Source: an uncultured Polaribacter sp. (GTDB lineage Bacteria; Bacteroidota; Bacteroidia; Flavobacteriales; Flavobacteriaceae). From it: a DNA stretch of 64,000 bases. The notes below the pieces were generated by a model, which was given only the letters and a program-made list of their open reading frames with translations, did no database searches and had not been told where the DNA came from. The stretch spans positions 1 to 64,000 of the forward strand of contig CALSME010000005.1 of NCBI GenBank assembly GCA_943787375.1, read 5' to 3'. Positions 1 to 64,000 of this stretch are shown in pieces; the first letter of the stretch is position 1, and every line of letters starts with the position of its first letter. Position numbers and translations under genes: made by a program.

Positions 1-654
1 ATTTTGCTGTTTTGTACCCCAATCGTATTTGCACAAAAAGATTCTTTGAATCTTGGTGATCGGTATGCAGATGATCAAATCTATCTTTCGGTGACCTACA
101 ATCAGATGAATCAACAGCCCAGTACAATTACACGAAGCGGGTTCTCTTATGGATTGTCCTCAGGCTTTCTAAAAGATATTATTCTGAATAAAAAGGGAAC
201 TTTCTCTTTTGCACTTGGACTTGGTTATGGTTTTGATTTCTACAACCATGAATTAAAAGTGGAGGAATTAAATAATAGCACGGTATTTTCTGCTGATAAT
301 ACTTTAACCTCAAACACCTATTTTTTACATAATTTAGAAGCTCCATTCGAAATTCGATGGAGAACCTCCACAGCGAACAAATACAAATTTTGGAGGATTT
401 ACACAGGAGTTAAATTCCTGTATAATTTTTCAAATCGTTTTGAAAATGTAGCTTCCAATGAGGTTAAAACAACTTATTCAGGGATAAGTGCTTATAATAA
501 ACTACAGTATGGACTAACGCTCTCTGCTGGATATGATGCCTTTAATTTTCATGTTTTTTATGGAGTGTCTCCCATCTATAAAGACGCTAAGATTAACAAC
601 GAAGAGATAGATAGCAAAGTCTTAAAATTTGGGTTGATTTTCTATTTTTTATAG
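1..654 (+). CDS. Outer-membrane beta-barrel protein, 5' truncated by window edge
   Basis: The reading frame is open from the first base. The ORF-track start is a TTG inside what looks like a signal peptide (LLFCTPIVFAQ, cleavage after FA), so the true start lies outside the window. The mature part (~205 aa) is a run of alternating polar/hydrophobic strands with Gly/Tyr/Phe-rich turns and ends in the aromatic residues FYFL, as in small 8-10 strand outer-membrane barrels of Bacteroidota (the PorT-like/OMP_b-brl class). I cannot assign it to PorT itself or give a ligand. It converges with the next gene and the two 3' ends overlap by a few bases. Confidence is high for a barrel and low for the specific family. 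Confidence 0.6.
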   Translation: MLLFCTPIVFAQKDSLNLGDRYADDQIYLSVTYNQMNQQPSTITRSGFSYGLSSGFLKDIILNKKGTFSFALGLGYGFDFYNHELKVEELNNSTVFSADNTLTSNTYFLHNLEAPFEIRWRTSTANKYKFWRIYTGVKFLYNFSNRFENVASNEVKTTYSGISAYNKLQYGLTLSAGYDAFNFHVFYGVSPIYKDAKINNEEIDSKVLKFGLIFYFL

Positions 655-1248
655 AAGATAATAAACGGCTGTTTGCGTTATTATTCCAAAGAAAAACCCC
701 AAATATACCTCTTTGGGAGTATGTGCTTTTAAATGCAGTCTAGAACTTCCCAAAAGCCCAGAAAACAGGATGAGTATGAGTAATATGTGCGTTAGGGGCG
801 TCATGTATTCCATGCCCATCATGATAAAAAAGCCAACCATGTTTCCCATAGAAAGTAAATGCAAACTTACTTTTATATTGAATATCGAGAATAGATAGAC
901 AAGAATCAATCCGAACGATGTTCCATAAAATAACATTCCAAAATCTCTAAAAACATCAGTTCTCAGTAAAATGTTTCCCAAAACAGTAAAGAGAAAGATC
1001 ATTAAAAATAGTGGAATCTTTCGTTCTTTAATCGTTTGGACTTTAAATGAATGTATAAGTTTCAGCCCTTTTAGTACTATCAGCATTCCCAACGGAACTA
1101 AATAAGTAGTTGTAAAAACAAACCCAATTATAATAAAACGTTGTTCACTTTTGATGGAATGAGGTACCATTAAAAAGTACAGAAGTACGCCAATAGTTGG
1201 CAGTACAATTGGATGCAATAGCACCGATATTAATTTCTGAAATTTCAC
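649..1248 (-). CDS. PAP2-superfamily-like integral membrane protein
   Basis: 199 aa with about six hydrophobic segments. Near the C-terminus SRLHLKAHTPKEVYLG fits the third motif of PAP2 phosphatases (SR-x5-H-x3-D, here with Glu for Asp). The second motif (normally PSGH) seems replaced by LSMGN, so the catalytic His that would be expected there is not visible. Established: PAP2 enzymes dephosphorylate lipid phosphates at the membrane. Inference: this is either a divergent member or a non-catalytic relative. Its start codon touches the end of rpoN (both at 1248), so it is probably the last gene of asnS-rpoN-PAP2-like. Confidence 0.6.
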   Translation of the reverse strand: MKFQKLISVLLHPIVLPTIGVLLYFLMVPHSIKSEQRFIIIGFVFTTTYLVPLGMLIVLKGLKLIHSFKVQTIKERKIPLFLMIFLFTVLGNILLRTDVFRDFGMLFYGTSFGLILVYLFSIFNIKVSLHLLSMGNMVGFFIMMGMEYMTPLTHILLILILFSGLLGSSRLHLKAHTPKEVYLGFFFGIITQTAVYYLL

Positions 1249-2705
1249 TAAATTTCTTTTCGTAAACGAGCAACGGGTAGCTCTAGTTGTTCTCTATATT
1301 TTGCAATCGTTCTTCGTGCAATAGGATATCCTTTTTCTTTTAGAAGCATGGCTAGCTTTTCGTCGGTCAATGGTTTCCGTTTGTCCTCTTCTGAAATAAT
1401 GGTTTCAAGTATTTTTTTAATTTCTTTGGTAGAGACCTCCTCGCCTTGATTATTTTTCATGGATTCAGAAAAGAATTCCTTAATCAATTTTGTCCCATAT
1501 GGCGTTGACACATATTTGCTATTTGCAACGCGAGAAACGGTAGAGATATCCATTTGTATTTGATCTGCAATATCTTTTAAAATCATCGGTTTCAACTTGC
1601 GTTCATCCCCAGATAAAAAATAATCAAGTTGATAGTGCATTATCGTGTTCATGGTTACCAATAAGGTTTGTTGCCGTTGTTTAATTGCATCAATAAACCA
1701 TTTTGCAGCATCTAATTTTTGTTTGATGAAAAAGACGGCATCTTTTTGAGACTTGCTTTTTGAAGTAGCTTCTTGATACCCCTTTAGCATATTGTTGTAC
1801 GCTCTTGAAATATGCAATTCGGGCGCATTTCTGGAGTTTAATGACAAGTCCAATTCACCGTCTAAAATTTTGATTGAAAAATCAGGCACAATTTGTTCTG
1901 CAATTTTACTGTTCCCTGCATAAGAGCTTCCTGGTTTTGGATTTAGCTTTGAGATTTCAAGAGTTACAGCTTTCAATTCTTCTTCAGAAATGGTAAATCT
2001 TTCTTGAAGTTGGCGATAATGTTTTTTTACGAAGTGATCAAAAGCAGTCTCTAAAACGTCAATACATAAACTCCGAATTTTTGTTTTTTCTTTTCCCTTT
2101 AATTGGATGATTAAGCACTCTTTTAAGTCTCTTGCACCTACACCAATTGGGTCTAAAGTATGTATGACTGTTTTTAAAATTGTGATGACCTTTTCTTCAG
2201 TAGTAAAAACATTCGCTGAAAAGGCCAAATCGTCAACCAGATCTAAGATTTCCCTTCTTATATAGCCGCTATCGTCAATACTTCCCACCAAGAATTCAGC
2301 AATTAGGCGCTCTTCTTCATTGAAGCGAAAGGTGTCTAGTTGGGACTTTAAAGATTGATGAAATGTAATGCCGGCTGCATAGGGTACATTTTTTTCTTCG
2401 TCGTCTGCGGAGTAATTATTTGCTTGCGTTTTGTAACTTGGAATGTCGTCATCACTTAAATATTCATCAATATTGATGTCTTCCGTGTCGATACTTTCGG
2501 TGCCTGCGTCATCATATTCATTTTCTAAAGTTTCTTCAAAAGACTCTGGTTCTTCCTTTCCAGTATCTAGAGCAGGGTTCTCTTCTATTTCTTGTTTTAT
2601 GCGTTCTTCAAAGGCTTGTGTTGGCAATTGAATTAGCTTCATCAACTGGATCTGTTGCGGAGATAACTTTTGTAAGAGTTTATAATGTAAATTTTGTTTT
2701 AACAT
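1248..2705 (-). CDS. rpoN: RNA polymerase sigma-54 factor RpoN
   Basis: 485 aa, normal length. The N-terminal activator-interacting region is Gln/Leu rich (SPQQIQLMKLIQLPTQAFEE). It is followed by an acidic linker (residues ~45-100), the core-binding domain, an HTH region, and the RpoN box ARRTIAKYRE at ~463-472, which reads the -24 promoter element. The protein directs RNA polymerase to -24/-12 promoters and needs an AAA+ activator; none is encoded in the window. It starts 23 bp after the asnS stop, so co-transcription is likely. All sigma-54 landmarks are intact. Confidence 0.97.
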   Translation of the reverse strand: MLKQNLHYKLLQKLSPQQIQLMKLIQLPTQAFEERIKQEIEENPALDTGKEEPESFEETLENEYDDAGTESIDTEDINIDEYLSDDDIPSYKTQANNYSADDEEKNVPYAAGITFHQSLKSQLDTFRFNEEERLIAEFLVGSIDDSGYIRREILDLVDDLAFSANVFTTEEKVITILKTVIHTLDPIGVGARDLKECLIIQLKGKEKTKIRSLCIDVLETAFDHFVKKHYRQLQERFTISEEELKAVTLEISKLNPKPGSSYAGNSKIAEQIVPDFSIKILDGELDLSLNSRNAPELHISRAYNNMLKGYQEATSKSKSQKDAVFFIKQKLDAAKWFIDAIKQRQQTLLVTMNTIMHYQLDYFLSGDERKLKPMILKDIADQIQMDISTVSRVANSKYVSTPYGTKLIKEFFSESMKNNQGEEVSTKEIKKILETIISEEDKRKPLTDEKLAMLLKEKGYPIARRTIAKYREQLELPVARLRKEI

Positions 2706-2728
2706 ACATTAAAGATACAATAATCTAT

Positions 2729-4162
2729 TTAAAATTCTGCATTTTGAGGCGTTCTTGGGAATGGAATTACATCTCTAATATTGTTCATTCCTGTTGTAAA
2801 TTGAACTAACCTTTCAAATCCTAAGCCAAAGCCAGAATGGACTGCTGTACCAAATTTACGAAGATCTAAATACCACCAAAGTTCTTTTTCATCAATATTC
2901 AATGCTTTCATTTTTTCAACCAAAACATCGTAACGCTCTTCACGTTGCGCACCACCTACAATCTCTCCAATACCTGGGAATAAGACATCCATGGCTCTTA
3001 CCGTTTTTCCATCATCATTTAAACGCATATAGAAGGCTTTAATATCTGCTGGATAGTCAAATAAAATCACAGGACATTTGAAATGTTTTTCAACCAAAAA
3101 ACGTTCGTGTTCAGATTGTAAATCGGCTCCCCATTCATTAATTAAATATTTAAATTTCTTCTTTTTGTTGGGTTTGCAATTTCTCAAAATATCGATAGCT
3201 TCTGTATAAGAAACCCGTTTAAAGTTGTTGTCAACCACAAAATGAAGTTTTTCCAATAAAGACATTTCGCTTCTTTCTGCTTGTGGCTTTGTTTTGTCTT
3301 CTTGTGTTAAACGTTTGTCTAAAAACTCCAAATCGTCTTTACAGTTTTCTAAAGCATAAGTTAAAACAGCTTTTATAAAGTCTTCAGATAAATCCATGTT
3401 TCCATCCAAATCCATAAAAGCAACCTCTGGCTCTATCATCCAAAATTCAGCTAAATGACGTGTTGTATTCGAGTTTTCTGCTCTAAAGGTAGGTCCAAAC
3501 GTATAAACTTTACCCAATGCCATTGCATAGGTTTCTGCTTCTAATTGTCCAGAAACAGTTAGATTGGTTTCTTTTCCGAAGAAATCTTTCGAGTAATCAA
3601 TTTTCCGATCTTCTGTTAACGGTGCTTTATTGTCTTCAAATGTGGTGACTTTAAAAATTTCACCAGCACCTTCTGCATCAGAACCTGTAACGATCGGTGT
3701 ATTTACGTAGTTAAATCCGTTTTCTTGAAAATATTTATGCACCCCAAAAGACAACGCAGAGCGCACTCTCATTACGGCACTAAAGGTGTTTGTTCGTACC
3801 CGTAAATGTGCATTTTCTCTCAAAAATTCGAAACTATGCTTTTTAGGTTGAATCGGGTATTCTTCCGGATTGGAATCTCCCAAAATTTCGATCTCAGCAA
3901 CTTGAACTTCTAAAGATTGTCCTTTTCCTTGACTTTCTGATAAGGTTCCTTTTACTGCGATTGCAGCACCTGTTGTAATTCTTTTTAAGAGGTCTTCAGC
4001 TGTGTTTTCAAAATCGATAACACATTGTATATTTTTAATTGTAGATCCATCATTTACGGCAATAAAACGATTGCTTCTAAAAGTTCGTACCCAACCTTTT
4101 ATTGTTATTTCTTGTAAAATTGTACCCGATTCTAAAATCTTGGCAATGTTGTTTTCTATCAT
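2729..4162 (-). CDS. asnS: Asparaginyl-tRNA synthetase
   Basis: 477 aa class IIb aminoacyl-tRNA synthetase, charging tRNA-Asn with asparagine. An N-terminal OB-fold anticodon-binding domain covers ~15-110 (ITIKGWVRTFRSNRFIAVNDGS). Catalytic motif 2 is FRAENSNTTRHLAEFWMIEPE and motif 3 is GFGLGFERLVQFTTG. The length is slightly above the bacterial norm because of a mid-domain insertion, as is usual in Bacteroidota. It is the first gene of the unit with rpoN. A TATATTTG -7-like box lies on the minus strand about 50 bp upstream of the start. Confidence 0.97.
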   Translation of the reverse strand: MIENNIAKILESGTILQEITIKGWVRTFRSNRFIAVNDGSTIKNIQCVIDFENTAEDLLKRITTGAAIAVKGTLSESQGKGQSLEVQVAEIEILGDSNPEEYPIQPKKHSFEFLRENAHLRVRTNTFSAVMRVRSALSFGVHKYFQENGFNYVNTPIVTGSDAEGAGEIFKVTTFEDNKAPLTEDRKIDYSKDFFGKETNLTVSGQLEAETYAMALGKVYTFGPTFRAENSNTTRHLAEFWMIEPEVAFMDLDGNMDLSEDFIKAVLTYALENCKDDLEFLDKRLTQEDKTKPQAERSEMSLLEKLHFVVDNNFKRVSYTEAIDILRNCKPNKKKKFKYLINEWGADLQSEHERFLVEKHFKCPVILFDYPADIKAFYMRLNDDGKTVRAMDVLFPGIGEIVGGAQREERYDVLVEKMKALNIDEKELWWYLDLRKFGTAVHSGFGLGFERLVQFTTGMNNIRDVIPFPRTPQNAEF

Positions 4163-4209
4163 TTTTCTAAAATATTATGTACGCGAATGAACTCCTATAA
4201 ATAAAGCCA

Positions 4210-4217
4210 CAAATATA
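4210..4217 (-). promoter_or_regulatory. Candidate -7 box upstream of asnS
   Basis: The minus strand reads TATATTTG, matching the Bacteroidota -7 consensus TAnnTTTG, 48 bp before the asnS ATG. No clear TTTG box is seen 19 bp further upstream, so this is a half-supported promoter. Confidence 0.4.
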
Positions 4218-4268
4218 CTTTTTTTGAAGGAAATTTAAGTAGTAAATGTTGCACTTTACAACGGCGGG

Positions 4269-6650
4269 TTATTTGACTTCTTTCTTGGGTTTTTGGGATG
4301 GAGGAAAAATTCGCATCGATGGCTCTTTAAACACTTTTTTATTTGCAATTTTCTTCTCAAAAGTTAATAAGAGAGACGGTAGTAAAATTAAATTGGATAC
4401 CATGGCTAAAAGAAGAGTCACAGAAACCAAACCACCTAAGGCAATTGTCCCTCCAAAACTAGATAATGTAAATACGAGAAACCCAAAAAATAATACAATA
4501 GAAGTATAAAACATGCTGACCCCAGTTTCTCTTAATGCTTTATAGACAGAGGGCTTAACTTTCCATTTGCTGGCAAGTAATTCTTGCCTGTATTTTGCTA
4601 AAAAATGTATGGTATCATCTACAGAAATTCCAAAAGCAATACTAAAAACTAAGATTGTTGATGGTTTTATAGGAATGTTAAAATACCCCATTAATCCGGC
4701 AGTGATTAGCAATGGTAATATGTTTGGAATTAATGAAATTAAAATCATTTGAGGAGATCGAAACATCCAGGCCATGAACAATGCAATTAACAATATTGCC
4801 AATGAGAGCGAGATGACTAAATTGGTAATTAAGAAGTTCGTTCCTTTTATAAACACCAATGCTTTTCCGGTAATGGAAACAGAATACTCTTCTGAAGGAA
4901 ATTCCTTGTCAATAACTGCTTTGAGTCGTTTTTGAATGACATCCATTTTGTCGGTACCAATGTCTTTCATAAACGTTGTAATTCTGGCATAACGCCCTGT
5001 AGAATCGACAAATGTTTTTAGCATGCTCGCATCGCTATTTGAATTTTTGGTATAGGCAAAAATATAACTTTGTTCCTGTCCAGTTGGCAATTGGTAGTAC
5101 TTTGGATTTCCTTTGTAGTACGCCTGTTTAGAGTATTTTACAAGATTTACAACAGAAATAGGTTTTGATAGTTCTGGAAACGATGCGATTGCTTCATTAA
5201 TTTTATCCATCTTTTTAAGTACAGATAATTTCATGACCCCTTTGTCTTTTTTGGTGTCAATTAAAATTTCTAATGGCATAATACCTCCAAATTCTTTTTC
5301 AAAGAATTTAATGTCTTTGTAAAACTCCATACTCTTGGGCATGTCTTCTATAAGACTTCCAGAAACTCTAATTTTATAGACTCCAATAATACTAGTGATG
5401 ATAATGATGACTGTAGCAATATAAACGGTGATTCTTCGGTGTTTCACCATTTTTTCCATCCAGTTTACTACGTTTTCAATCCACTTTGTTTCAAGATGAC
5501 TCAAGTGCTTCTTTTTTGGAAGCGGCATGAAACTATACATAACAGGTACAATTAATAAGGCCAAAACAAAAATACTTATGATGTTTACGGAAGCCAAAAT
5601 ACCAAATTCGCGTAATAGCTTACTGTCTACAAAAACAAAGGTAGCAAAACCAGATGCGGTGGTAATGTTGGTCATTAATGTCGCATTTCCAATTTTAGTA
5701 ATTACACGCTGTAAGGCCTTTGCTTGTTGGCCATGTTTTTTAATTTCTTGCTGGTATTTATTAATTAGGAAAACAGCATTTGGAACTCCAATGACAATGA
5801 TTAACGGCGGAATTAATGCCGATAAGACTGTGATTTCATACCCAAACCATCCAATAAATCCAAAGGCCCAAACCACTCCAATGATGACTACAAAAAGAGT
5901 GATAAAAGTGGCTCTAAAAGAACGAAAAAAGAAAAAGAAAATAAGGGCTGTTATTGCCAAGGCACCTCCAACAAAAAGTTGCATTTCATCTTTTATGTTT
6001 TTAGCATTCAAAGTTCTTATATAAGGCATTCCAGAAACCCGAACATTCAGTCCTGTTTCTTTTTCAAACTGTTCTATGGTGGGTTTTAGGTAGTTAAAAA
6101 TAAACGCTCTACGTGCTTTAGTGTTTATAATTTCCTTTTTAATATAGATGGCCGTTTGCAACGTGCCTGTTTCTTTGTTGTATAGTAAATTATCGTAAAA
6201 AGGAAGTTTTTCAAAAAGTTGTTTTTTAATGGCTAAAACTTCTTTTTCTGTGGTTGGATCCTTCTCGTATAAAGGTTCTAAGACAAACTTTCTGTTCTTT
6301 TTATCTTTTTTTAGTTCTTGAACGTCTGCAATTGAAAGTGTAAAATCAATTTCTTCTCGGTCATCAAATTTGTCTACTAAATTATTCCAAGCATTAAATT
6401 TTTTGGGTGTAAAAATTGTGGGGTCTTTTACGCCAAGGATGACTAGGTTGCCTTCTTCACCAAAAATCTCTAAAAATTTATTGTATTCTAAATTAGCAAT
6501 ATGGTTTTCTGGCAGTAGGTTTGCTTCTGTATATGAGAATTTCATATACTTCATTTGTGAAGCTAAGAAAGTAGTAATACCTGCAATAATAATTAAAACT
6601 AGGTATCGGTTTCGTAAGATAATACCCGCAACTTTTGTCCAGAAACTCAT
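4269..6650 (-). CDS. RND/MMPL-family exporter
   Basis: 793 aa membrane transporter with the two-fold RND layout: an N-terminal TM helix, a ~200-residue periplasmic loop, a block of five to six TM helices (~225-390), a second TM plus periplasmic loop (~410-600) and a final TM block (~625-775). Sequences such as FGISVDDTIHFLAKYRQEL are typical of the MMPL/HAE3 subgroup, where the Asp pair carries protons. Proteins of this group export lipids or hydrophobic compounds; the substrate cannot be read from sequence. It is a single gene with no adjacent membrane-fusion protein or TolC. It is flanked by the frr terminator upstream. Confidence 0.85.
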   Translation of the reverse strand: MSFWTKVAGIILRNRYLVLIIIAGITTFLASQMKYMKFSYTEANLLPENHIANLEYNKFLEIFGEEGNLVILGVKDPTIFTPKKFNAWNNLVDKFDDREEIDFTLSIADVQELKKDKKNRKFVLEPLYEKDPTTEKEVLAIKKQLFEKLPFYDNLLYNKETGTLQTAIYIKKEIINTKARRAFIFNYLKPTIEQFEKETGLNVRVSGMPYIRTLNAKNIKDEMQLFVGGALAITALIFFFFFRSFRATFITLFVVIIGVVWAFGFIGWFGYEITVLSALIPPLIIVIGVPNAVFLINKYQQEIKKHGQQAKALQRVITKIGNATLMTNITTASGFATFVFVDSKLLREFGILASVNIISIFVLALLIVPVMYSFMPLPKKKHLSHLETKWIENVVNWMEKMVKHRRITVYIATVIIIITSIIGVYKIRVSGSLIEDMPKSMEFYKDIKFFEKEFGGIMPLEILIDTKKDKGVMKLSVLKKMDKINEAIASFPELSKPISVVNLVKYSKQAYYKGNPKYYQLPTGQEQSYIFAYTKNSNSDASMLKTFVDSTGRYARITTFMKDIGTDKMDVIQKRLKAVIDKEFPSEEYSVSITGKALVFIKGTNFLITNLVISLSLAILLIALFMAWMFRSPQMILISLIPNILPLLITAGLMGYFNIPIKPSTILVFSIAFGISVDDTIHFLAKYRQELLASKWKVKPSVYKALRETGVSMFYTSIVLFFGFLVFTLSSFGGTIALGGLVSVTLLLAMVSNLILLPSLLLTFEKKIANKKVFKEPSMRIFPPSQKPKKEVK

Positions 6651-6698
6651 TCAGAAAATTTTTGCAAAGGTAACGAAATTTGTAGAAGTGTTTTCAAC

Positions 6699-6733
6699 AA
6701 AAAAAGGAGCGTTTTTGAATACACTCCTTTTTT
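6699..6733 (-). terminator. Rho-independent terminator after frr
   Basis: Inverted repeat AAAAAAAGGAG ... CTCCTTTTTT with a 14-base loop, 20 bp beyond the frr stop. On the minus strand it ends in a T run. It separates pyrH-frr from the RND gene. Confidence 0.75.
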
Positions 6734-6752
6734 AATATCAGCTTAATTTCGC

Positions 6753-7307
6753 TTACACAGTCATGATTTCCTTTTCCTTCACCGTAAAGGTTTCATCAAT
6801 TTCTTTTACAAAAGAATCCGTTAATTTTTGGACAAGTGCTTCGGTATCTTTTTTTACATCGTCAGCAATATCTATTTTTTTAATTTCGTTGTTTGCTTCT
6901 TTACGCGCATTTCTAATTCCTACTTTCGCATGTTCTGCTTCTGCTTTTGCTTGTTTGGATAAATCGCGTCTTCTTTCTTCTGTCAAAGGCGGAACGTTGA
7001 TTAAAATGACATCTCCGTTATTCATTGGGTTGAATCCAAGATTGGCATTCATAATTGCTTTTTCTATTTCTTGCAACATGTTTTTTTCCCAAGGTTGAAC
7101 TGAAATGGTTCGTGGATCTGGCGTGCTCACATTTGCAATTTGACTTAATGGTGTCAATGCGCCATAATAATTTACCTTTACATTTCCTAGCATTGCAGGG
7201 GTTGCTTTACCAGCTCTAATGGTGCGTAATTCTTTTACTAGGTGTGCAAGGGCACTATTCATTCCTTCTTTGGCACTGTCTAAAATAAATTCAATTTCTT
7301 CGTTCAT
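6753..7307 (-). CDS. frr: Ribosome recycling factor
   Basis: 184 aa, the standard RRF length. It splits post-termination ribosomes together with EF-G. Diagnostic sequences include ELRTIRAGKATPAML, DPRTISVQPWEK and LTEERRRDLSKQAK. It lies 26 bp downstream of pyrH, an arrangement common across bacteria (rpsB-tsf-pyrH-frr), and is followed by a strong terminator. Confidence 0.98.
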   Translation of the reverse strand: MNEEIEFILDSAKEGMNSALAHLVKELRTIRAGKATPAMLGNVKVNYYGALTPLSQIANVSTPDPRTISVQPWEKNMLQEIEKAIMNANLGFNPMNNGDVILINVPPLTEERRRDLSKQAKAEAEHAKVGIRNARKEANNEIKKIDIADDVKKDTEALVQKLTDSFVKEIDETFTVKEKEIMTV

Positions 7308-7333
7308 CTCTGGGAATTTTAAAGCGTATGTTT

Positions 7334-8041
7334 TTAATTGCTAACGATCGTTCCGATGTTTTCTCCAGAAATTAACTTCAGTAAATTTCCATTGGTATTC
7401 ATATCAAAAACGATGATGGGTAATTTGTTTTCTTCACTTAAAGTAAATGCGGTCATGTCCATTACTTTTAATCCTTTGTCGATGACTTCTTTAAAGGTAA
7501 TGGTTTCATATTTTAAAGCATTTTCATCTTTTTCTGGATCTACATTGTAAATTCCATCAACACGAGTTCCCTTTAAAATAGCATCTGCATTCACTTCAAT
7601 CGCTCTTAAAACGGCAGCAGTATCTGTTGTGAAATAAGGGTTTCCAGTACCCGCTCCAAAAATAACTACGCGCTTTTTTTCTAAATGGCGAATGGCTTTT
7701 CTTTTAATGTATGGTTCTGCAATCTCTTTGATTTCTAATGCGGTTTGCAAACGTGTAATGACGCCTTCATCTTCTAACGCACTTTGCAGTGCTAGGCCAT
7801 TGATACAGGTTGCTAACATGCCCATATGATCTCCTTGTACACGATCCATGCCGTTGGCTGCGCCTGCTACACCTCTAAAAATGTTTCCACCTCCAATTAC
7901 AATGGCAACCTCGATGCCTTGGTTTATCACTTGTTTTATTTCTTTGGCATATTCGGCTAGACGTTTTGGATCTATTCCGTATTGTCGTTCGCCCATTAAG
8001 GCTTCTCCACTCAGTTTTAAAAGAATTCTTTTGTAGTGCAT
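7334..8041 (-). CDS. pyrH: UMP kinase
   Basis: 235 aa amino-acid-kinase-fold enzyme converting UMP to UDP with ATP. The phosphate-binding start [15 protein letters not shown], the loop [11 protein letters not shown], and [19 protein letters not shown] are all characteristic. It is typically hexameric and regulated by GTP/UTP in other bacteria. It forms a unit with frr. The upstream rpsB-tsf unit is separated from it by its own terminator, so the classical four-gene cluster is split into two transcripts here. Confidence 0.98.
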
Positions 8042-8101
8042 AGTGTTATTGAAAGTTACGCTAAATTACGGTTTTTTTTTGATTTTCTTTTTTTTTCAAA
8101 T

Positions 8102-8132
8102 AAAAAAACCTCGCAATTCATTGCGAGGTTTT
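8102..8132 (-). terminator. Rho-independent terminator after tsf
   Basis: Perfect 9-bp stem CCTCGCAAT/ATTGCGAGG with a 2-base loop, flanked by A and T runs, 23 bp downstream of the tsf stop. Confidence 0.88.
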
Positions 8133-8154
8133 GAAGTATGTTAAAAAGGATTGT

Positions 8155-9126
8155 TTATCCGAGTGTAACTCTTTTAAAGCCACTTACAGATACATCACCA
8201 TACGTTTCAACGTATGCTGCAACATTTTTCTTTTCGTCTTTAATAAATGCTTGATCTAACAAACATTGCTCAGTGTCTAAAGTAGTGTTGTCTGAAATGA
8301 ATCTTTCCATTTTTCCTGGTAAGATACGATCCCAAATTTGTGCTGGTTTCCCTTCTGCTTTCAATTCTGCTTTTGCAGCTTCTTCAGCTTCTGCCATTAC
8401 CGCATCAGATAATTGAGACATTGAAATATATTGAGGAACGTTTTTCAACGTTTTTCCTAATCTTCCCAATTCAATATTATCTTTTTCGATAACTGCAATT
8501 CTTGCTTCTGTTTCTGCAGCAACAAATGCAGGGTCAAAATCTTTATAAGATAAAGAAGTAGCACCCATAGAGGCAACTTGCATTGCAACGTCTTTTGATA
8601 AAACAGCTGCGTTTTCTACAACATTTGATAAACCTACTAATGCAGCAATTTTACCAATGTGTGTATAAGCACCTACATAAGAAGCTTCTAATCTTTCGAA
8701 AGAAGTGATTTCTAATTTCTCACCAATTACACCTGTTTGTTCAATTAATTTGTCTGCAACAGTCATTCCACCAAAATCAGCAGCTAAGAAAGACTCCTTA
8801 TCTGTGTGATTTAAAGCGATGTCTGCAAACTGACCACCCAATGCTACAAAGGAATCATTTTTACCAACAAAATCAGTTTCACAAGCTAAAACGATTGCTA
8901 CACCAACAGTGTTATCTTCGTTTATTCTTGTTACAGCAACTCCTTCAGTAGAATCTCTATCTGCTCTTTTTGCTGCAATTTTTTGACCTTTTTTACGTAA
9001 AACATCAATTGCTTTATCGAAATCTCCAGATGCTTCTAACAATGCCTTTTTACAGTCCATCATTCCAGCTCCTGTAGCTTCTCTTAATTTTTTAACATCA
9101 GCAGCACTAATCTTTACTGGTTCCAT
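8155..9126 (-). CDS. tsf: Translation elongation factor Ts
   Basis: 323 aa. The N-terminal UBA-like domain has the signature VKKLREATGAGMMDCKKAL, followed by VAIVLACETDFVGKND of the core. It exchanges GDP for GTP on EF-Tu. Somewhat longer than the E. coli protein, with inserted sequence between the two core subdomains; this is normal for Bacteroidota. It lies 25 bp after rpsB and the two form a transcription unit. Confidence 0.98.
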   Translation of the reverse strand: MEPVKISAADVKKLREATGAGMMDCKKALLEASGDFDKAIDVLRKKGQKIAAKRADRDSTEGVAVTRINEDNTVGVAIVLACETDFVGKNDSFVALGGQFADIALNHTDKESFLAADFGGMTVADKLIEQTGVIGEKLEITSFERLEASYVGAYTHIGKIAALVGLSNVVENAAVLSKDVAMQVASMGATSLSYKDFDPAFVAAETEARIAVIEKDNIELGRLGKTLKNVPQYISMSQLSDAVMAEAEEAAKAELKAEGKPAQIWDRILPGKMERFISDNTTLDTEQCLLDQAFIKDEKKNVAAYVETYGDVSVSGFKRVTLG

Positions 9127-9151
9127 GTTATCTTATTTTTTAAAGTTGTAC

Positions 9152-9991
9152 TTATTTTGTTTCTTCCGTAGGAGTTGCTGCTTTTACTTCTTCCGCTTTT
9201 GGAGCTGCTTCGGTATCTGCTTTCACTTCTTTTGCTTTAGGAGCCTCTTTCGATGCTACTGCAGCTGCTGCTTTTGGCGCTTCTTTCGTTTTTTCTTTAT
9301 CTGCTTTTCTGCTAGATAAACCTTCAGCGATTGCATCCGTAACGTGCGTTAACACTCTTTCAATAGATTTAGAAGCATCATCATTTGCTGGAATTACATA
9401 ATCTACCAATCTAGGATCAGAGTTTGTATCTACCATTGCAAAAATTGGAATGTTCAATTTCATGGCTTCTGCAACTGCAATGTGTTCTTTTTTAATATCT
9501 ACTACAAATAAAGCGCCTGGTAAACGAGTCATGTCTGAAATAGAACCTAAATTCTTTTCTAATTTCTCTCTCTGACGATTGATTTGTAATTTCTCTCTTT
9601 TAGACAATGCATCAAAAGAACCATCTAACTTCATTCGGTCGATGGTTGCCATTTTCTTAACCGCTTTACGAATCGTCACAAAGTTGGTCAACATTCCTCC
9701 AGGCCATCTTTCTGTAATGAAAGGCATACCTACAGCTTTTGCTTTTTCAGCAACGATGTCTTTTGCTTGTTTTTTTGTTGCAACGAATAAAATTTTACGC
9801 CCAGAGTTTGCAATTTTTTGCAAAGCATCTGCACTTTCTTCTATTTTTGCAGCAGTTTTATACAAGTCAATGATGTGTACACCATTACGTTCTGTATAAA
9901 TATAAGGAGCCATGTTTGGATTCCACTTTCTAGTTAAGTGACCAAAATGTACTCCATTTTCTAATAATTCTTGAATATTTACTTTTGCCAT
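9152..9991 (-). CDS. rpsB: 30S ribosomal protein S2
   Basis: 279 aa. The S2 core (residues 1-~225) includes LLENGVHFGHLTRKWNPNM, VATKKQAKDIV and the coiled-coil segment. A low-complexity Lys/Ala/Glu-rich C-terminal tail (~225-279, KAAAAVASKEAPKAKEVKAD) extends beyond the E. coli protein; similar charged tails are frequent in this phylum. Binds the 30S head/body region near S1. First gene of rpsB-tsf. Confidence 0.98.
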   Translation of the reverse strand: MAKVNIQELLENGVHFGHLTRKWNPNMAPYIYTERNGVHIIDLYKTAAKIEESADALQKIANSGRKILFVATKKQAKDIVAEKAKAVGMPFITERWPGGMLTNFVTIRKAVKKMATIDRMKLDGSFDALSKREKLQINRQREKLEKNLGSISDMTRLPGALFVVDIKKEHIAVAEAMKLNIPIFAMVDTNSDPRLVDYVIPANDDASKSIERVLTHVTDAIAEGLSSRKADKEKTKEAPKAAAAVASKEAPKAKEVKADTEAAPKAEEVKAATPTEETK

Positions 9992-10135
9992 TTTTTTAAA
10001 TGTGTTTACGTTCTGTTTTGTATCAATAAATAAGTAGTCTTTCGAGTCTTATTTATTTAGATGCTAAACTGTTTAATATTAAATATGTGTAATAATAACA
10101 GTTCCCAATAACATAATCCTGAACTTTTCGAAGGA

Positions 10136-10522
10136 TTAACGTTTCGAGAATTGGAATTTTTTACGTGCTTTCTTCTGACCAAATTTCTTACGTTCAACCA
10201 TTCTAGGATCACGTGTTAGTAAACCTTCTGGTTTTAATACTAATCTGTGTTCTTCGTTAATTGCAACTAAAGCTCTTGTAATTGCCAAACGAATTGCTTC
10301 TGCTTGACCCGTTACACCACCTCCGTATACATTTACTTTGATATCATACGATTCTAAGTCTCCAGTTAACATTAAAGGTTGTTGTACTTTATATTGTAAA
10401 GTTCCTGTTGTGAAATAGTCCTTGTAGTCTTTTTTGTTTACAGTGATATTTCCTTTTCCTTCTGAAAGATAAATACGAGCTACAGCTGTTTTTCTTCTAC
10501 CGATTTTGTGTACTATATCCAT
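10136..10522 (-). CDS. rpsI: 30S ribosomal protein S9
   Basis: 128 aa with the conserved start IGRRKTAVARIYLSEGKG and the basic C-terminus RKKARKKFQFSKR whose tail reaches the P-site tRNA. Its start codon shares one base with the rplM stop (TAATG), which suggests translational coupling. Confidence 0.98.
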   Translation of the reverse strand: MDIVHKIGRRKTAVARIYLSEGKGNITVNKKDYKDYFTTGTLQYKVQQPLMLTGDLESYDIKVNVYGGGVTGQAEAIRLAITRALVAINEEHRLVLKPEGLLTRDPRMVERKKFGQKKARKKFQFSKR

Positions 10523-10977
10523 TATTTAAGATCGTTAAGGTTAATAGCTTTAGGTTCTTGACCTGCTTGTTTGTGCTCTCCTCCTGCATATACATACAAG
10601 TTTCTGTAAAGTGCCGCTCCTAAAATATTTTTAGGCAACATTCCTTTTACTGCTTTTTCGATCAATCTTGTAGGATCTTTCTCAAACATTTCTGTTGCAG
10701 TTAACGATCTTTGTCCACCTGGATACCCCGTATGACGGATGTAAGACTTCTCAGTCCATTTCTTTCCAGTTAAAACAATTTTTTCTGCGTTGATAATAAC
10801 CACGTTGTCTCCACAATCTACGTGAGGAGTAAAGTTTGGTTTGTATTTACCTCTAATTAGCTTTGCTACTATAGAAGCTAGACGACCCAACGTTTGCCCG
10901 TCTGCATCAACTAAAACCCACTCCTTGTTTACGGTAGCGCTGTTTGCTGATACTGTTTTGTAACTTAATGTGTTCAT
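10522..10977 (-). CDS. rplM: 50S ribosomal protein L13
   Basis: 151 aa. Recognisable by WVLVDADGQTLGRLASIVAKLIRGK, NFTPHVDCGDNVVIINAEKI and MLPKN; an early-assembly 50S protein. It heads the rplM-rpsI pair and has a convincing promoter 59 bp upstream of the start codon. Confidence 0.98.
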   Translation of the reverse strand: MNTLSYKTVSANSATVNKEWVLVDADGQTLGRLASIVAKLIRGKYKPNFTPHVDCGDNVVIINAEKIVLTGKKWTEKSYIRHTGYPGGQRSLTATEMFEKDPTRLIEKAVKGMLPKNILGAALYRNLYVYAGGEHKQAGQEPKAINLNDLK

Positions 10978-11035
10978 AATTACACTTTTAGTTTTTGTTT
11001 GTTAATAATAATTTATTTTCCTTAAAAAAGGAGTG

Positions 11036-11066
11036 CAAATGTACTGTTATTTATTTGATTGTCAAA
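11036..11066 (-). promoter_or_regulatory. Bacteroidota-type promoter for rplM-rpsI
   Basis: On the minus strand TTTG (11063-11066) is separated by 19 bases from TACATTTG (11036-11043), matching the TTTG-N19-TAnnTTTG pattern of the Bacteroidota housekeeping sigma factor. It would give a leader of roughly 50 nt. Confidence 0.75.
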
Positions 11067-11189
11067 GGGTGAATTGGAATTATCTTTTTTGTTTCTCATT
11101 ATTTACCAATACAACTAAAATTTAACATCTATTTGTGAAAATAGAAAGTTACTTTTGCACTTCATTTAGAATCTTTTGAAAAAAAATTG

Positions 11190-13814
11190 ATGTTTCGAAT
11201 CCTCTTTGTCATAATCACATTCTTTCTATTTGAAACGCTTAGTGCACAAGAATCAATTCCAAAAAGAAGCTACACTACACAGCTCTTAAAAACTCCAATT
11301 GTAATAGATGGAGCTCTTTCTGATGCCGGTTGGGAGGCAGGAACCTGGGCTTCTGATTTTGTTGAAAAAACTCCTGATGAGGGAACACCACCAACTTTTC
11401 AAACACAATTTAAAGTACTCTACGATGCAAAGTATTTATATGTTGCCATTCGTGCTTTTGATGATCGTCCAGAATTAATTCAACAACGGTTAACCCGAAG
11501 AGACGGTTTTGCTGGAGATCGTGTCAATGTAATTATAGATAGTTATCACGATAAGAGAACCGCTTTTGTATTTACCACTACTGCTGCCGGAGTAAAAGGA
11601 GAAGAAATTGCTACCCAAAATGGGAATCAATGGGACGATAGTTGGAATCCTATTTGGTACACAAATGCAAAAATTGATGCCAAAGGATGGACTGCAGAGA
11701 TGAAAATTCCATTGAGTCAATTGCGTTTTGGAAATGACAGTGCACAAATTTGGGGGTTCAATGTTTCTCGAAATATTTTCAGGGAGAATGAACGCTCACT
11801 TTGGCAAAGAATCCCCAATGATCAAGCAGGATTCATCAGCGAATCAGGAGAATTGCACGGACTCATCAACTTAAAATCACAAAAACAATTAGAAATTCAG
11901 CCCTTTACCGTTTTACAATATGATAATTATCAACCAGAACTAGGAAACCCTTACAAAGATGGACGAGATTTTAAAATAAATGGTGGCTTAGATGCCAAAA
12001 TAGGAATCACCAATGATTTAACATTAGATCTGACTGTCAACCCAGATTTTGGACAAGTAGAAGCAGATCCAGGAGCCATCGCTTTGGATGGGTTTCAGAT
12101 ATTTTTTGAAGAACAACGCCCGTTTTTTGTAGAAAATAAAAACATTTTCGATTTTAAGTTTGCTAATGGTAGAGACAATCTTTTTTACAGCAGAAGAATA
12201 GGTGGAAGTCCCAATAGAAGCGCAAATTTAGCAGCTGGAGAATTTGCAGACGAACCGCTTAATGCAACAATTTTAGGAGCCGCAAAGTTTTCAGGAAAAA
12301 CAAAGAACGGTTGGTCTATTGGGGTTTTAGAAAGTATTACTGCCAATGAATTTGCAACGGTAAGACAAGTAGATGGTGAAACCAGAAAAGAGATTGTAGC
12401 ACCCTTAACCAACTATTTTGTGGGACGCGCACAAAAAGATTTCAACAAAAGAAATTCTTTTATTGGTGGAATCGTTACAGCTACGAATAGAAATTTGGCA
12501 GGCAATTTTTCAGAATTGCACAACGCAGCATATACAGCAGGAATTGATTTTCAGCACAACTGGAACAACAGGGACTACTATTTCGAAGGAAATACCATTC
12601 TAAGCCATGTCAAAGGAAGTAAAACAGCCATCTTAAAAACCCAACAATCCATTTCTCGATCCTTTCAAAGAATCGATGCAACCCATGTAAATCTGGACCC
12701 AAACAGAACCTCTTTAACAGGTACAGGTGGTCGAATTGAGGCTGGAAAGAAAGGTGGCGGAAATTGGAGGTACAATGGAGGTTTTGTGTGGCGTTCTCCA
12801 GAATTAGAATTAAATGACATTGGATTTTTACGTCAGACAGATGAAATGATTCAGTATGCAGAATTTCGATATTTATGGCAGGTGCCAACTACAATATATA
12901 GGAATATTGAGCTTCGTCTCGAACAGAATACCGCCTATGATTTTGGAGGAAATTTAAACAAATTTAGTACCGAGTTCAGAGGACGATTCAATTGGTTAAA
13001 CAATTGGGATACCAACATCGGATTTGGGACCAATTCGAATGTTTACGAAAACTCTTTTTTAAGAGGGGGACCACGCTGGCATTCGCCCAATAATTATTTT
13101 CTATACACCTTTGTCGGTTCCGATGAAACCCAGAAATTTAGTTTCCGACTTGGTTATGTTCAATCCAAAAGTCAACAAGAAGTTTCCAAAAGCAATCGCT
13201 ATGTGTTCCGATCAAATTACCAGCCCTTTGATGCTTTTAGCGTTTCTTTAAATACTGAATTCAGAAAGACAATAAACAAAGCACAATATGTTACAACGGT
13301 AGATTTTGATGCTGAAAAAAGATACGTATTAGGAGAAATAGATAACGAAACTTGGACGACTACATTACGATTGAATTACAGTTTAAGCCCAAACTTTTCT
13401 TTTCAGTTCTATGGGCAACCTTTTATAGCTCGTGGAAGATATGCAGCTTTTAAGTATGTAAATATGCCCACTGCTTCTCATTTTGAAGACCGTGTGAATG
13501 AATACAATACAAATCAACTTACAGCTGGTTTCGATGCCCAGAACAATGCAATTTACTCAATAGATGAAACTCAAAATGGTCTTGAAGATTATCGTTTTAA
13601 CAAACCCGATTTTTCTTTTGCGCAACTACAAACAAACTTGGTTGTTCGATGGGAATACATTCCTGGATCCGAATTGTTTTTTGTTTGGGCAAGAGGAGGA
13701 AGTGATTCCGGAAATCCAGAAAACTCTTTAGGAAGCAGTCTCCAAAACCAAATTTTTGACGCCCCACTTCAAGATACTTTTGTCATCAAAGCAACCTATC
13801 GATTTGTTCGATAA
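11190..13814 (+). CDS. CBM9-like/DUF5916 outer-membrane protein
   Basis: 874 aa from the ATG at 11190; the ORF track begins one codon earlier at TTG. The signal peptide is MFRILFVIITFFLFETLSAQ. Residues ~25-225 match the carbohydrate-binding-module-9-like fold found in family-9 sugar binders (VIDGALSDAGWEAGTW, LYVAIRAFDD). The remaining ~600 residues form the DUF5916 region, rich in strand-like segments and ending TYRFVR, suggesting a membrane barrel. Proteins of this type are common in marine Bacteroidota and their substrate is unknown. Monocistronic; a TACTTTTG -7-like box lies at 11150-11157. Confidence 0.85.
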   Translation: MFRILFVIITFFLFETLSAQESIPKRSYTTQLLKTPIVIDGALSDAGWEAGTWASDFVEKTPDEGTPPTFQTQFKVLYDAKYLYVAIRAFDDRPELIQQRLTRRDGFAGDRVNVIIDSYHDKRTAFVFTTTAAGVKGEEIATQNGNQWDDSWNPIWYTNAKIDAKGWTAEMKIPLSQLRFGNDSAQIWGFNVSRNIFRENERSLWQRIPNDQAGFISESGELHGLINLKSQKQLEIQPFTVLQYDNYQPELGNPYKDGRDFKINGGLDAKIGITNDLTLDLTVNPDFGQVEADPGAIALDGFQIFFEEQRPFFVENKNIFDFKFANGRDNLFYSRRIGGSPNRSANLAAGEFADEPLNATILGAAKFSGKTKNGWSIGVLESITANEFATVRQVDGETRKEIVAPLTNYFVGRAQKDFNKRNSFIGGIVTATNRNLAGNFSELHNAAYTAGIDFQHNWNNRDYYFEGNTILSHVKGSKTAILKTQQSISRSFQRIDATHVNLDPNRTSLTGTGGRIEAGKKGGGNWRYNGGFVWRSPELELNDIGFLRQTDEMIQYAEFRYLWQVPTTIYRNIELRLEQNTAYDFGGNLNKFSTEFRGRFNWLNNWDTNIGFGTNSNVYENSFLRGGPRWHSPNNYFLYTFVGSDETQKFSFRLGYVQSKSQQEVSKSNRYVFRSNYQPFDAFSVSLNTEFRKTINKAQYVTTVDFDAEKRYVLGEIDNETWTTTLRLNYSLSPNFSFQFYGQPFIARGRYAAFKYVNMPTASHFEDRVNEYNTNQLTAGFDAQNNAIYSIDETQNGLEDYRFNKPDFSFAQLQTNLVVRWEYIPGSELFFVWARGGSDSGNPENSLGSSLQNQIFDAPLQDTFVIKATYRFVR

Positions 13815-13827
13815 ATAGAGTTTCTTT

Positions 13828-15498
13828 TTAGAATGTAGGAGCCACTCTAAAACTCATTTTTTCATTTGTAGTAGGATGTGTAAAAGCAATAAATTCGGCA
13901 TGTAAATGCAACCGATCTTGTTTTTTTCCATACAAATCATCGCCAATAATAGGAGCGTTTAGCCCATTTTTATGCGCAGCATGAACTCTTAATTGGTGCG
14001 TTCTTCCCGTAATTGGGTACAAATAAACACGCGTCTTGCCATTTTCTCTTTGGATCACTTCCCAGCGTGTTTCTGCATTTTTTCCATGTTCAAAACAGAC
14101 CAATTGCTTGGGCCTGTCATCTAAATCGACCCGCAAAGGAAGCGTTATTTTTCCTTTATCTTCAGTGAAATCTCCATCCAACAGCGCCACATATCTTTTT
14201 TGAATGGTTCTTTTTATAAACTGACTTTGCAAATGTTTATTTGCTTCTTTTGTTTTTGTAAGTAGTAAGATGCCCGAAGTAGACATGTCGAGTCTGTGAA
14301 CAATTAAAGGCCCTGTAGCATTGGGGTACTTTTCTTTGATCCGAGTAGATACAGCATCTGTAATTTCTTTGCCCGGTACCGATAGAAATTCTGCCGGCTT
14401 GTGAATCACCAAGAGCACATCATCTTCGTAGATGGTTTCTAGGGTTTTGTCTTTCGAAATTTCTTTAATTAGCAAATTTTCGTCCATGGCAATTCCATCC
14501 AACATATGATTCAAAATAGGTTTGCATCGGCCTTGACAAGCGGGATAGAAATTTTTATGTTTTCTAATGGCCGAATTTGGAGAAATTCCCCACCAGAATT
14601 CTCCCATACAAATAGGCGTTAAATCATTTTTAAATGCAAATTGCAGTAGTTTAGGAGCCGCACATTCTCCAGCACCTGCTGGAGGTTTTATGGTAGGATT
14701 GTTAAAAATATCAATAAGTGCTTTTGTTTCTTTTTGCTGATTTAAAAACTGAAACTTCTCAAACAATGTTTTTTGTAGCAATGCAGAAGCTTCTTTTCTT
14801 GCTTTTTTTAAGGCGGCTATTTGCTCCTCAAAAGTAGAAAGTTCTCTGCGGTTTTCTGTCTCTTTTTGAATATAATAGGCAACCAGTTCTTTGTAGAAAA
14901 ACTGATCGTTGAAACTTTCTTGTTCTAATTTTTGAGACAATTTTTCGAAGGCATCGCTTGTCAAGTTTTTACGAGCCTCTTTTTTGCGAAGTTTTCGTTC
15001 TTTCTTTGATAGCGCCATTTTTTTTCGCTGAAGTGCCAAGTCTTCTTCAATTCTTTTGGAAGCTCTTTTCACAAGTCTCTTTAAAAAAAGATAGGTTCCA
15101 TCACTCTTTAATTCCGCTAATTTGGCATTGATAATATTGATTTCTTCTTCTCCTTTTTTATAAAAACTATGCTTCGTTCTCAAGTCAAAAACAGGAGGGA
15201 CAAATATTTCAGGGCAACTTTCATCTTCTAGTTTTCCAGAAAAAGCCATTAGATACCCCAGTTGATTCGCGTTGTTTTTCACCACTAAAACCCCAAACAT
15301 TTTACCGATGGCATTTTCCGTAGCTTTTGAATTGAGTCCGAAGTTATGAGTAAAATCTGTTTGAGATTCTAAATAGGTTTGTACTTCCTTTGTCGCAATT
15401 TCTGCAAGTACATGTGGGGTGTAATAAAATGGAAATGTAAACTTTTCTGGAAGTTCAATTTCTGAAATGGCTGTTTTAAAAAGTTGGAATTGCTTCAA
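13828..15498 (-). CDS. RluA-family pseudouridine synthase with long N-terminal extension
   Basis: 556 aa. The C-terminal ~210 residues are the RluA catalytic domain: IVHRLDMSTSGILLLTK holds the catalytic Asp, and GRTHQLRVHAAH is the conserved late motif. The N-terminal ~340 residues include a charged coiled-coil stretch (~150-260, Lys/Glu rich) and a Cys-containing segment (CAAPKLLQFA, CQGRC). This long architecture occurs in a subset of RluA homologues in marine gamma-proteobacteria and Bacteroidota. It isomerises uridine in rRNA or tRNA; the target is not predictable. Converges with the DUF5916 gene. Confidence 0.88.
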   Translation of the reverse strand: MKQFQLFKTAISEIELPEKFTFPFYYTPHVLAEIATKEVQTYLESQTDFTHNFGLNSKATENAIGKMFGVLVVKNNANQLGYLMAFSGKLEDESCPEIFVPPVFDLRTKHSFYKKGEEEINIINAKLAELKSDGTYLFLKRLVKRASKRIEEDLALQRKKMALSKKERKLRKKEARKNLTSDAFEKLSQKLEQESFNDQFFYKELVAYYIQKETENRRELSTFEEQIAALKKARKEASALLQKTLFEKFQFLNQQKETKALIDIFNNPTIKPPAGAGECAAPKLLQFAFKNDLTPICMGEFWWGISPNSAIRKHKNFYPACQGRCKPILNHMLDGIAMDENLLIKEISKDKTLETIYEDDVLLVIHKPAEFLSVPGKEITDAVSTRIKEKYPNATGPLIVHRLDMSTSGILLLTKTKEANKHLQSQFIKRTIQKRYVALLDGDFTEDKGKITLPLRVDLDDRPKQLVCFEHGKNAETRWEVIQRENGKTRVYLYPITGRTHQLRVHAAHKNGLNAPIIGDDLYGKKQDRLHLHAEFIAFTHPTTNEKMSFRVAPTF

Positions 15499-15515
15499 TG
15501 AATCCTTTTTTTCTT

Positions 15516-17363
15516 TTATGAAATGCTTGCAACAAAGTCTGAAAATACTTTTTTATGCAGTGCTAAATCCATGTTTGGAGATAGTGCTACGCGGGCAATA
15601 TAATCTTTGTCACCTTCTTTAGTGGTTCCTTGTGTTGAGGTGGCAGGAATGGTCCAATACACTCCGTTTAACTGACCGTAACTCACACAATACTTGCTTT
15701 CATTTGGAATTTCAGTAATCATTAACTGGATTAGTTGATGGTTCAACCTTCGTTTGTACTCCTCTCTTTTTTCTGCTGTCGCTCCTTTAGTTGGGAGGTC
15801 TAATGAAAAAACAGATGGGGTAAATCCTTGGTTTGCCAAGGCTTCAGAAACAAAATTAATTTTTGCTTCGGGCAATGTTTCTTGAATGTAAGATACAAAA
15901 GCACGTGTATTCAGATAGGCGGCTTTAATTCTTTGATTCATAGAAGGCAATTGCTTTGCTAAGCGCTTCATTTGAAGTGCTGTGGCTTGGTTGTCGCAGA
16001 TTTCTAAATGCTGTGCTATTTTTTTCATCAATGCATTGGTCTTTTTGTTTCCTACACAATATCCAGCAGTACATTTTCCGCCGCTCGGGAACTTAGATCC
16101 ACTAACATATGAAATTGTTCGCACTGAGGAGAGGATTTCATCTTCACCTAAAAAGAGCACATTTGGACAGAATGTTTGATCTAAAATAAAAACTGGATCA
16201 ATGGCTGTTTTACCACTTTTTGTTTTTCGTGTGGCACTCAAAGCCGCTTTTAGTTTCAGTAAATCTGGAACTTCTACGCGTGGGTTTGTTGGAATTTCAG
16301 CAATGATAAATGGCACCGCATCTTCCTTTGCAATTGCCTCTAAAACATGTTCAATACTTTGTACCATGTCATTTTCACCATCTACTAGTAAATCGACTAC
16401 TTCAACATTGTCAAGACAAGCAGCAACGCGCCTTGCTTGGTCATTGGTACCCCCGTAACAGTTGGGAGGCACAATAATTTTAATTGCTTTTTCAGGATGT
16501 GTATCCAATGCATCGTGCACCAATCCCATCATAATTGCATATTGAATCGAGAGCCCACTAGACCCTACTAAAGGTGTGGTGTTTGTTCCAGTAATTTTTT
16601 GAATCGCATCTAAAACCAATGTTTTGTTGGCTTTGCAATCTGTTGTTTCAGTATCTAAAACCGCTTGTCCTACGATACGTTTTAAAGCTGTAAATGAATG
16701 GGCGGGTGTCATGGCAATGGTTTCTCTTCTCCGAACGTGTTGAATGGCTGAAATATATGCTTCATTTTGAGCTCCATTTATAGCCAAAATACTTCCGAGT
16801 TTCCCATAATTATGAATGACAAAATCACAGTTTTTATGAAATTCAAAAAGAGAAAGTTCTTGTTGTGCTGCAATGAAAACTGTACTTCCATCAAAAGAAG
16901 GAATGGCAGTGCTACTCTCCAACTGCTTTAATTCAAATTGGTAGCCATATACACGCGTTAGAACATCGGTATCTAAAAAGGATGGAAGCGCTCCCGTATA
17001 TAAAATTTGAGTTTTTTTATGTACCAATAAATTGGTTCTTAGAATTGCCAAAACAGGCATTGTTTGTGACGAAAAACTAATCACATTTTCTGATTTTAGG
17101 TTGTTCAATTTGGCAATACTCCATTCAAGTACACAAGACAAGGGATGCCCTAATCGAATATAATCGTAAGCTGTTGGTAATTTTTGAAGTGCTTTTGTAT
17201 CCGAGTTTTTAGTGTTAAATAATACTTCAAACTGCCCTAAAAATTCAGATTTCGCCAACGATTCATCATAAATATCAAGGCGATGTGTTGTTAAATTTAA
17301 CCACTCTGACGGAGTATTTTCTAAGAGCTCCTTTATATAATTTTGTATCGAATTTCCTTCCAT
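15516..17363 (-). CDS. PLP-dependent Cys/Met-metabolism family enzyme
   Basis: 615 aa. The central part resembles the cystathionine gamma-synthase/beta-lyase family (fold type I): VFILDQTF gives the PLP-binding Asp region and SYVSGSKFPSGGKCTAGY the Schiff-base Lys. There is an unusual ~200-residue N-terminal region that lacks the standard start of the family. Length is well above the ~400 aa norm. Reaction unknown; probably sulfur-amino-acid elimination or replacement chemistry. It stands 17 bp upstream of the pseudouridine synthase gene on the same strand, and the two may be co-transcribed. Confidence 0.7.
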   Translation of the reverse strand: MEGNSIQNYIKELLENTPSEWLNLTTHRLDIYDESLAKSEFLGQFEVLFNTKNSDTKALQKLPTAYDYIRLGHPLSCVLEWSIAKLNNLKSENVISFSSQTMPVLAILRTNLLVHKKTQILYTGALPSFLDTDVLTRVYGYQFELKQLESSTAIPSFDGSTVFIAAQQELSLFEFHKNCDFVIHNYGKLGSILAINGAQNEAYISAIQHVRRRETIAMTPAHSFTALKRIVGQAVLDTETTDCKANKTLVLDAIQKITGTNTTPLVGSSGLSIQYAIMMGLVHDALDTHPEKAIKIIVPPNCYGGTNDQARRVAACLDNVEVVDLLVDGENDMVQSIEHVLEAIAKEDAVPFIIAEIPTNPRVEVPDLLKLKAALSATRKTKSGKTAIDPVFILDQTFCPNVLFLGEDEILSSVRTISYVSGSKFPSGGKCTAGYCVGNKKTNALMKKIAQHLEICDNQATALQMKRLAKQLPSMNQRIKAAYLNTRAFVSYIQETLPEAKINFVSEALANQGFTPSVFSLDLPTKGATAEKREEYKRRLNHQLIQLMITEIPNESKYCVSYGQLNGVYWTIPATSTQGTTKEGDKDYIARVALSPNMDLALHKKVFSDFVASIS

Positions 17364-17443
17364 AATCTCACATTAAAATCTGCACGAAATATACATTAAT
17401 TCGCGGTATTTAAATCCTATTTATAAGAACGTTTTTGTAACAA

Positions 17444-18535
17444 TTAATCCACCTTCATGAGTTTCATTGTTTTGTTTTTAATTCTTAAGTAGTAAATACC
17501 TGTTGGAAAAGCTGACAAATCTATTTGATTGTTCTCTGGGGTAAGTTCATTTTTTAATAGGCTTTGTCCTAGAGGTGAAAAGAGTTCGAAAAGAACCTTT
17601 TCGGTATTGTTAAAAGTGACGGTGTTTTTTGTTGGATTTGGATAGTATCCAATTGCTTGCTCTGTAAGGTTTATACCTAAGGCTTCGCATTCAAAATTTT
17701 GTAGAACATTAGATGCCGCAGGCGGGTTTAGCAGCAGGTTATTTGTAAGCAACGGACAGTAGCATTCCTTTTCTTCAAGTTGCAATTTTAGCCATGAAAG
17801 TGCTATTTGACCTACGACACCGTCACCACCATTTGGCGTATTTGCTACCGAGTGATCTCCATTGGCAACCTCAAAGAGGAGTTTGTCTGTGGTATTTGGG
17901 GTATTGCTGTAATGCACATCTGCTTGTTCAGAAGGAGGTGCTATAGTATCTTCTTCGCCACTAAAGATGAGTAAGGCTGCGTTGTGATTGAGTGCTGAAT
18001 TATTAAGATAAGGACATAGGGCAACAACTGCCGAAATAGTGTTGTCTAATACTGCCGCTCTTTGTGCACCACCCCCGCCCATAGACCATCCGCTTACTGC
18101 CAACTGGGTGGTGTTCAATGCACCTTCTAGCGGTGATGTACTGCGAGTATTTTCTTGCTTGATGGTCTCCAAAGCATCCAATAATGCATTGGCCCGTACT
18201 TCCGGAAAATCAACTAGAGAGTTGGTGCCAATAATAATAGTTACAATTCCATGAGATGCATAGAAAGGTCCCCATTCTTCTATACTGGAAGGAAGTGCTG
18301 TAAACCCTGGAACCATTGCAATGCTTGCAAAGGGCTCTGTTCCATTGGTTGGGTAGTAAATTGTGGCACCCGCATAGTCAGGTCCGTTTCGAATTCCGTC
18401 GGCTTCAGTAAGCGTTGCTATTTCATAGGGACCCGGATTTGTAAGATTTTCCAATGTGACATTTTCGCATTGTGCGTTCAAAGCACTGGATGCTAAAAGT
18501 GAAATAAATAGGAATAGGGTGTGGAAATGCTTCAT
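17444..18535 (-). CDS. Secreted PET hydrolase/cutinase-like polyester hydrolase with T9SS sorting domain
   Basis: 363 aa. Signal peptide residues 1-21 (ending ALNAQ), catalytic alpha/beta-hydrolase domain ~25-260, T9SS type A sorting domain ~296-363 (YYPNPTKNTVTF ... GIYYLRI). The catalytic triad reads Ser151 in GWSMGGGG, Asp196 in EEDTIAP and His228 in GDHSVAN, all in the same context as the Ideonella PETase motifs GWSMGGGG, ENDSIAP and GSHSCAN. VPGFTALPSSIEEWGP also parallels VPGYTARQSSIKWWGP. Phe78 replaces the Tyr of the oxyanion hole and Tyr176 the wobbling Trp; the PETase-specific second disulfide is absent (Ser192, Val230). It starts 12 bp after a small lipoprotein gene. Whether it acts on PET is inference; polyester or cutin-like ester hydrolysis is likely. 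Confidence 0.87.
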   Translation of the reverse strand: MKHFHTLFLFISLLASSALNAQCENVTLENLTNPGPYEIATLTEADGIRNGPDYAGATIYYPTNGTEPFASIAMVPGFTALPSSIEEWGPFYASHGIVTIIIGTNSLVDFPEVRANALLDALETIKQENTRSTSPLEGALNTTQLAVSGWSMGGGGAQRAAVLDNTISAVVALCPYLNNSALNHNAALLIFSGEEDTIAPPSEQADVHYSNTPNTTDKLLFEVANGDHSVANTPNGGDGVVGQIALSWLKLQLEEKECYCPLLTNNLLLNPPAASNVLQNFECEALGINLTEQAIGYYPNPTKNTVTFNNTEKVLFELFSPLGQSLLKNELTPENNQIDLSAFPTGIYYLRIKNKTMKLMKVD

Positions 18536-18547
18536 TAAATGATCCGG

Positions 18548-18796
18548 TTAATTGTATCTTTTTTTTCTATTATTGATTTCATTATGCCCATTTTCTATAG
18601 TTCCGTTTGTTGCTGTCCATTGATAGGAGGTAGCGTTTTGAGACAATTTTGTTACATTTACAATTGCTTGATTTTCGCTGAATAGAATTTCAGTTTCAAA
18701 ATCGGAAACGACAGCCATCAAGGAATCATCATTTTTATGGCAACAAAGTAGGAAAAGGCTTGCAACAATTGTTAAGATAAAACAGGACCTGTTCAT
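18548..18796 (-). CDS. Small lipoprotein with truncated PKD-like domain
   Basis: 82 aa. A lipoprotein signal (MNRSCFILTIVASLFLLCC) is followed by a stretch resembling the first half of a PKD domain (ATSYQWTATNGTIENG), which then runs into a basic unrelated tail (NNRKKRYN) and stops. A complete PKD domain is about 80 residues, so this looks cut short, perhaps by an old frameshift or deletion. It directly precedes the PETase-like gene on the same strand. Function unknown; it could be a surface anchor or a decaying remnant. Confidence 0.5.
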   Translation of the reverse strand: MNRSCFILTIVASLFLLCCHKNDDSLMAVVSDFETEILFSENQAIVNVTKLSQNATSYQWTATNGTIENGHNEINNRKKRYN

Positions 18797-18881
18797 AATA
18801 GGTGTTTTTTATTTGGACTTACAAAAGAATCGTTTTTTTAGATGGATTCCACATCATATTATTTAGTAGTTAATCTTGTTT

Positions 18882-19033
18882 GACTACAACTATTGTGGCA
18901 TAAGGTGTTAATGTAAGATTAGTTGCGTGTTTCGAACTTTAAAGTTAGTAAATAAAACACAAATGGAGCGGCTGTGATCACTTTCGTAAGAAAACTAGAA
19001 CCTAGCATTTAATTTTATACGGTGTTGGGTGTA
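18882..19033 (-). repeat. Site E1, divergent attC-like element (distal end of array)
   Basis: Left end GACTACAAC then TATTGTGGCATAAGG; right end TTTTATACGGT then GTTGGGTGTA. The arms match the other sites only loosely and the interior pairing is poor. The left-end box GACTACAAC has no complementary partner further left that I can find, so this looks like the decayed last site. Confidence 0.5.
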
Positions 19034-19036
19034 GTT

Positions 19037-19567
19037 TTATTTTTTAATTTGCTGAATGATGTAATCCTTAACTCTATTTCCATCTTTTAAAACATCGTTA
19101 ACTTCGTCCTTGTTAATTGCATCATTTTTTCCTTTGTGTTTTTGATACTGTAATGTTTCGTTGATAAAGTAATAACGACTTTCCCAAGCATATAAATCTT
19201 TAAAATTCTTCCACTTACCATTTTTTTTCTGTTCAACAAAAAATTCAAAACTCTCGTAGGCATAAATGAGTTTATTCTCCCAAAAGTACCATTCAGTTGA
19301 AAGTTGGCCATTTTTGGTCATACTAATTGATATTATTCTATTGATTGTATCATTTTTTGAGTGTGCAGTAATACTCATGCCGTATGTTTTTACTTGGCGT
19401 AAACATTTTTTTGTCAAATAAAAAAATGTTTTGTCTTTATCATTATAGATTTTTGATGTATTCTTTTTGATTGCATCAACAACAGTCGAATCTCCAATAA
19501 CTAATTCTTGTCCTTTTGTAGAAAAGCAGAACATTATTAAAATCAATGAAATTATATTTTTATTCAT
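19037..19567 (-). CDS. Hypothetical secreted protein (cassette K1)
   Basis: 176 aa, signal peptide MNKNIISLILIMFCFSTKGQ. The mature part is Lys/Asn rich with strand-forming segments (GQLSTEWYFWENKLIYAYESFEFF) and no family that I recognise. It overlaps the end of the upstream dioxygenase-like gene by 8 bp, so the two are translationally linked. Its stop codon lies only 4 bp from site E1. Confidence 0.75.
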   Translation of the reverse strand: MNKNIISLILIMFCFSTKGQELVIGDSTVVDAIKKNTSKIYNDKDKTFFYLTKKCLRQVKTYGMSITAHSKNDTINRIISISMTKNGQLSTEWYFWENKLIYAYESFEFFVEQKKNGKWKNFKDLYAWESRYYFINETLQYQKHKGKNDAINKDEVNDVLKDGNRVKDYIIQQIKK

Positions 19568-20189
19568 AATCAGGTATGTTTAATCCAAGAATAATATCTC
19601 TTTTTATGACAAGAAATTCATCTTGTTTTTCAGGGTTAATGATTCCCGAACCACCTCTTTGACGTAACCTGTTTTTTTCTTGGTTTGTTAAGAGCGAGTC
19701 ATTTTTAAACATAAAGTCATCAATGTAATACTCATTTTTATCTGGCTCTTTCACTGTTATGTGAATATGATTTGGTGCATGACCATTTGGGTATGGTGAG
19801 GGTCTAAAAGTGTAAAATTCATATTTTCCGTTTTTTCCTGTTTTAATCCAACCACGAATAAATCCGTGTCTTTTTGCCCATCCTTTTTCATTAACTTTAG
19901 TTTCATCTACACCATTTTGGTTTGTATGATAGATATATAAAATTACATTTTTGGCAGGTGTTTTTCCATCTTTCTTATAAACTGTTCCTGCAATTTTTAG
20001 TTTTGGTTCAGATTCTCGAAATTTAGGTAAAGTGTCTGTTGGTTTTAATCTTTTGTTTCCATACTCAAAAATAGCTTCACATCCTTCACAAGGTCCATCA
20101 ACGATTTGACTTGTGTCATTTTTCTTTGTTTGTGAATGACAAGAAGTTATTGTGAATAGACAAATCAATATGTAAGTGTAGATATTCAT
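19560..20189 (-). CDS. Intradiol ring-cleavage dioxygenase-like lipoprotein (cassette K1)
   Basis: 209 aa when started at MNIYTYILICLFTITSC, whose Cys17 is a lipobox; the ORF-track start 29 codons upstream runs into site E2 and is rejected. Residues ~70-195 resemble the beta-sandwich of intradiol (protocatechuate-type) dioxygenases: RGWIKTGKNGKYEF, RPSPYPNG and NHIHI. The HxH pair and the Tyr of SPYP correspond to three of the four iron ligands; the first Tyr ligand is not evident. Such lipid-anchored relatives are common in Bacteroidota, with unknown substrates. Could be a non-catalytic or divergent enzyme. Confidence 0.75.
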   Translation of the reverse strand: MNIYTYILICLFTITSCHSQTKKNDTSQIVDGPCEGCEAIFEYGNKRLKPTDTLPKFRESEPKLKIAGTVYKKDGKTPAKNVILYIYHTNQNGVDETKVNEKGWAKRHGFIRGWIKTGKNGKYEFYTFRPSPYPNGHAPNHIHITVKEPDKNEYYIDDFMFKNDSLLTNQEKNRLRQRGGSGIINPEKQDEFLVIKRDIILGLNIPDYE

Positions 20190-20200
20190 TTTTTTTAAAT

Positions 20201-20386
20201 ACCGCCAACGTGTTCGTGTATGATTTCGTTTTGTTTTGGACGAGGCTGACTGAACGGGACAATTTTGACTTGGCAAAATAGTGAAGACAGCCGATCTCAG
20301 GTTTCAATTTAGGCAAATTATTATTTATAGTAGAATTTCGCAACATACAGATTCCGCAAAATGAATTATACACGTTGTTGTAACCA
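20201..20386 (-). repeat. Site E2, attC-like element
   Basis: Left end ACCGCCAAC, arm GTGTTCGTGTATGATTTCG; right arm ATTATACACGTT then GTTGTAACCA. The arms pair as TGTATRATT...CATTTTG around a ~110-base interior. The stop of the upstream membrane-protein gene lies 5 bp from the right end, and the next gene starts 12 bp from the left end. Confidence 0.75.
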
Positions 20387-20390
20387 GTTA

Positions 20391-20975
20391 TTATTCTATT
20401 ATTTTTTCTTTACTAGCTCCAAGCCAGTATTCAATGAAAGAATCAAAACTGAAAATTAATACAATAATTAGAATAGTAATTCCAAAAGTGATTAATCTTT
20501 GTCTAATAGGAACACTAGTTTTTGATTGAAAGTTAGTAAGCTTAATGACTGTATCTTTAACTAATTCTTTATTGAAAAATAGAATTAATAATAACATTAG
20601 AAGAACTATTATAGCATTGGCCAATGCAGGATAGACATCAAGAAAAATAATATCGAATACAATTATATTTACCATTATAGGTAATAATATCAATACTCCT
20701 ATCAATTTTGTTTTATTCCATAATAGAAACCAAGCTCCTAAAAGTTGAAAAACACCAACGAAGAAAATATAAATATATGAGTGTCCCATAAATGTCCAAG
20801 CCAATGAAAATCCACTTGCCTCACTTAATGTTGTATTTGCAACTTCAGTAGGTAAATTTCCATTCATATAAAATTGACCACCTAATAATTTAGATAGTGC
20901 ATAAATATTAAGAATTATGAAAACGCACTGACGTAATACAAGTTCGAATGAAACTTTGTAATTTGATTTATTCAT
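20391..20975 (-). CDS. Multi-pass membrane protein, DoxX-like (cassette K2)
   Basis: 194 aa with four to five hydrophobic helices (~12-30, ~60-85, ~88-108, ~112-133, ~158-178). The overall pattern recalls DoxX/SURF4-like proteins but I see no decisive motif. A C-terminal charged tail ends KEKIIE. It follows the HTH-membrane protein gene by 36 bp in the same cassette, so the two probably work together or share regulation. Function unknown. Confidence 0.65.
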   Translation of the reverse strand: MNKSNYKVSFELVLRQCVFIILNIYALSKLLGGQFYMNGNLPTEVANTTLSEASGFSLAWTFMGHSYIYIFFVGVFQLLGAWFLLWNKTKLIGVLILLPIMVNIIVFDIIFLDVYPALANAIIVLLMLLLILFFNKELVKDTVIKLTNFQSKTSVPIRQRLITFGITILIIVLIFSFDSFIEYWLGASKEKIIE

Positions 20976-21011
20976 TAGTGTCTGATTTGGTTTAGTTTAA
21001 TTGCCTTGAGA

Positions 21012-21584
21012 TTAACTTAAGAATTTGAATACTGATAAATACTTTACAGATTTCCCATTATGGTATCTGAAGGTATTAGATATTACAACTACAAAATTTA
21101 GAATATACATTGCGCTGATAGTTATTAGTATTCCAGCAAAAGAAATGGTTGTTAGTTCAAGTTTTGAGGTAATAAAAAGACCAATAACTAATAAAAACAA
21201 AAGTAATGTCCAAGATATTTGAAAATTTAAAATGGATTTTCCAACATGGTCTATATCCTTTATCTTATCTTTTTTAGAAGTCCAAATAATTAATGGAATT
21301 AGTATACCAAGTAGTGGAAATGCTATAAAGCATAGTTGCGACAAGTTTAATAGTAGTAAAGCTTTACTATCTTCAATAATTTGCCAATCTATTAATTCGT
21401 TAGGTGTAACATTTAAAGCACTAGATAATCTTTTAATGGAATCTCCAGTAGGTTGAGTTTCTCCATTCTCAATTCTCTGAACAGTCCGTAAACTTAACCC
21501 AGAATTTTCTGCCAAGATTTCTTGTGACATACCGTTTCGCTTTCTTAATTCTTTTACTCTTTTTGCTAAATCTTTATTCTTCAA
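21012..21584 (-). CDS. XRE-family HTH regulator fused to membrane helices (cassette K2)
   Basis: 190 aa. Residues 8-62 are a Cro/CI-type helix-turn-helix (RVKELRKRNGMSQEILAENSGLSLRTVQRIENG), followed by a hydrophobic C-terminal half with four TM helices (LCFIAFPLLGILIPLIIW and after), similar to the DUF4870-type four-helix domain. Such membrane-tethered XRE proteins are frequent in Flavobacteriia. Likely senses a membrane signal and controls a neighbour; the target is inferred only from proximity. Confidence 0.82.
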   Translation of the reverse strand: MKNKDLAKRVKELRKRNGMSQEILAENSGLSLRTVQRIENGETQPTGDSIKRLSSALNVTPNELIDWQIIEDSKALLLLNLSQLCFIAFPLLGILIPLIIWTSKKDKIKDIDHVGKSILNFQISWTLLLFLLVIGLFITSKLELTTISFAGILITISAMYILNFVVVISNTFRYHNGKSVKYLSVFKFLS

Positions 21585-21680
21585 TTGAGTGATGTTTAAT
21601 TGTTGAAAGCAAAGCTAAATAAAAGCATTGGCATTGGTGTCGTCATCTTTATGACATCTTTATGTCATCTGTGTTTTAAT

Positions 21681-21752
21681 TGGTTACAACGTTAAGTGTA
21701 TGGTGTCGTAGCATCCCGTAGGGTGCTATGCACTATACACATTGTTATGTGC
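21681..21752 (-). repeat. Site E3, shortest full attC-like element (72 bp)
   Basis: TGGTTACAAC, arm GTTAAGTGTATGG, hairpin GTAGCATCC-CGTA-GGGTGCTAT, arm CTATACACATT, then GTTATGTGC. The arms pair well with one extra T on the left strand, like the extrahelical base of attC sites. At 72 bp this is within the size of ordinary attC sites and is the cleanest example for folding. Confidence 0.8.
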
Positions 21753-21805
21753 TGGTTTTTTTGCTTTTGATATTTTTTCAGGGCAAATCTCCCAATCCTT
21801 CTGCA

Positions 21806-23137
21806 TTAATAATTTGTAATGGATGTTAAAAATTCCGTTATGGCAGTCCAATATTCTTCTGCTCCATTTTGTCCGACCCAAAGTGCTTTAGAACCGTGAA
21901 ATCCTTCTGATTTTGGAATAAATTGTATTTGGTTTTCTTTTAATTTTATTCCATTAATCAATGTACTTAATGTTGCAGCCTCTTGTTTTGAAGAAGTTAT
22001 AAAAAAAGGATTTTCTATTTTTGAAAAAATAGAACTTAAAGACGGTTTGTTGTTCTCAAAATAATCTCCTGGACTAAAAGAAATGGAAGCAATGACATTT
22101 TTGTTTTGTAAAGAGTTAAACAATACTAAACTTGAAGAATACGAACTTCCCCAAACAATTACTTTTTTATTGTATTTGTTTTGTAAGAAATTGACAGCAG
22201 ATTCAATGTCCTGTTCTGCATCAATATATTCGGTTGCAAATCCTTTTTCTTTGGCTCTTTCAAATGTTTCGTTTGGTTTTCCTGCAAAGTCCCCTCCTGA
22301 CCTTTGGTCTATAGCTAAACAATTATATCCCAATTCGTTTAGTTTTGGTGCAATATCGGCATATTCCATTTTGTTATATCCTGCTTGGTGGCACAATAGG
22401 ATTATTGGCTTGTCTTTGTCAATCTCATAAAGACTTCCACTAATCAAAAGACCATCTATCGAGTTAAATTTTATGGGAATTGGTTTGTACTTTTTTGTGA
22501 TTTCAGTCATTTGAGGTTGTTGCACACTTTCTTTTATTTTTTGTTGTGCTTGCATCTCTTGTTGGATTAAATTTTCAATCAATTCAACTCTTGTGATTTT
22601 TCCTTCTTCATCAAAATGTATGTAAGATTCACGTATCCCTAAGCGAACAAAATCATACCTCACATTAGCTTTGTCTTTAAAAGTTTCTAAAATGGTTAAA
22701 CTATTTAGTTTGGGCAATTTTGAAACTATATTTTCAAGTATTGCTGATGTATTAGCAATTGGTATAGGGTCAAATTTTAGTTCATTGCTCAAAAATGGCG
22801 AAATAGGTTCTGTAGATTTTTCAGAAAAACTCTGTTCAAAAGCACTAATTTGTTTTGTGTAATCTTGTGCAAATACAAATGTGCTTGTACCGAAAATGAA
22901 TAATAAAATCATATTTGTTTTAGGCGTTTTATCACTCACTATTTTAATTAAATTAGGCAGTAGCATCAAAAATGCACCTAATAAAAATAAATAATTGGGA
23001 AGGTCTTCCACAACGAAATGACTGGAAGTAATCAAATTTAAAATCTTGGTCAATGTAATTGTAGCACCTAAAATTATGAGTACTATTCCTAGCTTTTGGA
23101 TTGCTTTATAATCTTTGAATTTTTTGGATGTTTTCAT
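21806..23137 (-). CDS. Membrane-anchored alpha/beta hydrolase (cassette K3)
   Basis: 443 aa. Three hydrophobic segments in the first 95 residues precede a DUF3887-like region (~100-180) and an alpha/beta-hydrolase domain (~215-440). In the latter LLCHQAGYNKMEY gives the oxyanion turn, VWGSSYSSS the nucleophile Ser and SEGFHGSKAL the likely catalytic His; SFSPGDYF may hold the acid. Substrate unknown. Last gene of the cassette's sigma-factor unit, 11 bp after a small membrane protein. Confidence 0.8.
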   Translation of the reverse strand: MKTSKKFKDYKAIQKLGIVLIILGATITLTKILNLITSSHFVVEDLPNYLFLLGAFLMLLPNLIKIVSDKTPKTNMILLFIFGTSTFVFAQDYTKQISAFEQSFSEKSTEPISPFLSNELKFDPIPIANTSAILENIVSKLPKLNSLTILETFKDKANVRYDFVRLGIRESYIHFDEEGKITRVELIENLIQQEMQAQQKIKESVQQPQMTEITKKYKPIPIKFNSIDGLLISGSLYEIDKDKPIILLCHQAGYNKMEYADIAPKLNELGYNCLAIDQRSGGDFAGKPNETFERAKEKGFATEYIDAEQDIESAVNFLQNKYNKKVIVWGSSYSSSLVLFNSLQNKNVIASISFSPGDYFENNKPSLSSIFSKIENPFFITSSKQEAATLSTLINGIKLKENQIQFIPKSEGFHGSKALWVGQNGAEEYWTAITEFLTSITNY

Positions 23138-23148
23138 TTTTAATGTAT

Positions 23149-23340
23149 TTACAATGGTTTACGAATACCTAGTTCTTTTTTTAATTTGTTCCATTTGGTA
23201 GTGAGAATAAGGATGAGACCAACATTGAATAAGAGGACATTAACGTACCATGGATAATTTTCAGGCACTATCGGGAAGGCTAATAGCATAATAGTTATCC
23301 CCAAAATTTTCTGGATTTTAATCTGATATTCCTTTTTCAT
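23149..23340 (-). CDS. Small membrane protein (cassette K3)
   Basis: 63 aa with two hydrophobic helices (ILGITIMLLAFPIVP and VNVLLFNVGLILILT) and basic ends. It resembles the N-terminal helices of the downstream hydrolase. No recognised family; genuine because of tight spacing within the unit. Confidence 0.6.
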   Translation of the reverse strand: MKKEYQIKIQKILGITIMLLAFPIVPENYPWYVNVLLFNVGLILILTTKWNKLKKELGIRKPL

Positions 23341-23409
23341 ACTTATGATTTTTTTTGATATTCACATAGTATGTTACAGAACCAACTTAAGAATTACACT
23401 TTTATAGAT

Positions 23410-24060
23410 TTATTTTTCTTGAAGGTCTTTCAAATACAATTTTAGTTGGTCTAGATAATTACCAAATTTGATTTTTTGCTCATAACTTGATAGAAAATAG
23501 AAGAGAAAAATACCTATGAGAAACACCAAGGCGGTTGCTAAAACAACTTCAATAGTACTCATAAAAAAATCTTTCTTGTTATTTAAAAGATAGAATACCC
23601 ACCCTAAAACCATAGCGTTGAACAAAGCACCAAAATACACATTAAGTTTAATTGTTCGCTCCATTATACCTATCACTCTTCCCAAGGATTCCTTAACACT
23701 TGTCGCTATGGTCTGAAAATTCTTAATCTCCCGAAAAGCTCTAAAATTCCAAGAAAGCATCATTGACATAAAGAGAATGAAAGTTGCCATGAAAATTCGA
23801 TTGTCGGTTAGGTCAAGAATATTTTCGTAAAATGTAAATTTTTCTGGTTCCATAAACGAACCTATGAGCATAACTACACAAAGAACCAAGGAAAGACCGC
23901 CAACTGCAAATTTTAGATACATCACTTTTTTGATTTTCGCCAATACGGTTTTTGATTCCTTTTTAATGGATTTCTCAACTACAAATTCATCCATCTTATC
24001 TTTTGAGATAGTCTCTTCAATTACCACATTCCAAATCGACTTTAATTCTAATAGTTCCAT
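23410..24060 (-). CDS. Membrane protein, probable anti-sigma partner (cassette K3)
   Basis: 216 aa. The N-terminus (MELLELKSIWNVVIEETISKDKMDEF) is cytoplasmic and helical, followed by four hydrophobic segments (~50-70, ~88-108, ~142-160, ~170-192) and a basic tail. Starts 1 bp after the ECF sigma-factor stop codon. That position and layout are usual for anti-sigma factors or their membrane-bound relatives, but no zinc-binding anti-sigma motif is present. Role assigned by context. Confidence 0.65.
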   Translation of the reverse strand: MELLELKSIWNVVIEETISKDKMDEFVVEKSIKKESKTVLAKIKKVMYLKFAVGGLSLVLCVVMLIGSFMEPEKFTFYENILDLTDNRIFMATFILFMSMMLSWNFRAFREIKNFQTIATSVKESLGRVIGIMERTIKLNVYFGALFNAMVLGWVFYLLNNKKDFFMSTIEVVLATALVFLIGIFLFYFLSSYEQKIKFGNYLDQLKLYLKDLQEK

Positions 24061-24061
24061 C

Positions 24062-24562
24062 TTATCTATTTTTTATAGTTTTTGAGAGTTTTATTTTTAT
24101 TCTGTTCATTTTTACTCGAACATAATTTTGGGTAATTCCTATTATCTCTGCTATTTCATCATTCTTCTTATCTTCGAGGTAAAGCATTATTATAGCTTTT
24201 TCCACTTTGTTAAGGTCTGAAATGGCTTTATACATTTGTGCTAATTTCTCATCTTCAATAGAGGTTTCGCTTTGTTCAAGCCTTTCTTTAAATTGGTTTG
24301 TTTGGAAGAAAAGTGATTTTTTCTTTTTGACTTTTCTTAAATCCTGAATAGCGACATTTAATGCAATTCTGTACATCCAAGTAGAAAATTTCGCTTCATT
24401 CCGGAAAGAGGGAAATGATTTCCAAAGCTGAATTAATATTTCTTGAAATAAGTCTTTTCTGTGTTCAGGGTTATCACAGTACATTCTGCAAACCTTATGA
24501 ATTATGCCTTGAGATTCAATTATCTTCTCACTAAATATTTTTTCAAGTGTTTTATTTGTCAA
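24062..24562 (-). CDS. ECF-type RNA polymerase sigma factor (cassette K3)
   Basis: 166 aa. Region 2 is HRKDLFQEILIQLWKSFPSF ... KFSTWMYRIALNVAIQDLRK, and region 4 is LNKVEKAIIMLYLEDKKNDEIAEIIGITQNYVRVKMNRIK with its helix-turn-helix. A typical small sigma-70 factor of the ECF group. It heads a unit with the membrane protein, the small protein and the hydrolase, and probably controls its own cassette. Confidence 0.93.
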   Translation of the reverse strand: MTNKTLEKIFSEKIIESQGIIHKVCRMYCDNPEHRKDLFQEILIQLWKSFPSFRNEAKFSTWMYRIALNVAIQDLRKVKKKKSLFFQTNQFKERLEQSETSIEDEKLAQMYKAISDLNKVEKAIIMLYLEDKKNDEIAEIIGITQNYVRVKMNRIKIKLSKTIKNR

Positions 24563-24661
24563 AAGATAAATTTGTTGATTTATTTATGTGAGTTGGAAAA
24601 AGGAAGCCATAATTACAAAAAATGACAATTATTTTTAGATTTCAGTTGGTTTCTTCCGCTT

Positions 24662-24796
24662 GCACATAACGGTCTCGTGTATGAGTAGTAGCGGATTTAT
24701 TTGCGAATACTTTCAGTTGACAATATACTTAATAAAAAAGAAAAACGGTTTGAGTTTACACCCAAACCGCTATTACTTATACACATTGTTAGCCTT
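24662..24796 (-). repeat. Site E4, attC-like element
   Basis: GCACATAAC, arm GGTCTCGTGTATGAG, stem TAGTAGCGGATTT paired with AAACCGCTATTA, arm CTTATACACATT, then GTTAGCCTT. The stem between the arms pairs over about 20 positions with few mismatches. Confidence 0.82.
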
Positions 24797-24838
24797 TCGT
24801 TTTTTTTAGTCTATTCAGTAATATTTCAAAAATGGTTT

Positions 24839-27217
24839 TTAAAAATTTATACTATATTTTAAGACTGGCAATAGTCCATTAAGTTCTGTCGTGGTTTTTG
24901 TAATCTTATTTGTTACATCATCATAAAAATAATCAGGAACAGTTTTATTAAGCCTATTCGTTACATTTTGAATATTGAGACCTAAACTATGTGTGGATTT
25001 CTTCTTATTCCATTGATAGTTTATACCTAAGTCAAGACGATAATAATCTTTTACTTTTTCTGTATATGGTATGGTAGAAAAAATTTCCGTTTGATTGGCA
25101 ATAGAAGCTAATTCGTCTATAGCTGTAAATCGTTGTCCTCCCGTTAGGTTAAATTTAGTATTAACTCCCAAGGTTTTATTACTTTTATTTCCAATTTTAA
25201 ATTCTTTTCCTGCCAAGAAATTGAACACATAATTTCCATTAAAACGCGTGTTGTAATAACTGGAATTTCCAATTTTATATTTAGAATCGTATAATGACAA
25301 TGTAGTTAAGTAATAGAATCCTTTATTTAAAAAGCGTTCTAGCGTAAATTCTATTCCATAGTTTTTGCCTTTCCCATCATTAGTTAATGGTATATCTGTA
25401 ATATTAAAAACATCGAATAGTTGGGCATTTATTACATTATAGCCTGTTTGTCCAGTGTTATCTACAGGTAGATTAAACAGGTTTTGGTAATAGGCTTCTG
25501 CTTTAAAATGCGTGTTTTTACTTAATCGCCAGCTATATCCCAACACATAATGCAATGCTTTTGATAATCCTAAATTTGTATTCAAAAATTGAGTGTTAGC
25601 GTCTGCTTTCACAAGATAGGTAGACAAGCGTTCGGCTCTACTGTGCAAACCTGCACCAAAGCTTAAAGAGTGTTTGTTGTTTAATTTATAATTAAGTCCT
25701 AAACGAGGTTCTACAGCACTACTATTTGTTTTAGCAAAATGTAAAAAGTGCAATCCTGAATTCAATGTTAATTTGTCTGTTGCTCTATATTTCCATTGAA
25801 AATAACTCTGAAAAACATTACTATTTCCATCTACTTTATCGTTGGTTGGAACTAGATGCCCTTCTGCGTTCGTTCCTGTGTGATAAGAAATCGTTTTTTC
25901 TTTAAGATGACTCAAAGTCAATCCAGTACGAATGGTGTGTTTTGCGTTAAACTTATGATTTATAAAGGAAGATAAACGGAAAGCTTCAATTTTTGAATCA
26001 AATTCACTACCGCTTAATGGGTTTATAACGCCATTATTTTTTGTTTCCTCTTTAAGATTTGCATCGTCTGAAGAGTAAGAAATATTTGTTTTTAAATAGG
26101 TTCTATCTTTTAAAAATATGCGATGTCCTATACCTGTAATAAAAGTACTTACATCATTGTTAGAATTAGTTTCAAAAACACCTGTTGTTTGCGTACCTTG
26201 CTCTTCACTTTCAGAATCTGTTTCTGATGACTTTATGGTATTTTTACCATATAATCCATATACATTAAAGGTTCCCATTTTGGAAGTAGGAAGATTGATA
26301 TTGTAATTTAAATCTTGATAATTTAAGTTGCCACCCTCGCTTAAATTAATACCTATACTTTTTAAAATACTTGGGGTAGAATATCTGTAATTTAATAAAT
26401 AAGATGCCTCACTTTTTTTACTAAAATAGCCTTCTGTAGCAATTCCAAGTCCTAAAAAACCTGCATCAATTGTTGTTTCTCTTTTCTTATTATTTCCTTT
26501 TCGGAATCGTAAATCAAAAACACCTGCTAAACCATTACCATATTCGGCAGGAAAAGCCGAAGTGAAAAAATCGGTCTTATCCAACACATTAGAGCTTAAC
26601 ATACTTACTGCACCTCCTGTAGAATACACAAAATGGTTAGGATTGGGAACTTCTACACCCTCTAATCTCCATAAAAGCGTATTGGGTGAGTTTCCTCTAA
26701 TCACAATTTCGTTATTTAAATCATCACCGTTTCCTGTTACACCAGCAAAATTTTGCACTTGCCTAGCTGGGTCACCAAACGATGCAGCGTATTTATTAGA
26801 TTCTTCAATATTTAAAGAACGTGCACTTACTGTTGAAAATTCGTTAACTGTTTTTTCTTTTCTTTTATCTGCTGTAATTATAACTTCATCTAGATTTTCT
26901 AAATTTTCTATTAATCCAATGTTTAAAAGAACTTCTTTACCTGCGGTTACATTTATATTAGAGAGCGTAATAGTTTCATAACCTACAAATGAAACGATAA
27001 GTGTTTGTTTGCCAATAGGCACATTGTTTAACACAAAGCTTCCATTTTCATCTGAAGTTGTTCCTAAAGACGGATTACTGTCTTTAACAATAATATTAGC
27101 AAAAGGAATGGGTTCTTTAGAGTCTTTGTCTGTTATAACACCTCTAACTGTTTGTTGTGCCGATAACGAAAAAGGCAACACGAAAAATAAAATAATTGAA
27201 AAAAAATTGAGCTTCAT
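24839..27217 (-). CDS. TonB-dependent outer-membrane receptor (cassette K4)
   Basis: 792 aa. Signal peptide to residue 20 (SLSAQ), carboxypeptidase-regulatory-like domain ~22-110 (VRGVITDKDSKEPIPFANIIV), plug domain ~115-240 (NEIVIRGNSPNTLLWRLEGVEVPNP) and a 22-strand barrel to the end, finishing YSINF. No SusD partner is adjacent, so it is not a standard polysaccharide-locus pair. The AraC-type gene directly upstream in the same cassette is its likely regulator. Ligand not predictable. Confidence 0.93.
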   Translation of the reverse strand: MKLNFFSIILFFVLPFSLSAQQTVRGVITDKDSKEPIPFANIIVKDSNPSLGTTSDENGSFVLNNVPIGKQTLIVSFVGYETITLSNINVTAGKEVLLNIGLIENLENLDEVIITADKRKEKTVNEFSTVSARSLNIEESNKYAASFGDPARQVQNFAGVTGNGDDLNNEIVIRGNSPNTLLWRLEGVEVPNPNHFVYSTGGAVSMLSSNVLDKTDFFTSAFPAEYGNGLAGVFDLRFRKGNNKKRETTIDAGFLGLGIATEGYFSKKSEASYLLNYRYSTPSILKSIGINLSEGGNLNYQDLNYNINLPTSKMGTFNVYGLYGKNTIKSSETDSESEEQGTQTTGVFETNSNNDVSTFITGIGHRIFLKDRTYLKTNISYSSDDANLKEETKNNGVINPLSGSEFDSKIEAFRLSSFINHKFNAKHTIRTGLTLSHLKEKTISYHTGTNAEGHLVPTNDKVDGNSNVFQSYFQWKYRATDKLTLNSGLHFLHFAKTNSSAVEPRLGLNYKLNNKHSLSFGAGLHSRAERLSTYLVKADANTQFLNTNLGLSKALHYVLGYSWRLSKNTHFKAEAYYQNLFNLPVDNTGQTGYNVINAQLFDVFNITDIPLTNDGKGKNYGIEFTLERFLNKGFYYLTTLSLYDSKYKIGNSSYYNTRFNGNYVFNFLAGKEFKIGNKSNKTLGVNTKFNLTGGQRFTAIDELASIANQTEIFSTIPYTEKVKDYYRLDLGINYQWNKKKSTHSLGLNIQNVTNRLNKTVPDYFYDDVTNKITKTTTELNGLLPVLKYSINF

Positions 27218-27320
27218 AAAAATTATAAGTTTATTTGTTTGGTAAAAAAACTCAACTTGTTATGAAATAGTGTTTAACTGGATAAAGTTGAACAACTACA
27301 TTTTATTGATTGTTTTTAAT

Positions 27321-28424
27321 TTATTGATTTTTAGACTTTTTGTATTGTATAGGTGTCATTCCTATATGCTTTTTAAAAAGCGTATTAAATGTGCTTTTAG
27401 AACCAAAACCACTTTCAAAAGCGACACCTTCCATACTTAAATGTTGTTTTTTTGGATTTTCAAGAAGCGATTTACTATAGTTTAATCTAAATTTATTTAC
27501 ATAGGTGTAAAAGTTTACATTATAGTTTGTATTGATAACAAATGATAAAATATGTGTCCTCGTATTTAATTTGTCGGAAAGTGTAGATAATGAAAGATTT
27601 TTGTTTAAAAATGGTTGTTCTTCTTCCATTAACTTTTCTAGTTTATTAGCGATTTCAAGTCTTAAATTTTTGTCTATAAGTTCTTCTTTTTTAATGTCGT
27701 TTATTTGTGGCGATTCACTTTCAATAGCTTGGATGTGTTTTGGTTTTAATTCAAATATTTCTCGTTGTTGTACAATATGAAAACCACTGTAGAATAAAAT
27801 AATGAATAACATAAGGTTGGAAAAATATGCAAAGTAATTTTCTTCGGAACTTAACTCAAAAACTAAATGAATTATTAAGAGTAATGGAAAGACAAATATT
27901 AAATTATATAGCCAATTTAAACTTACTCCTTGTTTATTAGCGTGAAGCTTTAAAACGTTTTTTTTATGTTTAAAGAGCATCATTATTACAAAATAGAAAA
28001 TGATTGCAGAAAATAAAAAGAGAGCAATTATTGAAAAAGCATCTAAAATTTCATAGTTGTTTTCTAAAAATAGACGATTAGTTTCTGTACTATTTAAAAA
28101 CATCCAAACCATAACCACCATTATAAAAGGAATAAATAGTAGATAATGTTTTTTTAAGAAATGATTTGGCATATTCACAAAGTGATATACTGATAAATAA
28201 AGGAATGAAGGAATAAGAAATTTTATACTTTCAAGGATAATATCTACTCCAAACCATTCTTCAAAAAAATATTCTCCAATTAAGGGAAGTGTAAATAGTA
28301 ATGATATAGCACCAAAAAGAATGGCCAAATATCGATTCGCACTTTTATTAATTCTATTACTTAATGAAAAGGTTACAAAAGCAAGCATTAATGCTACACC
28401 TATTTGCATAAAATAAAACTCCAT
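27321..28424 (-). CDS. Membrane-embedded AraC-family regulator (cassette K4)
   Basis: 367 aa. The N-terminal ~225 residues contain seven hydrophobic helices. The C-terminal ~100 residues are an AraC/XylS DNA-binding domain (LSLSTLSDKLNTRTHILSFVIN ... VAFESGFGSKSTFNTLFKKHIGMTPIQYKK) with both helix-turn-helix units. 7TM-AraC proteins are typical sensory regulators in Flavobacteriia. It is 103 bp upstream of the TonB receptor gene, same strand and same cassette. Confidence 0.92.
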   Translation of the reverse strand: MEFYFMQIGVALMLAFVTFSLSNRINKSANRYLAILFGAISLLFTLPLIGEYFFEEWFGVDIILESIKFLIPSFLYLSVYHFVNMPNHFLKKHYLLFIPFIMVVMVWMFLNSTETNRLFLENNYEILDAFSIIALFLFSAIIFYFVIMMLFKHKKNVLKLHANKQGVSLNWLYNLIFVFPLLLIIHLVFELSSEENYFAYFSNLMLFIILFYSGFHIVQQREIFELKPKHIQAIESESPQINDIKKEELIDKNLRLEIANKLEKLMEEEQPFLNKNLSLSTLSDKLNTRTHILSFVINTNYNVNFYTYVNKFRLNYSKSLLENPKKQHLSMEGVAFESGFGSKSTFNTLFKKHIGMTPIQYKKSKNQ

Positions 28425-28524
28425 ATTTTTTTGAATTCATCTAGTTTTTAAAATAATTCAACGTAGTGCTTTTTTAAATATTGTTTTCGAATTTTTGTTT
28501 AATTACTGGCGGTTTTTCAAAATG

Positions 28525-28747
28525 AAGGCTAACGGCTTGGTGTATGGCCAGTTACGGTGTTAAATAGCTTTTTATTTCGTTTAATCAAGAGCAAGTACAG
28601 CTGTTTTATCCTTATAAATTATCTGGTTGTTAAACCTGATAACAAAATCTATAAACCTAAACTACTGTACTTGCGGTACTCTTGCAAAAAAGAATTAACA
28701 TTTGTACTAGCTATTAGCCGTAATTGGCTATACGCATTGTTGTAGGC
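28525..28747 (-). repeat. Site E5, largest attC-like element; fills the 328-bp gene-free stretch 28425-28752
   Basis: AAGGCTAAC, arm GGCTTGGTGTATGGCC; right arm GGCTATACGCATT, then GTTGTAGGC. The outer arms extend into AGTTACGG/CCGTAATT, and a second internal pair GCAAGTACAG / CTGTACTTGC makes a long stem-loop, as in the long attC sites of large chromosomal arrays. No gene is supported in this stretch; the 62-aa plus-strand ORF is an artefact of the repeat. Confidence 0.8.
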
Positions 28748-28752
28748 AGTAT

Positions 28753-29121
28753 TTATTTTTTTTTGATTTTATTAATTAACAATGTGTCTTTTTCAATTGC
28801 TAAGTCAAAAATGTATTTTTCAAATACGGCATTAGAATAATAACCAAAATATTTCTCTATTTTTTTTCCGTTTTGAAAAACTTCCAAAAAGTAACCACCA
28901 TCTACTCCTTTAAGATTCATATCAAGTACTGTTTTAACTTCATCTCCCAAATTAATATTTTTTACCAAGTATTCTTTACTTTGTTTTTCCGTTCCATATG
29001 TTATTTTAAGAGTATCTATAATTGAGCCAGTATTATTTTTTATTAAGAGTTCTGTTTTTTTATCGTCATTACAAGAATATAAAAACATAATAATAACTAA
29101 AATTGAAAAGAGATGCTTCAT
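28753..29121 (-). CDS. Small lipoprotein, possible immunity-like partner (cassette K5)
   Basis: 122 aa. Lipoprotein signal MKHLFSILVIIMFLYSC. The mature part is strand-rich (LLIKNNTGSIIDTLKITYG) with no family that I know. It begins 6 bp after the DUF6973 lipoprotein gene and ends 6 bp from site E5. Position and size would suit an immunity or accessory protein for the upstream product; that is inference. Confidence 0.7.
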   Translation of the reverse strand: MKHLFSILVIIMFLYSCNDDKKTELLIKNNTGSIIDTLKITYGTEKQSKEYLVKNINLGDEVKTVLDMNLKGVDGGYFLEVFQNGKKIEKYFGYYSNAVFEKYIFDLAIEKDTLLINKIKKK

Positions 29122-29127
29122 AATATT

Positions 29128-30714
29128 TTATTGATTAGTTGGTGTTAATTGTGTAGAAGAATTTATTCCAAAATTAGGTGGCACGACAGGGTCAAGTGGA
29201 GATAAGTAAAAGAGATTTCCAGATAATAATTCTGAATAAACAGAATTAGAAAGCTCTTGGTCAGATACAAAAAAACTTGCATCATCACCAATTGTATGAC
29301 CTATATCATTATTATGTAAATCCATTTGGACTTCTAGAATTAAATTTGCTGGTACCTCACTTTCATGGGCTGTTGAAAAAAGTCTAGCAACTGTATCACC
29401 AGCATCATTAGAGTTCATTGCATTAAAAAATGCATGTCTAAATGCATCCGACTTATCATTTCTAGCACTAAATCCAAATCTGTTTTCGGTTTCGGTTTCA
29501 GCGGGTTCTTTGTTTTCTCTAATAATTAATGCTTGAACCGGAAATGCTACCACTAATAATTTCTCCTCTTTTGTTAAATCGCCAAAACCTTCATCATCCA
29601 AATCGAATGAAAAATTATTGTTTACAAAATCCTCATCTAACCACCATTCAAATGGCATTCCGTCATCTTTACCAGGATAATCGCTTAGTGTGGGATTTGG
29701 TTCATTTGTCTCAATTAAAGCTTCTATGACATCAGATATGAAGTTTGAGTTAGTATTTGTCATGCCGTTTTCAGACATATAGTTTAATAGAATACTTATT
29801 TTGTCAGCGTTATTCGGGTCATTAATCCAAATAATCTGCTCGGTTGATAATGCACTATTTCCGCCAAGAGCATTAATTAAGAAAAGTGGCGCAACAGAAT
29901 TCCCATCTGAATCTGTTGGGATTATTGGTGCGGTAACCGAGTCATCGTTTGTTGGTGTTCCACCTCCACCACCTCCGCCACGCGGTCCGATAGGTCCTTC
30001 GGTATAACCACCACCATCATCACAAGGATAGTCAAAAGTATACCATGTTGTGCTTGGTTGTGTGCCACATTCACATGATTGTCCAGGCCAATGTCCAACA
30101 CAAGGACATTGTGTTTCTACAATAACGTAATAAGAGCCACAACCACTTCGATTGGCAATATTTGAATTCCTGTTTGATGTGTTTGAACTTATATTTTCAA
30201 TTCTTACCGTTCCATTAAATTCAGTGACTATACCATTTGAAATATCATCCAAATATTGTTGGTCTGGAATATAAGAAGCTATATAAGCTCTTTCTCCTTC
30301 ATCGTTGACTTCAACAACCAAGTTTTCAAATAGTCCTACACTTTCTTCTCTGTAAACTTTAAAAGTATATGAAGTATAACCATCAAATTGAACTTGTCTA
30401 ATTTCTGTTGTGTCAATGGTAAAACCATAAACATCATTATTTCCAGTTCTGTTAGCTATATTATTTCCTGCGAATCTGTCTGAAAGGCTCAATCCATTTA
30501 TGATTGAGTTAAAATTACTGTCATTTTGAAAGTCTGAATAACCAGAAACTTTAATATCTAAGTTTCTATTTTGGTATTCATTTGAAACAGGGTTGTCATC
30601 AATTAGGTTTTGTGGTTCTGCATCGTCAGTTTCTTTCTGACACCCAATAACAGTGAGAAATGCAAGTAGTAAAAAAAGTAGTTTTCGGATTGGATTGTTG
30701 ATTTTTGTTTTCAT
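29128..30714 (-). CDS. Lipoprotein with C-terminal DUF6973-like domain (cassette K5)
   Basis: 528 aa. Lipobox LTVIGC near residue 25; N-terminal region of unknown fold; Cys-rich segment ~195-235 (CGSYYVIVETQCPCVGHWPGQSCECG); a Gly-rich linker (GPIGPRGGGGGGG) near 245. A C-terminal domain follows with NDKSDAFRHAFFNAMNS, STAHE and MDLHNNDIGHTIG. That His/Asp/Asn pattern matches DUF6973, a domain I recall at the C-terminus of secreted and toxin-like proteins. Variable N-terminus plus Gly linker plus compact C-terminal domain is the layout of polymorphic toxins, but the activity is unproven. Confidence 0.75.
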   Translation of the reverse strand: MKTKINNPIRKLLFLLLAFLTVIGCQKETDDAEPQNLIDDNPVSNEYQNRNLDIKVSGYSDFQNDSNFNSIINGLSLSDRFAGNNIANRTGNNDVYGFTIDTTEIRQVQFDGYTSYTFKVYREESVGLFENLVVEVNDEGERAYIASYIPDQQYLDDISNGIVTEFNGTVRIENISSNTSNRNSNIANRSGCGSYYVIVETQCPCVGHWPGQSCECGTQPSTTWYTFDYPCDDGGGYTEGPIGPRGGGGGGGTPTNDDSVTAPIIPTDSDGNSVAPLFLINALGGNSALSTEQIIWINDPNNADKISILLNYMSENGMTNTNSNFISDVIEALIETNEPNPTLSDYPGKDDGMPFEWWLDEDFVNNNFSFDLDDEGFGDLTKEEKLLVVAFPVQALIIRENKEPAETETENRFGFSARNDKSDAFRHAFFNAMNSNDAGDTVARLFSTAHESEVPANLILEVQMDLHNNDIGHTIGDDASFFVSDQELSNSVYSELLSGNLFYLSPLDPVVPPNFGINSSTQLTPTNQ

Positions 30715-30767
30715 AAATTTTCCGTTGTTTATCGGTTAATAATTCAGTTTGGTGGGCTGGTAATATT

Positions 30768-30904
30768 GCCTACAACGGTCTAGTATAAAAATAGTAGCGG
30801 ATTTTCACACACTAACTTTTCGATTAAACACAGACCTTTTTTATATTCACTTACATTCCTTTTAGCGATTAAACCGCTATTATTTTTATACATTGTTAGC
30901 AAAC
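30768..30904 (-). repeat. Site E6, attC-like element
   Basis: GCCTACAAC, arm GGTCTAGTATAAAAA, stem TAGTAGCGGATTT paired with AAACCGCTATTA, arm TTTATACATT, then GTTAGCAAAC. The stem is almost identical in sequence to that of E4, showing that the sites are related by descent and not just by structure. Confidence 0.82.
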
Positions 30905-30907
30905 GTT

Positions 30908-32083
30908 TTATAATAATCGTTTTAGTTTGAACTTTATTTTTTTCGTTTTCCCTTCCGAGTTTATAATTGTTAGACAAATCTTTTCATTTTCTTTTGTTAA
31001 CAAATCTCTATAAACTGTAATGTCTCCTGAAGAATCTTTATTTATAGAAATCAATTTATCTCCCTTTCTAATTCCTTTTTTATACGCTGAACTTGTTTCC
31101 TCGGCTCTATCTATTATAATATTACCATCAATCTGTTTAAGTTTAATTCCGCTAACTGGAAATGCAAAAGGTTTACTAAATGCTTTATTAGGCTTTATGT
31201 ATAATGTGCAAGTTGAATAATCTAAAACTAGATTAAATCTACTGATTACTTTTGCTCCTAATATACCGAAATAGTTTTCGTAACTACTCACGCCTTCTTT
31301 ATCGTTTGCTATTCCTACAACCATCTCATCCAATTCATATCCACCGATATTCATTGATTGAATTGCGATATCTTCAGAAATAGATTCTCCGTGTAAATTT
31401 TCAGATTTTGAAATGAGGCTTTTTCCAGCTTTTTCACTTAATTTATGATTTTCATTGTAGGGTGTGTTTATCAGAAACGTTAACCCTGCTCCGCTGTCAA
31501 ATAAAATTTTATCGGTGTATGATTCTCCATTTCTTAAAGTAATACCAATATCAAACTGTGGGATAGGAATACCATTTTCAAATTCAAAGGGCATAGCTTG
31601 ATATCCTATTGTATCTACATCTTGAATTTTATCGTACAAAAGTATTTTTTTATTTTCATAATCAATTTTTGTAATGTACTTCTTGAGTAGGCTATATCCA
31701 ATAATTCCATCAAAATCTCTTTCCAGTGCATTCTTTAATTTAGTTAAATCAGTAAGAACTAAGTGAGTGCTGTCTATTTCAATATTATTTTGAAGGGTTA
31801 GCTTTTGATTAAGGATAATTTCATAAGATTTTGTACCACCAGCACCTGAAACATCTTGCTTATAATTTGCTTTTAAACCTGATTTGTCTGCTGTGTTAGA
31901 ATCCAGCAAATCAGATGTAGCTCCTGTATCAAAAACAAAAGTCTTGTATTCGGAATCATCATTAATGTTTACTTTAAGTAATATCAAATCATTTTTTAAT
32001 TCAAAAGGAATTTCTGCTATTTGCGCATTTAAGCGAATAGAGATAATGAAGACTAAAGATAAAGTTGTAATTATTTGTTTCAT
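30908..32083 (-). CDS. Retropepsin-like aspartic protease with PDZ domain (cassette K6)
   Basis: 391 aa from MKQIITTLSLVFIIS (signal peptide ending LNAQ); the ORF-track start is nine codons earlier and adds a non-signal extension. Two aspartic-protease half-sites are present: FDTGATSD near residue 50 and FDSGAGLTF near 200, the layout of single-chain bacterial aspartyl proteases. A PDZ domain occupies ~300-385 (AYKKGIRKGDKLISIN). Likely periplasmic or surface proteolysis. Sole gene of its cassette, with its stop codon 3 bp from site E6. Confidence 0.88.
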   Translation of the reverse strand: MKQIITTLSLVFIISIRLNAQIAEIPFELKNDLILLKVNINDDSEYKTFVFDTGATSDLLDSNTADKSGLKANYKQDVSGAGGTKSYEIILNQKLTLQNNIEIDSTHLVLTDLTKLKNALERDFDGIIGYSLLKKYITKIDYENKKILLYDKIQDVDTIGYQAMPFEFENGIPIPQFDIGITLRNGESYTDKILFDSGAGLTFLINTPYNENHKLSEKAGKSLISKSENLHGESISEDIAIQSMNIGGYELDEMVVGIANDKEGVSSYENYFGILGAKVISRFNLVLDYSTCTLYIKPNKAFSKPFAFPVSGIKLKQIDGNIIIDRAEETSSAYKKGIRKGDKLISINKDSSGDITVYRDLLTKENEKICLTIINSEGKTKKIKFKLKRLL

Positions 32084-32170
32084 TGTATTTCTATTTTCTG
32101 CAAAATTCATTGTTATTTCCGATTTTCTATGTTAAATACAGTTAACGAGTGTTAAAAAAATGGTTCTAAT

Positions 32171-32305
32171 GTTTGCTAACGGCTACTTGTATGGTTAGTG
32201 GCGTGTTAAATTATTATATTTTGGATATGCACCAAACTTTTTTTAATGAAATTAACTTAGAGTTTAGCGATTAGTAGCCATTAACTATACAAATTGTTGG
32301 CACAA
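32171..32305 (-). repeat. Site E7, attC-like element
   Basis: GTTTGCTAAC, arm GGCTACTTGTATGG, stem TTAGTGGCG with partner CGATTAGTAGCCATTAA, arm CTATACAAATT, then GTTGGCACAA. Confidence 0.8.
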
Positions 32306-32309
32306 GTAC

Positions 32310-33167
32310 TTATTTATACGCAAAAATTAAGGAAAGACCACTTTTTAGTTCAAATGGAAAAACTGAAGTATTTTTATTCAATAACGACCACTTTCCTTCA
32401 TTGATAAATTTATTTGAATAAAATGTTTGGCTTGATTTAGTTGAAGCAAAATTTAACTTGATATAGTTATTTCGCTCATCTTCGATTATAGAATTATTCG
32501 AGTCCTCAAATCCAATAAATTCGATGCCTAAAAATAATCCTTCATTAGGTACTATAATTGAATGGTCTAAATCGAAAATAATAGATTTAGATTTATCCGT
32601 CAAAGAATATATAATATTTTCTGTATTTAGCTTTTTGTCAATTATACCATTTGAGTTAGAATATAAATTTAATCTAAATATTGCCTTTTTTATATCATTA
32701 CTTTTTAACTCAATAAGGTTTTCAATAGGGAACCTAATCTTTGAGATTGTTTTAATATCTTTTTGCTTTTTAAAAAGCACACAAAATTCAGTTTTTGGTT
32801 GGATATACCATTGATGCTTTTCTTTTCTTTCCTTGCTCCAATCATTGGAATCTTTCGATGAAGAAATTATCACTTCATCTAAAAATTGATTTTTTTGAGA
32901 TAACCAAATTGTGTCTTTAACAGTTTTAAATTGAATTTTGATTTCATTGTAAAGAATGTGAGATATTAATAAACTATCATTCTCTGAACAATTTATTCTG
33001 ACAATTCCTTTGCTATCAGAATATTCGCCTTTGTCTTTTCCAATAATAGATACGCTACAATATTCTATTGACTGCTTATTATTTTCATCTATTATGATAA
33101 ACTTTTTTTCTTGAGTAAAACAATAAATTTGGCTAAAAAGTAGTAATAATAATGATGTTTTTTTCAT
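32310..33167 (-). CDS. Secreted protein with carboxypeptidase-regulatory-like N-terminus (cassette K7)
   Basis: 285 aa. Signal peptide MKKTSLLLLLFSQIYCFTQ. Residues ~20-100 resemble the carboxypeptidase-D regulatory-like beta-sandwich seen at the start of TonB receptors (IEYCSVSIIGKDKGEYSDSKGIVRI), but no plug or barrel follows; the rest (~100-285) is an unrecognised mixed domain. This stand-alone arrangement occurs in many Bacteroidota surface proteins of unknown role. Last gene of the first cassette in transcription order. Confidence 0.75.
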   Translation of the reverse strand: MKKTSLLLLLFSQIYCFTQEKKFIIIDENNKQSIEYCSVSIIGKDKGEYSDSKGIVRINCSENDSLLISHILYNEIKIQFKTVKDTIWLSQKNQFLDEVIISSSKDSNDWSKERKEKHQWYIQPKTEFCVLFKKQKDIKTISKIRFPIENLIELKSNDIKKAIFRLNLYSNSNGIIDKKLNTENIIYSLTDKSKSIIFDLDHSIIVPNEGLFLGIEFIGFEDSNNSIIEDERNNYIKLNFASTKSSQTFYSNKFINEGKWSLLNKNTSVFPFELKSGLSLIFAYK

Positions 33168-33214
33168 TTCGATGGAATTAAAATCTGCTTTCTCCTAAAA
33201 GAAAAGCAGATTAA

Positions 33215-33454
33215 TTAACAAGGTACTGCATAATCAGTAGTTTCAGAAACTACTAACCAAAAAACTTGGTAAGTTGTAGTACAATTTTGGTAACAACTTC
33301 CTGGTTCAATTGAGTAAGATGATCCGCAACTTGTAGTTGAACCCCAAAATTTCATTGGTGATTCTTCAGTTCCTTTTGCTGACATCAAAACAAATGATGC
33401 AACAAACAAGCCTAATAAGGCAAGTTTTTTTGATTTTAAAATTGCTTTACGCAT
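33215..33454 (-). CDS. Small secreted Cys-containing peptide (cassette K7)
   Basis: 79 aa from MRKAILKSKKLALLGLFVASF; the longer ORF-track start (130 aa) runs through a non-coding leader and site E8. The signal peptide ends around SAKG. The ~50-residue mature part has four Cys (TTSCGSS, GSCYQNC and a terminal Cys). No known family. It resembles small exported peptides with disulfides; a bacteriocin-like or structural role is speculation. It starts 137 bp inside the first cassette, leaving room for its own promoter. Confidence 0.6.
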   Translation of the reverse strand: MRKAILKSKKLALLGLFVASFVLMSAKGTEESPMKFWGSTTSCGSSYSIEPGSCYQNCTTTYQVFWLVVSETTDYAVPC

Positions 33455-33927
33455 AATTAAAAAGGTTTTAAATTTTCGCACTTTACTTTTTAAAGAGTGT
33501 AAAGCACTTGCAGTATCGCCCTCCAAAATGGAAACTCTCTTAAATTGTACTTTATGTTTATCATTTAACTTTTGTTCGTATTTGTGCCAACTATTGTATA
33601 TGCACACCTTTAGGTGTGTATATTTCCGTTATATTTTTATTTTGTTCCATTGCGCAAATTCTTCAACGTTTAATTGCCACATTTTCAATTTTTTGTTGAA
33701 GTTATAGCATGCGGAGAAGGTTTTTTAAACACCAAAAAAACAGCCCTTCTCTACAAAACTAAGTTAAAAAGGAATTGCTTGTATCTGGAAATAAATAAGT
33801 GGGAATATAGGGGAATAACTGGGCTTATTTGAGTACAACTGGGAATCGTAAGCTCTTAATTTTTAGGTATTTGAGAGTTTTGAGTCGTTGCAATCTATGG
33901 TATTGCACTCCCCAAAAAAGAAGAGTG
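33455..33927 (-). other. Gene-free stretch holding site E8 and the array boundary
   Basis: 473 bp between the first cassette gene and the gene next to polA. Contents seen: the leader of the Cys peptide (33455-33591), site E8 (33585-33634), and a looser inverted repeat CTTCAAC ... GTTGAAG (33661-33701). No integrase, convincing promoter or further ORF was found in it. Confidence 0.5.
33585..33634 (-). repeat. Site E8, divergent compact hairpin site at the proximal end of the array
   Basis: Plus strand: GTGCCAAC, TATTG, then TATATGCACACC-TTTA-GGTGTGTATA, then TTTCC and GTTATAT. AAC and GTT sit at the hairpin base like the other sites and the TTGTGCCAAC box is the exact complement of the far end of its cassette. 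The arms, however, are different and shorter. It could be the primary (attI-like) site or a divergent attC. Confidence 0.6.
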
Positions 33928-34308
33928 CTACCAACTTGCCGTTGGAGAAAACAACAAATCGATAGGGTTGTCAATCTCATACAGGTATTGATATCCCCTA
34001 GATTCTTTCGTACAAAAAGGAGTGATGAGATGGATCATGTTGGTGAAACCTTTGAGCGTTAAAACACAGTAAAAAGTCTGTTGGTCCCTACTAAGAATTC
34101 CTTCATCAGATGTAAACAAGCCTAAAATTAAATTGCAATTGCGAGGTTTTATAAAACCAACTTGAGACAAATCCAATGGTTGTTTCTTCTCGATAATGGT
34201 TTCTATAAGAAGTGCTCTAAATTGAATGGCTTCCGCCATGTCGAAGTTGTACAGTCGAACAACATGCTCCCCCAGGCCATTTACGTTTTCGATATAATCT
34301 AATTCCAT
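33928..34308 (-). CDS. Conserved hypothetical protein next to polA
   Basis: 126 aa, no signal peptide, mixed alpha/beta. I recall similar proteins near polA in Flavobacteriia but know no function. It begins 11 bp after the polA stop, so it is probably co-transcribed with it. Contains VRLYNFDMAEAIQFRALL and a single Cys pair, with no catalytic motif that I recognise. Confidence 0.75.
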   Translation of the reverse strand: MELDYIENVNGLGEHVVRLYNFDMAEAIQFRALLIETIIEKKQPLDLSQVGFIKPRNCNLILGLFTSDEGILSRDQQTFYCVLTLKGFTNMIHLITPFCTKESRGYQYLYEIDNPIDLLFSPTASW

Positions 34309-34319
34309 TTTATAAGCAA

Positions 34320-37160
34320 TTAATGCGCTTCTAGCCAGTTGAGTCCAGTGCCCACTTCCACATCCAATGGAACGCTCATTGAAAAGGCATTTTCCATTTC
34401 ATACTTTATAATAGGAGTAATGATCTCCAATTCATCTTTGTGTGCGTCAAAAACCAATTCATCATGCACTTGTAACAACATTTTCGATTTGAAATTTTCT
34501 TTTTCAAAGCGTTTGTGAATGTTAATCATTGCCAATTTGATGATGTCAGCAGCAGACCCCTGTATCGGTGCATTCACGGCATTTCTTTCCGCACCACTTC
34601 TCACCATAGCATTTTGCGAATTGATGTCTTTTAAATAGCGACGTCTTTTTAAAACCGTTTCTACATACCCGTGTGCACGTGCAAAATCTACCTGAGCCGC
34701 CATGTAGGCTTTTAATTTTGGATAGGTTTCATAATAGGTGTCAATGAGTTCCTTAGCTTCACTTCGGCTTAAATCGGTCTGATTGCTCAATCCAAAAGCA
34801 GATACCCCATAGACAATTCCAAAATTAACAGTTTTTGCATTGCTACGTTGTTCTCGGGTTACTTCCGCAAGCGGAACGTCAAATACTTTTGCAGCAGTAG
34901 AAGCATGAATGTCTTCTCCGTTTTTAAAAGCATTCATCATCGTTTCCTCCTCACTTAACGCCGCAATAATTCGCAATTCAATTTGAGAATAATCGGCCGC
35001 AAGCAGTACATGGTTTTCATCTCTAGGGACAAATGATTTTCGCACCTCTTGTCCGCGTTTGGTTCTGATGGGGATGTTCTGTAAATTCGGATTGTTTGAA
35101 CTCAACCTACCCGTAGCAGCCACCGCCTGCATGTATTGCGTGTGAATTCTTCCTGTTTTAGGATTCACCTCATTGGGCAAAGCATCTACATAGGTACTTT
35201 GCAATTTTTTATATTGACGGTATTCTTGAATGTCTCTAATAATTTGATGGTCTTTGGCCAAGAAAGAAAGCACGTCTTCAGCGGTAGAATATTGTCCCGT
35301 TTTTGTCTTTTTTGGTTTGGCAACCAATTGCATGTTTTCAAACAATACAATCCCCAATTGTTTTGGCGATGCAATGTTAAATTCTTCACCTGCTTGCTCA
35401 TAAACTCCTTTTTCAAGTCGTTCAATATCTGCCGTTAAGGTGCCCGATAATTCTTTTAAGAAAGCTACATTGATATTGATACCTTCAATTTCCATGGCAG
35501 TGAGGACAGCAACCAATGGAAGCTCTACATCGTTAAAAAGTGCAGCTACATTGCCACTTTCCAATTCTTTGGTGAAGTGTTCTTTTAATTGCAATGTAAT
35601 GTCGGCATCTTCCACCGCATATTCGGTCTGATCTGCTAGCGGCACCACACGCATCGACAATTGATTTTTCCCTTTTTTACCAATCAATTCCGTAATGGAA
35701 ACGGGTTGATAGTTCAAATAAGTTTCAGCAAGCATGTCCATATTGTGGCGCATGTCTGGATTAATGAGGTAATGGGCAATCATCGTATCAAACAATTTTC
35801 CTTTTACAGGGAGGTTGTAGTTGGACAATACTTTGAGGTCGTATTTTAAATTGTGGCCAATTTTCTCAATATAATCGGCCTCAAAAAAGGGACGAAATTC
35901 TTCTAAAATGGCCGCTGTTTCTTTTTGATCTTCAGGGAAGGAAACATAGTATCCTTTTCCAATTTCATAAGAAAAAGCAATCCCAATCAATTCCACTTCA
36001 AGCGCTTTTAAACCCGTTGTTTCCGTATCAAAACAAACCGCTTTTTGTTGTAGTAATTTCTTTAACAATAATTTTCTAGACAAAGGAGAATCTATATGTT
36101 GGTAAAAATGACTGGTGTTTTCAATGGTTTTAAAACCAGCGGCTACTTCTTCTTCAGAAACACTTCCACTGCCCGGTGCAGCAAACAAATCAAATTGTCC
36201 ATCGGTAGTTGATGGAACTGTTTTTTTAGTTGCTTTTGGTTTTTCTGCAACAGCCTTTGCATCGGTATCCGTTGTTTTTTCTGCAAAAGTACGCGTAAAG
36301 TTTACCAGTAAATTTCGAAACTCTAACTCGTTGAAAAGAGTGGTTACTTTTTCTAAATCGGGTTGATCCAATTCAAAATCCTTGGCATCGAAGGTTACCG
36401 GCACATCCAACATAATGGTAGCCAATTTTTTGGAAAGCAATCCTAATTCCTTGGCAGCTTCTATTTTTTCTTTTAGCTTTCCTTTAAGTTCATGCGTATT
36501 TTCTAATAAATTCTCCATAGAACCATAAGTTGCCAAAAACTTTTTTGCTGTTTTTTCTCCAACTCCAGGCAGTCCTGGAATATTATCTGAAGAATCGCCC
36601 ATCATTCCTAGGAAATCAATAACCTGTTCAGGAGTTTCTACCCCAAATTTCTCTTGTACTTCTGGAACACCCCACACATCATACCCACCTCCAAAACGAG
36701 GTTTGTACATAAAAATATTTTCTGATACCAATTGGGCAAAATCCTTATCGGGTGTTACCATAAAGGTTTTAAAACCTTCTTTTTCTGCTTGTTTAGAAAG
36801 CGTTCCAATCACATCATCTGCTTCAAACCCTTTTTTTACCATAATTGGAATGTGCATGGCTTTTAGAATTTCTTGAATGTAAGGAACCGCAATTTTAATG
36901 GCTTCAGGAGTTTCATCTCTGTTGGCTTTATAGGCTTCAAACATTTCTACACGGTCTACACTGCCCCCTTTGTCAAAACAAACCGCCAAATGATCCGGTC
37001 TTTCGCGTTTAATAACATCCAAAAGAGAATTCATAAAACCCATAATGGCAGAAGTATCCAATCCTTTGGAATTGATTCGCGGGTTTTTTATAAACGCATA
37101 ATATCCTCTAAAAATTAGTGCAAAAGCATCTACTAAAAAAACTCTTTTTTGATCTGACAT
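34320..37160 (-). CDS. polA: DNA polymerase I
   Basis: 946 aa with all three domains. The 5'-3' exonuclease (1-~290) includes MGDSSDNIPGLPGVGEKTA. The 3'-5' proofreading domain (~345-530) keeps the acidic residues (CFDTETTGL, HNLKYDL). The polymerase has motif A DYSQIELRI, motif B RSNAKTVNFGIVYG (Phe at the dideoxynucleotide-discriminating position) and motif C LLQVHDELVFD. It is active in gap filling and Okazaki fragment maturation. The proofreading active site appears intact, unlike several family-A polymerases. Confidence 0.98.
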   Translation of the reverse strand: MSDQKRVFLVDAFALIFRGYYAFIKNPRINSKGLDTSAIMGFMNSLLDVIKRERPDHLAVCFDKGGSVDRVEMFEAYKANRDETPEAIKIAVPYIQEILKAMHIPIMVKKGFEADDVIGTLSKQAEKEGFKTFMVTPDKDFAQLVSENIFMYKPRFGGGYDVWGVPEVQEKFGVETPEQVIDFLGMMGDSSDNIPGLPGVGEKTAKKFLATYGSMENLLENTHELKGKLKEKIEAAKELGLLSKKLATIMLDVPVTFDAKDFELDQPDLEKVTTLFNELEFRNLLVNFTRTFAEKTTDTDAKAVAEKPKATKKTVPSTTDGQFDLFAAPGSGSVSEEEVAAGFKTIENTSHFYQHIDSPLSRKLLLKKLLQQKAVCFDTETTGLKALEVELIGIAFSYEIGKGYYVSFPEDQKETAAILEEFRPFFEADYIEKIGHNLKYDLKVLSNYNLPVKGKLFDTMIAHYLINPDMRHNMDMLAETYLNYQPVSITELIGKKGKNQLSMRVVPLADQTEYAVEDADITLQLKEHFTKELESGNVAALFNDVELPLVAVLTAMEIEGININVAFLKELSGTLTADIERLEKGVYEQAGEEFNIASPKQLGIVLFENMQLVAKPKKTKTGQYSTAEDVLSFLAKDHQIIRDIQEYRQYKKLQSTYVDALPNEVNPKTGRIHTQYMQAVAATGRLSSNNPNLQNIPIRTKRGQEVRKSFVPRDENHVLLAADYSQIELRIIAALSEEETMMNAFKNGEDIHASTAAKVFDVPLAEVTREQRSNAKTVNFGIVYGVSAFGLSNQTDLSRSEAKELIDTYYETYPKLKAYMAAQVDFARAHGYVETVLKRRRYLKDINSQNAMVRSGAERNAVNAPIQGSAADIIKLAMINIHKRFEKENFKSKMLLQVHDELVFDAHKDELEIITPIIKYEMENAFSMSVPLDVEVGTGLNWLEAH

Positions 37161-37325
37161 TGGATTTTTTTTTGGCTATTTATGGCTGTGAAATTGAAGA
37201 CAGATAAAACGGTTTTATCCATAAAAATAGTCACAGCAGTAAAGCTACAAAACTTTCACAGGATGTTCAAATTCATTTGAGTTTAAACGCTATATTTGTT
37301 GAATTTTATAAAAAACAGTATTTGT

Positions 37326-38543
37326 ATGCGTTGGATTGGAATGATTGTCTTGTTGTTGGTTGTAGTACTTCTGGAATTGTATGCATTTCAGGCGCTGAAA
37401 ACAGTTTCAAAAAGTAAAATTTTTCGCTATTCTTGTGTTTTTGTTAGCCTTGCAGTCTATTTCAACTTTTTATATATAGCACTCACCTATGACCGAACTC
37501 AAGGGCAAACGCCCCAGTTTCAAATGGCAATGGGCCTCATGCTAACAGTTTTATTGCCAAAAATTGTCATTTTAATTGTTTTGTTTGGAGAAGATATTTA
37601 TCGATTGTTTTTAAAACTCTTTTCAGTACTATCCACAGGAGAAACCCAACCCATTGCAAACAGAAGAAAATTTATTTCTCAAATTGCTTTAGGTTTGGCG
37701 GCCCTTCCTTTTGCCTCTTTTATTTACGGAATCATTCAAGGGAAGTACAACTATAAGGTCATTAAATACAATTTGACCTTTCCAGATTTGCCCGCGGCGT
37801 TTGACGGTTTTACCATTACGCAAATTTCGGACATTCACTCGGGAAGTTTTACCAACAAAGAAAAAATACAATATGGAGTAGATTTAATCAATCAGCAACA
37901 ATCGGACATGATGTTATTTACTGGAGATATTGTAAATAATAAGGCCGATGAAATGGACAATTGGATTGATGTTTTTGATAAATTGGAGGCCAAAGATGGA
38001 AAGTTCTCTGTGCTGGGAAATCATGATTATGGCGATTATATGGATTGGAAAAATCCAGCAGAAAAAGTCAAGAATTTTCAAGATGTAAAAGACATTCATC
38101 AAAAAATAGGCTTTGATTTGTTATTGGATGAACACCGTTATTTAGAAAAAGAAGGACAAAAAATAGCACTTTTGGGGGTTGAGAATTGGGGGAAAGGATT
38201 CAACCAAGCAGGCGACCTTCAGAAAGCATCTAAAGACATTAAAAAGGAAGACTTTAAGATCTTAATGTCGCACGACCCAAGTCATTGGGAATACAAAGTA
38301 AAGCAAGACGATTTCAATTATCATTTAACCTTAAGTGGGCATACACATGGTTTGCAAATGGGGATTGAAATTCCAGGTTGGATCAAATGGAGCCCTTCAA
38401 AATATGTATACAAACAGTGGGCTGGCTTGTATGAAGAGGCCGGAAGATACATTAATGTAAATCGAGGTTTTGGTTATCATGCGTTTCCTGGACGTGTCGG
38501 AATTTGGCCTGAAATTACCGTCATTACTTTGAAGAAAGGTTGA
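37326..38543 (+). CDS. Membrane-bound metallophosphoesterase
   Basis: 405 aa from the ATG at 37326; the track starts ten codons upstream at TTG, less likely. Four hydrophobic helices occupy the first ~145 residues, then a calcineurin-like phosphoesterase domain (~150-400) with the metal-ligand motifs ISDIHSG, FTGDIVNN, LGNHDYGD and LSGHTHGLQ. Similar to the YaeI/YkuE group acting on phosphodiesters such as lipid intermediates. Divergent from polA; a TATATTTG -7 box lies at 37291-37298. Confidence 0.9.
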   Translation: MRWIGMIVLLLVVVLLELYAFQALKTVSKSKIFRYSCVFVSLAVYFNFLYIALTYDRTQGQTPQFQMAMGLMLTVLLPKIVILIVLFGEDIYRLFLKLFSVLSTGETQPIANRRKFISQIALGLAALPFASFIYGIIQGKYNYKVIKYNLTFPDLPAAFDGFTITQISDIHSGSFTNKEKIQYGVDLINQQQSDMMLFTGDIVNNKADEMDNWIDVFDKLEAKDGKFSVLGNHDYGDYMDWKNPAEKVKNFQDVKDIHQKIGFDLLLDEHRYLEKEGQKIALLGVENWGKGFNQAGDLQKASKDIKKEDFKILMSHDPSHWEYKVKQDDFNYHLTLSGHTHGLQMGIEIPGWIKWSPSKYVYKQWAGLYEEAGRYINVNRGFGYHAFPGRVGIWPEITVITLKKG

Positions 38544-38569
38544 TAACCAACCGTTTTAATTAGATTTTG

Positions 38570-38577
38570 TATCTTTG
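38570..38577 (+). promoter_or_regulatory. Candidate -7 box upstream of the thioredoxin-like gene
   Basis: TATCTTTG on the plus strand, 53 bp upstream of the start codon. No upstream TTTG box is found at the usual distance. Confidence 0.4.
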
Positions 38578-38630
38578 TAAGCTAATGTTTCAAAAATTTA
38601 AACATTTCTACCCCATAAAAAATTTGTAGA

Positions 38631-38924
38631 ATGACAAAATTTGGTGAGTTAATAAGTGTTGAAAAACCTGTTCTAATCGACTTCTATTTCGATTGGGATG
38701 ATATCGATAATGGCATCGAAACGTTACGCGACGTTGCTGCAGCTTTGGGAGACAGTGCCAAAGTGATTAAAATTGACATTAAAAAGAATGAACCACTTGC
38801 GGAAGCTTTGCGAGTGAAAGGCAATCCTACTTTTATGATTTATAAAAATGGCGAAATGAAATGGCGCCAAACAGGAGAGCAAGATGCAAATACCTTGATT
38901 GGGATGGTGCAACAGTTCGTATAA
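38631..38924 (+). CDS. Thioredoxin-fold protein lacking the CxxC active site
   Basis: 97 aa with the thioredoxin outline: VLIDFYFDW strand, helix, KVIKIDIKKN strand, the cis-Pro region GNPTFMIYKNGE, and a C-terminal helix. Where thioredoxins have WCGPC this protein reads DWDDIDNG, and there is no Cys anywhere in the chain. It therefore cannot act as a dithiol reductase. Possible chaperone or binding role, unproven. Confidence 0.85.
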   Translation: MTKFGELISVEKPVLIDFYFDWDDIDNGIETLRDVAAALGDSAKVIKIDIKKNEPLAEALRVKGNPTFMIYKNGEMKWRQTGEQDANTLIGMVQQFV

Positions 38925-39057
38925 GGTTACAAAAATATTTTCCTTTAGATCTTACAATGTGCTTTTCTTTAATGGCATATTTTTGCCTATAATAAAACCC
39001 CAATATTCTAGCAAAGAAGCTTCATAAAGGGGGTGTTATTTTGGGTTGCTATTTATA

Positions 39058-42000
39058 CTATTCTTTTAAAAGCTCTAAATCTTCTGGAGCTGTTTCTTGG
39101 TTTGGTATAATGTGTTGAAACAATTCCAAGGTGCCATTGAACTCGTCTTGTAGTTTTTTAAAGTAGCTATAGTCTACTTCGTTGTCTTGTACTTGTTCTA
39201 AAACACCTCTGTATAAATAACGAAACGTTAAATCGAAGTCTTCAAAAATCAAATCGAATTCTTCTTTTGTAAAGGTACTGTGCCAAACTAATCTCTCTCG
39301 AAAGAGTCCAATTAAGGTTTCGGCAGTCTTTCTTGCTTTTTCGACCGCTCCTAATCTGTAATACATTTCTGGATAGTCTAACGATAAGCTATAGTGATCA
39401 AAATCCTTGATCGGCATTTTATCTAACGATAAATCTAGCATCTCTATGGCTTTTATGGTGTCTCCTTGGACTGCAAATGCTGTTGATAAGCGCATTAAGC
39501 TGTTTCGCATAGAAATTGCATTTCGCTTGCTTTGTTCGTCTAAATAGATTTTTCCATCATTGATATTTCGCCAATTCCACTTTTGTACATTACTGTACAT
39601 TTTCTCAGGATCGATGCGGCCCATATCAAACAAGCTTTTCTTTCCAATAGGTGTTTTTATCGGTACCAATTTGTAGCCCAAACCATCCAATTGAAGGTAA
39701 TCTTTCAACCAAATGTATTCTTCATCAGCATTGGAGCCTCCAGTGAAATAGAGTGGCTGTTTCCAATCGTTGTTGGCTAAAATATCGAGCATTAAAATCC
39801 TATTTTTGGTAATTCCGCGATCAATTTTAATGTCGATGTAATCCACAATTTTATCAGCGTCTTTTGCTTTTACAATGCCTGAATTTAGGACGTTTTCTTT
39901 GTTTACAGGAATTCGAATGTTGTTTGCAGGCAGTATTTTTTCTGGAACATCGTCTCCATCCAAATCATAAAAAGTTCGAGAATCTTGACTTTCAATCCAA
40001 CGCATAAATTTCTGAATTGTAATGGTCGCATCTTTTGGAATGGCTCTTAATTCGTCAAAGTAATACGCAACGTCTAAACTTCCAAATTTATAGAGGTCGT
40101 GGGTTAATTGGGAAGGAATTGGAGGCGCATCATAAGTTGCGCGTTTCATTTGATCAATATACCAATCGGTTGCAAAAAGACTAGTGTTGATTAATTTCAC
40201 ATCTGTTCGAATGCCTTCTACTTCTTGAAGGTACCAAAGCGGGAACGTATCATTGTCTCCAATAGTAAACATAATGGCATTCGGGTCACAGGACTCTAAA
40301 TAGGCCTGCGCATTTAAATGTGCTGTATAACGATTGGAACGGTCGTGGTCATCCCAGTTTTGTGTTCCCATTAATACTGGAACGGCAAGCAGAGATAGGG
40401 TGGAAATTGCCACTGCGATCGTCTTTTTATTTCCATATTTTTTGAACGCTTCATACAGCGCTAAAACGCCAAAGCCAATCCAAATGGCAAAAATGTAAAA
40501 ACTCCCAACAACGGCATAATCTCTTTCTCGGGGTTCAAAGGGTTTTGGGTTGGTGTAAAAAATAATAGCCAATCCTGTGAAAGCAAAGAAGAGGAGCAAT
40601 GTGAAAAAGTTTTCTTTGTCCCATTTTATTTGATAAAACAAGCCCATCAATCCTAAGAGGAGGGGTAAGAAATAATAGGTATTTCTTCCTTTGTTCTCTA
40701 AAACATAGGAAGGTAGTTTTTGTTGCGAACCGATTCTTGCTTCGTCAATAATATCAATGCCGCTTAACCAGTTTCCGTTATTAATATCTAAGTTTCCTTG
40801 AATGTCGTTTTGTCTTCCAACAAAGTTCCACATAAAATAGCGCCCATACATGTAGCCAAATTGGTAGTTGACCATAAATTTTAAGTTTTCACCAAAAGTG
40901 GGTCTTCTTTTACTTTCTTGCGGAATGCCAGCAATGGCTTTGTATCGTTCGATAACACTTGGAGTAGGGTCTACCATTCTTGGAATGAAGCCTTTGTGCT
41001 TGTCCGAATAGTTTTGCAATACATTTTTGTATTTATTGACAATGATATATTTCCCATCTTTCTTTTCATACTTCGGCTTGTCATCTTTTCTTGGAGTACT
41101 AGCGCTTATTTCTCTATCATAAGAATTCGAATAATAGGTGTCATAAAAAACATTGGCATCTCCATATTGCTCTCGGTTGTAGTAGGCCAATAGCTCGCGT
41201 GCACTCGATGGATTGTTTTCGTTAATGGTGGTATTTGCATTGGCTCTAATAGGCAACATGATCCAAGAAGAAAAACCAATCATGATAAATAGTAAGGATA
41301 AAATAAGCGTGTTTGCAGCTACTTTGTCTTTTTTACGCGTCCAGTTTAATCCAACGTAAAAAAGTGCAACCAATACAATTCCTGCGATGATGGTTCCGGA
41401 GTTGTAGGGCATGCCAATAGAATTGATAAAAAACAATTCTGAGGAACTAAAGAATTGTAAGGTAAAAGGGAATAAAAATTTAAAAACAAACATTAATACA
41501 ACTACTGAGATTACCGTGGCAATGGTGGTAGTTTTAAGATTGATTTCTTTATAGGTTTTAAAGAAATACAACATTACTATGGATGGAATCACCAATAAGG
41601 AAAGAATGTGAACACCAAAGGACAAACCAACAACAAAACTAATTAATACCAGCCACTTATTACCTCTCGGAGTTTGCATTTCACTCTCCCACTTGAGACC
41701 CAGCCAGAACAGTAGGGCCATTAAAAAAGACGACATTGCATACACTTCACCTTCTACGGCACTAAACCAAAAACTGTCAGAAAAGGTATATGCCAGAGAT
41801 CCAACGACACTGCTTCCTAAAATTGCGATGTATTTCCCATCTGAGAGTACACCCGATTTTAAGGCAAGCTTTTTACCTAAGTTAGAAATGGTCCAAAACA
41901 TGAATAGAATGGTAAATGCACTCGCGAGGGCAGACATGAAGTTGACCATTTTAGCAATTTCTGTTACATCGGTCGTAAACATTGCAAAAAAGGCACCTAA

Positions 42001-42183
42001 CATTTGGAAAAGAGGCGCTCCAGGTGGATGGCCTACTTCTAGCTTAATGGCTGTAGAGATATACTCTCCAACATCCCAGGAGCTTACGGTGGGCTCAATG
42101 GTTAATGTATAGGTGATGAGCGCAATTGCAAAGATTAACCAACCTAAAATAAGATCCCACTTTTTGAAGTTTACTGCTGTCAT
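39058..42183 (-). CDS. DUF2723/GT117-family membrane glycosyltransferase-like protein
   Basis: 1041 aa. The N-terminal ~600 residues hold about 12 TM helices with the DUF2723 signature TVSSWDVGEYISTAIKLEVGHPPGAPLFQM, where the Asp-Glu near the first loop is the position of the catalytic acid in GT-C enzymes. A soluble C-terminal region (~620-1041) ends in a helical repeat-like part. The family is classed as GT117 and proposed to transfer sugars to proteins; the substrate here is unknown. Very common single-copy gene of Flavobacteriia. Confidence 0.88.
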   Translation of the reverse strand: MTAVNFKKWDLILGWLIFAIALITYTLTIEPTVSSWDVGEYISTAIKLEVGHPPGAPLFQMLGAFFAMFTTDVTEIAKMVNFMSALASAFTILFMFWTISNLGKKLALKSGVLSDGKYIAILGSSVVGSLAYTFSDSFWFSAVEGEVYAMSSFLMALLFWLGLKWESEMQTPRGNKWLVLISFVVGLSFGVHILSLLVIPSIVMLYFFKTYKEINLKTTTIATVISVVVLMFVFKFLFPFTLQFFSSSELFFINSIGMPYNSGTIIAGIVLVALFYVGLNWTRKKDKVAANTLILSLLFIMIGFSSWIMLPIRANANTTINENNPSSARELLAYYNREQYGDANVFYDTYYSNSYDREISASTPRKDDKPKYEKKDGKYIIVNKYKNVLQNYSDKHKGFIPRMVDPTPSVIERYKAIAGIPQESKRRPTFGENLKFMVNYQFGYMYGRYFMWNFVGRQNDIQGNLDINNGNWLSGIDIIDEARIGSQQKLPSYVLENKGRNTYYFLPLLLGLMGLFYQIKWDKENFFTLLLFFAFTGLAIIFYTNPKPFEPRERDYAVVGSFYIFAIWIGFGVLALYEAFKKYGNKKTIAVAISTLSLLAVPVLMGTQNWDDHDRSNRYTAHLNAQAYLESCDPNAIMFTIGDNDTFPLWYLQEVEGIRTDVKLINTSLFATDWYIDQMKRATYDAPPIPSQLTHDLYKFGSLDVAYYFDELRAIPKDATITIQKFMRWIESQDSRTFYDLDGDDVPEKILPANNIRIPVNKENVLNSGIVKAKDADKIVDYIDIKIDRGITKNRILMLDILANNDWKQPLYFTGGSNADEEYIWLKDYLQLDGLGYKLVPIKTPIGKKSLFDMGRIDPEKMYSNVQKWNWRNINDGKIYLDEQSKRNAISMRNSLMRLSTAFAVQGDTIKAIEMLDLSLDKMPIKDFDHYSLSLDYPEMYYRLGAVEKARKTAETLIGLFRERLVWHSTFTKEEFDLIFEDFDLTFRYLYRGVLEQVQDNEVDYSYFKKLQDEFNGTLELFQHIIPNQETAPEDLELLKE

Positions 42184-42305
42184 ATATTTTTGTAATAGTC
42201 TGTGGCGAATTTAGTAATTATTACGAATAAAATCTCAATTCTTCCTTTTTACCGTACAGAAAATAGCATAAAAATTTGTTAAAGAATTTTTTTTTAAAAA
42301 AATGC

Positions 42306-42335
42306 TTGTAGGATTGAAACTTTGGTTTAAATTTG
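42306..42335 (+). promoter_or_regulatory. Promoter for tRNA-Gln
   Basis: TTG at 42306-42308, 19 bases, then TAAATTTG at 42328-42335, close to the Bacteroidota consensus and 17 bp before the tRNA 5' end. Confidence 0.65.
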
Positions 42336-42352
42336 CACCCGCATTACCGCAT

Positions 42353-42424
42353 TGGCCTATGGTGTAATTGGTAACACACCGGTTTTTGGTACCGACATTC
42401 AAGGTTCGAGTCCTTGTAGGCCAA
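42353..42424 (+). tRNA. tRNA-Gln (anticodon TTG)
   Basis: 72 nt cloverleaf. Acceptor TGGCCTA/TAGGCCA, D stem GTGT/ACAC, anticodon stem CCGGT with loop TTTTGGT (anticodon TTG, reads CAA), T arm CAAGG-TTCGAGT-CCTTG. The bases after the discriminator are CA and not CCA, so the 3' CCA end must be added enzymatically. One odd point is a C-A mismatch at the base of the anticodon stem (27-43), where most Gln tRNAs have C-G. Confidence 0.96.
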
Positions 42425-42426
42425 CA

Positions 42427-42460
42427 AAAAGCTTCAAATTTTTAAATTTGAAGCTTTTTT
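42427..42460. terminator. Bidirectional rho-independent terminator
   Basis: AAAAGCTTCAAATTT / AAATTTGAAGCTTTT palindrome with a 2-base loop. It can end both the tRNA transcript and the universal stress protein transcript coming from the right. Confidence 0.85.
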
Positions 42461-42484
42461 ATTTTAAAAGGAGTTTTGAAAGGG

Positions 42485-43312
42485 TTAAATTTTAAAAGTC
42501 AACATGGGTTTTAAAGCAGATTTAGACAGACTTTTAGCAACACTTCCATTAAACAAATGCGACAAACCACTTCTTCCATGTGTTGTTAATGCGATGATAT
42601 CTGCGTTTTTATTTCTAGAAAAATTTAAAATTCCTGTTTCAATAGAAAAATCGCAGTAAACATTGATCGAGTGTTTTGGCAATTTGTAATCGCTAATAAA
42701 GTTTTTTATTTTTGCCTCTGCCTCCAAGGTGCTTTCAAATTTATCGGGCGTATTTATTTTTAGTAAATGAATTTTACTTTTAAACAGGTGTGCAAAAGCT
42801 AAAAATTTTTCAAAAGCGATACTGTTATCTTGATTAAAGTTAGAGGCAAACACCAAATCTTTAAGTTTAAATTTTTCAGCATCTTTCTTTATAACAAGAA
42901 CAGGTGCTTTAGAGGTTCTTACCACTTTTTCTGTATTAGAGCCGATTAGTATTTCTTCAAACTCAGAATGTCCTTTAGAACCCATTACAATTAAATCTAC
43001 CGCTAGTTTGTCTGCATATTTTAAAATCCCTTCATAAGGAACTTGTAGTTTTATGATGTGTTGGACCTCGATGTCTTTAGAAAAAATACGCTCTTTAAAA
43101 CGCACGATCTTTTCTTTTGTTTTTCTAAGATACAACATACTTTCTGGAATGCTAAACCGACTTCCTGCAGTCATATCAATAACCCCTGAAGGTAATTCGA
43201 TGAGATGAAGTAAGTAAATAATACTTTCAGATTTTTCTGCAATTTTATTTGCAATTTTCGACGCAAATTCGGATTGTTTAGAAAAGTCAATAGGGACTAA
43301 AATTTTTTTCAT
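42485..43312 (-). CDS. Universal stress protein with two tandem Usp domains
   Basis: 275 aa, Usp domain 1 at 1-~145 and domain 2 at ~150-275. Each has the ATP-binding pattern G-x2-G-x9-G-(S/T): VMGSKGHSEFEEILIGSNTEKVV and TTHGRSGLSHLFNGSVAKSL. Tandem Usp proteins of this size are frequent in Bacteroidota. Involved in stress tolerance by a nucleotide-dependent mechanism not read from sequence. Confidence 0.92.
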   Translation of the reverse strand: MKKILVPIDFSKQSEFASKIANKIAEKSESIIYLLHLIELPSGVIDMTAGSRFSIPESMLYLRKTKEKIVRFKERIFSKDIEVQHIIKLQVPYEGILKYADKLAVDLIVMGSKGHSEFEEILIGSNTEKVVRTSKAPVLVIKKDAEKFKLKDLVFASNFNQDNSIAFEKFLAFAHLFKSKIHLLKINTPDKFESTLEAEAKIKNFISDYKLPKHSINVYCDFSIETGILNFSRNKNADIIALTTHGRSGLSHLFNGSVAKSLSKSALKPMLTFKI

Positions 43313-43378
43313 ATAAGAAGAATTTAGGTTAGAACTTAGTGCAATTAAAGATACAAAAAATAAATGATTTCAACTCTT

Positions 43379-43410
43379 TTTGCTAATTCACAAACATTGT
43401 AGTATATTTG
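43379..43410 (+). promoter_or_regulatory. Promoter for the rimP-nusA-infB operon
   Basis: TTTG (43379-43382), 20 bases, TATATTTG (43403-43410). The predicted start of transcription gives a leader of about 58 nt before rimP that contains the hairpin described separately. Confidence 0.65.
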
Positions 43411-43440
43411 CACCGAAATCAGAACTGTTGAGAAAATGAA

Positions 43441-43464
43441 GGGGACCAAAAGTCCCCTCTTTTT
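43441..43464 (+). promoter_or_regulatory. Terminator-like hairpin in the rimP leader (candidate attenuator)
   Basis: GGGGAC-CAAAA-GTCCCC, a perfect 6-bp GC-rich stem, followed directly by TCTTTTTATATTTT. It has the shape of an intrinsic terminator yet sits between the operon promoter and the rimP start codon. Since nusA, whose product affects termination, is in the operon, autoregulation by attenuation is plausible. Confidence 0.65.
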
Positions 43465-43474
43465 ATATTTTAAG

Positions 43475-43933
43475 ATGAACGAAAAGGTAAAAGATTTATT
43501 AGAGGAAGCACTAGCAGTTAACGAATCTTTGTATCTGATAAGTTTTGAAATATCAACAAATAATAGAATTCAAATTGTTATTGATGGGGATCATGGAGTT
43601 GCGCTAAGCGAGTGTATGCGTATCAGTAGAAACATAGAAAATAATATCGATAGAGAAGTTTATGATTTTTCTTTAGAGGTTTCTACACCCGACATTGCCC
43701 ATCCAATAAAAGTAAAAAGACAGTATGTTAAAAATATTAATAGGATATTAAAAGTAACAACTGCAGAAGAGAATTTTGAAGGAACTTTAGCCCAAGCGAC
43801 AGACGATGCCATTGTTTTGAAGTGGAAAGCAAGAGAGCCTAAGCCAATAGGTAAAGGAAAAGTTACTGTAGAGAAAACAGCAACTCTTTTATATACAGAG
43901 ATTAAAGAAGCAAAAGTGAAGATTGTATTTTAA
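43475..43933 (+). CDS. rimP: Ribosome maturation factor RimP
   Basis: 152 aa from MNEKVKDLLEEALAVNESLYL; the ORF-track start 13 codons earlier lies inside the leader hairpin and is rejected. N-terminal alpha/beta domain (1-~80, with IQIVIDGDHGVALSECMRISRNIE) and C-terminal SH3-like domain (~85-152, KRQYVKNINRILKVTT ... NFEGTLAQATDDAIVLKW). Assists 30S assembly. First gene of the conserved rimP-nusA-infB operon, 11 bp before nusA. Confidence 0.96.
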   Translation: MNEKVKDLLEEALAVNESLYLISFEISTNNRIQIVIDGDHGVALSECMRISRNIENNIDREVYDFSLEVSTPDIAHPIKVKRQYVKNINRILKVTTAEENFEGTLAQATDDAIVLKWKAREPKPIGKGKVTVEKTATLLYTEIKEAKVKIVF

Positions 43934-43944
43934 GCAAGAATGTA

Positions 43945-45201
43945 ATGGAAAATATAGCATTAATTGATTCGTTTTCAGAATTTAAAGATAACAAAAGTAT
44001 AGACAGGGTAACCCTAATGTCTATTTTAGAAGAAGTTTTTAGAGCTGCCTTAAAACGAAAGTTTGGTTCCGATGATAATTTTGATATCATCATCAATCCA
44101 GACAAAGGAGATTTAGAAATTTGGAGAAATCGAATTGTGGTCGCAGACGGTTTTTCTGAAGATGATAATGAAGAAATAGAATTAGCAGAAGCCAGATTGA
44201 TTGAGCCAGATTTTGAAATTGGTGAAGATGTATCTGAAGAAGTGAAGCTAATCGATTTAGGAAGAAGAGCAATTTTGGCATTGCGTCAAAACTTGATTTC
44301 TAAAATATTTGAACACGATAGCACAAATATCTTTAAGCAATTTAAAGATTTAGAAGGTGATTTGTACAGTGCAGAAGTGCACCACATTCGTCACAATGCA
44401 ATTATCTTGTTGGATGATGAAGGAAATGAAATTGTTTTACCGAAAAGTGAGCAAATACGTTCCGACTTTTTTAGAAAAGGAGATTCAGTAAGAGGTGTGA
44501 TTAAGTCGGTAGAATTAAGAGGGAATAAACCTGCAATTATTTTATCAAGAACATCACCAGATTTCTTAAATAAATTGTTTGAGCAAGAAATTCCAGAAGT
44601 TTTCGATGGTTTAATTACCGTAGAACGTGTGGCTAGGATTCCTGGTGAAAAAGCAAAAGTGGCAGTAGATTCTTATGATGATAGAATTGACCCCGTTGGA
44701 GCTTGTGTTGGTGTAAAAGGATCTAGAATTCACGGGATCGTTCGTGAGTTAGGAAACGAAAACATAGACGTTATCAATTATACAAAAAATGAACAGTTGT
44801 TTATTTCAAGAGCATTAAGTCCTGCAAAAGTGACTTCGATGGAAATTGAAATGTATGAAGAAGAACGAAATGGTAAAAAAGGACGTGTAAGCGTACTATT
44901 AAAGCCAGAAGAAGTTTCCAAAGCAATTGGTAGAGGTGGAGTGAATATTCGTTTGGCAAGTGAATTAACAGGCTACGAAATAGACGTTCAAAGAGAAGGT
45001 TTAGAAGAAGAAGATGTTGAGTTGACTGAATTTACTGACGAAATAGAAGATTGGATTATTGTTGAATTCAAGAAAATTGGTTTAGATACTGCAAGAGGCG
45101 TTTTAGATGCAAGTGTTGCAGAATTGGTAAAAAGAACCGATTTAGAAGAAGAAACAATTGTAGATGTTCAAAGAATCTTGAAAGAAGAATTCGAAGAGTA
45201 A
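43945..45201 (+). CDS. nusA: Transcription termination/antitermination protein NusA
   Basis: 418 aa. N-terminal RNAP-binding domain (1-~130), S1 domain (~135-200, GDLYSAEVHHIRHNAIILLDDEGN), then two KH domains with VDSYDDRIDPVGACVGVKGSRIHGIVRELGNENIDVI and KPEEVSKAIGRGGVNIRLA. The C-terminus is shorter than in E. coli and lacks the second acidic repeat, as is normal outside proteobacteria. Confidence 0.97.
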   Translation: MENIALIDSFSEFKDNKSIDRVTLMSILEEVFRAALKRKFGSDDNFDIIINPDKGDLEIWRNRIVVADGFSEDDNEEIELAEARLIEPDFEIGEDVSEEVKLIDLGRRAILALRQNLISKIFEHDSTNIFKQFKDLEGDLYSAEVHHIRHNAIILLDDEGNEIVLPKSEQIRSDFFRKGDSVRGVIKSVELRGNKPAIILSRTSPDFLNKLFEQEIPEVFDGLITVERVARIPGEKAKVAVDSYDDRIDPVGACVGVKGSRIHGIVRELGNENIDVINYTKNEQLFISRALSPAKVTSMEIEMYEEERNGKKGRVSVLLKPEEVSKAIGRGGVNIRLASELTGYEIDVQREGLEEEDVELTEFTDEIEDWIIVEFKKIGLDTARGVLDASVAELVKRTDLEEETIVDVQRILKEEFEE

Positions 45202-45267
45202 TCGACCAAGAAAAAGAATTAAAGTAAAAAGTTTATTTTTACAGAATTAAAGGCTAAAATATATTAT

Positions 45268-48120
45268 ATGTCTGAAGGCAAAACAATGAGGCTTAATAAA
45301 GTTTTAAGAGAATTAAATATTTCTCTAGATAGAGCTGTAGAATTTCTAGGAAAAAACGGACACGACGTTGAAGCTAGACCTACTGCTAAAATATCTGGAG
45401 ACGTATATCAAGTTTTACTTGATGGTTTTCAAACTGACGCAAGCAAAAAAGCAGCATCTAAGGAAGTTGGTGAAGAAAAACGAAAAGAGAAAGAAGCGAT
45501 TCGTTTGGAACATGAAGCTAAATTAGAAAAGAAAAGAGCAGAGGACGAAAAAAAAGAAGAAGTTATTTTAAAAGCTAAAGCCGAAAAATTAGCATTTAAG
45601 ACTGTTGGTAAGATAGATATCAATAATCCAACGGGTAAAAAACAACCCGAAGCAGTAATAGAAGCGCCAACCCCTGTTGTGGAAACAGAAAAAGAGGTGG
45701 TCGCTGCAACAGTTCCTTCAAAAGAAGCGCCTAAAACTGTTGAAGAAACGCCTAAAGAAGAAAAGGTGGTTGCCGAAAAATCAAAAGCAGTAGCGAAAGA
45801 AGTTGCCAAAGTAGAGGTAAAAGAAGCGGCTAAGAAAATTACTGCTGTTGAAAAAGAAGCAACACCTATTGTTACAAAACAAAAAGTAGCAGAAGAAAAA
45901 GCAAAAGAAGTAACCGCAGAAAATGCAGAAGCGTTGGTTACTCAATATAAAAAATTAGACGGTCCTAAGATAACTGGGAAAACGATTGACTTAAAGCAAT
46001 TCGACAAGCCGAAAAAGAAAAAGCCAGAAGCAAAGCCTGCAAACGCCAACGATCCTCGAAAGAAACGAAAGCGAATTAACAAGCCAACAACAGGTTCTGG
46101 AACTCCTTCCAGAAGTGGTGGAGGTGGAGTCGGAAGACCTCAAGCAAGAAGCGGAAGTGGAAAACCACCTTTTAATAGAGGTCGAGTAAATCAAACTCCT
46201 GTTAAAAAAGAAGAGCCTACAGAAGCAGAAATTCAGAAGCAGGTTAGAGATACGTTGGAGAAACTTCAAGGGAAATCTAGCAAAGGAAAAGGAGCGAAAT
46301 ATCGTAGAAATAAAAGAGAAGCACGTAGAGAGCATACAGAAGCAGAACTAGAGGCACAAACATTAGACAACAAAATCTTAAAAGTAACCGAGTTCGTTAC
46401 TGTAAGTGAAGTTGCCATTATGATGGATGTTCCAGTAACAAATATTATTTCTTCTTGTATGATGCTTGGAATGATGGTGACCATGAATCAGCGTTTAGAT
46501 GCTGAAACTTTGGTGATCGTAGCAGAAGAATTTAACTATACGGTAGAGTTTATAGGAGCTGAAGTAGAAGAAGCGATTGAAGAAGTACAAGACAAACCAG
46601 AAGATATGATTACTCGTGCGCCAATTATTACGGTGATGGGACATGTGGATCATGGAAAGACGTCTTTATTAGATTATATTAGAAAAGCAAATGTAATAGA
46701 GGGAGAAAGCGGAGGAATTACGCAACATATTGGAGCCTATTCTGTAGCCGTTGGCGAACAACAAATTGCATTTTTAGATACACCAGGTCACGAAGCGTTT
46801 ACCGCAATGCGAGCCCGTGGTGCACAAGTAACCGATTTAGTAATTATTGTAGCCGCAGCAGATGATGATGTGATGCCGCAAACGAAAGAAGCAATTTCTC
46901 ATGCACAAGCTGCAGGAGTCCCAATTATTTTTGCAATAAATAAGATTGACAAGCCCAATGCCAATCCAGACAATGTGAAAACGCAATTAGCAGCTATGAA
47001 TTTATTAGTTGAAGATTGGGGTGGTAGTATTCAATCACAAGATATTTCTGCAAAAACTGGAGAAGGAGTTCCAGAATTGTTAGAGAAAGTTTTATTAGAG
47101 GCTGAAGTTTTAGAATTAAAAGCAAATCCAAATAAAAATGCAGTTGGTGCGGTTGTGGAAGCATTGCTAGATAAAGGAAGAGGATATGTTTCTACGATCT
47201 TAGTACAAGCAGGAACCTTAAAAATTGGAGATTACTTATTAGCTGGTAAACACAGTGGAAAAGTAAGAGCCATGTTTGATGATAAAGGAAACAACTTAAA
47301 GGAAGTAGGTCCTTCGACGCCAGTATCTATCTTAGGATTGGATGGAGCGCCACAAGCAGGAGATAAATTCAATGTATTTGATGACGAACGAGAAGCAAAA
47401 CAAATTGCTTCGAAACGTTCTCAATTACAACGTGAGCAATCTGTTCGAACTCAGAAAACATTAACCTTGGATGAAATTGGACGTAGAATTGCATTGGGAG
47501 ACTTTAAAGAGTTGAACATTATCTTAAAAGGAGATGTAGATGGTTCTGTAGAAGCATTGACAGATTCTTTCCAGAAATTATCAACCGAGGAAATTCAAGT
47601 AAATATTTTACATAAAGGAGTTGGAGCCATTACAGAAAGTGATGTGTTATTAGCTACCGCTTCAGATGCAATTATTGTAGGTTTTAACGTTCGTCCGCAA
47701 GGAAATGCGAGAGTCATTGCAGATAGAGAAGAAGTAGATATTAGAACGTACTCTATTATTTATGATGCAATTGGTGACTTAAAAGATGCGATGGAAGGAA
47801 TGTTATCTCCAGACATGAAAGAGGAAATCAGTGGTAATGTAGAAATTAGAGAAGTGTATAAAATTTCGAAAGTAGGAAACATTGCAGGGTGTATGGTTAT
47901 CTCTGGTAAAATCTTTAGAGATTCTAAAATTAGAATTATTAGAGACGGAATCGTTGTTCATGACGGTGTATTAACCTCTTTAAAACGTTTCAAAGACGAT
48001 GTAAAAGAAGTAACCAAAGGATATGATTGTGGACTTCAATTGAAAGGGTATAATGATATTGAAGAAGGAGATACTATTGAAGCTTATAAAGAAGTAGCAG
48101 TAAAGAAAAAATTGAAATAA
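45268..48120 (+). CDS. infB: Translation initiation factor IF-2
   Basis: 950 aa. IF2_N domain at the start ([21 protein letters not shown]), a long Lys/Glu/Ala-rich disordered region (~70-330), then the GTPase with [14 protein letters not shown]-type P-loop ([14 protein letters not shown]), DTPGHEAF (G3) and NKIDK (G4), followed by the beta-barrel domains and the C-terminal initiator-tRNA-binding part. Last gene of the operon, with a terminator just downstream. Confidence 0.98.
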
Positions 48121-48136
48121 AATTTTCAATATAGTT

Positions 48137-48171
48137 CAAAAAAAACGCCGCAATTTGCGACGTTTTTTTTT
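48137..48171. terminator. Rho-independent terminator between infB and the SPOR gene
   Basis: AAAAAAACGCCGCAA / TTTGCGACGTTTTTTTTT, one internal mismatch, A and T runs on both sides, so it can serve both converging genes. Confidence 0.75.
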
Positions 48172-48173
48172 GT

Positions 48174-48542
48174 TTATTTACTCATTGGAATGATTATAGC
48201 ACCCGGAAACTTCTTGTTTATTTCTCTCAATCCTCTAGCAGCCTCTAAGGTTGTTTTGTAGCTACCAACTTGTATTTTCCATTCCGGTGCATTGTATTTT
48301 AGGTAGGTCGCTATCGATGGAAATTCGATGCGAAATTTCGCTCTAATGGTCTTAACACGCTTTTCACTTCCGTTGTAAAGTTGAATGCGGTACCCAATGC
48401 CTTTGCGCTCATTGTAGGCTCTTTTCTTCTCAATGATCGCGCGAATGCTGTCATTATCATTGTTTTGTGATTGTGCGTGGCTAGTGGAATTCCCAAGGCA
48501 AAATAAGCAGGCAAAAGTGAGTAAAATTACTTTTATGTTCAT
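48174..48542 (-). CDS. SPOR-domain protein, exported
   Basis: 122 aa. Signal peptide to about residue 23 (GNSTSHAQ). The remainder is a single SPOR-like domain (GIGYRIQLYNGSEKRVKTIRAKFRIEFP ... EWKIQVGSYKTTLEAARGLREINKKFPGAIII). SPOR domains bind denuded glycan strands of peptidoglycan at the septum. No membrane anchor beyond the signal. Frequent as a small gene in Flavobacteriia. Confidence 0.85.
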   Translation of the reverse strand: MNIKVILLTFACLFCLGNSTSHAQSQNNDNDSIRAIIEKKRAYNERKGIGYRIQLYNGSEKRVKTIRAKFRIEFPSIATYLKYNAPEWKIQVGSYKTTLEAARGLREINKKFPGAIIIPMSK

Positions 48543-48666
48543 TGTTTATATTCTTTCTACAAAAGTAACAACTTGTAACATACTATATTGTAAAAAATGT
48601 TATTTAGAACTATTATAAATTAATATTTAAGATTCCTTTCGCTTTTTAAAATTTAGCAATAAGTAG

Positions 48667-48674
48667 TACTTTTG
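48667..48674 (+). promoter_or_regulatory. Candidate -7 box for the act-cox operon
   Basis: TACTTTTG matching TAnnTTTG, 67 bp before actA. The -33 region has only a T-rich stretch. Confidence 0.45.
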
Positions 48675-48741
48675 TACAACTGAATCATGGGTTAATTTTG
48701 AATCAGTTTTTAACTAGAATATTTAAATTATAGTTGTAAAT

Positions 48742-50055
48742 ATGAAAAGTGTAGCATTGCACAATAGACTTACGAGTTTGCTTTTTAAAAGTATCACATT
48801 TCTTTTATTATTCGCATTCACTCTTTCCTCAAACGCACAAGATGTAGATGAGGCTCGTCACAAAGAAGGAAAAAATTTATTTAAATCTCAATGTGCTTCT
48901 TGTCACAAGTTAGACAAAAAGTTGATTGGGCCAAAATTAGGTGGTGTGGAGTCTCGTAGAGAGAACGACTGGCTGAAGTCTTGGATTAAAAACAACGCGG
49001 CGTTAAGAGCTTCAGGGGATGCAGATGCCATTGCCATTTATGAAGAATACAACGGTTCTGTGATGACTGCATTTCCAGCTTTGACAGATCAAAATATCGA
49101 TGATATTTTATATTATACCACAATCGGTGAAATCAAAAAAGTTGCTGAGGTAACAGCTGAAGGAACCGGAACTGATGGTGGTGCCACTGGAGGAGCTCCT
49201 TCTTGGGTGATTATGATTTTAGCCGCGGCGATTATTGTTGCCTTTATCATGATTGCTTCATTGTTGAAGCAAGTCAATGAGTTAAAAGGAAACAAAAAGA
49301 AAGACTCAGACATACAGTCAAATCTTAAAAGAGATTTACAAGAATTATGGGCAGGAATTAAAAAGAATACATTCTTACATGTGTTGTTTGTCATCTTCGC
49401 GCTGTTGATGTCTGCATATGTCTTATTTGGAACTTTATTTAGTGTAGGTGTAGATCAAGGATATCAGCCGGTGCAACCGATTGTATTCTCTCACAAAATA
49501 CACGCAGGAGATAATAAAATTGACTGTCAATACTGTCACTCTTCCGCAAAGCATAGTAAGCACTCTGGAATTCCTTCGGTGAATGTTTGTATGAACTGTC
49601 ACAAAAGTATTGCTGAAGTTGCAGACAATACAGTGGTTGTTTTAGAAGACAGAACTTTAGAGAAAGCAGAATTAGACAAAGAAATTGCAAAAGTATATAA
49701 AGCTGCAGGTTGGGACGCAGAGGAATTAGAATATACAGGAGATACAAAACCAATCAAATGGGTGCGCATTCATAATCTGCCAGATTTCGTGTATTTCAAT
49801 CACTCACAACACGTTACTGTTGCAGGTGTTCAATGTCAGAAATGTCATGGTCCAGTAGAAGAAATGGAAGAGTTGTATCAACACTCTCCGTTAACAATGG
49901 GTTGGTGTATAGACTGTCACAGAGAAACAAAAGTAGATTTAAAAGGAAACGAATATTATGCAAAAATTCACGAGCAATTAGCAAAAAAGTACGGTGTAGA
50001 TAAAGTTACAGCGGCTCAGTTAGGTGGATTAGAGTGTGGTAAGTGTCATTATTAA
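48742..50055 (+). CDS. actA: Alternative complex III multiheme cytochrome c subunit ActA
   Basis: 437 aa. Signal peptide to ~31; an N-terminal monoheme cytochrome c domain (CASCHK, ~51-55, with GPKLGGV) followed by a TM helix (~155-175), a second TM (~212-235) and a C-terminal pentaheme domain with five more CxxCH motifs (CQYCH, CMNCH, CQKCH, CIDCH, CGKCH). Six hemes in total. In ACIII, ActA receives electrons from the quinol-oxidising part and passes them to cytochrome c or directly to the oxidase. First gene of actABCDEF. Confidence 0.95.
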   Translation: MKSVALHNRLTSLLFKSITFLLLFAFTLSSNAQDVDEARHKEGKNLFKSQCASCHKLDKKLIGPKLGGVESRRENDWLKSWIKNNAALRASGDADAIAIYEEYNGSVMTAFPALTDQNIDDILYYTTIGEIKKVAEVTAEGTGTDGGATGGAPSWVIMILAAAIIVAFIMIASLLKQVNELKGNKKKDSDIQSNLKRDLQELWAGIKKNTFLHVLFVIFALLMSAYVLFGTLFSVGVDQGYQPVQPIVFSHKIHAGDNKIDCQYCHSSAKHSKHSGIPSVNVCMNCHKSIAEVADNTVVVLEDRTLEKAELDKEIAKVYKAAGWDAEELEYTGDTKPIKWVRIHNLPDFVYFNHSQHVTVAGVQCQKCHGPVEEMEELYQHSPLTMGWCIDCHRETKVDLKGNEYYAKIHEQLAKKYGVDKVTAAQLGGLECGKCHY

Positions 50056-50127
50056 TCAAAGAAGAGAATTGTTTTTTGTTGCAGTGAAAACGAACAACAA
50101 AAACTAAAAACTAATACCAATAAGTAA

Positions 50128-53100
50128 ATGGCTTCAATCAAAAAATACTGGAAAAGTGTTGAAGAACTAAAAGATAGTTCTGTTGTTGAAACGCTAAGTA
50201 AAAATGAATTTGTAGAAAACATTCCTACAGATGAATTTTTAGGTGATAAAGAAACACTTGAGACTTCTGCTACTTCGCGTAGAGACTTTTTAAAGTATGT
50301 TGGCTTTACAACCGCAGCAGCATCGTTAGCTGCCTGTGAAGGGCCGGTGATCAAATCGATTCCTTACGTAGTAAAACCAAACGATATTATTCCTGGAGTT
50401 GCAGATTGGTTTGCAACAACAGTAGCAGATGGATACGATTTTGCAAATGTTTTAGTAAAAACAAGAGAAGGTCGTCCCATCCAAATCATGCCAAACAAAG
50501 AGGCAAATGGAACTACAAATGCAAGAGTGCAAGCTTCTGTATTGTCGTTGTATGATGAAAGCCTTCGTTTGAAAGAGCCTACTAAAGGTGGAAACGCAAT
50601 TTCTTGGGCTGATGCCGATGCAGAAATTGGAGCTACGTTAGCTGCTTTAAGAGCTGCAAACAAACCAGTTGTTTTATTAACAGGTACCATGGCAAGTCCT
50701 TCTACAACTAAAATTATAGGAGAATTTACCGCTGCATATCCAAACGTAAAACATGTGGTATATGATGCCGTTTCAGAAAGTGGAGCTGCAGATGCTTTTC
50801 AAGAAGTATATGGCAAAAGAGCATTGCCAAATTATCATTTAGACAAAGCGGAAGTAATCGTTTCTTTTGAAGCCGATTTCTTAGGTGATTTTCATGGAGG
50901 TTTTGAGAAAGCATATGTTGCTGGAAGAAAACCTGAAAATGGAAAAATGTCTTACCATGTTCAGTTAGAAAGTAACATGTCATTAACAGGTGCAAATGCA
51001 GATAAGCGTATGGTTGTAAAGCCATCCGATCAAGTATTCGCCTTGTTAAATCTATACAATGCCATCTCAGGAAACAATGTTGCTTCTAAAGTAACTGCCC
51101 AAGATGCAGCCATCAAAAAATTAGCAGCTACCTTACAAAAGGCGGGTTCTAAAGCGGTTGTTTTAACAGGTTTAAATGATAAGAACGCACAATTAATTAC
51201 CTTAGAAATCAATCGAATTTTAGGAAGCGAAATTATTGACGTAACAAATACCTTAAACATTCGCCAAGGAAACGATGCAGATGTAGCACAAATGGTTGCA
51301 GATTTAAAATCTGGAACACTTGCAGGTGTTGTTTCATATAATGTAGATCCTGTTTATAGTTTAGCAAATGGTCAAGAATTTGCAACGGCTTTAAAGGATA
51401 AATTCTCAGTAGCAATTGCTGTCGAGAATAACGATACGGTTGCCGCTTCAAATTATGTATTACCAGCAACTCACTTTTTAGAGAGTTGGGGAGATGTTTC
51501 TATTGCTGAAGGAAACTACAGTTTAGTTCAGCCAACCATTCAGAAACTATTCAAAACACGTCAAATTCAAGAAGTTTTATTAGCTTGGTCAGGAAGTTCA
51601 ACTTCTTACTACGATTATTTAAAATCTTTTTGGTCTTCAAACGTGTTGGGAGGAGCTTCATGGAATACTGCATTGCACAATGGTTTCTTTACAAAAGAAG
51701 TTTCCAAAATGGTTGCAATGAAATCAGTATCACTTTCAGAGGCTACTGCTAACTTGTACCGCTCAGTAAAAGCCTCAGAATTTGAATTGGTTCTTTATAC
51801 CTCTACTGGTTTAGGAGATGGAAAACAGGCAAACAATCCTTGGTTGCAAGAATTTCCAGATCCATTAACGAGAGCTTCTTGGGACAATTACTTAACCATG
51901 TCGATGGCAGATGCCAAGAGATTAGGTTTTTCAAATCCAATAAAAGACAATGGAGCGATTGATGGAGATTATGCAAATCTGACTCTTAATGGAGTCACTG
52001 TTGCCAATGTTCCTGTATTAATTCAACCAGGTCAAGCACCAGGATCTATCGGTCTTGCTTTAGGATATGGTAGAACACTCGGTTTTAAAGATGAAATGAA
52101 AGTAGGAGTCAATGCCTACCCATTATATAAAGATGCTAGCACAGTACAATACGGTGTTGCTATCGAAAAAGTATCCGGAACCCATAAGTTTGCTTGTACA
52201 CAAGTACAAAAAACAATTGCAGGACGTCACGATATCTTAAAAGAAGTTTCTTTAAAAGATTATGTGAATATTGAACCAAAAGATCACAAGAATGGTTGGA
52301 ACATTCCAGCGATGGTTTCTTACGATCACCAAGAAGTAGAAGCAAAGTCCATTGATTTATGGGCCGAGCACAATCGAGAAGTTGGACACCATTTCAATCT
52401 TTCTATCGATTTAACCTCTTGTACCGGTTGTGGATCTTGTGTTGTAGCATGTCATGCAGAAAACAATGTACCCGTAGTTGGTAAGAATGAAGTAAGAGTA
52501 GGTAGAGATATGCACTGGTTGCGTATCGATAGATACTATTCTTCAGGAGTAGAAGAAGAATACAGAGCGGCAACAGGTCATGAACCAACATCTCCAAAAG
52601 TGAGAAAGTTTGCAACAGACGAATTGGGCTTAAGTAGAGCTGATATGTATGCTGCTATTGAAACTGAGGCAGAAAATCCTCAAGTTACTTTCCAACCAAT
52701 GATGTGTCAGCACTGTAACCATGCTCCTTGTGAGACGGTTTGTCCAGTAGCTGCAACCACACACAGTAAACAAGGTCAAAACCACATGGCTTACAACAGA
52801 TGTGTGGGAACAAGATATTGTGCAAACAACTGTCCATATAGAGTACGTCGTTTCAACTGGTTCAATTACTCAAACAACAATGAGTTTGATTTCCACATGA
52901 ACAACGAGTATGGTAAAATGGTTTTAAATCCAGATGTAGTTGTTCGTTCTAGAGGGGTAATGGAAAAGTGTTCTATGTGTATTCAAATGACACAAGCAAC
53001 CATTTTGAAAGCCAAGAAAGAAGGAAGGAAAATTGAAGCAGGAGAATTTGCAACAGCATGTTCATCAGCTTGTACAACAGGATCTTTACAGTTTGGTGAT

Positions 53101-53229
53101 GTAAACAACGAGAAAGAAGTTGTTACAAAGTTAGCTGCAGATAAAAGAGCTTATCATGTTTTAGATTATCTACAAACGAAACCGAATGTAGTGTATCAAG
53201 TGAAGGTTAGAAATACAAACGAAGCGTAA
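50128..53229 (+). CDS. actB: Alternative complex III iron-sulfur subunit ActB
   Basis: 1033 aa. Tat-type motif SRRDFLKYVGFTTAAASLAAC near residue 50-72; a large molybdopterin-oxidoreductase-like domain (~75-745) that in known ACIII binds no cofactor; and a ferredoxin-like domain from ~760 with Cys clusters CTGCGSCVVAC, CQHCNHAPCETVC, CANNC and CSMC, fitting several [4Fe-4S]/[3Fe-4S] centres. Lies on the periplasmic side of the complex and carries electrons to ActA. Confidence 0.95.
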   Translation: MASIKKYWKSVEELKDSSVVETLSKNEFVENIPTDEFLGDKETLETSATSRRDFLKYVGFTTAAASLAACEGPVIKSIPYVVKPNDIIPGVADWFATTVADGYDFANVLVKTREGRPIQIMPNKEANGTTNARVQASVLSLYDESLRLKEPTKGGNAISWADADAEIGATLAALRAANKPVVLLTGTMASPSTTKIIGEFTAAYPNVKHVVYDAVSESGAADAFQEVYGKRALPNYHLDKAEVIVSFEADFLGDFHGGFEKAYVAGRKPENGKMSYHVQLESNMSLTGANADKRMVVKPSDQVFALLNLYNAISGNNVASKVTAQDAAIKKLAATLQKAGSKAVVLTGLNDKNAQLITLEINRILGSEIIDVTNTLNIRQGNDADVAQMVADLKSGTLAGVVSYNVDPVYSLANGQEFATALKDKFSVAIAVENNDTVAASNYVLPATHFLESWGDVSIAEGNYSLVQPTIQKLFKTRQIQEVLLAWSGSSTSYYDYLKSFWSSNVLGGASWNTALHNGFFTKEVSKMVAMKSVSLSEATANLYRSVKASEFELVLYTSTGLGDGKQANNPWLQEFPDPLTRASWDNYLTMSMADAKRLGFSNPIKDNGAIDGDYANLTLNGVTVANVPVLIQPGQAPGSIGLALGYGRTLGFKDEMKVGVNAYPLYKDASTVQYGVAIEKVSGTHKFACTQVQKTIAGRHDILKEVSLKDYVNIEPKDHKNGWNIPAMVSYDHQEVEAKSIDLWAEHNREVGHHFNLSIDLTSCTGCGSCVVACHAENNVPVVGKNEVRVGRDMHWLRIDRYYSSGVEEEYRAATGHEPTSPKVRKFATDELGLSRADMYAAIETEAENPQVTFQPMMCQHCNHAPCETVCPVAATTHSKQGQNHMAYNRCVGTRYCANNCPYRVRRFNWFNYSNNNEFDFHMNNEYGKMVLNPDVVVRSRGVMEKCSMCIQMTQATILKAKKEGRKIEAGEFATACSSACTTGSLQFGDVNNEKEVVTKLAADKRAYHVLDYLQTKPNVVYQVKVRNTNEA

Positions 53230-53251
53230 TTAAAAATTAAGATATAAAAAT

Positions 53252-54715
53252 ATGTCTCATTACGAAGCATCCATTAGAGAACCTTTAGTACTAGGTGATA
53301 AAAGTTATCACGATATTACTGAAGATATTGCAAAACCTATCGAAGGTCAGGCAAATAAAAATTGGTATATAGCTTTCTATATTTCTTTAGCAGCAATGTT
53401 ATGGGGATTTGGTTGTATCTTTTATACTGTTGGAACCGGAATTGGGGTTTGGGGATTGAACAAGAACATTGGATGGGCTTGGGATATTACAAACTTTGTA
53501 TGGTGGGTAGGTATCGGTCACGCCGGAACTTTAATCTCAGCAGTACTTTTATTATTCCGTCAAAAATGGAGAATGGCCATTAACCGTTCTGCGGAAGCCA
53601 TGACGATCTTTGCCGTTTTTCAGGCAGGATTGTTTCCAATTATTCACATGGGTAGACCTTGGAATGCTTATTGGGTATTGCCAATTCCGAATCAATTTGG
53701 TTCTTTATGGGTAAACTTTAATTCGCCATTACTTTGGGATGTATTTGCAATTTCTACCTACTTATCTGTATCATTAGTATTTTGGTGGACAGGTTTACTT
53801 CCAGATTTTGCAATGATTCGTGATAGAGCAGTAAAACCTTTTCAAAAGAAAATATATGCTTTATTATCTTTCGGTTGGTCGGGAAGAGCAAAAGATTGGC
53901 AACGTTTTGAAGAAGTATCTTTGGTGTTAGCTGGTTTGGCAACTCCATTAGTACTTTCTGTACACACGATTGTATCGATGGATTTTGCAACTTCAATCAA
54001 TCCAGGATGGCACTCAACAATTTTCCCTCCTTATTTCGTAGCTGGAGCAATCTTTTCAGGATTTGCAATGGTACAAACTTTATTAGGGATTATGAGAAAG
54101 GTGACGAATATGGAAGATTACATTACCCGTATGCACATTGAGTATATGAATATTGTAATTATCCTAACAGGTGGTATTGTAGCCGTAGCCTATGCAACTG
54201 AATTCTTTATCGCATGGTATACCGGTTCTCCTTATGAAAACTATACGTATTTATCTGTAGGTGCTGCAACTGGACCTTATGCTTGGGCATTCTGGTCATT
54301 AATCACCTTTAATATTATTACACCACAATTATTATGGTTCAAAAAAATAAGAAGAAGTTTCATATGGACTTTCATTATTTCAATTGCCATTAACATTGGA
54401 ATGTGGTTTGAGCGTTTTGATATTATTGCGATTGTTTTAAGTAAAGGACACTTACCATCAACCTGGTGGCGTTTTGAGCCTACTTTCGTAGATGTTGGTA
54501 TCTTTATTGGAACCATTGGTTTCTTCTTTGTATTATTCTTATTATACGCAAGAACATTCCCAGTAATCGCGCAAGCAGAAGTAAAAACTATTTTAAAATC
54601 TTCGGGTGAGTTTTACAAGAAGAGAAGCGAACAAGGAATTCCTACCAAGCCAGCTATTGTTGTTTTAAATGCAACGAGCAAGAAGGAAGATTCTGATAAC
54701 AATTTAAACGGATAA
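53252..54715 (+). CDS. actC: Alternative complex III NrfD-like quinol-binding subunit ActC
   Basis: 487 aa with about ten TM helices. NrfD/PsrC family; contains NFVWWVGIGHAGTLISAVLLLF and the PYFVAGAIFSGFAM region. Provides a menaquinol-oxidation site at the periplasmic side in ACIII. It follows actB by 22 bp and runs into actD with a 2-bp gap. Confidence 0.95.
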   Translation: MSHYEASIREPLVLGDKSYHDITEDIAKPIEGQANKNWYIAFYISLAAMLWGFGCIFYTVGTGIGVWGLNKNIGWAWDITNFVWWVGIGHAGTLISAVLLLFRQKWRMAINRSAEAMTIFAVFQAGLFPIIHMGRPWNAYWVLPIPNQFGSLWVNFNSPLLWDVFAISTYLSVSLVFWWTGLLPDFAMIRDRAVKPFQKKIYALLSFGWSGRAKDWQRFEEVSLVLAGLATPLVLSVHTIVSMDFATSINPGWHSTIFPPYFVAGAIFSGFAMVQTLLGIMRKVTNMEDYITRMHIEYMNIVIILTGGIVAVAYATEFFIAWYTGSPYENYTYLSVGAATGPYAWAFWSLITFNIITPQLLWFKKIRRSFIWTFIISIAINIGMWFERFDIIAIVLSKGHLPSTWWRFEPTFVDVGIFIGTIGFFFVLFLLYARTFPVIAQAEVKTILKSSGEFYKKRSEQGIPTKPAIVVLNATSKKEDSDNNLNG

Positions 54716-54717
54716 TT

Positions 54718-55245
54718 ATGGAATCATCAAAAGTTATTCACGCGTTTTATACCGATGACGAAGTTTTGTTAGATGCAGTAAAAACTGTAAAAGCAGCACA
54801 CCATCACATTGAAGAAGTATTTTGTCCATTCCCAGTTCACGGCCTAGACAAAGCCATGGGATTAGCACCAACAAGACTTGCCATTACTGCATTTTTGTAT
54901 GGAATTACAGGTTTGGCTTTTGCTATTTGGATGACAAATTATATGATGATCGACGACTGGCCACAAGATATTGGTGGAAAACCAAGTTTTAGTTGGGTAG
55001 AAAACATGCCAGCCTTTGTACCAATCATGTTTGAATTGACCGTATTTTTTGCAGCCCATTTAATGGTAATCACTTTTTATATGAGAAGTAGAATTTGGCC
55101 TTTTAAGGATGCAGAAAATCCAGATCCAAGAACTACAGATGACCATTTTTTAATGGAAATCCCAGTGCATAACAACGAAGCAGAATTGACTTCTTTGTTA
55201 AGTGAAACAGGCGCAGTAGAAATTAACGTAGTAGATAAGCACTAA
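54718..55245 (+). CDS. actD: Alternative complex III subunit ActD (DUF3341)
   Basis: 175 aa with two TM helices (~57-78 and ~100-121) linked by a short loop, and the DUF3341 start IHAFYTDDEVLLDAVKTVKAAHHHIEEVFCPFPVHGLD. Structural membrane subunit of ACIII. It starts 2 bp after actC. Confidence 0.95.
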   Translation: MESSKVIHAFYTDDEVLLDAVKTVKAAHHHIEEVFCPFPVHGLDKAMGLAPTRLAITAFLYGITGLAFAIWMTNYMMIDDWPQDIGGKPSFSWVENMPAFVPIMFELTVFFAAHLMVITFYMRSRIWPFKDAENPDPRTTDDHFLMEIPVHNNEAELTSLLSETGAVEINVVDKH

Positions 55246-55255
55246 TCAATAGATA

Positions 55256-55804
55256 ATGAAGAATTTTAAATTAATTATCGTTTTAGTAATTGTTGCAAGT
55301 TTAGCTTCTTGTGGCGATAAGAGAACTCCACAAATGCAATACATGCCAGACATGTATGAATCGATTCCTTACAATGCAGATGCAGAAAATGGATTGAAAG
55401 GAAACCCTGTGAATAGCAAACCTGTAGCTGGGACCATCCCAAGAGGAGGTCATCCTGCTTATGATATCGCAGATAACAACGAAGGATACGAGAAAGCGAA
55501 AGCAGACTTAAAAAACCCTTTAGAACTTACCGAAGAAAACTTGGCAAATGGAAAGTCTATGTACACCATATACTGTACTTCTTGTCATGGTAAAAAAGGA
55601 GATGGAAATGGACATTTATCCAAAACAGAGAAATTCTTAGGGATTCCAAATTATAAAGACAGAGACCTTACAGAAGGGAGTATCTATCATGTTTTAATGC
55701 ACGGTAAAAACTTAATGGGTTCTCATTCATCTCAATTAACATATAACGAACGTTGGCAAATTGTTCAATACGTAGAAGTTTTACGTGCTGATTTGTTAAA
55801 ATAA
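55256..55804 (+). CDS. actE: Alternative complex III monoheme cytochrome c subunit ActE
   Basis: 182 aa lipoprotein (lipobox LASLASC near residue 19) with one cytochrome c domain: MYTIYCTSCHGKKGDGNG binds the heme, and HGKNLMGSHSSQL supplies the Met ligand. Carries electrons from ActA to the terminal oxidase. Lies 10 bp after actD. Confidence 0.95.
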   Translation: MKNFKLIIVLVIVASLASCGDKRTPQMQYMPDMYESIPYNADAENGLKGNPVNSKPVAGTIPRGGHPAYDIADNNEGYEKAKADLKNPLELTEENLANGKSMYTIYCTSCHGKKGDGNGHLSKTEKFLGIPNYKDRDLTEGSIYHVLMHGKNLMGSHSSQLTYNERWQIVQYVEVLRADLLK

Positions 55805-55831
55805 AGTTTAAAAAGAAAGAATACGAAAGAT

Positions 55832-57322
55832 ATGTATCAATTCTCAGGTAGATTAAAAACATTCTCATTAGCCCTTATAGTATTGGGGTTTGTTGGGTTG
55901 GCGTATAGTTTTTATAATGGCTCTCAAAAGACATTAGAAGACGCAAAACATGCAATTGAAGCTGCAAGTAATGACGCCCATGGTGGTGGACATGGTGAAG
56001 CAGCAACACCCCATGAAGCGGAAGCAAGTCATGATTCGCATGTAGTAAAAACAGATAATGAAGCACATGCTGCTATGATACATGCTTCCGAAGACAAAGA
56101 TACATCTCATGGTGATGCACATGCTAGTTCAGAAGCCCACGGTACATCTCACGATGACGAACATGCCACTCATGTTTTACATCAATTACAAAACAGACCT
56201 TGGTCCGCATTTTATGTAGCCTTGTTCTTCTCTTTAGGATTGACACTATTGGTATTAACGTTTTATGCAATTCAACGTGTTGCACAAGTTGGATGGTCAG
56301 TAGTTATCTTAAGAGTGATGGAAGCTATAACAGCAAACTTACTACCGGTGTCTATTATTATGATCCTAGTTTTGGCCGCATCAGTAATGCATATCAATCA
56401 TTTATTTCCATGGATGGCAGAAGGTGTTTTTGATCCTGAAAGCGACAAGTACGATGCCATTATCGATGGAAAATCAATTTGGATGAATGCTACTGGTTTT
56501 ATGTTAAGAAGTATTGCATACCTAGTAATTTGGAATGCTTATAGATTCTTAATTCGAAAAGGTTCTATCAAAGAAGATACTGCAAACGACGGAAACAAGA
56601 CCTATAAGAAAAACTACAACATGTCTGTTATTTTCTTATTCTTATTCATGATCACAGAATCGATGATGTCTTGGGATTGGATTATGGGATTAGACCCACA
56701 TTGGTTCTCAACCTTATTCGGGTGGTATGTATTGGCAACTTTATTAGTAAGTGCTTTAACAGTAATTGCGTTTGTAACTATTTATTTACGTTCTAAAAAT
56801 GCCTTACCAGGAATTAATGATAGTCATATTCATGATTTAGCAAAATTTATGTTTGGTTTTTCTGTATTCTGGACCTACTTATGGTTTGCACAGTTTATGC
56901 TAATTTGGTATGCAGACATTCCAGAAGAAACAACGTATTTCGTAGCAAGATTTACAGAGTATAAATTACCGTTCTTAGGAATGGTTGTTATGAACTTTGT
57001 ATTTCCAATATTACTATTAATTAACAGTGATTTTAAAAGCAGGCCTTGGTTTGTGTTTATCGGAGGAACTGTTATCTTAATGGGACATTATGTAGACGTA
57101 TTTGTAATGGTAATGCCATCAACAGTAGGAGCTCAGTGGTCCTTTGGAATCCCTGAATTAAGTGCAATCTTTTTCTTTATAGGATTGTTTATTTATACTA
57201 CTTTTAGTGCATTTGCCAAAGCAAATCCAATTACGAAAGGAAATCCATTCTTAAAAGAGAGTGAGCATTTTCACTATTACAACATCGAACACACAGGAGA
57301 AGGATCTGGAGATCACCATTAA
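55832..57322 (+). CDS. actF: Alternative complex III second NrfD-like subunit ActF
   Basis: 496 aa. The N-terminus has one TM helix then a ~90-residue His/Asp/Glu-rich segment (AASNDAHGGGHGEAATPHEAEASHD) before the main block of about nine TM helices (~120-470). The C-terminus ends EGSGDHH. ActF is the second NrfD homologue of ACIII and is proposed to support proton movement. The His-rich segment is unusual in composition and may bind metal. Confidence 0.93.
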   Translation: MYQFSGRLKTFSLALIVLGFVGLAYSFYNGSQKTLEDAKHAIEAASNDAHGGGHGEAATPHEAEASHDSHVVKTDNEAHAAMIHASEDKDTSHGDAHASSEAHGTSHDDEHATHVLHQLQNRPWSAFYVALFFSLGLTLLVLTFYAIQRVAQVGWSVVILRVMEAITANLLPVSIIMILVLAASVMHINHLFPWMAEGVFDPESDKYDAIIDGKSIWMNATGFMLRSIAYLVIWNAYRFLIRKGSIKEDTANDGNKTYKKNYNMSVIFLFLFMITESMMSWDWIMGLDPHWFSTLFGWYVLATLLVSALTVIAFVTIYLRSKNALPGINDSHIHDLAKFMFGFSVFWTYLWFAQFMLIWYADIPEETTYFVARFTEYKLPFLGMVVMNFVFPILLLINSDFKSRPWFVFIGGTVILMGHYVDVFVMVMPSTVGAQWSFGIPELSAIFFFIGLFIYTTFSAFAKANPITKGNPFLKESEHFHYYNIEHTGEGSGDHH

Positions 57323-57357
57323 TAATAATTGAATTAAAAAATTAAGACAAAATAAAT

Positions 57358-58374
57358 ATGTTAGCTTTATTTTATATTTTTATAGGTGTTGCAATTGGAG
57401 TCAGTTTTTGGCAGATTACCAGAGTAATGAACTTAAGATCTGTGATCGCAGATGATCACGATAATGACAAACAAGGAAAGTACTTTTTAGCCTTTACGGT
57501 ATTCTTTTATGCAATGATGATTTATTGCTTATTGGCAATGAATGTATTGATGTTGCCAGAATCTGCTTCTATTGAAGGAGAACATGACGACAACCTTTTC
57601 AACATTACATTTTGGTTGATTGGTATTGTCCAATTTATCATGCAGTTTTTAATCTTTTATTTCACTTACAAGTACAGAGGAAGAAAAGATAGAAAGGCTA
57701 AGTTTTTTGCAGACAGTCATCAATTAGAAATTATTTGGACCATTATACCAGCAGCTGTATTGGTAGTTTTAATTGGATACGGATTGTGGCAATGGAATGA
57801 AGTAATGGATCTGTCTGAAGAAAAAGATGCCGTTGTTATTGAAGTGTATTCACAGCAATTTAGATGGGATGCTCGCTATGCAGGAGAAGACAATACTCTA
57901 GGATTAGGAAATGTTAATTACATAGACATTGACAACCTCAATACAATGGGAGTTGATATGACAGATCCAAATGCACAAGATGATAAACAAGTAACAGAAT
58001 TAGTGCTTCCAAAAGGAAGAAAAATACACTTTAAGTTCCGTTCACAAGATGTGCTCCACTCGGCATACATGCCCCACTTTAGAGCGCAAATGAACTGTGT
58101 TCCAGGAATGGTAACTGAGTTTGGTTTTACACCAAAGTACACTACCGAAGAAATGAGGTTGAATCCAGAAGTTATGGATAAAACAAATGCGATTAATAAA
58201 ATTAGAAAAGCCAAAGGAGAAGACCCTTATGAGTTTGATTATCTACTTTTATGTAACAAAATTTGTGGACAAGCCCATTTCAATATGCAAATGAAAATTA
58301 CCGTCTTAGAACAAGATGAGTATGACAAATGGATTGCAGCCAGACCAACATTAGCAGAAGTAATTAAAAAATAA
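57358..58374 (+). CDS. coxB: Cytochrome c oxidase subunit II
   Basis: 338 aa. Three TM segments in the first ~150 residues, then the cupredoxin CuA domain. The ligands are visible: His in QDVLHSAYMPHF, the Cys pair of CNKICGQAHFNM, plus His and Met there. A ~35-residue insertion (TTEEMRLNPEVMDKTNAINKIRKAKGEDP) splits the domain. No C-terminal cytochrome c is fused, consistent with ActE doing that job. Confidence 0.95.
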   Translation: MLALFYIFIGVAIGVSFWQITRVMNLRSVIADDHDNDKQGKYFLAFTVFFYAMMIYCLLAMNVLMLPESASIEGEHDDNLFNITFWLIGIVQFIMQFLIFYFTYKYRGRKDRKAKFFADSHQLEIIWTIIPAAVLVVLIGYGLWQWNEVMDLSEEKDAVVIEVYSQQFRWDARYAGEDNTLGLGNVNYIDIDNLNTMGVDMTDPNAQDDKQVTELVLPKGRKIHFKFRSQDVLHSAYMPHFRAQMNCVPGMVTEFGFTPKYTTEEMRLNPEVMDKTNAINKIRKAKGEDPYEFDYLLLCNKICGQAHFNMQMKITVLEQDEYDKWIAARPTLAEVIKK

Positions 58375-58400
58375 TTTAGACACTACAAATCAATAAGATT

Positions 58401-60182
58401 ATGTCAGAGCATCACCATAAAGAAACATTTGTAACAAAATACATTTTTAGTCAAGATCATAAAATGATTTCAAAACAATTCCTAGTAACAGGAATGTTTA
58501 TGGGAATTATAGCGGTTTTAATGTCCATGTTGTTCCGTTTACAATTAGCGTGGCCAGATACCTCATTTACAATTGTTGAAGCGTTTCTTGGACCGCATCA
58601 AACAAACGGAATTATGGATCCAGACATTTACTTAGCCCTTGTAACGATTCATGGTACCATTATGGTATTTTTCGTACTTACTGCAGGTCTAAGTGGTACT
58701 TTTTCAAACTTACTAATCCCCTTGCAAATTGGTGCAAGAGATATGGCTTCAGGATTTCTAAACATGATTTCATACTGGCTGTTCTTTTTATCTAGTGTTG
58801 TAATGGTAATTTCCTTGTTTGTTGAAGCAGGACCCGCTTCTGCAGGTTGGACCATTTACCCTCCATTATCTGCATTGCCACAGGCAATACCAGGATCTGG
58901 AGCAGGAATGACCTTATGGTTAGTGTCTATGGCGATTTTTATTGCCTCTTCATTAATTGGAGCATTAAACTACATCGTAACCGTTTTAAACTTACGTACA
59001 AAAGGAATGCACATGACAAGATTGCCGCTAACAATGTGGGCATTCTTCATTACCGCAATTATTGGAGTAGTATCATTTCCAGTATTGTTATCTGCAGCCT
59101 TATTACTAATTTTTGATAGAAGTTTTGGAACATCATTTTTCTTATCAGATATTTTCATCTCGGGTGAAGTATTGCATTACCAAGGAGGTTCGCCCGTATT
59201 ATTCGAACATTTATTTTGGTTCTTAGGACACCCAGAAGTATATATTGTATTATTACCCGCATTAGGAATTACCTCAGAAGTAATTTCTACAAATTCAAGA
59301 AAACCAATTTTTGGATACCGTGCAATGATACTTTCTATTATGGCCATCGCATTCTTGTCTACAATCGTTTGGGGACACCACATGTTTATTTCAGGAATGA
59401 ATCCATTCTTAGGATCTGTATTTACATTTACCACCTTATTAATTGCAATTCCATCTGCCGTAAAAGCATTCAATTACCTAACGACGCTATGGAAAGGAAA
59501 CCTTCAATTAAATCCAGCAATGTTATTCTCTATCGGTTTGGTATCTACTTTCGTAACAGGAGGTTTAACCGGATTGGTTTTAGGAGATTCAGCCTTAGAC
59601 ATCAATATTCATGATACCTACTTCGTAGTCGCTCACTTTCACTTAGTAATGGGAGTCTCTGCAATTTTCGGAATGTATGCTGGTGTGTACCACTGGTTCC
59701 CAAAAATGTATGGTAGAATGATGAACAAAACATTAGGGTACTGGCACTTTTGGATCACAATTATTTGTGCATACGGAGTATTCTGGCCAATGCACTTTAT
59801 TGGATTGGCAGGATTACCAAGAAGATATTATACCAATACAGAATTTCCAATGTTTGACGATTTAGCAGACATCAATGTAGTAATTACAATATTCGCTTTA
59901 GTAGGAGGTGTAGCACAACTAATTTTTATCGCCAACTTCTTTATCTCTATGTACAGAGGACCAAAAGCAACCCAAAACCCATGGAAATCAAACACTTTAG
60001 AATGGACTACACCAGTAGAACACATTCACGGTAACTGGCCAGGAAAAATTCCAGAAGTACACAGATGGGCTTATGATTATAGCAAGCGTGTAGACGCAGA
60101 CGATGATGATAGTGATTTCTTACATGGTGAAGACTTCGTTTTACAAACAACACCATTACTTGAAGGCGAAGAAGCTTCATAG
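58401..60182 (+). CDS. coxA: Cytochrome c oxidase subunit I
   Basis: 593 aa, 12 TM helices. The A-type proton-channel signature GHPEVYIVLLPALG, the copper-B pair WGHHMF and the heme-binding His in HFHLVMGVS are all present. With coxB directly upstream it forms the core of an aa3-type oxidase reducing O2 to water, fed by the ACIII genes upstream. Subunit III is not in the window. Confidence 0.97.
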   Translation: MSEHHHKETFVTKYIFSQDHKMISKQFLVTGMFMGIIAVLMSMLFRLQLAWPDTSFTIVEAFLGPHQTNGIMDPDIYLALVTIHGTIMVFFVLTAGLSGTFSNLLIPLQIGARDMASGFLNMISYWLFFLSSVVMVISLFVEAGPASAGWTIYPPLSALPQAIPGSGAGMTLWLVSMAIFIASSLIGALNYIVTVLNLRTKGMHMTRLPLTMWAFFITAIIGVVSFPVLLSAALLLIFDRSFGTSFFLSDIFISGEVLHYQGGSPVLFEHLFWFLGHPEVYIVLLPALGITSEVISTNSRKPIFGYRAMILSIMAIAFLSTIVWGHHMFISGMNPFLGSVFTFTTLLIAIPSAVKAFNYLTTLWKGNLQLNPAMLFSIGLVSTFVTGGLTGLVLGDSALDINIHDTYFVVAHFHLVMGVSAIFGMYAGVYHWFPKMYGRMMNKTLGYWHFWITIICAYGVFWPMHFIGLAGLPRRYYTNTEFPMFDDLADINVVITIFALVGGVAQLIFIANFFISMYRGPKATQNPWKSNTLEWTTPVEHIHGNWPGKIPEVHRWAYDYSKRVDADDDDSDFLHGEDFVLQTTPLLEGEEAS

Positions 60183-60207
60183 AAGCTAGATCCCTCAATA
60201 TAAATAT

Positions 60208-60239
60208 AAAAAACCTTTCCCAATACGGAAAGGTTTTTT
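60208..60239 (+). terminator. Rho-independent terminator after coxA
   Basis: AAAAAACCTTTCC-CAATAC-GGAAAGGTTTTTT, a perfect 13-bp stem including A/T runs, 25 bp downstream of the coxA stop. Confidence 0.92.
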
Positions 60240-60278
60240 GTTTGGTGAGAATCCTCAAAAATTGATTACAATTAATAG

Positions 60279-60286
60279 TATCTTTG
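60279..60286 (+). promoter_or_regulatory. Candidate -7 box just upstream of ruvB
   Basis: TATCTTTG only 5 bp before the ruvB ATG. If used, transcription would begin at or next to the start codon. Confidence 0.45.
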
Positions 60287-60291
60287 TATTT

Positions 60292-61314
60292 ATGAACGAG
60301 CATTTAAACCCAGAGAACAGCAACCTATCAAACGAAGATTTAGACGTAGAAAAAAAACTACGCCCCCTTTCCTTTGATGATTTTTCTGGACAAGACCAAG
60401 CCATCGAAAATCTAAAGATTTTTGTAGAAGCGGCAAATCAAAGAGATGAAGCCCTAGATCATGCCCTCTTTCATGGACCTCCAGGATTGGGAAAAACAAC
60501 CTTAGCACATATTCTTGCCAATGAATTACAAGTAGGAATTAAAGTAACTTCAGGACCTGTTTTAGACAAGCCCGGAGATTTAGCAGGTTTGTTGACCAAC
60601 TTGGACGAACGAGATGTACTTTTTATTGATGAAATTCACCGTTTAAGCCCCATTGTAGAAGAATACCTGTATTCCGCTATGGAAGATTATAAGATTGATA
60701 TCATGATCGAATCGGGTCCTAATGCCAGAACCGTACAAATAAACTTAGAACCTTTCACCTTAATAGGAGCAACCACTCGTTCAGGGTTACTAACAGCACC
60801 TATGAGAGCCCGTTTTGGAATCAATAGTAGATTGCATTATTATACAACAGAACTCTTAACCACAATCGTCCAAAGAAGTGCGGACATTCTGAGCGTTCCT
60901 ATTTCTATGGAAGCCGCTATTGAAATTGCTGGTAGAAGTAGAGGAACTCCAAGGATTGCCAATGCATTACTTCGTAGAGTGCGAGATTTTGCACAAATAA
61001 AAGGAACCGGAAGCATTACCATAGAAATTGCGAAGTATGCTTTAAAAGCATTGCATGTAGATGCGCACGGTTTGGATGAAATGGATAATAAAATTTTAAC
61101 TACAATTATTGATAAATTCAAAGGGGGACCAGTAGGTTTAAGTACCATTGCAACTGCTGTTAGTGAAAACACAGAAACCATAGAAGAAGTCTATGAACCC
61201 TTTTTAATTCAGCAAGGATTTATCATGCGAACTCCAAGAGGGAGAGAGGTTACAGAATTGGCCTACAAACACCTCGGACGTGTAAAAGGAAGAAATACCG
61301 GTGAATTGTTTTAG
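60292..61314 (+). CDS. ruvB: Holliday junction branch-migration helicase RuvB
   Basis: 340 aa from [13 protein letters not shown]; the track start 18 codons earlier is inside the coxA terminator region. AAA+ ATPase with Walker [14 protein letters not shown], Walker [11 protein letters not shown], sensor-1 [10 protein letters not shown] and arginine finger in APMRARFG. Winged-helix C-terminus [17 protein letters not shown]. Works with RuvA/RuvC, which are elsewhere. Confidence 0.98.
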
Positions 61315-61391
61315 AAAAACCAAGACACTCATAGTAGCCTGTTGTTCCTAATTAGTAATTGTCAAAAGTGAATCGCATATCGCGAAAACAA

Positions 61392-62690
61392 ATGAACATA
61401 AAAAAAATCATACCTATTTTAGAATGGCTTCCTAATTATCAATCATCTCGATTTAATGGTGATTTAATTGCAGGAATTACCGTAGGTATTATTTTAATTC
61501 CGCAAGGGATTGCCTATGCTCTTATTGCCGGTTTACCCCCTATTTATGGTTTGTATTGTGCATTGTTACCTCAGATAGTCTATGCTATTTTTGGTACTTC
61601 CAGACAGGTTGCAATAGGACCTGTTGCTATGGATTCGTTAATTGTAGCAACTGGAGTATCTACATTGGCTTTAGTAGGGACAGACCGCTATATTTCAATT
61701 GCTATTTTATTAGCCTTACTGGTAGGAATACTTCAGTTTTTAATGGGCGTTTTTAAACTTGGGTTTTTGGTGAGTTTTTTATCAAAACCTGTTATTACTG
61801 GCTTTACATCTGCTGTTGCGCTTACCATAGGCTTAAATCAATTTAGAAATTTATTGGGTATTGATTTTATTCAAAGCGATCAAATACAATTTTTAATCGT
61901 TGATATTTGGCTTAAAATTACAACGATCCATATACCTACTACGAGTATTGGTTGCATTGCAATGGTCATTATCATTTTATTTAGAAAAATCAATAAGAAA
62001 ATTCCAAACGCTTTGATTGTTGTAATTTTAGGAATATTGGCAATGAAATACTTTAGTACCAACTTTCAAGATGTTGCCATCGTAAAAAACATTCCCGCTG
62101 GATTGCCAAGTTTTAGCATTCCAATATTCGACTTTCAGTTGATAAAACAACTCATGCCAATCGCATTGACTTTGGTTTTGGTGGGGTATTTAGAACTCAT
62201 TTCTATTGGAAAAACCTTAGAAGCAAAACAAGACGAATACCGAGTACGACCCAATCAAGAATTAATTGCCTTAGGATTGAGTAATATTGTAGGCTCTTTT
62301 TTTAAAGCCTATCCTTCCACCTCCAGTTTTTCACGTTCGGCTATCAATCAAGAAAGTGGAGCAACAACAGGGATGGCTGCTTTAATTTCTGTTGTAATGG
62401 TCGTCTTTACATTATTATTTTTAACGCCCTATTTCTACTATTTACCCAATACGGTTTTAGCGGCCATTATTATAGTTGCCGTCTTCGGATTGATTAATTT
62501 CAGTGAGGGTTTTTATTTATGGAGAACGAATAAAATAGATTTTTGCCTGATGCTCATCACATTTATATCCACTTTAACCCTTGGGATTGAATATGGAATT
62601 TTAATTGGAGTTATTTCTTCATTAACACTAATCACTTACAAGAAGATATTTCCAAAGAGGGGAAACCAGGAAAAAAATCGCGACCAATAA
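61392..62690 (+). CDS. SulP-family anion transporter lacking a STAS domain
   Basis: 432 aa from MNIKKIIPILEWLP; the track start 11 codons earlier is TTG. The membrane core of SulP carriers is intact: NGDLIAGITVGIILIPQGIAYALIAGLPPIYGLY and FGTSRQVAIGPVA. It stops soon after the last TM helix with a short basic tail, so the C-terminal STAS domain (~100 aa) found in most bacterial homologues is missing. Substrate could be sulfate, bicarbonate or another anion. Upstream of a rhodanese lipoprotein. Confidence 0.88.
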   Translation: MNIKKIIPILEWLPNYQSSRFNGDLIAGITVGIILIPQGIAYALIAGLPPIYGLYCALLPQIVYAIFGTSRQVAIGPVAMDSLIVATGVSTLALVGTDRYISIAILLALLVGILQFLMGVFKLGFLVSFLSKPVITGFTSAVALTIGLNQFRNLLGIDFIQSDQIQFLIVDIWLKITTIHIPTTSIGCIAMVIIILFRKINKKIPNALIVVILGILAMKYFSTNFQDVAIVKNIPAGLPSFSIPIFDFQLIKQLMPIALTLVLVGYLELISIGKTLEAKQDEYRVRPNQELIALGLSNIVGSFFKAYPSTSSFSRSAINQESGATTGMAALISVVMVVFTLLFLTPYFYYLPNTVLAAIIIVAVFGLINFSEGFYLWRTNKIDFCLMLITFISTLTLGIEYGILIGVISSLTLITYKKIFPKRGNQEKNRDQ

Positions 62691-62720
62691 AGCATATAAT
62701 AAACAGCTAGAAATTACCAA

Positions 62721-63083
62721 ATGAAAAATTTATTAGGCCTTTTATTACTAAGTTTCTTTCTTCTAAATTGCAATCAAAAGCAAGTTGTAAAAACAATTAC
62801 GACCTCGGAATTGAAAGCATTACTAGCAAAAGAAAAAATACAATTATTAGATGTAAGAAGCCCAAAAGAAGTCAGCGATGGCTATATAGAGACGGCTCTT
62901 TTTGCCAATTATTTCGATGCAGATTTTGCTGTTCAAGCTGCAGAACAATTAGATGCCTCCAAACCCGTATATTTATATTGTAGAAGTGGAAATAGAAGTG
63001 GTAAAGCTGCTATCATACTCAAGGAAAAAGGGTATGAAGTGTATAATGTTCTTGGCGGCTACAAGATGTGGAGCAAACAGTAA
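62721..63083 (+). CDS. Rhodanese-domain lipoprotein
   Basis: 120 aa. Lipobox LSFFLLNC, then a single rhodanese fold with LLDVRSPKEVSDGYI and the active-site loop YCRSGNRSGKA containing the sulfur-accepting Cys. Located 30 bp after the SulP gene. Such single-domain periplasmic rhodaneses transfer sulfane sulfur or bind oxyanions. Coupling with the SulP gene is inferred from spacing. Confidence 0.92.
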   Translation: MKNLLGLLLLSFFLLNCNQKQVVKTITTSELKALLAKEKIQLLDVRSPKEVSDGYIETALFANYFDADFAVQAAEQLDASKPVYLYCRSGNRSGKAAIILKEKGYEVYNVLGGYKMWSKQ

Positions 63084-63125
63084 GATTGTGTAACCGATGT
63101 TACTGTAAACTATAAAATGAATTGA

Positions 63126-63133
63126 TATCTTTG
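63126..63133 (+). promoter_or_regulatory. Candidate -7 box for the HMA gene
   Basis: TATCTTTG 24 bp upstream of the start codon; -33 box unclear. Confidence 0.4.
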
Positions 63134-63157
63134 TAGCATACTTTTAAAAATAAGATG

Positions 63158-63421
63158 ATGACTGTTATAAAAATAGAAAACTTAAAATGTGGAGGCTGTG
63201 CAGCCACTATTAAAAAAGGATTGTTATCCATAGAAAATGTGGACGAAGTAGTTGTTGACGTAGAAAATGATACCGTTTCCATTAGTTCAAAAAATGTATT
63301 AATCGATTTGATAAAAGAAAAATTATCAAAATTAGGATACCCAGAAGTGGGGGATAAAAACACCCTTGTACACAAAGCAAAATCTTTTGTGAGTTGTGCC
63401 GTTGGTAGAATAGATGCTTAA
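63158..63421 (+). CDS. Heavy-metal-associated (HMA) domain protein
   Basis: 87 aa from the second Met (MTVIKIENLKCGGCAATIKKGL). One HMA domain with the metal-binding CGGC, beta-alpha-beta-beta-alpha-beta layout, and a short tail with one extra Cys (SFVSCAVG). Likely a soluble copper chaperone or metal-binding carrier. Followed by a strong terminator. Confidence 0.9.
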   Translation: MTVIKIENLKCGGCAATIKKGLLSIENVDEVVVDVENDTVSISSKNVLIDLIKEKLSKLGYPEVGDKNTLVHKAKSFVSCAVGRIDA

Positions 63422-63454
63422 AAAAAAGGCGTGCTTATAGCACGCCTTTTTTTT
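63421..63454. terminator. Bidirectional rho-independent terminator
   Basis: AAAAAAAGGCGTGC-TTATA-GCACGCCTTTTTTTT, near-perfect 14-bp stem including A/T runs, between the converging HMA and arsM-like genes. Confidence 0.92.
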
Positions 63455-63475
63455 GCTTATATTCACACTACTTTT

Positions 63476-64000
63476 TTAGCAACATCCACCACCATCATAG
63501 TGGAACGTAGATGCTGAAAAGAAAATATCATCCCTTCCAATTGCTTTTAAAGCAGCGGCTGTTTTGTCACAAATTGCCAAAGGCTGATTTTTTAGTAAAG
63601 TATGTCCTTGCCCATCATCAAAATAATCTTCACTTCCATAATAGATCGCAGCTTTCCCGGTAAAAATACAAGGACCGTCTACCGGCATCGGGTCTTTAAT
63701 TGCAGCAACTTCAATAGATTCAATATATATTAATTCGTCTGTAGGATAATTTTTAGGATCCAAAATTCGATAGGGCTTTCTTGCTCTAATTTCAATCGTT
63801 CCAAAGCCAGCATCCGTAAGTGCTTTTACATAGTCTGCAATAGACAAGCTTCCACTCAAACACAATGCGCGTAAACGGGCATCGTTTCGTAATTCATCAT
63901 TCATGGGTTGTTCACAAGTTGGGTCACTCATAACCAATTTTCCATGTGGTTTTAAAACCCGGTACATTTCTGCAATGGCTTTTTTTAAATCATCGGATTT
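63476..64000 (-). CDS. arsM: ArsM-type arsenite methyltransferase, C-terminal part (cut by window edge)
   Basis: The frame continues past the right edge of the window (upstream codons read SDDLKKAIAE before the first Met in the track), so the ORF start at 63967 is not the real start. Visible are the end of the SAM-methyltransferase domain (MYRVLKPHGKLVMSDPT) and a C-terminal region ending FHYDGGGCC, matching my memory of ArsM proteins of arsenosugar-making marine bacteria. The terminal Cys pair likely helps bind As(III). Confidence 0.8.
   Translation of the reverse strand, partial: KSDDLKKAIAEMYRVLKPHGKLVMSDPTCEQPMNDELRNDARLRALCLSGSLSIADYVKALTDAGFGTIEIRARKPYRILDPKNYPTDELIYIESIEVAAIKDPMPVDGPCIFTGKAAIYYGSEDYFDDGQGHTLLKNQPLAICDKTAAALKAIGRDDIFFSASTFHYDGGGCC

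Follow-up and report, generated by a model that had tools for sequence, protein, structure and literature searches.

A conserved terminator-like hairpin in the nusA-operon leader of Polaribacter and other Bacteroidota, and its probable role in attenuation

NusA plays a central part in transcription termination and pausing. In an uncultured Polaribacter sp., the operon that encodes it (rimP-nusA-infB) carries a terminator-like hairpin between its promoter and its first gene. The question raised by this locus is what such a structure does at the start of a transcription unit, and for which of the three genes it is kept. We analysed it within a 64,000-nucleotide stretch of contig CALSME010000005.1, hereafter the window; the operon, its promoter and its hairpin all lie on the plus strand. 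The GGGGAC/GTCCCC hairpin with a T run that the initial annotation had placed in the rimP leader was confirmed at 43440-43467. The hairpin itself, identified by sequence, model search and folding, is AGGGGAC-CAAAA-GTCCCCT with seven pairs (43440-43458). It is directly followed on its 3' side by the interrupted U-tract CTTTTTATA (43459-43467), which consists of C, five T (43460-43464) and ATA; the tail, written as CUUUUUAUA, is thus interrupted. The T run lies on the plus-strand side, and the minus-strand version of the hairpin has a poorer tail (CATTTTCTCA). Hairpin and U-tract lie about 30 nt 3' of a -7 box, TATATTTG (43403-43410), and 8 nt 5' of the rimP ATG. This box is of the Bacteroidota type TAnnTTTG, given as the sigma-A box of Flavobacterium psychrophilum in its transcriptome study (PMC9723704), and nearly all relatives have the same box before the hairpin. 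A TTTG at 43379-43382 is the probable -33 element, and a promoter scan returned a -35-like hexamer at 43380. We infer that transcription starts about 6-8 nt downstream of the -7 box, which would give a nusA-operon leader of about 58 nt, in agreement with the length originally claimed. The hairpin alone had a folding energy of -11.4 kcal/mol, and the whole 105-nt leader was modestly more stable than its shuffles (z of -1.6); with whole-leader folding this weak, the case rests on conservation rather than on folding energy.

The genes downstream were assigned as rimP, the first gene of the operon (43475-43933, 152 aa; NF002531, 177.9 bits), nusA (43945-45201; TIGR01953, 350 bits) and infB, which encodes IF-2 and closes the operon (45268-48120; TIGR00487, 797 bits). 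The rimP reading frame has a further ATG at 43436; an ORF caller could start there, span the hairpin and give RimP 13 extra residues (MKGTKSPLFLYFK-MNEK...). The start is likely the ATG at 43475, since the upstream ATGs are out of frame in most relatives. On the other side of the promoter, which separates it from the hairpin, lies a divergent universal-stress-protein-like gene (42485-43312). An AT-rich 15-pair terminator-like hairpin adjoins the 3' end of this gene at 42426-42459. Elsewhere in the window there are two-way terminator-like hairpins (6702-6731, 48138-48170, 60208-60239 and 63419-63455) that are longer and flanked on each side by A and T tracts, unlike the short hairpin of the rimP leader; the one at 48138 lies 3' of infB.

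Among 95 TAnnTTTG boxes and 30 hairpin groups on both strands of the window, the rimP hairpin was the sole terminator-like hairpin with such a box within 60 nt upstream. A covariance model scored 51.6 bits at the rimP leader versus 18.9 bits at the next site of the genome, so that the match was unique and the stem signature was not found at the other terminators of the genome. The 17-mer of the hairpin was also single-copy in the genome, even with two mismatches allowed. The model was built from 25 equal-length sequences; the full set of 49 hairpins was misaligned at the stem by MAFFT because the loop lengths vary. An Rfam scan of the region gave sub-threshold matches only and none to the rimP family RF01770, which also stayed below its cut-off in all 59 relatives scanned; the RF01770 model misses the Bacteroidota form of the leader. 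A ylbH match in the same scan (E of 0.014, 21.4 bits versus a cut-off of 50) was taken as chance.

Conservation of the stem among relatives was the check that the initial annotation had set for itself; it came out strongly in favour, and extends to the class Bacteroidia and to other classes of the phylum. In Flavobacteriaceae, the hairpin was present at 78 of 80 nusA loci; of the remaining two, L047 is truncated by the sequence edge, and at L081 the hairpin's 3' half is visible at the boundary of the stretch. The stem begins 21-32 nt past the -7 box, mostly 27-30 nt, whereas anything from 5 to 90 nt separates the T run from the start codon. A fixed distance to the promoter combined with a variable distance to the start codon is expected of a transcriptional rather than a translational element. 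G4 and the five T were invariant and C4 nearly so in 79 relatives (the search pattern demanded GGGG and most of CCCC, so that those columns were partly selected for), and the upstream spacer was much less conserved. The stem covaries: the two inner pairs, which lie outside the selection by the search pattern, vary on both sides in five cells, as many were seen in none of 500 shuffles, and shifting the pairing loses the signal. The outer pairs are invariant and hence uninformative either way. As the stem is nearly palindromic, a pattern search of 100 loci gives wrong-strand matches, and that alignment was left out. In one member of the same family as the window (L269, genome G249), the stem has been swapped wholesale for GAGGCACGC-ACA-GCGTGCCTC, with the same tail TTTTTATA.

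Across the class, nusA was found in 147 of 149 Bacteroidia genomes, and the upstream DNA was examined for a large part of these 147. Of 108 leaders, 97 contained a terminator-like hairpin by our detector, compared with 4.9% of dinucleotide shuffles, which indicates that the hairpin is not due to chance. The figure of 97 is a lower bound, as the detector misses or mispicks some visible hairpins (e.g., L147, L148, L154, L165 and L185); it had replaced an earlier detector in which A-U pairs absorbed the T run and many hairpins were missed. The 5' arm was G-rich in 94 of the 97 hairpins; it contained GGG in 92 cases and CCC in one. The most frequent core was GGGGAC/GTCCCC (43 of the 92), and paired variants included GGGGAT/ATCCCC, GGGAAC/GTTCCC and GGGGGC/GCCCCC, which illustrate rather than prove covariation, given that the detector requires pairing. 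On its own, the covariance model gave matches in just 15 of the 149 genomes, an underestimate due to differences in flanks and tail. Outside Bacteroidia, leaders were obtained for another 16 families of the phylum, and inspection by eye showed a terminator-like hairpin in every leader. Their stem sequences were different, and in a few of them (L247, L250 and L257) it is the 5' arm that is C-rich. Together with the replacement in L269, these other stems show that the structure and the U-tract are what is most widely kept; the G4/C4 sequence is a strong habit of Bacteroidia.

Natural losses and moves of the neighbouring genes provided a deletion series. By NF002531, and by PF02576 above its cut-off, rimP was absent from three Bacteroidia families (f31, f38 and f74) and from three of the four genomes of a further one (f58); in genome G114 there was one sub-threshold PF02576 match, on another contig. 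At the rimP-less loci, nusA comes first and the hairpin with its T run stands directly 5' of it (L118, L119, L141, L166, L199, L213 and L221-L223). The fourth f58 genome retains rimP, and the GGAGG/CCTCC hairpin before it (L224) resembles that of its rimP-less relatives. The rimP-less rows required five changes on the NusA tree, and a single clade was rejected (p-AU of 3e-38); by this tree, rimP loss in the four families appears to have been independent. In family f52, it is infB that has moved: it lies on another contig behind a promoter without a hairpin, the gene 3' of nusA is unrelated, and the hairpin stays before rimP-nusA in each of the three genomes, all of them drafts from a single genus (L260-L262, L264 and L265). 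From the rimP losses and the f52 move, nusA is the sole operon gene that is always 3' of the hairpin where the hairpin is present, which ties the hairpin to nusA rather than to rimP or infB. This constant association disfavours RimP or IF2 as the product for whose gene the hairpin is kept, and fits NusA. The pattern of gene loss thus speaks for feedback by NusA rather than for control through RimP or IF2, with the limit that a throttle directed at nusA would look the same.

The hairpin is dispensable, as three families have nusA without it. No hairpin was found before rimP in f56 and f64, where the promoters lie few bases from rimP (L229-L235), or in the nusA leader of f39, a 0.5-Mb genome. 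The NusA proteins of all three scored low in profile searches, and on the NusA tree those of f56 and f64 have very long branches (3.4 and 3.7 changes per column); the IF-2 scores of f56 and f64 were near normal. A link between hairpin loss and NusA divergence is suggestive, drawn post hoc from two or three lineages. A bolder reading is that, throughout the phylum, an attenuator of about 50 nt close to the promoter is dedicated to keeping NusA levels steady; in Bacteroidia, NusA or its complex with RNA polymerase would specifically recognise the near-invariant G4/C4 stem, and hairpin loss would accompany changes in NusA. We regard this reading as doubtful.

From the sequence comparisons, we consider it probable that the hairpin is an intrinsic terminator serving as a transcriptional attenuator of the rimP-leader kind, and that NusA-favoured release there limits NusA synthesis. 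RNA polymerase would start just past the -7 box, make the GGGGAC/GUCCCC hairpin and pause at the interrupted U-tract, so that the terminator would lie about 25-45 nt into the nusA-operon transcript. Either a leader RNA of about 45-50 nt would then be released, or polymerase would read through into rimP-nusA-infB. NusA bound to the polymerase would favour release: when NusA is plentiful, less of it would be made, and when it is scarce, read-through would follow. Neither an antiterminator nor a ligand would be required. Because no antiterminator, leader peptide or further conserved element is visible, the simplest control would be a factor that acts on termination itself. As for the attenuation of rimP-nusA-infB put forward in the initial annotation, the anatomy of an attenuator (promoter, hairpin and U-tract before rimP) is confirmed, and termination, which we infer to occur in vivo with an efficiency set by NusA, is a prediction from it.

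The main rival is a real terminator that stops a constant share of transcripts and so fixes basal operon expression, with no feedback from NusA. The anatomy and the conservation are equally expected of it, no sensor or antiterminator is visible, and the comparison of genomes would look the same if a constant throttle had been kept for nusA. However, the hairpin has stayed with nusA through independent gene losses, its stem almost unchanged, which is more than the setting of a basal level by a promoter of the right strength would call for; moreover, NusA acts on terminators generally, so some dependence on it is likely. We rate a fixed throttle as possible, though rather unlikely. A role for the hairpin as a protein-binding site or structure, recognised by RimP, IF2 or another protein and controlling translation or stability of the mRNA rather than termination, would accord with the highly conserved stem sequence and with RimP and IF2 belonging to translation. 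That role is improbable, as the U-tract is conserved as much as the stem, the distance to the start codon is so variable, the hairpin survives the loss of rimP or the move of infB, and the stem sequence is replaceable (L269).

Leader-peptide attenuation, in which a ribosome on the ORF from the ATG at 43436 spanning the hairpin would block termination, is more improbable still. An ATG lies within 12 nt of the stem in 63 of 79 Flavobacteriaceae leaders, but only 11 of those 63 are in frame with rimP, an ATG near the stem is no commoner in the class than expected (26 observed versus 24.2 expected), and the peptide is not conserved; on these three grounds the candidate was rejected. We also rejected, as the least probable reading of all, a terminator of the upstream gene or a chance inverted repeat. 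Terminator-like hairpins do normally lie at gene ends, but the upstream gene (42485-43312) is divergent, so that no other transcription unit ends at the hairpin; in addition, the promoter lies in between and the element is conserved class-wide.

Across Bacteroidia, the NusA operon has the same promoter-proximal attenuator, and the natural losses of rimP together with the move of infB point to nusA as the reason for keeping it. NusA autoregulation thereby becomes testable in a phylum with unusual promoters, and the leader would be a ready reporter for NusA activity. The comparison also exposes a gap in Rfam, where RF01770 misses the Bacteroidota form. In the rimP-less families, the loss of rimP may have consequences for 30S maturation.

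NusA autoregulation was reportedly proposed from E. coli in 1985. The kind of hairpin described here is already known, as it fits the rimP-leader attenuator. In the relevant passages of Naville and Gautheret (2010, PMC2965389), the rimP-leader is called the most ubiquitous attenuator, NusA is favoured as its regulator, and the E. coli operon is cited as repressed by NusA; Bacteroidota are unnamed in those passages. As described there, the rimP-leader is alike in being a short hairpin with a G-rich 5' and a C-rich 3' arm and a U-stretch in the leader of rimP-nusA-infB; both have a variable distance to the start codon (4-130 nt versus 5-90 nt in Bacteroidia), and neither has a visible antiterminator. 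The Bacteroidia element thus combines the operon leader position, the conserved G-rich and C-rich arms and the U-stretch with a stem signature that is unique in the Polaribacter genome. The motif differs (GGGc...gCCC in that account versus mostly GGGGAC...GTCCCC), and in Bacteroidia the hairpin also stands before nusA alone where rimP has been lost.

The initial annotation had called NusA feedback a known theme in other bacteria, and B. subtilis bears this out: NusA is reported there to curb its own production by promoting termination in the leader of its operon (Mondal et al. 2016, cited in PMC12288461), and it has its greatest effect where hairpins are weak and U-tracts interrupted (PMC12288461). 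Both systems have an intrinsic terminator within the leader of the nusA operon, and in Bacteroidota the element stays with nusA when the other genes are lost or moved. NusA dependence was shown by experiment in B. subtilis, whereas the Bacteroidota element is known from sequence comparison; the leader is about 180 nt there (PMC2965389) versus about 58 nt in Polaribacter. In S. agalactiae (gbs0413-gbs0418), a very short leader RNA of 31 nt, detected by RNA-seq, ends at the intrinsic terminator of the rimP-nusA operon, and NusA feedback was proposed (PMC4448216); the Polaribacter counterpart of about 45-50 nt is predicted.

For F. psychrophilum, the published transcriptome lists a transcribed structured 5' element upstream of rimP that is conserved in other Flavobacteriaceae genera and has no Rfam match (PMC9723704). 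It is very probably the same element, and it argues against a transcription start downstream of the hairpin, the weak point that the initial annotation had named for its own proposal. The main text of that report gives the element without structure or mechanism. What is new relative to these systems is the extent and form of the hairpin in Bacteroidota, the failure of RF01770 to recognise it, and the gene-loss evidence that points to nusA.
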